Shown here piece after piece: positions 1 to 32,766 of a DNA stretch of 32,766 nt. The DNA comes from Gammaproteobacteria bacterium (lineage in GTDB: Bacteria; Pseudomonadota; Gammaproteobacteria; Xanthomonadales; Wenzhouxiangellaceae): NCBI GenBank assembly GCA_003567685.1, contig PWYW01000019.1, forward strand, positions 1 through 32,766, in the 5' to 3' direction. The position numbers and the translations under genes were made by a program. Below the pieces are notes generated by a model, which was given only the letters and a program-made list of their open reading frames with translations, was not told where the DNA came from and did no database searches. Each line of letters opens with the position of its first letter. Position 1 is the first letter of the stretch.

Positions 1-101
1 ACGTGGTACCACCCGACCCCATTCCGAACTCGGAAGTGAAACGCGTCAGCGCCGATGGTAGTGCGGCATTCGCCGTGTGAGAGTAGGTCACTGCCAGGCA
101 T
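1..101 (+). rRNA. rrf: 5S ribosomal RNA, 3' part (5' end outside window)
   Basis: The first ~101 bases match the 3' four-fifths of bacterial 5S rRNA. Visible landmarks are CCGAACTCGGAAGTGAAACG (helix III and loop), GCGCCGATGGTAGT, and the 3' end CTGCCAGGCA that pairs with the missing 5' strand. The left window edge truncates the gene. A strong terminator follows at once, so this is the distal end of an rRNA operon. Downstream ubiB is convergent. Confidence 0.95.
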
Positions 102-108
102 TTATTCC

Positions 109-146
109 AAAGCCCCGATCCGTTACACGGTCGGGGCTTTTTCTTT
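109..146 (+). terminator. Rho-independent terminator of the rRNA operon
   Basis: Stem AAAGCCCCGA(T)CCGT / ACGGTCGGGGCTTT with a 3-nt TAC loop, one bulged T and a T-rich tail. It begins 7 bases after the 5S 3' end. The right arm plus tail also separates the rRNA operon from convergent ubiB. Confidence 0.92.
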
Positions 147-206
147 ATGGCCGGGCTTTTTGCTGGGCACTTTGAAATAGAGATTGAGGCCGGCCTCAGG
201 GACTGT

Positions 207-1850
207 CTAGCGGAAACTGCGCCAGCCCAGCACAAGGCCGGCACCGACGCTGATCATGCCCAGCAGGGAAAGATCCTGAATCAGCGGCGCAACCTGGTAG
301 GACGCCAGCAGTGCACCTGTAATCAGAAACCCCGCGGCCAGAATGGCACCCGGTAGTCGACGGTTGTGGTTGCCGAATTGCTGGGCGAGCTTGTCCAGAT
401 CGTCAGAGTGGATACGTGTCTGGAAATTGCCGCCGCCGGCTTTTTTCAGGAACTCGTAAATCATGTTCGGAAGTTCCGGGCTGCGCGCAAGCATGCCAGG
501 CAATTGTTCCTGAATACGTCGGGCGGTTTTCGGTAAACCATAGCGCTCCCGATAGATTCCTTCCAATTCGGGTTTGGCAACGTCCCAGATGTTGATTTTT
601 GGGTAAAGATCGCGCCCCATGCCTTCAATATTGAGCAGGGTTTTTTGAAGCATGATCAGCTGAGGCTGGAGTGTGAGTTTGAACTCCCTGGCGACAGCAA
701 ACAGGTTCAGTACCAGTTCGGCGAAGGAGACTTCTTCCAACGGACGGGTAAACGCAGGTTCGCAAACCGTTCGCGCGGCCGCTTCCAACTGGTCAATTCG
801 GGTGTCTGCCGGCACCCAGCCGGCTTCAACATGCAGTTCGGCCACGCGACGGTACTGGCGGTTGAAGATGGCGAGGAAGTTTTCGCCGATGTAGTAAAGA
901 TCCTTTGGCGTGAGGCTGCCGACGATGCCGAAATCCAGCGAGATGAAACTCGGATCCTCCGGATTGCTGGTATCGACCAGGATGTTGCCCGGGTGCATGT
1001 CGGCGTGAAACAAGTTGTCGCGGAATACCTGGGTATAGAAAATGCGGATGCCTCGGACAGCCAGCTTCTCAAGGTCAACGCCGCGCCGCTTGAGTTCTGC
1101 GATATCGCGAACCGGAACGCCCGATACCCGCTCCATTACCATCACCCGACGCCCGGTGTATTGCCAGTGAATCGCGGGAATGTAAAGTTCGTTGGAGTCC
1201 TCGAAGTTCTTGCGGATCAGCGAGGCATTGGCGGCCTCGGCCTGCATGTCGAGCTCGCTGTAGATGACTCGCTCGAATTCGGCGACAACGTCATCCGGGC
1301 GAATTCTTTCCCCTTCGGGATGGGCACGTCTGACAAGCCGGGCAATGCCCTTCAACAGCTCCAGATCACTCTCGATCTGGCGTCGGATACCAGGTCGAAC
1401 GACTTTGACGACCACCGATTCCCCGGACTTCAACCGAGCACCGTGGACCTGGGCAATGGAGGCTGATGCCAGCGGATCAGGCTCGAATTCAGCGAAGATG
1501 GTTTCAATCGAGGCGTCGAGCTCTTCTTCGATAATTTGTCTTGCCTCGGCCGAGTCAAACGGCGTGACATTGTCCTGAAGCCCAGCCAACTCGTCGGCAA
1601 TGTCAGGCGGCAGCAGATCCCGCCGCGTCGAGAGGATCTGGCCGAACTTGACGTAGATGGGCCCAAGATCCTGCAGGGCCAGCCGCAGTCGGGCGCCGCG
1701 GTTCAGGGAGTCGATATCAGGCTTCGCGCCGGGCAACCAGCGACCCACGCGCATCCAGCCGAGCCCCCGACTGCCTTCCAGCAGGTCATCCAGCCGATAC
1801 CGGCCAAGGACCAGGCCGATGCTGGCCAGACGTGCGCCCCGGCGGATCAT
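207..1850 (-). CDS. ubiB: UbiB, ABC1/ADCK-family atypical kinase for ubiquinone synthesis
   Basis: 547 aa, normal for UbiB. Family marks are the KxGQ motif (Lys68-Phe-Gly-Gln71), the Ala-rich nucleotide loop around 128-136 (ASASIAQVH), Lys149 in VVVKVVRPG, the HADMHPGN catalytic loop at 282-289, and DFG at 306-308. Two hydrophobic C-terminal segments (about 497-545) anchor it in the inner membrane. UbiB proteins are ATPases needed for aerobic coenzyme Q biosynthesis and are thought to extract lipid intermediates for the Ubi complex; that role comes from the family. Its start codon overlaps the ubiJ stop by 4 bases (ATGA), so translation is probably coupled. A 14-bp palindrome at 185-198 lies just beyond its stop. 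Last gene of the ubiE-ubiJ-ubiB run. Confidence 0.96.
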   Translation of the reverse strand: MIRRGARLASIGLVLGRYRLDDLLEGSRGLGWMRVGRWLPGAKPDIDSLNRGARLRLALQDLGPIYVKFGQILSTRRDLLPPDIADELAGLQDNVTPFDSAEARQIIEEELDASIETIFAEFEPDPLASASIAQVHGARLKSGESVVVKVVRPGIRRQIESDLELLKGIARLVRRAHPEGERIRPDDVVAEFERVIYSELDMQAEAANASLIRKNFEDSNELYIPAIHWQYTGRRVMVMERVSGVPVRDIAELKRRGVDLEKLAVRGIRIFYTQVFRDNLFHADMHPGNILVDTSNPEDPSFISLDFGIVGSLTPKDLYYIGENFLAIFNRQYRRVAELHVEAGWVPADTRIDQLEAAARTVCEPAFTRPLEEVSFAELVLNLFAVAREFKLTLQPQLIMLQKTLLNIEGMGRDLYPKINIWDVAKPELEGIYRERYGLPKTARRIQEQLPGMLARSPELPNMIYEFLKKAGGGNFQTRIHSDDLDKLAQQFGNHNRRLPGAILAAGFLITGALLASYQVAPLIQDLSLLGMISVGAGLVLGWRSFR

Positions 1851-2458
1851 GCGGACCCTCGCCGTCGCCAGCGAGCCTCCAGTCGATCAACCGCCTCGCG
1901 CAGGTCATCCACCTGGTCGGCAAAACCAGCGGCCTCGTCCGGCGTGACCAGCAGGCCGCTTTCTTCGCGCAGGTAGTGGGCCAGTTGTTCACTGGCCTGG
2001 GCCATCAGCCGGTTGCCTCCGGCCTGGGTCTGTCGAAAGAAACTGGCGACCTGGTGGCCAAGAACCGGGCCCAGGTAGCGAACGATCAGCGCTTCGTAAT
2101 CCGGATCGATGTGCTTGAACAATTTTTCCAGGGCCTGGGCAGTGCCAGCGTCGCCTTCGATTCGTACGCCGCTGCTTTCGGTTCGCCACTGCGGCTGGCT
2201 CATTGCCAGCAGGGCGGTCGGGCTGCCGCTGATTCGGGTATCCGGCTCCCCCTCGTGATCGGCGCTGACCGACAGCCGCTGTTCATCGCCGCTGAAAAAC
2301 AGATCAATGCCCAGTCCTTCCAGGCTCAAGGCAATCAACTTGCCGTTCAGGGGTTTGAGCCGGTCAGCCGCCTTGTCGTCCAGTTCGATGGCCTGGTTGA
2401 TGGCGGTATCCATCGCCAGTGCCAGCAGGCCGGGCAGGGGGGTAAGGTAGCGACTCAT
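1847..2458 (-). CDS. ubiJ: UbiJ, SCP2-domain ubiquinone biosynthesis accessory factor
   Basis: 203 aa from the ATG at 2458 (MSRYLTPLPG). An ATG 22 codons further upstream would run into ubiE and adds an unlikely Arg-rich tail. The N-terminal ~110 residues look like an SCP2 sterol-carrier fold (KLIALSLEGLGIDLFF followed by TRISGSPTALLAM). The C-terminal part is charged and helical, ending in EAVDRLEARWRRRG. In Enterobacteria UbiJ binds the isoprenoid tails of ubiquinone intermediates and scaffolds the soluble Ubi complex. It lies 11 bases after the ubiE stop and overlaps ubiB by 4 bases. This is the canonical ubiE-ubiJ-ubiB order, and the synteny supports the name more than sequence identity does. 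Confidence 0.9.
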   Translation of the reverse strand: MSRYLTPLPGLLALAMDTAINQAIELDDKAADRLKPLNGKLIALSLEGLGIDLFFSGDEQRLSVSADHEGEPDTRISGSPTALLAMSQPQWRTESSGVRIEGDAGTAQALEKLFKHIDPDYEALIVRYLGPVLGHQVASFFRQTQAGGNRLMAQASEQLAHYLREESGLLVTPDEAAGFADQVDDLREAVDRLEARWRRRGSA

Positions 2459-2469
2459 AATGGCAGGGC

Positions 2470-3195
2470 CTATACCCGAGCGCCGCGGTGAATGGCGCAA
2501 ATGCCGCCGCTCAGGTTTTCCCACCGAACCTGTTCGAATCCGGCATCGCGCAGCAGTTCGGCAAGGCTTTCCTGGTCGGGAAAGCGGCGAATCGATTCCG
2601 CCAGGTATTGATAGCTTTCGGCGTCGCCGGCAATTTGCTGCCCAAGTTTCGGCAACACCTTGAACGACCAGGTGTCGTACAACTTGGCAAGCGCCGGCAG
2701 GCCGACCTTCGAAAATTCCATGATGTGGACACGCCCGCCGGGTCGCAGTACACGATGCATTTCGGCCAGCGCCTTGTCGCGCCAGGTCACGTTGCGCAAT
2801 CCGAAAGTGATGGTCACGTGGTCGAAACTGCCATCGGCGAACGGAAGCTCCTCGGCATTGACCTGCAGCCAGTCCAGCCCTGATACCAGGCCAGCGCGAT
2901 CCATCCGCGACCGGCCAACCGACAACATGGCGTGGTTGATGTCAGCCACCACCACCTCGGCGCCCTGCTTGTGGGCAAGGCGAGCAATATCACCAGTGCC
3001 GCCGGCAAGATCAAGCAGTCGATCACCCCGGCGAATCTGGCAGGTGGCCACGAAATGACGTTTCCAGAGGCGGTGGATACCGACGCTCATCAGGTCATTC
3101 ATCAGATCGTATTTGCCGGCCACTGAGGTGAAAACGCGGCCAACCAGGCGGGTCTTTTCCTCAGGTTCGACTTCGCGGTAACCGAAATCTGTCAT
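2470..3195 (-). CDS. ubiE: UbiE, demethylmenaquinone/2-polyprenyl-benzoquinol C-methyltransferase
   Basis: 241 aa class I SAM methyltransferase. Marks are the family N-terminal region (VFTSVAGKYDLMNDLMSVG, then HRLWKR), SAM motif I LDLAGGTGDI (61-70), NAEELPFADGSFD and TFGLRN in the middle, and VLRPGGRVHIMEFSK toward the end. It C-methylates a benzoquinol intermediate of ubiquinone, and demethylmenaquinol where menaquinone is made. I chose the ATG at 3195 because AAGAG sits 8 bases upstream. A GTG three codons earlier (3204) is an alternative. The gene follows DUF971 with a 60-base gap and leads the ubi run. Confidence 0.95.
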   Translation of the reverse strand: MTDFGYREVEPEEKTRLVGRVFTSVAGKYDLMNDLMSVGIHRLWKRHFVATCQIRRGDRLLDLAGGTGDIARLAHKQGAEVVVADINHAMLSVGRSRMDRAGLVSGLDWLQVNAEELPFADGSFDHVTITFGLRNVTWRDKALAEMHRVLRPGGRVHIMEFSKVGLPALAKLYDTWSFKVLPKLGQQIAGDAESYQYLAESIRRFPDQESLAELLRDAGFEQVRWENLSGGICAIHRGARV

Positions 3196-3255
3196 TGGTC
3201 TCACTCTTGTTTCATCACCACCAGGCCGAACGCCTGGCAGATAATCGTCCTGGAT

Positions 3256-3603
3256 TCAGGGAGCCATGCCTGCCTGCTGCAGGCGCTCGGCATACCGGGC
3301 AAGGTTGGCTTCCTGATTCAATCCAAGATCATAAAGGAAAGACCATGAATAAATTCCGGTCTTGTGGCCGTCGTCGAAATGCAGGGCAATGGCATAGCTG
3401 CCAATCGGCTCGATCTTCTCGATTCCAACGCCGTCCTTGCCGGTCATCAGGCGCGGCTCCGACAGGCCATGTCCTCGCACCTCGGCCGATGGCGAATGCG
3501 TGCGCAAATAGCCCAGCGGCAACTCGAACACCTTTCCGTCATCGAAACTGACCACCAGCAGGCCGCGGGCGCGCTCCAGCCGGATCTCGATGGGTTCGGC
3601 CAT
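3256..3603 (-). CDS. DUF971 (gamma-butyrobetaine hydroxylase N-terminal-like) protein
   Basis: 115 aa, the usual size of stand-alone DUF971 proteins. The fold signature is a beta-rich start (EIRLERARGLLVVSFDDG, then ELPLGYLR), a middle PRLMTGKDGVGIEKIEPIG and the end HKTGIYSWSFLYDLG. The same domain forms the N-terminus of gamma-butyrobetaine hydroxylases, but no oxygenase domain is present here. Some family members are linked to Fe-S protein maturation; its role here is unproven. It starts 3 bases after the transporter stop and sits directly upstream of ubiE, an arrangement common in gammaproteobacteria. No strong ribosome site precedes it, suggesting coupling to the upstream gene. Confidence 0.88.
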   Translation of the reverse strand: MAEPIEIRLERARGLLVVSFDDGKVFELPLGYLRTHSPSAEVRGHGLSEPRLMTGKDGVGIEKIEPIGSYAIALHFDDGHKTGIYSWSFLYDLGLNQEANLARYAERLQQAGMAP

Positions 3604-3606
3604 GGC

Positions 3607-5208
3607 TTAGCCGCCAGGCGGCGTGTACAGGGTTGGCGCGCCCGGCCCCATTGGCAGACCCAGGCCAAACACCCAGAGATAGAACAGGCCGATCCAGCAG
3701 ATAAAGTAGAAGATCGAGTAGGGCAGCATGGTTGCAATCAGCGTGCCGATGCCGAAGTTCTTGTCGTAGCGCGTTGCCCAGGCCAGGATCAATCCGAAGT
3801 AGCTCATCATCGGCGTGATGATGTTGGTCGAGGAATCGCCAATCCGGTAGGCGCCCTGGATGACTTCCGGCGCGTAGCCGATCAGCATCAGCATGGGCAC
3901 GAAAATGGGCGCGGTGACCGCCCACTGCGCCGAGGCCGAGCCCAGCGACAGATTGACGATGGCACACATGATGATGAAGAACACGAACACCAGCGGCCCA
4001 GTCAGCTCGATGGCCTGGAGAAAGTCCGCGCCGGTAATCGCCGTGATCAGTCCCAGGTTGGTCCAGCCGAAGAAGGCAACGAACTGGGCGGCGAAGAACA
4101 CCAGCACCACGTAAAGACCCAGCGTCGAAATGGCCGACGCCATGCCGTCGATCACGTCGCGGTCGTTCTTCATCGTGCCGACCACCTTGCCGTAGGCAAA
4201 GCCGGTGGCCAGGAAGAAAACGAAGATCCAGGCAACGATCGAGCGGAAAAACGGCCCGGATGAGGCAATGAAGCCTTCGCCCACGGCAGCCGGGTCGCGC
4301 AGTACGCCGTTTTCGGGCACCACCAAAAGGGCGATCAGGCCGACCACGCCGAGCACCGCCAGGCCGGCCATCACCAGGCCTTTCTTTTCCTTGCCGGTCA
4401 GCGATTCCATCTGGCTGTCGTCCAGCACGCTGGGGTCCGCGCGGCTATCGTCGTATCGGCCCAGCTTGGGCTCGACGATGAAGATCGTTACCAGCGAGCC
4501 CACGGCGGTGATCATGAAGGTCGAGACGATCATGAAATACCAGTTGGCGGTGGCGAACACTTCATAGTCGGGGTCGATCAGCCTGGCAGCCTCGGTAGTG
4601 ATGCCGGCCAGCAGGGGGTCGATGGTCCCCAGCAACAGGTTGGCGGAGTAACCGCCCGAAACCCCGGCGAAGGCTGCAGCCATGCCGGCCAGCGGATGTC
4701 GGCCCAGGGCCAGGAAGATGGCGCCGGCCAGCGGGACGAGAACGACATAGCCCATTTCCGAAGCGGTATTGGAAATGACCCCGGCGAAAACCACGGCGAC
4801 AGTGACCAGGTGTTTGGGTGCGTTCAGCACGATGCCCCGCACCATGGCCGACAGCAAGCCGGATTTTTCGGCCACGCCGACGCCCAGCATGGCCACCAGC
4901 ACCACACCCAGTGGTGCGAAGTTGACGAAATTCGAGACCAGGTTGCCGAAGATCATTCGAACGCCTTCGGCATTGAGCAGGCTCACCGCCTCGATCATGG
5001 TGCCTTCGGGGACGGTTGGACGCGGGTCCTCCACGGCAATTCCCAGCCAGCCGAACAGGCCGGACAGGAACACCATGGCAGTGGCCAATATGGCAAACAG
5101 AGTGACCGGATGAGGCAGGAGGTTGCCCAGCCATTCGACCACATCAAGGAATCGGGTGAACCAGTTACGCGGCGCTTCGGCCTGGTTCTGTGCGCTGGAA
5201 GTCGTCAA
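3607..5208 (-). CDS. AbgT-family transporter (p-aminobenzoyl-glutamate / antimetabolite)
   Basis: 533 aa polytopic inner-membrane protein of the AbgT/MtrF/YdaH family. Recognisable blocks are the N-terminal helix at LGNLLPHPVTLFAIL, the SGGYSANLLLGTIDPLLAGI segment and the C-terminal GDSSTNIITPMMSYFGLILA block that forms the substrate region in MtrF/YdaH structures. Members import p-aminobenzoyl-glutamate or export sulfonamide-like antimetabolites; which applies here cannot be read from sequence. The start is a TTG at 5208 preceded by GAGAAG; there is no ATG near the N-terminus. It is followed 3 bases later by DUF971 and then the ubi genes. The link to ubiquinone is probably only positional, although p-aminobenzoate chemistry makes it worth noting. 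Confidence 0.9.
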   Translation of the reverse strand: MTTSSAQNQAEAPRNWFTRFLDVVEWLGNLLPHPVTLFAILATAMVFLSGLFGWLGIAVEDPRPTVPEGTMIEAVSLLNAEGVRMIFGNLVSNFVNFAPLGVVLVAMLGVGVAEKSGLLSAMVRGIVLNAPKHLVTVAVVFAGVISNTASEMGYVVLVPLAGAIFLALGRHPLAGMAAAFAGVSGGYSANLLLGTIDPLLAGITTEAARLIDPDYEVFATANWYFMIVSTFMITAVGSLVTIFIVEPKLGRYDDSRADPSVLDDSQMESLTGKEKKGLVMAGLAVLGVVGLIALLVVPENGVLRDPAAVGEGFIASSGPFFRSIVAWIFVFFLATGFAYGKVVGTMKNDRDVIDGMASAISTLGLYVVLVFFAAQFVAFFGWTNLGLITAITGADFLQAIELTGPLVFVFFIIMCAIVNLSLGSASAQWAVTAPIFVPMLMLIGYAPEVIQGAYRIGDSSTNIITPMMSYFGLILAWATRYDKNFGIGTLIATMLPYSIFYFICWIGLFYLWVFGLGLPMGPGAPTLYTPPGG

Positions 5209-5325
5209 GGTCTTCTCGTCTGCCTTTGTCAGTTGGCCGGGTCTCGGGATGATAGCAAGACCGCTGATGCAGTGCAGACCGGCATGATTCGGCGTCTGGC
5301 GCTGGTGTCAGGCGGCGAGCTACTG

Positions 5326-6699
5326 CTATCCCTCGGCTCGGCGACGCAGGTGATTGAGCAGATCAACCCGGGTAATCAGGCCGAGGAAACGGTCTCCTTT
5401 CATGACGATGGCCACCTGGTCGCGATTGAAGATTGGCAGCAGGTCATCAATGGGCGAATCGAACTGGACCGACTCGAGCTCGCGCACCATCGCCGTCGAT
5501 ACCGGCTCGGCGAATCGTCGCTCGTCGTTGTAGACGGCCAGCAGGATGTCGGATTCATCGACAATCCCGACGATCCGCTCGCCGTCCATCACGGGAAGCT
5601 GGGAAATGTCGTACAGCATCATCCGCTTGTAGGCATTGGCCACGGTTTCCTGGTGGCCCACGGTGATCGCGTCGCGGCTGGCCATGGGGCGAGCAATCAG
5701 GTCGCGCAGGTCGCCGTGGTTACTGCCTTCCAGCAGACCGTGATCACGCATCCAGTGGTCGTTGTATACCTTGGAGAGATAGCGGTTGCCGGTGTCGCAG
5801 ACCATGGACAACACTCGTTTGGGTTCGGTTTGTTCGCGGCAATAACGCAGCGCGCTGGCCACCAGCGTGCCCGTCGACGAACCGCCCATCAGGCCCTCTT
5901 TCTTGAGCAACTCGCGGGCGGTCAGAAAGCTTTCCTGGTCGGAGATGCAGTAGGCCTTCCTGACCCGGCTGAAATCGCTGATCGATGGCAGGAAGTCTTC
6001 CCCAATGCCTTCAACCAGCCAGCCGCCGGCGTCTTAGCGAACCTTGCCGGTGGCGATGTAGTCGGCCAGGATGGAGCCTTCGGGATCCGCCAGCACCAGC
6101 TCCAGCTCGGGCGCTACCGTCGAGAAGTAGCGCGACAGGCCGGTAATGGTACCGCTGGAGCCAACCCCGACTACCATCGCATCCAGCTTGCCCTCCATTT
6201 GCCGCCAGATCTCGGGGCCAGTCAGGGTTTCATGGCAAAGCGGGTTGTCCGGGTTGGCGAACTGGTTGACGAAATAAGCGCCGTCGGTGTTCTCGGCGAT
6301 GCTGGCGGCGAGGTCCTGGTAATACTCCGGGTGACCTTTGCCGACATCCGACCGTGTGATGACAACCTCGGCACCCATCGCCTTGAGGTTGGAGATTTTC
6401 TCCCGGCTCATCTTGTCGGGAATCACCAGGATCAGGCGATAGCCTTTCTGGGCGGCGACCAGGGCCAGCCCCAGCCCGGTGTTGCCGGCCGTGCCTTCAA
6501 CCAGGGTGGCCCCGGGCTTGAGATCACCGCGGCGCTCGGCCTCTTCAATCATGGTCAGGGCGATCCGATCCTTGATCGAGCCGCCGGGGTTGGCGCTTTC
6601 GAGCTTCAGGTACAGCTCGCAGGGCCCGGTATCGAGGTGATTGACGCGGACAACCGGCGTGTTGCCGATCAGGGCCAGGACATTCGGGTAGAGACTCAT
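5326..6699 (-). pseudogene. Cystathionine beta-synthase gene interrupted by one in-frame TAA
   Basis: Read through, this is 457 codons of a full PLP-dependent cystathionine beta-synthase (serine + homocysteine to cystathionine) with a C-terminal CBS-domain pair. The first half (6034-6699, 221 aa from MSLYPNVLALIGN) holds the PLP lysine Lys43 in GGSIKDR, the substrate loop EGTAGNTGLGLAL and the phosphate loop GVGSSGTITG. A TAA at 6034-6036 then replaces one codon in the conserved stretch before DAGGWLVEGIGEDFLP. The same frame stays open to 5326, through RKAYCISDQES, GLMGGSSTGTL and two CBS motifs. No frameshift is needed. The 3' half could restart at a TTG near 5910. It may be a recent nonsense mutation, a sequencing error or readthrough; TAA ends other genes here normally. 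No gene for cystathionine gamma-lyase is adjacent. Confidence 0.85.
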
Positions 6700-6795
6700 C
6701 AGGTCAACCGGCAATAGAAAACAGCCGCCCACAATAGCGGATCAGCACCAAGCCGACAAGCGGTGTGCGGGCGAACAAGTGTCACGGTTGGGGGC

Positions 6796-6825
6796 AAAAA
6801 AACGCCCGGGCTGGCCGGGCGTTTT
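6796..6825 (-). terminator. Rho-independent terminator after the DUF465 gene
   Basis: On the minus strand, CGCCCGG-CCAGC-CCGGGCG (6821 to 6803) is followed by seven T. It lies 26 bases past the DUF465 stop and insulates it from the cystathionine beta-synthase gene. The A/T flanks make it weakly bidirectional. Confidence 0.9.
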
Positions 6826-6850
6826 CGTGGATTCTGGGATGGTCGTGTTG

Positions 6851-7072
6851 TCAGACCACCGAGTCCGCCTGATCCATGATGCGCGTAAGCTGATCCTTGG
6901 CCTTCAGCTTTTCCCGCTTCATCTGGTTCAGCGCCAGATCTTCCATCGGCGCAGTGCCGTTTTCGGCGGCAATCACTCGCTTTTCAAGGGCTTGATGGTG
7001 ATTGTAGAGGCGGCGGAAATCGTCGTTGCTCTTGAGCAGGATTTCCATTTGATCCTTCTGATTTTCGAACAT
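6851..7072 (-). CDS. DUF465 / YdcH-like small protein
   Basis: 73 aa, one predicted long alpha helix, rich in charged residues. The family pattern is visible: DFRRLYNHHQALEKRV (residues 18-33) followed by a second helix with LNQMKREKLKAKDQL. DUF465 proteins are short coiled-coil proteins of unknown function, common in Proteobacteria. AGGAG stands 8 bases before the ATG, so translation should be good. It appears to be a single-gene unit closed by the terminator at 6796-6825. Confidence 0.88.
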   Translation of the reverse strand: MFENQKDQMEILLKSNDDFRRLYNHHQALEKRVIAAENGTAPMEDLALNQMKREKLKAKDQLTRIMDQADSVV

Positions 7073-7200
7073 GGGCTAACTCCTGATGTGGTTTTACAGG
7101 GTTTTGGCAGGCGCTGGCAAGATCCACCAGCGGACGCTGCACCTTCTTTATAGCCCTTTGGGCCTCGATCATCAAGCGGGGTTCCCCTGAACTTTGGCGA

Positions 7201-7223
7201 CCGGCCCGAGCGAGTCGGGCCGG
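7201..7223 (-). terminator. GC-rich hairpin downstream of the OmpA-like gene
   Basis: Perfect 9-bp stem CCGGCCCGA-GCGAG-TCGGGCCGG, 14 bases after the OmpA-like stop. No T run follows on the minus strand. It could be a Rho-independent terminator of low quality or an mRNA 3'-end stabiliser. Confidence 0.45.
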
Positions 7224-7237
7224 GGCCAGAAAATCGC

Positions 7238-8218
7238 TCAGTCGTCGAGCAGGATCACATCGACACGCCGATTGCGTGCCCGACCGTCCGAGGTTTCGTT
7301 GGTGGCGATCGGGAAGTCTTCCCCCATTCCCACTGCCTGAATGCGGTCAGCCGATACGCCCATGGCAACCAGTTCCTGCAGGACCGAATCCGCGCGTTGC
7401 TGTGAGATGCGCAGATTGACGCTGGCCGGTCCGGTGGAGTCGGTGTGGCCTTCGATTCGAACGCGTTTGTCGGGCTCGGTTTGCAAAAGCTCGACGACGT
7501 CGTTCAGATTCTCGCGCGCCCCCGATGCCAGGTCGGTCTGGCCGGTTTCGAACAACACATCGCCCAGGGTCACAACCACGCCGCGATCGGTCTGGCGCAG
7601 TTCCAGCAGTTCCAGGCGACGGCGCAGGGATTCGGCCGCCTGGGTCGCCAGCTCGGCTTCGCGGCGGGCCAGTTCAATTTCGCTGGCCTGTGCTTCGGCG
7701 AGGCGGCGAGCTGCGGCCGCTTCTTCACGCGCTTCGCGTTCACGGCGGTCGGCCTCTTCCCGAAGTTCATCGGCCGTCATGGCCTGGCGCCGAGTGCGTT
7801 CAATCTCCTCCTGGGTCTGCGCGCTGATGCGTCGGGCCTGGTCGGCTTCGCGCCGGGCCTGCTCGACCTCAAGCCGGCTGGCTCGAAGCAACAGACGGGT
7901 ACGCGCCCGGTCAAGCTCTTCGATCTGCTCGCGAGCCTGGACGCGAAAGTCTTCCGCGCGGGCGATTTCAATGCGCTTTTCGGCCAGCCGAACCCGATGG
8001 GCTCGCTCGTCTTCAGACAGGCCATCGGCGCGCGCCTGGCGCACCGCGCGCTCGGCTTCGGATACGGCCAGCGGTACTCGGCGGTTGATATCCTGATCGT
8101 TGCGCAGCGCCTGCAGGTCGGCTTGCAGGTCGCTCAGGGCGCCCTCATCGCGTGTCGGCGTGGCACAGCCGGTGGCCAGCACCGCTGTCACCAAGATGGC
8201 GGGGATCAGCTTTTTCAT
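7238..8218 (-). CDS. OmpA-family lipoprotein with long coiled-coil
   Basis: 326 aa. The N-terminus MKKLIPAILVTAVLATGC is a signal peptide with a lipobox-like end at Cys18. The -3 residue is Ala, which is less usual than Leu. Residues ~25-210 are a very charged Arg/Glu/Ala helix suited to a coiled coil. The C-terminal OmpA peptidoglycan-binding domain (about 213-326) contains LFETGQTDL, IEGHTDSTG with Asp260, and RARNRRVDV with Arg317, the two side chains that bind diaminopimelate. It probably tethers the outer membrane to the cell wall. Its ATG overlaps the stop of the upstream DUF4398 lipoprotein gene by 4 bases, so the two should be made together and may act together. Confidence 0.9.
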   Translation of the reverse strand: MKKLIPAILVTAVLATGCATPTRDEGALSDLQADLQALRNDQDINRRVPLAVSEAERAVRQARADGLSEDERAHRVRLAEKRIEIARAEDFRVQAREQIEELDRARTRLLLRASRLEVEQARREADQARRISAQTQEEIERTRRQAMTADELREEADRREREAREEAAAARRLAEAQASEIELARREAELATQAAESLRRRLELLELRQTDRGVVVTLGDVLFETGQTDLASGARENLNDVVELLQTEPDKRVRIEGHTDSTGPASVNLRISQQRADSVLQELVAMGVSADRIQAVGMGEDFPIATNETSDGRARNRRVDVILLDD

Positions 8219-8592
8219 CGCTCCAGGGCCTCCTCGCCAAAGGCCTCGACCAAATCCTGGCGAAGCTGTTCGAGATCGCGCTGGCGTTGAGCCAACTCGG
8301 CTCGGGTAATCGCCGCTTGCGTGCGCGCCAGGGCCAGCTGCGCTTCAATTTCTGCTTCGTCAGACAAACGGCGCGAGGCATCAGCCTGTCCGCGCTCCAA
8401 CTCCGCCTGGGCTCGGTCGAGGCGTTCGCGGGCAAGACGCAATTCCAACGGCGCATATTCGCGTGCACCGGCGACTTCCGCCTGCTCAATGGCTGCTCGC
8501 GCATTGTTAAGCAAGGCAGGGTCCGGCGGGGTGGTGGCGCAGGCTGCCAGCGCAAGCGCCATGCTCAGTCCAATTACAATTCGAAACTTCAA
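8215..8592 (-). CDS. DUF4398-type lipoprotein
   Basis: 125 aa from a TTG at 8592, chosen because GGAG lies 8 bases upstream and because it gives an 18-residue lipoprotein signal (MKFRIVIGLSMALALAAC, lipobox LAAC, Cys18). An ATG at 8628 would add 12 residues (MRHERRRDGDSA) with a poor ribosome site. The mature part is an Ala/Glu/Arg-rich helical hairpin (ARAAIEQAEVAGAREYAPLE, then RLARERLDRAQAELERGQ) typical of DUF4398. Function unknown; family members often precede OmpA-domain lipoproteins, as here. Likely in the periplasm, attached to the outer membrane. Confidence 0.82.
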   Translation of the reverse strand: MKFRIVIGLSMALALAACATTPPDPALLNNARAAIEQAEVAGAREYAPLELRLARERLDRAQAELERGQADASRRLSDEAEIEAQLALARTQAAITRAELAQRQRDLEQLRQDLVEAFGEEALER

Positions 8593-8642
8593 GGCGCTGT
8601 CTCCGTCACGTCGTCGTTCGTGTCTCATCCGACCCGAATGTC

Positions 8643-9305
8643 TCAGGCCGGTTCCGCATCGTCCTGCTGCCCGGGTGAAGCGCGCTTGACAGCGTCCAGT
8701 GCAAGCAGGTTCTGGTTGACTTGCCGGATGATCGGCATGTCATCCAGATTACAAGCGAACCGTTCTGCATTATAGACCTGCGGTACCATGCAGCAATCGG
8801 CCAGAGTTATCTCATTGCCAAAGCAGTACCGCCCGGCATGCGGTTCGATTATGGCCTCGATGGCCCGCAGGCCCGATTCAGTCCAGTGCCGATACCAGCC
8901 CAACTTGGCTTCCTCGGTCAGGCCCAGATCCTTGACCAGATATTTCAACACCCGCAAGTTGTTGAGTGGGTGGATGTCGCAGGCCATTGCCTGGGCGACG
9001 GCCCGAACCTGCGCGCGTCGGGCAGGCTCGTCCGGCAGCAGGGCCGGCGAGGGCGCGATGTCTTCCAGGTATTCCAGCATGGCCATCGACTGGCTGATGA
9101 CCGTATCGCCATGGACCAGCGTCGGCACCAGTTGCTGCGGATTCAGCGCCGTGTAGTCCGCCGAAAACTGCTGCCCCCCATCGCGCACCAGATGCACCGG
9201 CTCAAGCCGATACGCCAGCCCCTTAAGGTTCAGCGCCATTCGAACGCGATAGCTGGCCGACGAGCGCCAGTAGGAGTAGAGGACTAGTGATGGGTTACGA
9301 GACAC
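8643..9305 (-). CDS. maiA: Maleylacetoacetate isomerase (zeta-class glutathione transferase)
   Basis: 220 aa, standard length. The zeta-class active-site motif is present as SSASYRVRMALNLKG (residues ~15-29). Many family members have Cys where this has Ala, but Ser14/Ser15-type residues remain. The thioredoxin-like half continues with NPQQLVPTLVHGD and SQSMAMLEYLE, and the helical half contains WTESGLRAIEA and LADCCMVPQVYNA. It converts 4-maleylacetoacetate to 4-fumarylacetoacetate, the penultimate step of tyrosine breakdown. The start is GTG at 9305 without an evident Shine-Dalgarno. It is the last gene of the hppD-hmgA-fah-maiA run. Its gap from fah is filled by a repeat hairpin. Confidence 0.93.
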   Translation of the reverse strand: MSRNPSLVLYSYWRSSASYRVRMALNLKGLAYRLEPVHLVRDGGQQFSADYTALNPQQLVPTLVHGDTVISQSMAMLEYLEDIAPSPALLPDEPARRAQVRAVAQAMACDIHPLNNLRVLKYLVKDLGLTEEAKLGWYRHWTESGLRAIEAIIEPHAGRYCFGNEITLADCCMVPQVYNAERFACNLDDMPIIRQVNQNLLALDAVKRASPGQQDDAEPA

Positions 9306-9344
9306 GGGCAGTTACCGGTTTTTTTCTGAGGGGCGGAAAAAGCT

Positions 9345-9424
9345 AAAAGGTGAGAGGTAAGAGGCACAAGCCCGAAAGGGCTCGTGCCCGTATTCCTTTC
9401 ACCTTTTACTTCTCACTTTTCACC
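9345..9424. repeat. Heptad-repeat hairpin between fah and maiA
   Basis: Left arm (9345-9364) is AAAAGGTGAGAGGTAAGAGG. A central stem GCACAAGCCC-GAAA-GGGCTCGTGC (9364-9387, one mismatch) follows. The right arm (9395-9424) is built from TTTCACC, TTTTACT, TCTCACT and TTTCACC units, the reverse-complement type. The right arm overlaps the last codons and stop of fah (Gly-Glu-Lys-stop at 9413-9424). The central stem with a pyrimidine tail could also act as a terminator on the minus strand. Confidence 0.75.
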
Positions 9425-10402
9425 GTACTTAACAACCTTCTGTTCGATCGCGCCGAAAATCGACTCGCCGTCTTTCGATTTCATGTCAATGCGCACGGTG
9501 TCGCCGAACTGCATGAACGGGGTTTCCGGCTTGCCGTTGGCGATGATTTCCAGCATGCGCTTTTCGGCCAGGCAGGAAGCGCCCTTGCCGGTGTCCTGGT
9601 TGGCGATGGTGCCCGAGCCCAGCAGGGTGCCGGCGGCCAGCGGACGGGTCTTGGCGGCATGGGCCAGCAGCTCGGCAAAAGAGAACTGCATGTCTTCGCC
9701 GGCTTCCGGTTCGCCGAACAATTTGCCGTTCAGGTGGGTGAGCAGCGGCAGGTGCAGCTTGCAGTCCTGCCAGGCGTCGCCCAGCTCGTCGGGTGTGACG
9801 ACCACCGGGGCCAGCGCCGAACGCGGCTTGGACTGCAGGAAACCAAAGCCCTTGGCCAGTTCGCCCGGAATCAGGTTTCTCAATGAGACATCATTCAGGA
9901 TGGTGACCAGCTGTATGTGCTCGGCGCATTCGGCCGGGCTGGCGCCCATCGGCACGTCATCGGTGATCACGCCGATCTCGGATTCGAAATCGATACCCCA
10001 CTCGGTTGAGGCCATGGCGATGTCGTCGCGCGGGCCCATGAAACCGTCCGATACGGCCTGGTACATCAAGGGATCGGTGAAAAAGCTCTCGGGCACCTCG
10101 GCGCCGCGGGCCTTGCGCACCCGCTCGACGTGCGGCAGGTAGGCCGAGCCGTCGACGAACTGGTAGCAGCGCGGCAAGGGGGCGGCCAGCGCGTTCAGGT
10201 CCAGCGCAAAGCTGTCTGCGGCCGAGCCGGCGTTGAGTTCGTCATACAGCGTATTCAGGCGCGGCGCGGTCTGCTGCCAGTTGTCCAGCGCGGACTGCAG
10301 GGTCGGCGCAATGCCGGTCGCCTTGACAGCGCGGCTCAGGTCGCGCGAAACCACGACCAACGTGCCGTCGCGCCCGCCTTCTTTCAGTGTTGCCAGTTTC
10401 AT
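9413..10402 (-). CDS. Fumarylacetoacetate hydrolase family protein
   Basis: 329 aa from the ATG at 10402 (MKLATLKEGGRDG). Longer readings run into repeat DNA. The FAH catalytic domain is clear: the metal-binding stretch GIDFESEIGVITDDVP, then LNDVSLRNL, GFGFLQSKPRSALAP and LLGSGTIANQD. It should cleave fumarylacetoacetate to fumarate and acetoacetate, the final step of tyrosine catabolism. The ~330-aa form with an N-terminal FAA_hydrolase_N-like region is common in bacteria, while vertebrate FAH is longer. Its last three residues and stop codon lie inside the heptad repeat, so the C-terminus seems to have been shaped by the repeat. Co-directional with hmgA and maiA. Confidence 0.92.
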   Translation of the reverse strand: MKLATLKEGGRDGTLVVVSRDLSRAVKATGIAPTLQSALDNWQQTAPRLNTLYDELNAGSAADSFALDLNALAAPLPRCYQFVDGSAYLPHVERVRKARGAEVPESFFTDPLMYQAVSDGFMGPRDDIAMASTEWGIDFESEIGVITDDVPMGASPAECAEHIQLVTILNDVSLRNLIPGELAKGFGFLQSKPRSALAPVVVTPDELGDAWQDCKLHLPLLTHLNGKLFGEPEAGEDMQFSFAELLAHAAKTRPLAAGTLLGSGTIANQDTGKGASCLAEKRMLEIIANGKPETPFMQFGDTVRIDMKSKDGESIFGAIEQKVVKYGEK

Positions 10403-10443
10403 GTATTTGAAGCTCCCGGATGTTTGTTGGTTTCTTGCGATGA

Positions 10444-10530
10444 GGAAGAGGGGAGACGGAAGAGGTGAGACGGGAAGGGTGTCGTGAGACCGGTGCTTTT
10501 CCGTCTCCCGTCTTCCCTCTCCCGTCTTCC
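10444..10530. repeat. Heptad-repeat inverted arms between hmgA and fah
   Basis: Left arm (10444-10473) reads GGAAGAG GGGAGAC GGAAGAG then GTGAGAC. The right arm (10501-10530) is the reverse complement type, CCGTCTC CCGTCTT CCCTCTC then CCGTCTT. The arms match at about 26 of 30 positions with a 27-base loop. It begins 6 bases past the hmgA stop on the minus strand. Confidence 0.78.
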
Positions 10531-10535
10531 AGCCT

Positions 10536-11657
10536 TCAGCCTTTCCAGCTATCGACGTAGCCGGTCCATTCGATCTTCTCGGCGTCTGCCGTGACATCCA
10601 GAGCGTCGCGGGTATCGATCATCACTGCCACCTCGGCAGTGGCTTCGGCCTTGGGCTTGAAGGCATTGTTCAGCGCTTTCGGATGCGGGCCGTGGGTGAA
10701 TCCGCAGGGGTGCAGGCTCATCATGCCGGGGTGGATGTTGTCACGCGAGAAGAAATCGCCGGCGTGGTAGAAAATCAGCTCGTCGTAGTCGTCGTTGTTG
10801 TGGAAAAACGGCACTTTCAGCGCTTCCGGGTCGGTCTCGAACGGGCGCGGCACGAAGGTGCAGATCACGAAGCGATGGGCAACAAAGGTGGTGTGCGCCG
10901 ACGGCGGCAGGTGATAGCGATGGCTCATCAGCGGTCGGATATCGCGCCAGTTCACCTTGACCGGCACCAGATCGCCCTTCCAGCCCTTGGCGTCGAGCGG
11001 GTTGAACGGGTAGGTGATGGTCGAGAGTTGGTTGCGCCGCTTGACCACCACTTTCCATTCCTGTTCGCCCTGCTGGGCCTTGAACGCGTCGTTGATCCTG
11101 GGCGTGTCCAGCATGGCCGGGTCGAAGATGGCATGCGGGCCCACCAGGCCTTTGTCAGGCAGCATGTAGCTGGAATTGGTCGCCTCGACCAGCAACAGCT
11201 TGGCCGGCTGGTCGGACTCGATGCGCCACATCGTGCCGCGCGGCACCACGATGTAGTCGCCATCGCGGAAGCTCATATGCCCGTAGTCGCAGAACAGATC
11301 GCCGGCGCCTTCGTGGATGAACAGCAACTCATCGCCGTCGGAATTGCGGGCCAGACTGTCCATGCGGCCCGAGCAGGTCCAGCTACGGATGCGCGTGTGG
11401 GCGTTATTCATCAGCTCCGTCGCCGCCCAGGGTGTCTGGCTGTGGGCATCGATTTTGGTGGTGTCGAAGGCACGCGGTCGCAGCGGCCCTTCGAAATCAC
11501 TCCAGCCGGTCGGCGGGTGGGTGTGGTACATGTGCGAAGCGGGGCCGAAAAACCCTTCCTTGCCCAGCTCGCGCTCGAACGTGCCCTCGGGCAGATCGCA
11601 ATGCGCCTGCCGCGACGACTCGCCTTCAACCTTGGGATGCGTGATCCAGTTTTTCAT
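10536..11657 (-). CDS. hmgA: Homogentisate 1,2-dioxygenase (short bacterial form)
   Basis: 373 aa from the ATG at 11657 (MKNWITHPKVEG). This non-haem iron enzyme opens the aromatic ring of homogentisate to maleylacetoacetate. Cupin-type signatures include GDELLFIHEGAGD (108-120) and YIVVPRGTMWRIE. Likely Fe ligands are His286 (FFHNN), Glu293 (DYDEL) and His322 (THGPHP), assigned by pattern to the human H335/E341/H371 triad. It is shorter than the ~430-aa Pseudomonas/human type and resembles the ~380-aa marine-gammaproteobacterial form. It sits between hppD and fah in pathway order, and repeat hairpins flank it on both sides. Confidence 0.9.
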   Translation of the reverse strand: MKNWITHPKVEGESSRQAHCDLPEGTFERELGKEGFFGPASHMYHTHPPTGWSDFEGPLRPRAFDTTKIDAHSQTPWAATELMNNAHTRIRSWTCSGRMDSLARNSDGDELLFIHEGAGDLFCDYGHMSFRDGDYIVVPRGTMWRIESDQPAKLLLVEATNSSYMLPDKGLVGPHAIFDPAMLDTPRINDAFKAQQGEQEWKVVVKRRNQLSTITYPFNPLDAKGWKGDLVPVKVNWRDIRPLMSHRYHLPPSAHTTFVAHRFVICTFVPRPFETDPEALKVPFFHNNDDYDELIFYHAGDFFSRDNIHPGMMSLHPCGFTHGPHPKALNNAFKPKAEATAEVAVMIDTRDALDVTADAEKIEWTGYVDSWKG

Positions 11658-11679
11658 AAACTTGCTCCGTTGTCGCTGG

Positions 11680-11749
11680 GCGGTAAGAGGTGAGAGGTGA
11701 AAGGTAAAAGGCAGCCGCCTTTCTCCTTTCACTCTTTACCTTTCACCGC
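11680..11749. repeat. Heptad-repeat hairpin between hppD and hmgA
   Basis: Two 33-base arms (11680-11712 and 11717-11749) separated by 4 bases, matching at 25 of 33 positions. The left arm has units GTAAGAG GTGAGAG then GTGAAAG GTAAAAG; the right arm is their complement type. It starts 2 bases after the hppD stop on the minus strand and ends 22 bases before the hmgA ATG, so it fills nearly the whole gap. Confidence 0.82.
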
Positions 11750-11751
11750 TC

Positions 11752-12798
11752 CTAGAGAACTCCGCGCTGTTCCTGGTCGCGTTCGATGGCTTCGAACAGG
11801 GCCTGGAAGTTGCCTTCGCCGAAGCCTTCATTGCCCTTGCGCTGGATGATTTCGAAGAAGATCGGGCCGATGTTGGTCTGGGTGAAGATCTGCAGCAGCT
11901 GCTTGCCCGGGTCATTGACGTCGGCGTCGATCAGGATCTTGTTCTTGCGCATGCGCGGCACGTCTTCGCCGTGGTTGGGAATGCGCTGGTCGATCACGTC
12001 AAAGTAGGTGTCGGGCGTGTTGAGGAAATCGATGCCATTGGCGCGCAGCGCTTCGACCGACTCGTACACGTTGTCGGAATACAGGGCGATGTGCTGTACG
12101 CCTTCGCCCTTGTACTCGTTCAGGTATTCGTTGATCTGGCTTTTCGGGTCTTCCGACTCGTTGATCGGAATCGAGATGGCACCGGTCGGCGAGGTCATGG
12201 CCTTGGATTTCAGGCCGGTTGCCTTGCCCTTGATGTCGAAGTACTTGACTTCGAAGAAGCCGAAGATCTTGTCGTAGAAGTCCGCCCACTCGCCCATGTT
12301 GCCGTTGTACACGTTATGGGTAAGGTGATCGATAAAGGTCAGGCCCACGCCCTTGGGGTTGCGCTCGACCGCCGGGTCGAAGTCGAAGTCTTTTTCAACA
12401 TCTTCAATGCCGCGGGTCAGGTACAGCGCGCTGCCGCCGATGCCGCTGATGACCGGCGCGTCAATCGCCAGGGTGTCGGGCTTGTTGTCGATGGCCTTGG
12501 CGCCTTTGGAAAGCGCGGCTTCGCGGGCCTGGCCCGGGTCAGTCACGCGCAGGGCAAAACCGGTGCAGCTCGGGCCGTGAGCCTGGGCGAAGTCGCTGGC
12601 AAAGGAATCCGGCGTCTCGTTGACCAGGAAGTTGATGCCACCCTGGCGGTAAAGCGTCACCGGTCTCGATTTGTGCTTGGCCACGGCAGTGAAGCCCAGC
12701 TTGCCGAACAGGTCATGCAGCAGGCCGGCATCGGGGGCGGCGTATTCGATGAATTCAAACTGCTGGACTCCCAGCGGATTCGGGCGTTGTTCGCTCAT
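11752..12798 (-). CDS. hppD: 4-Hydroxyphenylpyruvate dioxygenase
   Basis: 348 aa from the ATG at 12798 (MSEQRPNPLGVQ), which has GAGGAG six bases upstream; an in-frame ATG at 12804 overlaps that site. It has two VOC (glyoxalase-like) halves. The predicted Fe(II) ligands are His158 (FIDHLTHNV), His236 (GVQHIALYS) and Glu316 (FFEIIQRKG), the standard HPPD triad. The C-terminal helix carries GFGEGNFQALFEAIE, typical of the family. It converts 4-hydroxyphenylpyruvate to homogentisate. First gene of the catabolic run; a promoter-like sequence and inverted repeat upstream face a divergent MarR gene, its likely regulator. Confidence 0.96.
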   Translation of the reverse strand: MSEQRPNPLGVQQFEFIEYAAPDAGLLHDLFGKLGFTAVAKHKSRPVTLYRQGGINFLVNETPDSFASDFAQAHGPSCTGFALRVTDPGQAREAALSKGAKAIDNKPDTLAIDAPVISGIGGSALYLTRGIEDVEKDFDFDPAVERNPKGVGLTFIDHLTHNVYNGNMGEWADFYDKIFGFFEVKYFDIKGKATGLKSKAMTSPTGAISIPINESEDPKSQINEYLNEYKGEGVQHIALYSDNVYESVEALRANGIDFLNTPDTYFDVIDQRIPNHGEDVPRMRKNKILIDADVNDPGKQLLQIFTQTNIGPIFFEIIQRKGNEGFGEGNFQALFEAIERDQEQRGVL

Positions 12799-12880
12799 GG
12801 CCATCTCCTCGTGATTCGCTTGTAAAAAGCCCGTTGGCGACCGCGTTAAGGCCGGCAGATCGGGCTTGCTAGTGCATCGG

Positions 12881-12909
12881 ATATTAGTTACATTTGAAAC
12901 CAAATTCAA
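12881..12909 (-). promoter_or_regulatory. Candidate hppD promoter
   Basis: Minus strand: TTGAAT (12909-12904), 17-base spacer, TAATAT (12886-12881). Each hexamer matches sigma-70 consensus at 4 of 6 positions. It lies 83-111 bases before the hppD ATG in the hppD/marR divergent gap. Confidence 0.5.
12884..12903. promoter_or_regulatory. Candidate MarR operator
   Basis: Imperfect 20-bp inverted repeat TTAGTTAC-ATTT-GAAACCAA (6 of 8 arm positions symmetric). It overlaps the -10 and spacer of the candidate hppD promoter, in an AT-rich patch of otherwise GC-rich DNA. A dimeric winged-helix repressor bound there would block transcription. Confidence 0.5.
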
Positions 12910-12928
12910 GCAAGGCCCTGTGAAGTCC

Positions 12929-13354
12929 ATGCTCGACCTTGATCGATTCCTGCCCTACCAGCTCTCCCGCCTGTCCAACCAGATCAGCCAGGGCATCGCC
13001 CAGACCTACGAGGCGAAATACGGCCTGAGCGTGACCGAATGGCGGGTGATTGCCATCCTTGGGCGTTATCCCGGCATCTCGGCGACCGAAATCGCCGAGA
13101 AATCGGCCATGGACAAGGTTGCCATCAGCCGCGCGGTGCGCCGACTGATCGATGCCGGCCGGGTCCGCCGTCAGGCCAATGACCAGGACCGCCGGGCCAA
13201 GCACCTGTATTTGAGCGATGAAGGCCAGACGGTCTTCGATGCCATCGTCCCGGCCGCCCTGGCTTACGAGCAGCGCTTGCTCGATGCTCTGAGCGACGAG
13301 GAAAAAAACCAGCTCGACCGTCTGCTGGCCCGCCTGACTGAACTAAGCGGTTGA
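12929..13354 (+). CDS. MarR-family transcriptional regulator
   Basis: 141 aa from the ATG at 12929 (MLDLDRFLPYQLSRL). A GTG three codons upstream (12920) is possible. The winged helix-turn-helix is clear: LSVTEWRVIAILGRYPGISA (positioning helices), TEIAEKSAMDKVAISRAVRR (recognition region), then the wing GRVRRQANDQDRRAKHLYLS. N- and C-terminal helices form the dimer interface. MarR proteins usually repress and are relieved by aromatic ligands. Divergence from hppD with an inverted repeat between suggests local control of tyrosine catabolism, as for HmgR/HpaR-type regulators, but the ligand is unknown. Confidence 0.9.
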   Translation: MLDLDRFLPYQLSRLSNQISQGIAQTYEAKYGLSVTEWRVIAILGRYPGISATEIAEKSAMDKVAISRAVRRLIDAGRVRRQANDQDRRAKHLYLSDEGQTVFDAIVPAALAYEQRLLDALSDEEKNQLDRLLARLTELSG

Positions 13355-13384
13355 TCGAGCTGGCCGTCGGTCAGGGATGTGACT

Positions 13385-13411
13385 AACCGCGAAGGCGCAA
13401 AGAGCGCGAAG
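13385..13411 (+). repeat. Degenerate 9-bp tandem repeat after marR
   Basis: AACCGCGAA GGCGCAAAG then AGCGCGAAG, three purine-rich nonamers starting 31 bases after the marR stop. Similar nonamers occur at 18903-18938 and, inverted, at 19392-19409. Confidence 0.5.
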
Positions 13412-13468
13412 ACAATTCTTTTTGACGCGGTTGGTTTGGGGGGTAGGTGGCGGCGAGCGGCGTGGGCT

Positions 13469-13750
13469 GCCTCTGGATGGCTTCGAGCATCCGGTGGCGC
13501 CAGGTGCTTCGGGCCGGCCGGGGCGCTCGGCTTGCTGGCCAGGGGCAGGTTGACGGGAGCCAAGGTGACCTCGAGATCACAATGTCTAAGTGGACGGATT
13601 CGCGACCTCCTTGAGCTTTCACCCAGCGGATGGAGGCTGATGGCTACCGGGAAGCGTCCGCGCCCCGGCCGGCCCGAATCCCCTAACGCCCCCCGATGCA
13701 GCAGGCTGAGAGATCGCAGGAGGGGTCAAACCCGCCCTTTCCTCTAAACC
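13469..13750 (+). repeat. ~280-bp dispersed intergenic repeat, copy A
   Basis: Direct repeat of 19011-19289. Long identical blocks include GAGCATCCGGTGGCGCCAGG (13485 on), the 16-bp near-palindrome GTGACCTCGAGATCAC (13565-13580), GGGAAGCGTCCGCGC and CCCCCCGATGCAGCAGGCTG. The copy also folds on itself: 19 bases TTCGGGCCGGCCGGGGCGC at 13508-13526 are exactly inverted at 13660-13678. Open frames cross it, but the two copies do not preserve a common complete frame with a start and end, so I treat it as non-coding repeat DNA or a structured RNA rather than a gene. Confidence 0.85.
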
Positions 13751-13756
13751 ATCAGC

Positions 13757-13961
13757 GGGGAGTGGTGTTGGCTGCTGGCGAGCGCTGGCGCGCGGCGGCG
13801 GGCACGGTGTCTCAGCCGTTTCAGGCGCCCAGGACCCAAACCGAATCCGCATAGCCTTCAATGGCCTCAGTGATACTCATTGGCACCCGGGCTCCCTTGA
13901 ACCCTCAGTATTGACAGCGCCGGATAGCGCCAGCGCTCGCCAGCAGCCGGCACCACTCGCC
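13757..13961. repeat. 205-bp unit bounded by 35-bp inverted repeats
   Basis: Arms 13757-13791 and 13927-13961 are inverted copies with 32 of 35 positions matching; the shared core is GGCTGCTGGCGAGCGCTGGC. The interior (~135 bp) has no convincing gene. Part of the right arm, CCAGCAGCCGGCACCACT, also follows repeat copy B at 19288. The left arm and interior therefore look like material inserted into, or duplicated at, the end of copy A. Confidence 0.75.
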
Positions 13962-14117
13962 GCCAGCCACCCGAACTCGCAGTATCCGGAAAGATGGCCG
14001 AGCCATCGACAGGCACCAATTTCTTCAGTTGGGTTCACCAAGTGAAGCCTTAGACCTATCGGTCAGCTGAAGTGGTTTGAGTTACCCTCGAAATCAAAGA
14101 TGAGTAATAGAGATCCC
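13962..14117. other. Intergenic stretch before the serine hydrolase, nothing clear
   Basis: No RNA gene, good promoter or terminator was recognised between the inverted-repeat unit and the hydrolase start. Confidence 0.5.
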
Positions 14118-15641
14118 ATGAGCATGTTTCGAACGCTGGTTTTTTCGCTGCTGCTGGTCGGCTCAAGCTCGGTAGCTGCCGGGCCGCTGGACGGGCTGGA
14201 TGAATGGATCGAGGCCGAGCGCGAGCGCTGGGCGATTCCGGGGTTGACCGTGGCGATCGTTCACGGCGACGAGGTGCTGCTGACCCGGGGTTTTGGCCAC
14301 CAGGACCTGGATCAACGCCGCGCCGTTGATGCCGATACCCAGTTCGGTATTGCCTCGCTGAGCAAGGCCATGACGGCCACCGCGATAGGCATTCTGGTCG
14401 ATGAAGGCCGGCTCGACTGGGACGACCGGGTAGTCGACCACCTGCCGGCCTTTCGCCTGTCTGATCCCTGGGTGACCGAACAGGTCACGATTCGCGACCT
14501 GCTCAGCCACCGCGTTGGCGTCGGGCGGCTGTTCGGCAACCGGCTCACCTTCATGCCGGCGGCCAGTTTCGACGAGTCCCTGGCCGCCCTGCGCCACCAT
14601 GAATTCGAGCAGCCCTTCCGCCAGGGCTATGTCTACTCCAACGCCATGTACGCCGTGGCCGGTGCGGTGGTCGAGTCGGTCAGCGGTCAGCCCTGGGCTG
14701 ACTTCGTCGAACAGCGCCTGTTTGTCCCGCTGGACATGAACCGCAGTTCGGCCCGCCTGTCGGGACTCGATGACAATGCTGCCCGCCCGCACCAGATGAT
14801 CCGCGGCGAGTTGGTCGAAATCCCCCGTCGCGACTGGACCTGGGGCGCGCCGTCCGCCGCGGTCAACAGCACGGCCAACGACCTGGCCCGCTGGATGCGC
14901 TTCAACCTGGCGACGGAATTCGGTGACGACGCGCCCTTGTCGCGCGAAGTACTGGCGGAGATCCATGCGCCGGCCAACCTGGCCAGCTTTGACGCAGAGG
15001 CTGGCGTCATCAACGCCTACGGCCTTGGTTGGAGTTTGGGGCGCCACGAGACCTTCCACGTGCTGCGCCACGGGGGTGCCACCGACGGCATCAACTCGCT
15101 GATCTGGCTGGTGCCCGAGCTGGAACTGGGTATTGCCGTCTCGGCCAACCGCTTCACCGGCTTCAACGCGGCACTGATGCAAGAAGTGGTCGCCCGGGTG
15201 GCCGGGCTGGAGCGCGAGGACTGGAGCGAAACGTCGTACCACCGTCGGCAAGACCAGATGGCGGAAGCCGCTGAAGCGCGAGAGGAATTCGAGCAACAGC
15301 GCCAGCCCAACACCGCCCCCAGCGGTCCGTTTGATGACTACGTGGGTGACTACCACGACCCGCTGTATGGCCGGGCCGAAGTGCGGATGGAAGAGGGCGA
15401 ATTGACCGTTCGTCTGTGGCAGGACGACAGCCAGCTGCTGCGGCTCGAACACTGGCATCACGACACCTTTCGTGGCCATTGGCAAAACCCGGCCCAGCGT
15501 GAAAAATTCCTATGGTTCAGCCTGGACGAAAGTGGTCAGCCTGCCGAGCTCAATGTGCGCTTCACCCTACGCCCGCTGGCGCTGGAGGAGGGCGTGTACC
15601 CAGCCGATTATGTTCGTGTTGTGCGTTACCAGAGGCGCTGA
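14118..15641 (+). CDS. Serine beta-lactamase-like hydrolase, exported
   Basis: 507 aa from the ATG at 14118 (MSMFRTLVFSLLLVGSSSVA, a signal peptide ending near AAG at residue 22). An ATG at 14100 would add six residues. Class C beta-lactamase/penicillin-binding fold: Ser80-Leu-Ser-Lys83 (nucleophile and base), Tyr173-Ser-Asn175 as the YxN motif, and His318-Gly-Gly320 replacing KTG. The C-terminal ~100 residues (FDDYVGDYHDPLYGRAEVR onward) resemble DUF3471, a lipocalin-like add-on. Such proteins are mostly esterases or D-amino-acid peptidases; resistance to beta-lactams should not be assumed. A single gene between repeat-rich gaps. Confidence 0.9.
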   Translation: MSMFRTLVFSLLLVGSSSVAAGPLDGLDEWIEAERERWAIPGLTVAIVHGDEVLLTRGFGHQDLDQRRAVDADTQFGIASLSKAMTATAIGILVDEGRLDWDDRVVDHLPAFRLSDPWVTEQVTIRDLLSHRVGVGRLFGNRLTFMPAASFDESLAALRHHEFEQPFRQGYVYSNAMYAVAGAVVESVSGQPWADFVEQRLFVPLDMNRSSARLSGLDDNAARPHQMIRGELVEIPRRDWTWGAPSAAVNSTANDLARWMRFNLATEFGDDAPLSREVLAEIHAPANLASFDAEAGVINAYGLGWSLGRHETFHVLRHGGATDGINSLIWLVPELELGIAVSANRFTGFNAALMQEVVARVAGLEREDWSETSYHRRQDQMAEAAEAREEFEQQRQPNTAPSGPFDDYVGDYHDPLYGRAEVRMEEGELTVRLWQDDSQLLRLEHWHHDTFRGHWQNPAQREKFLWFSLDESGQPAELNVRFTLRPLALEEGVYPADYVRVVRYQRR

Positions 15642-15655
15642 TGGGCGCAGGGCCT

Positions 15656-15676
15656 GGCTTGCGATTCATGCAAGCC
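15656..15676 (+). terminator. Weak hairpin after the serine hydrolase gene
   Basis: GGCTTGC-GATTCAT-GCAAGCC, a 7-bp stem 14 bases after the stop. No T run follows, so it is only a possible transcript end. Confidence 0.35.
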
Positions 15677-15770
15677 AACTCAACGATCATCGAAGGCACC
15701 AAGGCACTGGTGAAGCTTCGAAAGGCTACGCTATGATCGACGTCTCACCCAACATCGGAGGGTTCCGGCC

Positions 15771-16394
15771 ATGGCGTACAACCGCAAGCACGCGAAAGAC
15801 ATCTGCAACAAGACCGAATATGCCCTGTTCGAAAGCAGCCTGAAGGGCGAAATCGAAAAGCTTCCCCCGGCGCGTGTGCAGTCGGGCATCAAGCGCAGTC
15901 GCACGCTGCGTGACAAGTACCGTGACCTGCACAAGCGCCAGCGCCTGGCCACCCGCGATCGCACCGGGACCAAGAAGGGCCTGAAGCCGGGCACCAACGA
16001 CCGCACCGAGCAAAAGGTCAAGCTGTTCACCGAGGTGCTCGAGCGTTTCGAGGCCCGTCTCAAGGTGATCAAGGCAGAGGCAGCGGCCGCCGAGAAGGCA
16101 GCGGCGCGGGAGAAGGCGGCCAAGAAAAAAGCCACCCAAAAGAAAGCGAGCAAGAAAAAAGCAGCGCCGAAGAAGGTTGCCAAAAAGGTGGCCAAGAAAG
16201 TCGCGGCCAAGACGGCCAAGAAGCCTGCGCGCAAGAAGGTGGCCAGCAAGCCCAGTGCCTTTGTCTCCGACCAGGCCTCGGCGGCCAGCCAGCGAAAGCA
16301 GGCCCAGAACCTGCGCTCCAAGGCCGTGATGGGGCATACCTCCTCGGCCACCAAGCGCAACCAGGCCAAGCGTGATGGCGGCAAGAAAAAGTAG
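15771..16394 (+). CDS. Lysine-rich histone H1-like protein
   Basis: 207 aa in three parts. Residues 1-105 are a folded, helical, conserved-looking domain (KHAKDICNKTEYALFESSLK, then RSRTLRDKYRDLHKRQR). Residues ~106-160 are low-complexity Lys/Ala repeats (KKKATQKKASKKKAAPKKVA and KKVAKKVAAKTAKK) like the histone H1/AlgP tail. The end is a short motif ASQRKQAQNLRSKAVMGHTS followed by TKRNQAKRD. The basic tail implies nucleic-acid binding; whether it compacts DNA or binds RNA/ribosomes is not shown. GGAGGG stands 8 bases before the ATG, and TATGAT at 15734 may be a -10 box. Its stop overlaps the start of truC by one base, which argues for a link with tRNA or ribosome function. Confidence 0.8.
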   Translation: MAYNRKHAKDICNKTEYALFESSLKGEIEKLPPARVQSGIKRSRTLRDKYRDLHKRQRLATRDRTGTKKGLKPGTNDRTEQKVKLFTEVLERFEARLKVIKAEAAAAEKAAAREKAAKKKATQKKASKKKAAPKKVAKKVAKKVAAKTAKKPARKKVASKPSAFVSDQASAASQRKQAQNLRSKAVMGHTSSATKRNQAKRDGGKKK

Positions 16395-17161
16395 TGATTG
16401 ACACCCAGCCCCCGCTCGCACCGTCGGGCGGGGCGCTCGACATTGTCTACCGAGATCAGTGGCTGTGCGCCGTCAACAAGCCCTGCGGCTTGATGGTGCA
16501 CCGCAGCAACCGCGGTACCGACAAGCGCTTCGCCATGCAGTTGTTGCGCGACCAGCTGGGCCAGCGAGTCTTTCCCATCCATCGGCTGGATCGGGCCACA
16601 TCGGGCCTGCTGCTGTTCGCGCTGGATGCCGATTCGGCGGCTCACCTGGGCGAGCAGATGATGGCCCGCAGCGTGACCAAACGCTACCTGGCGGTGGTAC
16701 GCGGTTACCTAGACGACGAGGGCCTGATCGACCACCCGCTGGCACCCGACGGCAAGGGGCCGGAGAAGGACGCGCGCACGCGTTACCGCTGCCTGGCGCG
16801 CATCGAGCTGCCGTTTGCCGTGGGCCGCTACGCCACCAGTCGCTATTCCTTGGCCGTGGCCGAACCGGAAACCGGCCGTATGCACCAGATTCGCCGCCAC
16901 TTCAAACATCTCTTTCATCCCATCATCGGCGATACCACCTACGGCGAGGGCCGCCACAACCGGCTGTTCCGCCAGCACTTCGGCTGCCACCGCCTGCTGC
17001 TGCATGCCTGGCAGCTGGCCGTCGACCACCCCGGGGATGGCCGCCGTCTCGAACTCACGGCGCCGCCGGGCGAGGAATTCGAGCGGGTGATTGACCGGTT
17101 TGGAGAGGTCGACGGCTTGCCTCCACTATCGGGTGGAGGGCCTGGTGTTTCGGGCCGTTGA
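16394..17161 (+). CDS. truC: TruC-type tRNA pseudouridine synthase (RluA family)
   Basis: 255 aa from a GTG that overlaps the previous stop (TAGTG). RluA-family pseudouridine synthase: catalytic Asp66 in HRLDRATSGLLLF, the N-terminal VNKPCGLMVHRS, the later TKRYLAVVRGYL, and the binding motif GRMHQIRRHFKHLFHPIIGD. MVHRS, the RDQLGQRVF block and the LFHPIIGDTTYGEGRHN region resemble E. coli TruC, which makes pseudouridine 65 in tRNA, more than RluC/RluD; no S4 domain is present. The last codons lie inside the left arm of an inverted repeat (17135-17156), so the C-terminal tail LSGGGPGVSGR probably comes from repeat invasion. Confidence 0.87.
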   Translation: MIDTQPPLAPSGGALDIVYRDQWLCAVNKPCGLMVHRSNRGTDKRFAMQLLRDQLGQRVFPIHRLDRATSGLLLFALDADSAAHLGEQMMARSVTKRYLAVVRGYLDDEGLIDHPLAPDGKGPEKDARTRYRCLARIELPFAVGRYATSRYSLAVAEPETGRMHQIRRHFKHLFHPIIGDTTYGEGRHNRLFRQHFGCHRLLLHAWQLAVDHPGDGRRLELTAPPGEEFERVIDRFGEVDGLPPLSGGGPGVSGR

Positions 17162-17334
17162 GGTGAAGCCGAAGCGCACAGGGCCGGGCGGACAAGGGCC
17201 GCCGTTGTTTGAGCGAAGCGCCTGAAAAGGCGCGTAGCGAGTTTAGGCGGACCCCGCACGGAACGAGCACTGCAGGGGATCGGCCGCCCGACAGGGCGGG
17301 CGACGAACCGTGGGCCCGCAACACCAGGCCCTCC
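17135..17334. repeat. 200-bp unit bounded by 22-bp inverted repeats, overlapping the truC end
   Basis: Arms GGAGGGCCTGGTGTTTCGGG (17135 on) and its complement at 17313-17334 match at 21 of 22 positions. The left arm covers the last truC codons. The interior contains GTTGTTTGAGCGAAGCG and GGCGCGTAGCGAGTTTAGGC, a type of sequence seen after genes in various gammaproteobacteria. A small hairpin CCTCCAC/GTGGAGG (17120-17139) abuts the left arm. Confidence 0.7.
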
Positions 17335-17399
17335 AGGCGCCCACCAGCGACTACACTGTGGACAGTGTTTCGCGCCGCGGACAATCCGGCGCAAGACAA

Positions 17400-17667
17400 T
17401 TACTAGTACCTGCATAAGTATTGCCACATTCAGCTTGTCTCTCGGCGTTCGTGGCAAGGCGTCGGCGCGCCGGTGTAGCGACCCTACATCAAGCGCCGAG
17501 AACGTAGTCCACGGACGCCGAGAGGCAAGCCCGGAGGGGGCCCCTGACGAATCCGCCTGCGGCGTTAAAGTGGCTCGACGTAGAATAACTATGCCTTTGC
17601 CACTTTGCCTTGCAGGCGAATCCGTCAGGAGCCCTGAATGGGGCAATACTTATGCAGGGACCAGTAA
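17400..17667. mobile_element. MITE-like element with 34-bp terminal inverted repeats
   Basis: Ends 17400-17433 (starting TTACTAGTACCTGCATAAGT) and 17634-17667 are inverted copies, 31 of 34 matching. CAA flanks both sides, a possible 3-bp target duplication. Inside are two more long stems: 17434-17454 with 17509-17529 (19 of 21) and about 17538-17574 with 17599-17634. The whole unit would therefore fold as a three-way junction. It has no transposase and no plausible gene. The size, TIRs and lack of coding fit a non-autonomous miniature transposon; the parent family was not recognised. Confidence 0.75.
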
Positions 17668-17766
17668 CAAAGCGTGACGCTCGGAAAATGGCGGTCCTCG
17701 AACCGATGACCGGAAGCGTTGCCTTCAGTCGCAAACCCAGACATTCAGAGCATCAGGAAAGCAACC

Positions 17767-18897
17767 ATGAGCATCCAGATTTTCAGCCATTTCGACAGCG
17801 GCAACATCGACGTCATCAAGGCCGAACGGGCCGACGATATCGTACTCGAGATTCCCTTCGACGCCGGCGATGAGCACCGCCAGTGGTTTTACTTCCAGCT
17901 GTGCAACGCCCGCGACCAGGACTGCGTGATGACCATCGCCAACCCCGGCCAGGTGTCCTATCCAGATGGCTTCGAGGACTACCAGGCCGTGGCCTCGGTC
18001 GACCGCGAGCACTGGTTCCGCGTGCCCACCGAGTTCGACGGCGAGAAACTGGTGATTCGCCATACGCCGGACGCTGATGTCATCTATTACGCCTATTTCG
18101 CGCCGTATCCGCTGGACCGCCACCAGCAGCTGATTGCCAATGCCCTGGAAAGCGCCCACGTCCGCGCCGAATGCCTGTGCGCCACGCCGGATGGCCACGC
18201 CCATACCCTGCTGACGATTGGCGAAGACGACGGCCAGCGCAAGAAGATCTGGATTACCGCGCGCCAGCACCCCGGCGAGACCATGGCTGAGTGGTGGGTA
18301 GAAGGCTTTCTGAATCGCCTGCTGGACGAGGAAGACCCGGTCTCGCGCCGCCTGCTGGAAAACGCGGTGATCTACCTGGTGCCGAACATGTGCATTGACG
18401 GCTCGGTACGCGGCCACCTGCGCTGCAACGCCCACGGCCGCAACCTGAACCGCGAGTGGGCCGAGCCCAGTGCGGAGTTCTCGCCGGAGATCTACTACGT
18501 GGTCGAGAAAATGAAGCAGACCGGCATCGACCTGGCCTTCGACGTCCACGGCGACGAGGGCCTGCCCTACAACTTCATCGCCGGCGCTGAAGGCATCGAC
18601 AGCTGGAACGATCACAAGCAGACTCAACTGGACGATTTCAAGGCGCTGCTGGCCGAAATCAGCCCCGATTTCCAGACCGAATATGGCTACCCGATCGACT
18701 CACCCAAGTCCTCGGACTACAAGAAGTGCACGGACTACCTGGCCGAGACCTTCGACTGCCTGTCGATGACCCTGGAAATGCCGTTCAAGGATTCCGCCAT
18801 CACGCCGATGCCCGAAATCGGCTGGAGCGCCGGCCGCTCGCAACTGCTGGGCATGGCCTGCGTCGAAGCTTTCTGGCGCACTTTGCCGAAACTGTAA
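17767..18897 (+). CDS. M14-family zinc carboxypeptidase, cytosolic (CCP/AGBL-like)
   Basis: 376 aa from the ATG at 17767, with AGGAAAG upstream. The N-terminal ~130 residues form the beta-sandwich domain typical of cytosolic carboxypeptidases (WFYFQLCNARDQDCVMTIAN). The M14 catalytic domain follows: zinc ligands His168 and Glu171 (ARQHPGETM) and His261 (FDVHGDEG), substrate-binding Asn/Arg in HGRNLNREW, and catalytic Glu337 (MTLEMPFKD). No signal peptide, so cytoplasmic. Eukaryotic relatives remove glutamates from tubulin; bacterial targets are not established. It stands alone between the MITE-like element and repeat copy B. Confidence 0.92.
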   Translation: MSIQIFSHFDSGNIDVIKAERADDIVLEIPFDAGDEHRQWFYFQLCNARDQDCVMTIANPGQVSYPDGFEDYQAVASVDREHWFRVPTEFDGEKLVIRHTPDADVIYYAYFAPYPLDRHQQLIANALESAHVRAECLCATPDGHAHTLLTIGEDDGQRKKIWITARQHPGETMAEWWVEGFLNRLLDEEDPVSRRLLENAVIYLVPNMCIDGSVRGHLRCNAHGRNLNREWAEPSAEFSPEIYYVVEKMKQTGIDLAFDVHGDEGLPYNFIAGAEGIDSWNDHKQTQLDDFKALLAEISPDFQTEYGYPIDSPKSSDYKKCTDYLAETFDCLSMTLEMPFKDSAITPMPEIGWSAGRSQLLGMACVEAFWRTLPKL

Positions 18898-18902
18898 GGT
18901 TT

Positions 18903-18938
18903 ACCGGAAGCACCGAATTCACCGAGAACACCAAAATG
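18903..18938 (+). repeat. Degenerate 9-bp tandem repeat after the carboxypeptidase gene
   Basis: ACCGGAAGC ACCGAATTC then ACCGAGAAC ACCAAAATG, four nonamers starting 5 bases after the stop. Inverted relatives (GGTGTTTTC, GGCGTCTTC) lie at 19392-19409, at the other end of the same gap. Confidence 0.5.
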
Positions 18939-19010
18939 GAACCTGATTACGTCGTTGACTCAGCCATTGCGCTGGCTGCGTATCTGATGAACCCAGCCTG
19001 GAAATTTAGC

Positions 19011-19289
19011 GCCTGTAGAGGACTCCGAGCATCCGGTGGCGCCAGGTGCTTCGGGCCAACCGGGGCGTTCGGCTGGCTTGCCAGGTGAAGGTTCTCGGGA
19101 GCTTAAGTGACCTCGAGATCACACCGTAAGAGCGGACGGATTCACGACTTCCTTGAGCTTTCATCCGGCGGATAGCGGCTGATGGCTGCCGGGAAGCGTC
19201 CGCGCACCGGCCGGCCCGAAGCACCTAACGCCCCCCGATGCAGCAGGCTGAAAGATCGCAGGGGGCGAAACCGCCCTTTCCTCAAAACC
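19011..19289 (+). repeat. ~280-bp dispersed intergenic repeat, copy B
   Basis: Direct copy of 13469-13750, with the identical core GTGACCTCGAGATCAC (19107-19122), the same order of conserved blocks, and the internal inversion of AGGTGCTTCGGGCC seen near 19039 and 19217. Differences from copy A are scattered substitutions and small indels, so the copies are not recent. It is followed by CCAGCAGCCGGCACCACT, found in copy A only after the inserted 205-bp unit. Confidence 0.85.
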
Positions 19290-19436
19290 AGCAGCCGGCA
19301 CCACTTGCCGCTTTGCACCAATCACTCCGTCACCGGTCACCCCACCCTGTTAACGCTGGCCTACCTACGAGCGATGAGGCACTTTTTTACCGGTGTTTTC
19401 GGCGTCTTCGATGGTTAGTGGAAAGCGACCGGGCGA
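19290..19436. other. Intergenic remainder before the response regulator gene end
   Basis: Holds the inverted nonamers at 19392-19409 (GGTGTTTTC GGCGTCTTC) just before the convergent response-regulator stop. Nothing else was recognised. Confidence 0.5.
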
Positions 19437-20099
19437 TCAAAGTCGGGTCGCCGGGTCAACCAGTTCCAGGCGGCGGAAGGCAACGCCGGCCTGGGTGCGG
19501 TTGCGTACGTCCAGCTTGTTGAAGATCTCGCTCATGTGGGCCTTGACGGTGCGCTCCTGGATGCCCAGTTCATCGGCAATCTGCTTGTTCAAGCGGCCGT
19601 CGGCCACCATCGCCAGCACCCGGAACTGCTGTGGCGTGAGCGCGGCGATTCGCCCGGCCAGTTCACGGTCGTCATCGCTGCTGGCGGTATCGGCCACCGC
19701 CCGGGCCAGCCTGGGCGGCACCCACTCCCGGCAATCGAGCACCGTGTTCAGCGCCTCGGTCAACTCGTCCAGCCCGGTGCTCTTGGGAATGAAGCCGGCC
19801 GCACCGTGGTCGAGCGCGCGCCGAATGACGCGCGGGTCTTCATTGGCCGAGACCACCACCACGGCCACGGCCGGGAAATTGCAGCGAATCGAGGCCAGGC
19901 CGGCCAGCCCCTGGTTGCCGGGCATGTGCAAATCCAGCAGCACCAGGTCAATGTCCTCGCGCGACTCCAGGGTCTGCCAGGCCTCGGGCAAATCGCGGGC
20001 CTGCAGAATATCGGCATCATCCAGACAGCCCGACAGCGCCTGAACCAGCGCCGTCCGAAACAGCGGATGATCATCCGCAATCAACACCCGCGTCGTCAC
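19437..20099 (-). CDS. NarL/LuxR-family response regulator
   Basis: 220 aa from a GTG at 20099. Receiver domain with acidic pocket Asp9/Asp10 (IADDHPLF), phospho-acceptor Asp56 (LLDLHMPG), Ser83 and Lys105 (GFIPKS), then a linker and a LuxR-type helix-turn-helix (LTPQQFRVLAMVADGRLNKQ, then ERTVKAHMSEIFNKL) near residues 150-212. It should bind DNA when phosphorylated. No histidine kinase gene lies nearby, so it is an orphan in this window. It follows the 3-hydroxybutyrate dehydrogenase gene by ~93 bases on the same strand and might regulate that locus, but nothing in the sequence proves it. Confidence 0.94.
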   Translation of the reverse strand: MTTRVLIADDHPLFRTALVQALSGCLDDADILQARDLPEAWQTLESREDIDLVLLDLHMPGNQGLAGLASIRCNFPAVAVVVVSANEDPRVIRRALDHGAAGFIPKSTGLDELTEALNTVLDCREWVPPRLARAVADTASSDDDRELAGRIAALTPQQFRVLAMVADGRLNKQIADELGIQERTVKAHMSEIFNKLDVRNRTQAGVAFRRLELVDPATRL

Positions 20100-20158
20100 T
20101 GAATTGATGGCCTCTTGTTCGTCATGTCTTGCCCCACTGGCTTGACCCGCAACTGTTG

Positions 20159-20188
20159 CCTTTCACGTTTTCCCTTTTACCTTTTACC
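20159..20188 (-). repeat. Heptad repeat array after the 3-hydroxybutyrate dehydrogenase gene
   Basis: Plus-strand units TTTCACG, TTTTCCC, TTTTACC, TTTTACC; on the transcribed strand it is GGTAAAAGGTAAAAGGG-like. It ends 4 bases from the dehydrogenase stop codon (20193) and precedes the response regulator start. Confidence 0.7.
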
Positions 20189-20192
20189 GCCC

Positions 20193-20960
20193 CTACTGCA
20201 CCGTCCACCCCCCATCCACCACAATCGCCTGCCCGGTGATGTTACGGGCCGGCGGGCTGATCAGGAATTCGCAGATGCCGGCCAGCTCGTCAAAGCCGAT
20301 GAACACGCCCTTGGGCATGGGTTTGAGCATGATGTTCTCGACCACCTCGTCCTCGGAAATGCCATGGTTGCGGGCCTGGTCGGCAATCTGCTTTTCCACC
20401 AATGGCGTCTTGACGTAAGTCGGGCAGACCGTGTTGATGGTGATGTCGGTATCGGCGGTTTCCAGCGCAATGACCTTGGAAAAGCCGATCAGCCCGTGCT
20501 TGGCAGCCACGTAGGCGCTCTTGAACGGGCTGGCCACCAGCGAGTGGATCGAGCCGATATTGATGATGCGCCCGAAGGCTTGCTCGCGCATGGCCGGCAG
20601 CAGGGCGCGGCTGAGACGTGCCACGCCGACCAGCATGACCTGGATCAGCAGCTCCCATTGTTCCGGCGGGAAGTCCTCCAGCCGGGCCACGTGCTGAAGC
20701 CCCGCGTTGTTGATCAGTACGTCCACCGGCGAGTCCAGTGCCTTGACCAGTGCATCAATCGAGGCCTCCGAGCCTACGTCCAGGGCCATGCCCTGGGCCT
20801 TGCCGCCGGCCTCGTTGATGGCGGCGGCCACGGTCTCGGCTGCCTCGATCCGCAAGTCGGAGACCAGCACGCGATGGCCGCTGCTGGCCATGATTTCGGC
20901 AATGCCGGCGCCGATGCCGCTGCCGGCACCGGTGATCAATACCGTTCGAGAGTGGGTCAT
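20193..20960 (-). CDS. D-3-hydroxybutyrate dehydrogenase (SDR family)
   Basis: 255 aa from the ATG at 20960 (MTHSRTVLITGAG). Short-chain dehydrogenase with NAD-binding GAGSGIG (11-17), NNAG (84-87), and the catalytic set Ser137, Tyr150, Lys154 (SAYVAAKHG). The blocks INEAGGKAQGMALDVGSE, LINNAGLQHVARLEDFP, VKTPLVEKQIADQA and the end TGQAIVVDGGWTVQ are those of D-3-hydroxybutyrate dehydrogenase, which oxidises 3-hydroxybutyrate to acetoacetate. It diverges from a 3-hydroxybutyrate-oligomer hydrolase gene, which would supply its substrate. Acetoacetate is also a product of the tyrosine pathway encoded earlier in the window. Confidence 0.93.
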   Translation of the reverse strand: MTHSRTVLITGAGSGIGAGIAEIMASSGHRVLVSDLRIEAAETVAAAINEAGGKAQGMALDVGSEASIDALVKALDSPVDVLINNAGLQHVARLEDFPPEQWELLIQVMLVGVARLSRALLPAMREQAFGRIINIGSIHSLVASPFKSAYVAAKHGLIGFSKVIALETADTDITINTVCPTYVKTPLVEKQIADQARNHGISEDEVVENIMLKPMPKGVFIGFDELAGICEFLISPPARNITGQAIVVDGGWTVQ

Positions 20961-21107
20961 GGTGAGTGATGAAACCGGTGGTGGTCGAGGTAATAAGCGT
21001 AGCAAAGGCCAGAGGCCGGTGGCTGCTGTACCAAAGTCCATTTCTCACCTCCGGAGGAGGCCTGCTAGGCTTGCCAATGAATCCCTTGAAGCCGGAAGCT
21101 CCTGCTC

Positions 21108-22976
21108 ATGAATTCCTTGCTGTCTCTTCGATTGTCTTCCTGCCGCTTGGCCACTGTCCGTGGTGTGTCTTGCATGGCATTGGCCGCCGCCCTGGTGCTG
21201 GGGCTGTCTGCCTGCCAGCCGGCCGCTGATCCGTCGCCTGGCGAGCCGGTTGCGCAGTCTGCAGACAGGCCTGGGGCTCTGGACTGGCGAGTCACCGAGC
21301 ACCGCAACGGCGACGACCTGCTGACCGCGGGCCTGGGTCTGAGCGGGCTGCAGCGGCCGGCGACTGCCTTGCCACCCTGGCCGGAGGCGGATGCGCAGGA
21401 TCTGCGGCGCCTGGCCATTCACTCGGCCTGGACCGGCCTTGCCGCCCTGAACCCGGCGGGTGGTGCAGGCGGCTTGTTCGATGAACTGCCGCTGGTACCC
21501 GGGCAAGAGTTCAGCCTGCGCCAGGTCATGCAGGGTCGTCACCACCCGGTACGCTACCTGGTGCAGCTACCGGATGCCTTCGACCCGTCCCACCCTTGCC
21601 TGGTGGCCGCGCCGGCGTCCGGTTCGCGCGGCATTTACGGCGCGATCAGTCTTGCCGGTGGCTGGGCCCTGCCGCGCGGATGCGCCGTGGTCTACACCGA
21701 CAAGGGAGCGGGTACGGATTTCTTCAGCTATGACGATGCCCACGGAGTTGGTCTGGATGGTCGCCGCCGCCCGGTCGCCGACATCGACGACCTGGCGATG
21801 CGGCCTGCCAGCGTGCCGGATGGGCGAGACCCTGACGGCATCTACATGCCGCATGCCCACTCCGGCGATCACCCCGAAGCCGATTGGGGCCGGCACACGC
21901 TGCAAGCTATCGAACTGGCGCGCGCGCTTTTGAGCGAGCGATTCGGTGACGACCTGGATGAAGAGCGCTTGCGTGTCATTGCCACCGGCCTGTCCAACGG
22001 CGGCGGCGCCGCGCTGCGCGCGGCCGAGCAGGATGACCGCGGCCTGATTGATGCCGTGGTGGCGGTGATGCCCAACATCAGCGCGCCGGAGACGCCGCAT
22101 CTGTTCGACTATGCCCGCCTGGCGGCACTGCTTCAGCCCTGCCTGCTGGCGGACGCCGAGGCCACCCTGGCCAAGCCGCTGGGCAACCCGATGCTGGTGG
22201 CAGCCGGTCAGCAACGCTGCGCCTCGCTGGCCGAAGCCGGCTGGATGGATGCGCCCGAACCGGCGCTGGCCCGTGAGGCCCTGCAGTCGGCCGGTTTTGA
22301 CGACGCGGCCCTGTCGCTGGCGGCCTCCAACGTGGCGCTGGATTTGTGGCGCTCGGTACTGGTCAGCTATGCCTCGGCTTACCTGCGGCGCCATGCCTTC
22401 GACATGCCCTGTGGCTACGGCTTCAGCGTAGCGTCTGCCAGCAATGACCAGCGCCAGGCCTGGTGGCCCAGTCATTCCGGGGTGGGCGCAGGCGGCGGCA
22501 TCGAGCTGCTTGATGGTCTGGCCGAGGGCAACGACCGGGCGTTCAACGGCCTGCTCTGTCTGCATGCACTGGCAGAGCAGGGTAATGAAGAAGGCGCAGC
22601 GCTTCGGGCCGCGATCGAGGCGACCCGTGCCACTGCCCGTCTGCCGGACATTCCGGTGCTGGTGGTTCACGGTCTGCGTGACGGCCTGATTCCAGCTGCG
22701 TTCAGTGCCCGCCCTTATGTCGAGCAGGCGCGCGGTCATGGTGCCCGGATTGGCTACTGGGAGATCACGCGCGCCCAGCACTTTGACGCGCTGCTGGCTC
22801 TGCCGCCGGTGGCTGAATCGCTGGTGCCGATCCTGCCTTACGGCTGGCGCGGCCTTGATCAGATCGATGCCGTGCTGGCCGGGGAGGCGTCATTGGACGG
22901 CGACCGCCTGTTCGACCCAGCGCCCGCGGCGTCTGGTCAGCCACAAAGCTGGTCAGGACTGGGTTTTGTCGACTAA
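21108..22976 (+). CDS. D-3-hydroxybutyrate oligomer hydrolase, predicted lipoprotein
   Basis: 622 aa. It matches the 3HBOH family: DDLLTAGLGLSGLQ near 69-82, LAAPASGSRGIYGAISLAGG-like text at 165-185, RGCAVVYTDKGAGTDFF (190-206), and the nucleophile elbow Gly294-Leu-Ser296-Asn-Gly298. It cleaves oligomers from polyhydroxybutyrate breakdown to monomers. The N-terminus has a charged start, a hydrophobic run and a lipobox-like LSAC with Cys36, so the protein is probably exported and membrane-anchored; the signal is long for a lipoprotein. GGAAG precedes the ATG. Divergent from the dehydrogenase and convergent with the next hydrolase, which it overlaps by 4 bases. Confidence 0.9.
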   Translation: MNSLLSLRLSSCRLATVRGVSCMALAAALVLGLSACQPAADPSPGEPVAQSADRPGALDWRVTEHRNGDDLLTAGLGLSGLQRPATALPPWPEADAQDLRRLAIHSAWTGLAALNPAGGAGGLFDELPLVPGQEFSLRQVMQGRHHPVRYLVQLPDAFDPSHPCLVAAPASGSRGIYGAISLAGGWALPRGCAVVYTDKGAGTDFFSYDDAHGVGLDGRRRPVADIDDLAMRPASVPDGRDPDGIYMPHAHSGDHPEADWGRHTLQAIELARALLSERFGDDLDEERLRVIATGLSNGGGAALRAAEQDDRGLIDAVVAVMPNISAPETPHLFDYARLAALLQPCLLADAEATLAKPLGNPMLVAAGQQRCASLAEAGWMDAPEPALAREALQSAGFDDAALSLAASNVALDLWRSVLVSYASAYLRRHAFDMPCGYGFSVASASNDQRQAWWPSHSGVGAGGGIELLDGLAEGNDRAFNGLLCLHALAEQGNEEGAALRAAIEATRATARLPDIPVLVVHGLRDGLIPAAFSARPYVEQARGHGARIGYWEITRAQHFDALLALPPVAESLVPILPYGWRGLDQIDAVLAGEASLDGDRLFDPAPAASGQPQSWSGLGFVD

Positions 22977-23920
22977 GGCGTCGGCAGGGCGGCTTCGAGG
23001 CGCTCCAGCAGACGTTCGTTGAAAGCCTCCGGGTGAGTATCCATCGGGTTGTGGCCGACATTGATCATGCGCTCGATCGGCAAGTCCGGATGCATCTCCA
23101 GTAGCCGGTCGGCCACGCTGATCGGCACCCAGGCATCGTCTTCGCCCCAGATCAGCCAGGTGTTGACCGGCTGCCAGGTGTCGAGCGGGCCTGAGCGTTC
23201 GCGGTCCAGGCGGGCCAGCAGGGCGGCGTTGGTGCCGGGAATGGTCAGCGGGTGCAGGTAGCCTTGGACTTCCTCGGCGCTGGGGTCACGGCCAAAGGCC
23301 GAGGCCAGAGACTCGGCGATGCGTTGTTCGCTGACCAGCGTGCGCGCGGCAATGATATCCAGCCACAGACTGACCGGCTGCCAGCCCAGCAGGCTGGCGC
23401 CACGCTGCCTGTCGCCCTGGCGCATGCGGGGCGCCCCGGCCACCAGGATCACCCGGTCGGTCTGGTCGGGATTGCGCTGCTGCAGGCGCACCGCCACGCT
23501 GGCGCCCATGGAATGGCCAACCACGGCTCGCGATTGGCCGGGTGCGATTTCCTCGGCCAGCCGATCGACCAGTTCCGGCCAGTCCGGGCCGCCGGCGCGG
23601 CGCTGGCTGTAGCCGAACGGCGGCAGGTCGACCGCGACGGCGGAAAACCCGGCCGCTTCCAGGGCATCCAGACTGTGTCGCCAGCTGAAACTCGACCCAC
23701 CGAAGCCATGGATGAGAATCACCAGCGGCGCTTCGCCGCCATGGCTTGGGCGGTAGCGAAGATGCAGCCGGGTGCCGTCGATCTCGATGAATCGCGAATC
23801 AGAAAACGGCTGCTCGGGAATTTCCCCGTCAATGCCGGCAGCCGGAATCAGCCAGGGCAAGGTCAGCAAGGCGAAAACCAGGATTCCCAGCGTGACCAGC
23901 AGCCAGCGAAGTATTTTCAT
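22973..23920 (-). CDS. Alpha/beta-fold hydrolase with N-terminal membrane anchor
   Basis: 315 aa. Residues ~5-28 are a single hydrophobic segment (WLLVTLGILVFALLTLPWLI) acting as an uncleaved signal anchor. The alpha/beta hydrolase core has the oxyanion HGFGGSS (71-77), nucleophile Ser137 in GHSMGAS, an acid at Asp261 or Asp262 (WGEDDAWVP) and His290 (NVGHNPMDTHP). Substrate not identifiable; esterase or lipase-like. It overlaps the end of the convergent oligomer hydrolase by 4 bases, so the two may limit each other's expression. A role in polyester or fatty ester use is only suggested by location. Confidence 0.88.
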   Translation of the reverse strand: MKILRWLLVTLGILVFALLTLPWLIPAAGIDGEIPEQPFSDSRFIEIDGTRLHLRYRPSHGGEAPLVILIHGFGGSSFSWRHSLDALEAAGFSAVAVDLPPFGYSQRRAGGPDWPELVDRLAEEIAPGQSRAVVGHSMGASVAVRLQQRNPDQTDRVILVAGAPRMRQGDRQRGASLLGWQPVSLWLDIIAARTLVSEQRIAESLASAFGRDPSAEEVQGYLHPLTIPGTNAALLARLDRERSGPLDTWQPVNTWLIWGEDDAWVPISVADRLLEMHPDLPIERMINVGHNPMDTHPEAFNERLLERLEAALPTP

Positions 23921-24283
23921 GATCGTTGTTTCCCGTCGTTCGAGCCGCCATTATTAACCTGGCAACGAAATACCTACGGTATTCGTTGTACGGCATTGGC
24001 GGCACATGTCCGCAAATGCCTTCGCTCATAGGTCCCGGCCGTACCGGCCGGGCATTAACGCAGCAATATATTTGATTGCCGCGTGAATAAACCAGCAATT
24101 GCGCCTTTTCGCTGCCTGGATCGCTGTTGCCAGTGCCAGCGGGAACGGTTGAGAACCCGAAGCTCCGTCAAGCGTTACCGCCGCTTCCGCCTGTCTTGCA
24201 ACGCCAAACGCCAACGCCAGACAAGAAGCGCTGTTGCACTGCGGCGCAGCCATCACAAACCCGGTAGAATCGACATTAACGCC
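23921..24283. other. 363-bp gap between the hydrolase and ribF, no gene recognised
   Basis: Contains two hairpins: CAACGAAATACC-TAC-GGTATTCGTTG (23963-23988, one bulged base), upstream of the hydrolase gene, and CCCGGCCG-TAC-CGGCCGGG (24034-24052) without a T run. In many gammaproteobacteria rpsT (ribosomal protein S20) and murJ lie next to ribF; I looked for S20 on both strands and did not find it. Confidence 0.55.
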
Positions 24284-25225
24284 ATGCAGCTGATTCGATA
24301 CCCTGGACATCGCGCCCGAAACCGGCGCCCGACCGCGCTTGCGATCGGTAATTTTGACGGTCTGCACCGCGGCCACCAGGCCCTGGTGGCGTCTGTGTGC
24401 GCGCGCGCAGACGAGCTGGCGCCGGCCCTGATGTGTTTCGAACCGCTGCCGGCCACTGTCTTCCGGCCGAAGCAGCCAGTGCCTCGTTTGCTGGGTCCGC
24501 GTGACAAGATTCGTCTCGCTCGCGACCTCGGCATCGAAACCCTGTTCATGATGCACTTTACCCCAGGCTTCGCCGCGCTTACTCCGGATCAGTTCATCCG
24601 CCAAGTGATTGTCGAGACCGCGAACGCCGGCCTGGTGGTGGTGGGCGCGGATTTTCGTTTTGGCCGACGTGCCGCTGGTGATGTCTGCCTGCTCACCTCG
24701 GTTGGCCAGGCCGCGGGCTTCGAAGTGCGGGTGGTCGATGAGGTCACCCATGCCGGCGACCGAGTTTCTTCCAGCGCCATTCGTGCGGCGTTGAGTAATG
24801 GTCGACTGGATTTGGCCGCCGAACAGCTGGGCCGCCCCTACCGATTGTCGGGCAGGGTATTGCGCGGCCAGCAACTGGGGCGGAAACTCGGTTACCCGAC
24901 GGTCAATCTCAGACCACCCGATCCGCCGGCGCTGGCCGGAGTGGCAGCGGTTCGTGTTTCAGGAGCCGGTTTGCACCGGCATCCGGGCGTGGCCAGCCTG
25001 GGGCTGCGCCCGACGGTGGCTGGACAGGGGTGGCTGCTGGAGGTGCATCTTTTCGACCACGCCAGTGACCTTTACGGCCAGCATCTCGACGTCGAATTTG
25101 TTGAGTATCTGCGACCGGAACAGAAGTTTGATTCGCTGGATGCCATGACCCGCCAGATGGCCCTGGATGCCGCCGCCGCACGCCGTATTCTGGGTGCCGA
25201 GCCATCAGCCGCTGCGATGGCATGA
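24284..25225 (+). CDS. ribF: Bifunctional riboflavin kinase / FAD synthetase
   Basis: 313 aa from the ATG at 24284; the open frame extends 67 codons upstream as Arg-rich, unfamiliar sequence that is not part of the family. The N-terminal FAD synthetase (nucleotidyltransferase) domain has GNFDGLHRGH at 22-31 and VSSSAIRAAL at 162-171. The C-terminal riboflavin kinase domain has GRVLRGQQLGRKLGYPTVNL at 191-210, with the PTVN motif at 206-209. It phosphorylates riboflavin to FMN and adenylates FMN to FAD. It is followed by ileS and lspA, the classic gammaproteobacterial order. No convincing promoter was seen. Confidence 0.95.
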   Translation: MQLIRYPGHRARNRRPTALAIGNFDGLHRGHQALVASVCARADELAPALMCFEPLPATVFRPKQPVPRLLGPRDKIRLARDLGIETLFMMHFTPGFAALTPDQFIRQVIVETANAGLVVVGADFRFGRRAAGDVCLLTSVGQAAGFEVRVVDEVTHAGDRVSSSAIRAALSNGRLDLAAEQLGRPYRLSGRVLRGQQLGRKLGYPTVNLRPPDPPALAGVAAVRVSGAGLHRHPGVASLGLRPTVAGQGWLLEVHLFDHASDLYGQHLDVEFVEYLRPEQKFDSLDAMTRQMALDAAAARRILGAEPSAAAMA

Positions 25226-25285
25226 GTTGGCCGCCCGCAGGCGGTCTTTGACGCATTGACGATTGAGCCAAGACTGACCAAGACC

Positions 25286-28090
25286 ATGGATTACAAAGAC
25301 ACGATCAACCTGCCGCAGACGGACTTTCCGATGAAGGCTTCGCTGTCTACCCGCGAGCCGAACATGCTGGCGCAGTGGATAAAGATCGGGCTGTACGAAA
25401 AGATTCAGGAAGAAACTGCACAGCGCCCGTTGTTCGTGTTGCACGACGGCCCACCGTATGCCAATGGTGACATTCACATTGGCCACGCGGTCAACAAGGT
25501 TTTGAAGGACATTGTCATCCGCTCGGCGCTGATGGCCGGCTACCGGGCGCCCTACATTCCTGGCTGGGATTGCCACGGCTTGCCCATTGAGCTGCAGGTG
25601 GAAAAAAAGGTGGGCAAGGTGGGCCAGAAAGTGGACGCTGCGGCCTTCCGCCAGAAATGCCGGGAGTATGCCGGGAAGCAGATCGATCGCCAGCGCGAGG
25701 ACTTCAAGCGTCTGGGTGGCCTGGGTGACTGGGATCGACCCTATGCTACCCGCGACTTCAGCTACGAGGCGGATATGTTGCGCGCCCTGGCCAGGATGGT
25801 CGAGCGCGGCCATCTCAAGCGCGGAGTCAAGCCGGTGCACTGGTGCTTCGACTGCGGCTCGGCGCTGGCCGAAGCCGAGATCGAATACCAGGACAAGACG
25901 TCCAGTTCAATCGACGTACTGTTCCCGGCCGTCGATCAAGAGGCACTGGCCAGCCTGTTTGGCGCTGCGGAACTGGCCGATGATGCCGGCGTGGTGATCT
26001 GGACGACGACGCCATGGACCATCCCGGCCAACCAGGCGGTGTGCCTGAACGCCGAGCTGGACTACGTGCTGCTGCGCGGCTTCCAGGGCGAGCGTCAGCT
26101 TGATCTGGTGATTGCGGCCGAGCTGACCGAGGAGGTCGTCACACGAATCGGACTGGATGACGTCAGTGAACTGGGTCGGGTGGCTGGCCGGGCGCTGGAG
26201 AATCTGGCGCTCAACCATCCCTACAACGGCCTGCAAGTGCCTGTCATTCTGGGCGAGCACGTCACCACCGACACCGGTACCGGTGCGGTGCACACCGCGC
26301 CGGGCCATGGCCAGGAAGACTTCGAGGTCGGGCAGAACTACGACCTGCCGGTGGTCAACCCGATCGACGGACGCGGCGTGTTCGTCGAGGGCACGCCGGT
26401 GGTCGGCGGTGAATTTGTCTGGAAAGCCAACAAGACGCTGGTCGAGCACATGCGCGCCAACGGCAGTCTGCTGTCCGACAGGGCCTTCGATCACAGCTAC
26501 CCGCATTGTTGGCGCCACAAGACACCAACCGCGTTCCGGACCACGCCACAGTGGTTCATCTCGATGGATCAGGCCGGGCTTCGCGAGCAGGCGCTGGCAG
26601 CCATTGACCAGGTCCGTTGGGTGCCGGAGTGGGGCCAGGCGCGTATTCGCGGCATGGTTGAAACGCGGCCCGACTGGTGCATTTCGCGCCAGCGCACCTG
26701 GGGGGTGCCGCTGGGGCTTTTCATTGACCGCGAAACCCAGGAGCCGCACCCGGAGACCTCTAATTTGCTGGCCCGGCTGGCCGATATCGTCGCCGAGGAG
26801 GGCGTTGATGCCTGGTATGCCGATGACATCGCCGAACGTCTCGGTGTCGATGCCAGTCAATATGAACCGGTGCCCGACATTCTTGATGTGTGGTTCGACT
26901 CCGGCGTGACTCACCACGCCGTGCTTGACCAGCGCGACGAGCTGTCGCGTCCGGCTGATCTTTACCTGGAAGGTTCCGACCAGCACCGCGGCTGGTTTCA
27001 GTCTTCGCTGCTGACGTCGGTGGCGATGCACGGGCAGGCACCGTACCGCCAGGTGCTCACCCACGGCTTCACCGTCGATGCCGAAGGTCGCAAGATGTCC
27101 AAGTCCCAGGGCAACGTGGTTGCGCCGCAGCAGATCATGAATACCCTGGGCGCCGATATCCTGCGCCTGTGGGTGGCTGCGGCCGACTATCGCCAGGAAA
27201 TGAACGTTTCCGACGAAATTCTCAAGCGCGTGGCCGATGCCTATCGCCGCATTCGCAACACCGCCCGCTTTCTGCTCGGTAACCTGAACGGTTTCGAGCC
27301 CGATCAGCATGCGCTGCCGTTGGACAATCTGTTACCGCTGGATCGCTACGCGGTCGACCTGGCCGCCGGCCTGCAGGCTGAGATTGTCGACGCCTATGCC
27401 AACTACCGTTTCCTGACCATTTACCAGCGCTTGCACCATTTCTGCAGTCTCGACATGGGCGCGTTCTATCTGGACATCATCAAGGATCGGCTCTATACCC
27501 TTCCAGAGGATCACGCCGCGCGTCGTTCGGCCCAGACCGCCATGTGGCATTTGCTGGAGGCCCTGGTTCGCTGGATGGCGCCAATCGCTTGTTTTACCGC
27601 CGAGGAAATCTGGGCCTTGATGCCGGGCGAGCGTGACGAGTCGGTCACGTTGGCCACCTGGTACGACGGACTGGCCGCGAGTGACGACGCCGAGCGCCAG
27701 CGGTGGGAAATGCTGCGCCAGGTTAAAGAAGTCGTTGGCCCGCACCTTGAAGCGCTGAGGCGCGAAAAGGTGATTGGGTCGTCACTGGCTGCAGAAATTA
27801 CCCTCGAGGCTGATGGCGATCTGGCCAAACGGCTGGCGGATGTGGGAGACGAACTGCGCTTTTTGCTGCTTTCGTCGGATGTCCACCTGGGACCGGCGGG
27901 CGAGGGGGCCAAAACGGCCGAGGTCGCCGGCACCACGCTTCGTTTCAGTGTGCGTCGCACAGAACATGCCAAGTGTGTGCGTTGTTGGCACCACCGCGAC
28001 ACCGTGGGCAAGATTGCCGCGCATCCAGAGCTTTGCGGCCGCTGCGTGGACAATGTCGACGGGGCCGGCGAAGTCCGGCGCTGGGGCTGA
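25286..28090 (+). CDS. ileS: Isoleucyl-tRNA synthetase
   Basis: 934 aa from the ATG at 25286 ([16 protein letters not shown]), the family's usual start; a TTG at 25256 is an upstream alternative. Class I synthetase: HIGH at 64-67 (GDIHIGHA), the editing domain with the [12 protein letters not shown] block, KMSKS at 603-607 ([10 protein letters not shown]), the anticodon-binding domain, and a C-terminal zinc site Cys897/Cys900 and Cys917/Cys920. The zinc-bearing form is the bacterial type that is generally mupirocin-sensitive. Its stop is one base from the lspA ATG, so the two are coupled. Confidence 0.97.
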
Positions 28091-28091
28091 C

Positions 28092-28595
28092 ATGGCGCCG
28101 ATGCGGGCACCCACCTACCTGATGTGGCTGGGCCTGGCCGGCGTGCTGGTGGTGCTGGATGCCTGGACCAAGCACCTGGCGAGCACCCACCTGGCCCTGT
28201 ACCGGCCGCTGGAGGTGACCAGCTGGCTGAACCTGACGCTGGCCCATAACGAGGGCGCGGCCTTCAGCTTTCTGGCCGGGGCCGGTGGCTGGCAGCGCTG
28301 GTTTTTCTCCGTGGTGGCAATCGGTATCAGCGCCATTTTGATGATCTGGCTGTGGCGCCTGCCCAACCGCTCCCGGCTGCTGCCGGTCGCCATCAGCCTG
28401 GTACTGGGTGGAGCGATTGGCAATCTGATCGATCGGTTACGGTTTGGCTACGTTGTCGATTTTATCGACGTGCACTATCGCGGCTGGCACTGGCCGGCAT
28501 TCAACGTGGCCGACAGCGTGATCGTGATTGGTGTGATTCTGTTGCTGATCGAAGGCTTCATTCCGCGCAAGGGCCCGGAGCCGCCGCGGTTGTAA
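28092..28595 (+). CDS. lspA: Lipoprotein signal peptidase (signal peptidase II)
   Basis: 167 aa, four transmembrane helices. The catalytic aspartates are Asp114 (GNLIDRLRFG) and Asp141 (FNVADSVIVIG). The motif LAHNEGAAFSFLAG (50-63) is conserved. It cleaves prolipoproteins before the lipidated cysteine and would process the lipoproteins encoded at 7238-8592 and possibly 21108. The ATG at 28092 is one base after the ileS stop. The usual downstream neighbours fkpB and ispH are missing here. Confidence 0.95.
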   Translation: MAPMRAPTYLMWLGLAGVLVVLDAWTKHLASTHLALYRPLEVTSWLNLTLAHNEGAAFSFLAGAGGWQRWFFSVVAIGISAILMIWLWRLPNRSRLLPVAISLVLGGAIGNLIDRLRFGYVVDFIDVHYRGWHWPAFNVADSVIVIGVILLLIEGFIPRKGPEPPRL

Positions 28596-28697
28596 CCGTT
28601 GAAAGGCGCAACGAAAGATTGAAACCAATTCGGTATCCTTGTCGTCTAATTTGCCGATTCTGATCCGCTCAACCGTTGAAACAAGGACGTTTGCACC

Positions 28698-29381
28698 ATG
28701 AATGATCAACTGCGTACCAGCACCTTACCCCGCGCCGGCCAGGTCGAAATCGACGAGGGCGCGCGCAAGGTTCTGCGCAACACCTGGAACCTGCTGTCGA
28801 TGACCTTGCTGTTCAGCGCCGCCATGGCATGGGTGTCCATGGCCAACAACTGGCCGCATCCCGGCCTGGTGCTGACCCTGGCGGGATACTTCGGTCTGTT
28901 GTTTCTGACCATGGCGCTGCGCAATTCGGCCTGGGGCTTGCTCAGCGTGTTTGCCCTGACCGGCTTCATGGGCATGACCCTGGGGCCAATCATCGGTGCC
29001 TACACTGAGGCATTCAGCAACGGTCACGAATTGGTGATTGGCGCCATGGGTATCACGGCGGTGGCCTTCATCGGCTTGTCCGGCTTTGCCATGGTCACCA
29101 AAAAAGACTTTTCCTTCATGGGGCCGTTCTTGTTTGTCGGCATCCTGGTGGCCTTCCTGGCCGGTTTGGGCGCCATCTTTTTCCAGATGCCGGCGCTCAG
29201 CCTGGCAGTGTCGGCCATGTTCGCCCTGTTGATGTGCGGCCTGATCCTGTTCCAGACTCAGCAGATCGTCCGCGGCGGGGAACGAAACTACATCATGGCC
29301 ACTGTGACCTTGTTCGTTTCGATCTACAACCTGTTCACGAGTCTGCTGCACCTGTTCGGCTTCGCCTTCGGCGAAGACTGA
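28698..29381 (+). CDS. Bax inhibitor-1 / YccA family membrane protein
   Basis: 227 aa, about seven transmembrane segments. BI-1 pattern: an N-terminal cytosolic stretch, VLRNTWNLLSMTLLFSAAMA as the first helix, GFMGMTLGPIIGAY in the middle, and the C-terminal FVSIYNLFTSLLHLFG. Gammaproteobacterial relatives such as YccA interact with the FtsH protease; ion or pH-related leak activity is proposed for others. The role here is unknown. AAGGACG lies 8 bases before the ATG. A strong hairpin follows, so it is probably its own unit. Confidence 0.9.
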   Translation: MNDQLRTSTLPRAGQVEIDEGARKVLRNTWNLLSMTLLFSAAMAWVSMANNWPHPGLVLTLAGYFGLLFLTMALRNSAWGLLSVFALTGFMGMTLGPIIGAYTEAFSNGHELVIGAMGITAVAFIGLSGFAMVTKKDFSFMGPFLFVGILVAFLAGLGAIFFQMPALSLAVSAMFALLMCGLILFQTQQIVRGGERNYIMATVTLFVSIYNLFTSLLHLFGFAFGED

Positions 29382-29439
29382 GCGTCGTCGCCTGGGCAGG
29401 GCGGCGCGGCAACATCCCGCACGCCAGCGATGAAACCAC

Positions 29440-29464
29440 GAAAAGGGCCCGCTGGGCCCTTTTC
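29440..29464 (+). terminator. Terminator after the BI-1 family gene
   Basis: Perfect 11-bp stem GAAAAGGGCCC-GCT-GGGCCCTTTTC. The U-rich part is inside the stem end. Located ~60 bases past the stop and before the rplY promoter. Confidence 0.8.
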
Positions 29465-29467
29465 GCC

Positions 29468-29496
29468 ATCTCCCGCCTCCCCTCTTCCTTCTCTCC
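29468..29496 (+). repeat. Degenerate pyrimidine heptad array upstream of rplY
   Basis: Units ATCTCCC GCCTCCC then CTCTTCC TTCTCTC. More degenerate than the other arrays but of the same period and strand bias. It sits between the BI-1 terminator and the rplY -10 box. Confidence 0.4.
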
Positions 29497-29508
29497 GCTG
29501 TTAAAGGC

Positions 29509-29514
29509 TATAAT
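29509..29514 (+). promoter_or_regulatory. Candidate rplY promoter -10 box and leader hairpin
   Basis: A perfect TATAAT at 29509-29514; no good -35 at 17 bases. The expected start (~29521) would put a hairpin CCGAAACC-N8-GGTTTCGG (29527-29550) at the very 5' end of the rplY mRNA, ~30 bases before the ATG. Confidence 0.55.
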
Positions 29515-29582
29515 GTTCGGCTTGCCCCGAAACCTGGTCGCGGGTTTCGGTGTTTCAACCCTAGATTAAGAGAGATCATCCA

Positions 29583-30314
29583 ATGTCCAAATCCTTCAAG
29601 ATTCCGGCGGAAATGCGTACGGACGTGGGGAAAGGTGCGAGCCGCCGCCTGCGTCGTGCGGGTCGGGTCCCGGCCGTCGTTTACGGCGGCGAGCGCGATC
29701 CAGCCATTATCACCGTCGATCACGACAGCGTCCTGCACATGACCGAGAGCGAGGCCTTCTTCTCCTCGATCCTCGAGCTCAACGTCGAAAACAAGCGTCA
29801 GAAAGTGGTTCTGCGTGATCTGCAGCGCCACCCGTTCAAGCCGCGCCTGACGCACATCGATTTCTTGCGCATCTCCGACGACGTGTCGATTCGGATGAGC
29901 GTACCGCTGCACTTCGTGAACGAAGAGAAGTCGGAAGCCGGCAAGAAAGCGGGTGTCGTTATTTCCCATCAGGCCACCGAAATCGAAATCGACGCGTTGC
30001 CGGGCAACCTGCCGGAGTACCTGGAAGTTGACCTGGCCAATCTGCAGCCGGGCGAGAGCGTTATGGTCAGCGAGATCGTGCTGCCGGAAGGCGTCACCGT
30101 TCCGTCGCTGGAGATCAACCCCGAGTCGGATCATCCGGTCGTGACCGCGATCTTTATCCGCGCCGGCCAGGGTACCGGTGAGGCTGCGGCCCAAGCCGAT
30201 GCCGCACTGGGTCAGGCGGCTGAAGTCGAGACGGTTGCCGAGTCGGAAGAGGGTGATGAGTCTGCTGACGATGCTGGCGACGAAGAAAGCAAAGAGGAAG
30301 GCAAGGACGCCTGA
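29583..30314 (+). CDS. rplY: Ribosomal protein L25, general stress (CTC) form
   Basis: 243 aa. The N-terminal L25 domain (5S rRNA-binding) starts RTDVGKGASRRLRRAGRVPA and continues VVYGGERDPAIITVDH. The C-terminal TL5/CTC domain contains LPEYLEVDLANLQPGESVMV. The last ~45 residues are an acidic Ala/Glu/Asp tail. Being much longer than the ~95-aa E. coli L25, it is the CTC type. It lies 8 bases from pth. The common gammaproteobacterial order prs-rplY-pth-ychF is kept except that prs is absent upstream; a BI-1 family gene occupies that place. Confidence 0.95.
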   Translation: MSKSFKIPAEMRTDVGKGASRRLRRAGRVPAVVYGGERDPAIITVDHDSVLHMTESEAFFSSILELNVENKRQKVVLRDLQRHPFKPRLTHIDFLRISDDVSIRMSVPLHFVNEEKSEAGKKAGVVISHQATEIEIDALPGNLPEYLEVDLANLQPGESVMVSEIVLPEGVTVPSLEINPESDHPVVTAIFIRAGQGTGEAAAQADAALGQAAEVETVAESEEGDESADDAGDEESKEEGKDA

Positions 30315-30322
30315 GTGCGCTC

Positions 30323-30937
30323 ATGAGCGACCGCTGGCTGATTGCCGGCCTGGGTAACCCCGGGCCGAAGTACGACAGAACCCGGCATAATGCCGGGTTC
30401 TGGTTTCTTGATGCCCTCGATCGGCGTCAGGCGCTCAACCTCAAGCCCAATCGCAAGCTGCATGGCGAAGCCTCGAAGGCATCATTCGCCGGAGCCGACT
30501 GCGTGTTCCTCAAGCCCGATACCTTCATGAACAACTCCGGCCAGGCGATTCGCGCCGCCACCGACTACTTCGAGGTAGCGGCAGAGCGGGTGGTCATTGC
30601 CTACGACGACCTTGACCTGCCGCCGGGCTCGGTGCGCCTGAAGCAGGGCGGTGGCCATGGCGGCCACAACGGCCTGCGCAGCACCTTCCAGCACCTGGGT
30701 AGCCAGAACTTCTGGCGGGTGCGGATCGGCATCGGTCATCCCGGCACGCGCGAAGGCGTCACGCCCTGGGTGCTGGGCCGCGCCAACGCTGACGACGAGC
30801 GAGCGATCCTCGATTCGATCGACCGCGCCGCCGACGTGCTGCCAGACCTGGTGTCCGGCCGTCCCGAGCGCGCCATGCAGGCGCTGCATTCAAAAGACCC
30901 GGCCGACGGATCGCGGGAAAGGCCGCCCACCCGTTAA
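30323..30937 (+). CDS. pth: Peptidyl-tRNA hydrolase
   Basis: 204 aa. Pth1 type. By comparison with E. coli (N10, H20, N68, D93, N114) the matching residues are Asn12 (GLGNPGPKY), His22 (TRHNAGFWF), Asn70 (TFMNNSGQ), Asp95 (IAYDDLDLP) and Asn116 ([11 protein letters not shown]). It recycles peptidyl-tRNA dropped from stalled ribosomes. It starts 8 bases after the rplY stop, so translation is likely joint. It is separated from ychF by 62 bases that contain four exact heptad repeats. Confidence 0.96.
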
Positions 30938-30953
30938 TCGGAACGCGCCCCGC

Positions 30954-30981
30954 CTTTTACCTTTTACCTTTTACCTTTTAC
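30954..30981 (+). repeat. Four perfect CTTTTAC heptads between pth and ychF
   Basis: CTTTTAC repeated four times without a mismatch, the cleanest array of the family. It ends 18 bases before the ychF ATG, so the transcript carries a pyrimidine tract just upstream of the ribosome site CAAGGA. Copy-number changes by slippage are possible. Confidence 0.85.
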
Positions 30982-30999
30982 CGTTCTCAAGGAACCACC

Positions 31000-32091
31000 A
31001 TGGGCTTCAAATGCGGAATCGTTGGTCTGCCGAATGTTGGCAAGTCAACCTTGTTCAATTGCCTGACCAAGGCCGAAATCGCGGCCGAGAACTACCCGTT
31101 CTGCACCATTGAGCCCAACGTTGGCATGGTGCCCGTGCCCGATCCGCGGCTCGAGCAATTGGCCGGGATTGTCAGTCCGGAACGGGTAGTGCCGACGATG
31201 ATGCAGTTTGTTGACATTGCCGGGCTGGTAGCCGGTGCTTCGCGCGGTGAGGGTCTGGGCAACAAGTTTCTCGCCCATATTCGCGAAACCGATGCGATCG
31301 CCCATATTGTTCGCTGCTTTGAAAATGACGACGTGGTTCATGTGGCTGGCCGGGTAGATCCCCTGGCGGACATAGAGATCATTGAAACGGAGTTGGTGCT
31401 GGCTGATCTCGACGCCGCTGAGCGAGCATTGGACCGGACCAGCCGTCAAACCAAGTCGGGCGACAAGGATGCCAAGCGCCTGGCTGCAGTGCTTGAGCAG
31501 GTGGTCGCTCACCTGGGAGAAGGCCACCCCCTGCGAACGCTCGATCTTGAGCCCGAGGCCCGGGCACTCTTGGGTAGCTGGCAGTTCATTACCGCCAAGC
31601 CGGTGCTCTACGTGGCCAACGTCGACGATTCGGCCGCCAGCGATAATCCGCTGGTGCAGCGGGTTCGCGACCATGCCGACAAGGAAGCCGCCGAGGTGGT
31701 GGTGCTGTGCGCGGCCATGGAGGCCGAGCTGGCCGAGCTGAGTCCAGAGGAGCAGGCCGAGTTTCTGGCCGATCTGGGCCAGACCGAGCCTGGCTTGCAT
31801 CGTCTGATCCGGGCCGGCTACCAGCTGCTGGATTTGTTGACCTTCTTTACTGCCGGCGTCAAGGAAGTGCGCGCCTGGACGGTTCACCGTGGCGCGACCG
31901 CGCCGCAGGCGGCTGGCCGAATTCACACCGATTTCGAAAAAGGCTTCATTCGGGCGGAGGTCACGGCATTCGACGATTTCATTGCCTGCAAGGGCGAGTC
32001 CGGCGCCAAGGCGGCCGGCAAGCTCAGGCTGGAGGGGCGCGATTACATCGTCAATGAGGCCGATGTCATGCACTTCCGCTTCAACGTGTAA
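31000..32091 (+). CDS. ychF: YchF/OLA1-family ribosome-associated ATPase/GTPase
   Basis: 363 aa, standard length. The Walker A/G1 loop is GLPNVGKS at 9-16, then [16 protein letters not shown] (switch I region) and [19 protein letters not shown] (G3/switch II). The G4 motif is NVDD rather than NKxD; loss of NKxD is typical of YchF and explains its preference for ATP. A coiled-coil insertion and the C-terminal TGS domain ([20 protein letters not shown], then [13 protein letters not shown]) follow. It binds ribosomes and affects start-codon choice and oxidative stress in relatives. AAGGA lies before the ATG. Confidence 0.96.
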
Positions 32092-32188
32092 CGCCCAGCT
32101 GAGTCTGCGCAATTTCAGGATCCCGCCGCAGATCAGTCCTTGATCCGATGGGCCCCGTGGATCGAGTCAACGAAAAGTCATTTTGCTG

Positions 32189-32217
32189 TTGACATCACAA
32201 AATCCATGGCGGAAAAT
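32189..32217 (+). promoter_or_regulatory. Candidate promoter of the tRNA-tuf operon
   Basis: Exact -35 TTGACA (32189-32194), 17-base spacer, -10 GAAAAT (4 of 6). The bases after the -10 are AGGGGGC, a G-rich discriminator of the type found in stringently controlled stable-RNA promoters. It is about 64 bases before tRNA-Tyr. Confidence 0.65.
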
Positions 32218-32280
32218 AGGGGGCTTCGTGCGGCAAAGTATTGCCTCACAGGATTCCAGGAGTTTGGTGAAAGAATTCTT

Positions 32281-32365
32281 GGAGGGGTACTCAAGCGGTC
32301 AACGAGGGCAGACTGTAAATCTGCTGGCTAAGCCTTCGCAGGTTCGAATCCTGCCCCCTCCACCA
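32281..32365 (+). tRNA. tRNA-Tyr (GUA)
   Basis: 85 nt including encoded CCA. Acceptor GGAGGGG/CCCCTCC, anticodon loop CTGTAAA with GTA, a long variable arm as expected for bacterial tRNA-Tyr, and a T loop GGTTCGAATCC. First of three tRNAs. Confidence 0.97.
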
Positions 32366-32395
32366 CTTATCCCGGCTTGGGAATCGCCAGGGTTT

Positions 32396-32469
<74 letters not shown>

Positions 32470-32485
32470 AAATGCAGAAAGACAG

Positions 32486-32561
<76 letters not shown>

Positions 32562-32646
32562 ATTTTGATCGGATGGTTCCGGGTGGAGCGGTCCGGGTAT
32601 TTTTGTAACCGCTGTTAAACAAACAGGTATACGGAGTTTTAGGCTC

Positions 32647-32766
32647 ATGTCCAAGGCAAAGTTCGAACGCAGCAAGCCGCACGTGAATGTCGGCACGATT
32701 GGCCACGTTGACCACGGCAAGACCACGCTGACCGCGGCGCTGACCAAGGTGTGCGCTGAAGCTCGC
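32647..32766 (+). CDS. tuf: Elongation factor Tu, 5' end (continues beyond window)
   Basis: The first 40 codons, [20 protein letters not shown] then [15 protein letters not shown], are unmistakable EF-Tu with the G1 loop [12 protein letters not shown] lies 10 bases before the ATG. The right edge of the window truncates the gene. The order tRNA-Tyr, tRNA-Gly, tRNA-Thr, tuf matches the tufB operon of other gammaproteobacteria, so tRNAs and tuf are probably co-transcribed. Confidence 0.97.

Follow-up and report, generated by a model that had tools for sequence, protein, structure and literature searches.

Described heptameric repeats

Short palindromes scattered between genes are familiar from the REP/BIME elements of enterobacteria, which are thought able to stabilise mRNA, and cyanobacterial heptanucleotide tandem repeats go by the name STRR. 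Intergenic, genome-wide repeats of 7-bp units, GGGAATC or GGGGA(C/T)T, were described in Xanthomonas and Nostoc (Rehm et al. 2015, PMC4692102). According to that report, many of the GGGAATC-type heptads form close convergent pairs (70 cases in Xcc, 75 in Xac); they lie mostly within 50 bp of a gene, past its stop on the coding strand or ahead of its start on the non-coding strand, differ in length between the two species, are as a rule not linked to mobile elements and have no assigned function. The same report states that heptads of both groups fold into quadruplexes in vitro, and mentions three heptanucleotide repeats for Calothrix (PMC4692102). A second report describes TAACTGA direct repeats in Beggiatoaceae, abundant intergenic 7-mers for which a translational role was suggested (MacGregor 2015, PMC4679880).

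Our best reading is that the heptad palindromes of Wenzhouxiangella are kin of the repeats of Rehm et al. 2015. Both are tandem 7-bp units, mostly intergenic and dispersed genome-wide, and both form arrays in close facing pairs. The original prediction had named no repeat family of this type here; that statement fell, as the Xanthomonas GGGAATC repeats, with facing pairs, occur in the same order (PMC4692102). Unlike the unit GGGNATC of the described repeats, the units in Wenzhouxiangella are GGTRARA, GGGAGAC, GGTTTCA and others; there are many unit families, most of which lack four GGG runs, and the facing GGGAATC pattern was found in none of the 11 Wenzhouxiangella-genus genomes examined. The Wenzhouxiangella repeats are further set apart by empty sites, by loop cores shared in part and by a unit that changes at orthologous junctions. 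With the TAACTGA repeats they have in common that they are intergenic 7-mers in a gammaproteobacterium (PMC4679880). Among the matches listed by a search of the open-licence literature, none described these repeats for Wenzhouxiangella. The likeness to STRR lies in the tandem heptanucleotides, and REP/BIME differ in that the arms here are heptad arrays and the window's genome has no Y1_Tnp (RAYT) match.

Heptad-armed elements in the tyrosine-degradation operon

The window, that is, the whole stretch of 32,766 nucleotides that was analysed, carries four minus-strand genes: hppD for 4-hydroxyphenylpyruvate dioxygenase (11752–12930; Glyoxalase_5, HPPD N-terminal; start codon uncertain), hmgA for homogentisate 1,2-dioxygenase (10536–11657), fah for fumarylacetoacetase (9413–10402; FAA_hydrolase) and a maiA-like glutathione S-transferase family gene (8643–9305; start codon uncertain), the name maiA being taken from the original prediction and the context. 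Facing arrays of degenerate 7-bp units had been proposed for all three gaps between these genes, and they were confirmed in all three together with their coordinates. The palindromes of the hppD–hmgA gap (11682–11747; arms 11682–11710 and 11719–11747, loop of about 8 bp) and the fah–maiA gap (9343–9423; arms 9343–9370 and 9395–9423) belong to the GGTRARA family, and that of the hmgA–fah gap (10444–10530; arms 10444–10478 and 10496–10530) to the GGGAGAC/GGAAGAC family. These and all other repeat features of the window were left without a strand assignment. The idea that each gap has its own variant was right for the hmgA–fah gap only; the other two share one family, in which GTGAAAG and GTGAGAG are mixed. 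The operon gaps thus hold two unit families rather than three, and both were found again elsewhere in the window's genome.

The period-7 score of each of the three gaps was equalled by none of 500 dinucleotide shuffles. The ungapped inverted-repeat score was 17 for the hppD–hmgA gap and 23 for the hmgA–fah gap, against maxima of 11 and 13 in 200 shuffles, and for the fah–maiA gap it was 12, only a tie with the maximum of 200 shuffles (12). RNA fold z-scores were -5.45, -5.31 and -6.28 (hppD–hmgA, hmgA–fah and fah–maiA), matched by none of 200 shuffles. As had been predicted, the arms start close to the upstream stop (4 bp past that of hppD, 5 bp past that of hmgA), and the array of the fah–maiA element overruns the stop, its right arm supplying the last codons and stop of fah. 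The resulting C-terminus is KYGEK, encoded by ...TAC GGT GAA AAG TGA; fah ends in YRR in nine of the 12 congeners for which a fah end without overlap is listed. The loop of this element contains an inner hairpin without a T-run, GGCACAAGCCCGAAAGGGCTCGTGCC (9363–9388). Intrinsic terminators (GC-rich stem and T-run) were found at three sites in a scan of positions 8600–13400, none of them in the three gaps, and an Rfam search of the window returned tRNA and 5S only.

Heptad arrays are not special to this operon. The window also carries a single heptad arm, C-rich on the plus strand, in the co-directional gap between short-chain dehydrogenase and response regulator genes (20153–20188); a single C-rich arm of the GGGAGGC type between a Bax1-I gene and ribosomal L25 (29467–29496), directly preceded by a hairpin (29440–29464); and a single C-rich arm of about four CCTTTTA units between peptidyl-tRNA hydrolase and ychF-type GTPase genes (30953–30985), for which no facing partner was seen.

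Abundance and genomic placement

A genome scan showed strong enrichment over controls, as the original prediction would have it, with 79 matches compared to none for the reversed pattern. Intergenic period-7 segments numbered 23 in the window's genome (G000, 99.6% complete), where shuffles of the sampled stretches gave 0.67; in the compared genome G019, 600 kb held 69, compared to 1.67 in shuffles. Segments of periods 6 and 8 were few in both (one and five in G000; nine and seven in the 600 kb of G019). Period 7 is therefore singled out, and the enrichment over controls establishes the element as real and repeated, with copies scattered in intergenic DNA. In an even sample of a congener, period-7 arrays were present in 57 of 537 gaps.

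The expected enrichment at co-directional junctions was not observed: in the G000 and G019 samples, elements occupied 50 of the 462 co-directional gaps, 12 of the 118 convergent ones and 15 of the 167 divergent ones. Avoidance of divergent gaps shorter than 150 bp was not significant (1/67 vs. 29/385, p = 0.10). Within co-directional gaps, 28 of 46 elements lay at most 10 bp from the stop, where uniform placement would give 17.6. Such closeness could mean function, but a need to preserve the downstream ribosome-binding site would account for it as well.

Orthologous junctions

In the orthologous gaps of other Wenzhouxiangella, facing arrays were found with a changed unit sequence (GGTTTCA, GGTTTAC, GGGTAGA and AGAAAAT). 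Empty sites exist as well. By eye, all three gaps were free of arrays in three loci (L038, L044 and L046), and the hppD–hmgA gap lacked one in 8 of 16 loci. The hppD–hmgA insert is present in the window, L042 and L043, at one shared point after the stop, and absent from L040, L041 and L045; it measures 71–85 bp, with 0–3 unaligned bp on the empty side, and no target duplication was seen in the aligned filled and empty sites. On the tree, the three empty species nest among the filled ones, the placement of the window having a support of only 0.624. Earlier reports of a single heptad per organism become a rule, in which the genus keeps the period and the G-arm-first layout and the letters vary, between species and between adjacent gaps.

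RNA-level tests

The original prediction had suggested a role in mRNA processing, stability or translation insulation. In such a role, a hairpin past the stop would block 3'-5' exonucleases, attenuate transcription or insulate translation between operon genes. REP/BIME elements are held to act in this manner. The strong predicted folds (z from -5.3 to -6.3), the short distance of element edges from stop codons (median of 5 bp, 70 edges), the presence of an element in every gap of one operon and the recurrence of facing arrays at the same junctions in several species despite unit change would all fit such a role. In an mRNA element, G-U pairs on the transcribed strand should be tolerated more readily than A-C, but G-U pairs were not in excess (87 vs. 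85 in 46 elements), sense folds were stronger than antisense folds in 18 of 43 elements and weaker in 25 (p = 0.43), and arm-specific covariation was absent. These three negative results led us to reject selection on the RNA. In addition, 54 of 118 heptad gaps had no facing partner with a score of at least 10 (the arm at 30953–30985 is an example), elements occupy convergent, divergent and co-directional gaps at similar rates, and the arrays are missing from all three operon gaps in L038, L044 and L046 and from the hppD–hmgA gap in 8 of 16 loci, by eye. Of the suggested mRNA role, the enrichment in the genome scan stands, but neither the co-directional preference nor an RNA-level signature was found, and we consider an mRNA-level element unlikely. 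Strong hairpin folds in operon gaps may, as a warning, not be RNA elements.

We lean, with moderate confidence, towards a dispersed, DNA-level class of palindromic repeats that is tolerated between genes and whose mRNA hairpins are a by-product.

Arm polarity and unit families

In each element, a few degenerate 7-bp units form an array on either side of a short loop; the two arrays face each other, and on whichever strand is read the G-rich arm comes first (5'). This polarity is fixed: the G-rich arm stood 5' of the C-rich arm in 48 of 49 two-armed gaps, and facing to outward pattern matches in whole genomes were 231:0 and 464:0 (30 genus genomes each) and, for the Xanthomonas-type unit GGGAATC, 20:0 in 121 genomes of the order, the number of elements being lower than these counts because matches overlap. 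An earlier, cruder pass over adjacent arms gave the orders G-C 32, C-G 2, G-G 4 and C-C 1 times. Some genomes deviate from the facing rule in terms of pairs, e.g., G022, with 58 three-unit GTRARAG matches, yet no facing pairs by the facing pattern. Facing arms are usually of one unit family.

A structure or binding site in DNA (G-quadruplex/i-motif or nucleoid-protein site) selected at gene borders could in principle underlie these features: a strand-symmetric signal fits a DNA-level role, and quadruplexes of Xanthomonas and Nostoc heptads are reported in vitro by Rehm et al. (PMC4692102). Four GG runs were present in 39 of 52 G000 arms and 58 of 88 G019 arms, but four GGG runs in only 3 and 12 of them, respectively, so the quadruplex explanation is not transferable to most Wenzhouxiangella arms and was rejected. 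The unit sequence also varies between species, which speaks against a fixed protein site. Unit change under a kept layout weakens both explanations, and we judge selection for such an element improbable. The question that it raises is what mechanism generates and propagates 7-bp units in a single polarity.

Telomere-like end addition is one candidate process. A broken or nicked gap would receive G-strand repeats at its two 3' ends, made by a templated polymerase or copied from another array, before the ends are rejoined. This would yield a G-arm followed by a C-arm on either strand, whichever the unit. Such a process would account for the fixed polarity in families with unrelated units; for gaps in which arms of different families still keep the polarity (L189, L185 and L284); for nested or mosaic arrays (L049, L187 and L195); and for the position of single arms, which is mostly as expected (22 G arms on the left and 6 on the right; 17 C arms on the right and 6 on the left). 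The make-up of GGTTTAA and GGGTTCA, which we take to resemble telomere repeats, also fits. However, the RVT_1 model had no match in the window's genome, which is nearly complete, or in the array-rich genomes G014, G022, G025, G009 and G021 (G014 being 73%, G009 80% and G021 65% complete); some loops of the GGTTTCA family share a core, which points to copying of whole elements; and that three species share one insertion point speaks against random breaks. We judge end addition improbable. That the intergenic heptad palindromes of Lysobacterales are scars of a telomere-like process, in which G-strand repeats copied from a heptad pool or template joined both 3' ends of intergenic breaks before these were closed again, seems to us a long shot; if true, it would explain the single polarity, the chimeric and nested arms and the unit turnover at one junction.

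Loops, arm likeness and spread of copies

Among loops of the GGTTTCA family, which W. sediminis carries, CGAAGCC or its complement occurred in 6 of 21, compared to 0.13 expected, for a motif chosen after viewing the loops. This core was found in 3 of 31 G019 loops and in none of 19 G000 loops. A whole-loop comparison in G019 gave 51 cross matches among 29 loops, and the 15 of the 51 that were listed are leftover heptad sequence; the comparison of 14 G000 loops, covering the window's own families, gave one weak cross match, itself heptad-like. A loop-core profile search of 2.2 Mb was not significant, its best match (E = 0.27) lying inside the L049 element and a control outside the genus also reaching an E of 0.3. 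A terminator reading of the GGTTTCA loop cores was discarded: they look terminator-like on one strand, yet by eye occur in both orientations to genes.

Within one family, the arms of an element are no closer to each other than to arms elsewhere (likeness within vs. between elements of 0.613 vs. 0.643 in G019 and 0.57 vs. 0.623 in G000). For a dispersed palindromic repeat, we picture that copies arrive by insertion, in part as complete elements including the loop, and that their arms may later expand, contract or be homogenised or replaced through slippage and copying from same-family arrays. Copies would persist between genes by leaving reading frames unbroken and bringing neither a promoter nor a T-run terminator, both absences having been checked in the window region. 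In a transcript, a two-armed copy would form a stable hairpin past the stop, perhaps with a slight protecting or slowing effect on the message like that of REP elements; the G-U/A-C, folding and covariation tests gave no sign of selection on this effect.

A reverse transcriptase or REP transposase was dismissed as the driver, since neither the RVT_1 nor the Y1_Tnp model matched the window's genome. Eight of the genus genomes are array-rich, defined as more than 27 matches on a strand (G000, G009, G014, G019, G021, G022, G025 and G029). RVT_1 was detected in two of these eight and in 7 of the 22 others, and Y1_Tnp, which matched 9 of 30 genus genomes overall, in three of the eight and 6 of the 22.

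Heptad arrays in the tyrosine-degradation operon

The window corresponds to contig C27 in a genome (G000) of 2.74 Mb and 99.6% completeness. The nearest named relatives of its HmgA are from Wenzhouxiangella MAGs and strains (84–88% identity), and the genus is accordingly referred to as Wenzhouxiangella. The operon comprises hppD, hmgA, fah, and a gene for a maiA-like glutathione S-transferase. Facing arrays of 7-bp units (heptads) are present in all three gaps where the original prediction had placed them: hppD–hmgA (11682–11747), hmgA–fah (10444–10530), and fah–maiA (9343–9423). At the end of fah, the array crosses the stop codon and encodes the last fah codons, again as predicted. The period-7 score was reached by none of 500 dinucleotide shuffles in each gap, the inverted-repeat score exceeded that of every shuffle (of 200) in two of the gaps and equalled the best shuffle in the third, and RNA folding of the gaps gave z-scores of −5.45, −5.31, and −6.28. 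Two unit families were distinguished: GGTRARA in the first and third gaps and GGGAGAC in the second.

Genome-wide distribution

Scanning the genome with a three-unit pattern (at most one mismatch) yielded 79 matches and the reversed control yielded none; the element is a genome-wide repeat. Period 7 was also singled out by a unit-free detector that compared periods 6, 7, and 8 and shuffles. The G000 sample contained 23 intergenic period-7 segments, and 600 kb of the comparison genome G019 contained 69 (shuffles, 0.67 and 1.67, respectively); the counts were one and nine for period 6 and five and seven for period 8. Coding DNA contained nine (G000 sample) and 20 (G019) period-7 segments. Arrays were found in 57 of 537 gaps in G019, in stretches spaced at regular steps, and in 20 of 210 gaps in the G000 sample, a figure biased upward by the inclusion of the window. 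The elements are a real, regular repeat class.

The GTRARAG unit has a patchy distribution, being detected in 14 of the 61 searched genomes, representing two of 25 genera. No intergenic period-7 segments occurred in the small samples (4.6–40 kb) of eight of 20 genomes (G018, G013, G005, G002, G006, G023, G007, and G029). Seven stretches totalling 66 kb, from other genera within the window's family, contained no period-7 arrays; G030, also of this family, had two overlapping GTRARAG matches. Period-7 arrays were present at some other loci of the order Lysobacterales, such as L062, L069, and L269.

Arm polarity and unit turnover

Two-armed elements have a G-rich and a C-rich arm around a loop, and the G-rich arm came first in 48 of the 49 gaps where both arms were visible. 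Among facing pairs scoring at least 10, 60 of 64 were G-first, three C-first, and one neutral. Whole-genome searches of 30 Wenzhouxiangella genomes returned 231 facing matches in eight genomes for GGTRARA and 464 in 25 genomes for GGKTTCA, with no outward matches for either; the counts include matches that overlap within an element, and a few of those for GGKTTCA resemble coding sequence by eye. Single arms tended to lie on the side predicted by this layout (G arms, 22 left and six right; C arms, 17 right and six left). An exception was G022, with 58 three-unit matches and no facing pairs by the GGTRARA pattern.

The units themselves turn over. By eye, heptad arrays occupied orthologous Wenzhouxiangella gaps at named loci in 8 of 16 (hppD–hmgA), 12 of 17 (hmgA–fah), and 4 of 13 (fah–maiA) cases, with units differing from those of the window: GGTTTCA (L051, L052), GGTTTAC/GGGTTCC (L040, L045), GGGTAGA (L042, L048), GGGGTCA/GGGACTA (L039), AGAAAAT (L053), CAGTTGT (L047), and nested GGTTTAA and GGTTTCC (L049). 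L048 and L049, from sister species on the tree, carried unlike units in two gaps. In the fah–maiA gap of Wenzhouxiangella locus L108 (~1905–2110), the facing arms resemble by eye 8-bp units of the ACGCAGAG type rather than heptads.

Rehm et al. (2015; PMC4692102) reported GGGAATC heptads from Xanthomonas that form convergent close pairs (70 and 75 cases) and often lie close to stop codons, and to which the authors could assign no function. They are of the same kind as the present elements, which occur in another family of the same order, have many units, and mostly lack the quadruplex feature. Across 121 genomes of the order, our search for GGGAATC gave 20 facing matches, spread over eight genomes, and no outward matches. 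The present analysis adds that period and polarity stay fixed as the unit sequence varies freely, orthologous junctions included.

Messenger RNA role versus DNA-level repeat

The original prediction suggested an mRNA-level function, with enrichment at co-directional junctions as a test. No such enrichment was seen: arrays occurred at similar rates in co-directional (50 of 462), convergent (12 of 118), and divergent (15 of 167) gaps. The arm layout is identical on both strands and therefore uninformative on transcription direction. An mRNA role is favoured by element edges lying within 10 bp of the stop codon in 28 of 46 co-directional cases (17.6 expected; convergent gaps, 17 of 24 with 15.5 expected), but this proximity could also come from keeping the ribosome-binding site. 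Against it, G-U and A-C mismatches were balanced (87 versus 85 in 46 elements from co-directional gaps, read in transcript orientation), and folding of sense RNA was not stronger than that of antisense RNA (mean −50.9 versus −51.6 kcal/mol, p-value = 0.43; 43 elements, three longer than 260 bp being left out). Moreover, arms within one element matched no better than arms from other elements of the same family; relative to arms drawn from all families, they matched far better in G019 (0.561 versus 0.284) and hardly better in G000 (0.527 versus 0.477). On the preferred reading, the elements are palindromes at the DNA level that are tolerated in intergenic space, and their RNA hairpins are incidental.

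Insertion sites, loops, and possible drivers

An insert of 71–85 bp immediately 3' of the hppD stop codon is present in the window, L042, and L043 and absent in L040, L041, and L045, with no target duplication seen in this comparison. On the tree, the three empty species form a subgroup inside the filled ones (node supports 0.978 and 0.915; 0.624 for the joining of the window). This arrangement implies either a single gain plus a single, near-exact loss, or else more than one gain at the same point.

Among 21 extracted GGTTTCA-family elements, about 10 have a 20-bp loop core in common by eye. CGAAGCC or its complement, a motif chosen post hoc after inspection of the loops, occurred in six of the 21 (0.13 expected, as estimated on 165 kb of gaps lacking heptads), in 3 of 31 G019 loops, and in none of 19 G000 loops. 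Several GGGAATC facing pairs in G089, G047, and G125 seem, by eye, to have the same type of inner palindrome in their loops (AAGAGCG...CGCTCTT); such a core would resemble that of the GGTTTCA family. At L245 (~2107–2182; G000:C58:4106–4181), a heptad pair in a convergent gap encloses as its loop a terminator-like palindrome containing runs of A and T, AAAAAACCGGGCCATTGGCCCGGTTTTTT.

A bacterial reverse transcriptase reported to produce tandem repeats, DRT10 (PMC12632851), was also considered. Reverse transcriptase (RVT_1) and Y1 transposase had no match in the window's genome; each occurred in 9 of 30 genus genomes and was no commoner in array-rich genomes than in the rest, as far as small numbers could show. 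Therefore, no known driver was identified. G019 C1 contains, at 3.792–3.821 Mb (including L227), nine RVT_1 matches clustered in ~29 kb, four equal in score, representing similar reverse transcriptase genes or pieces of them.

Other features of the window

Two copies of a ~213-bp inverted-repeat element with nearly identical arms (GCATCCGGTGGCGCCAGGTGCTTCGGGCC...) lie at 13487–13699 and 19029–19241. They seem to represent another palindrome family, dispersed and distinct from the heptads, to which 17134–17335 may be related. At its edges (1–99 and 32281–32558), the window carries one 5S rRNA gene and three tRNA genes.
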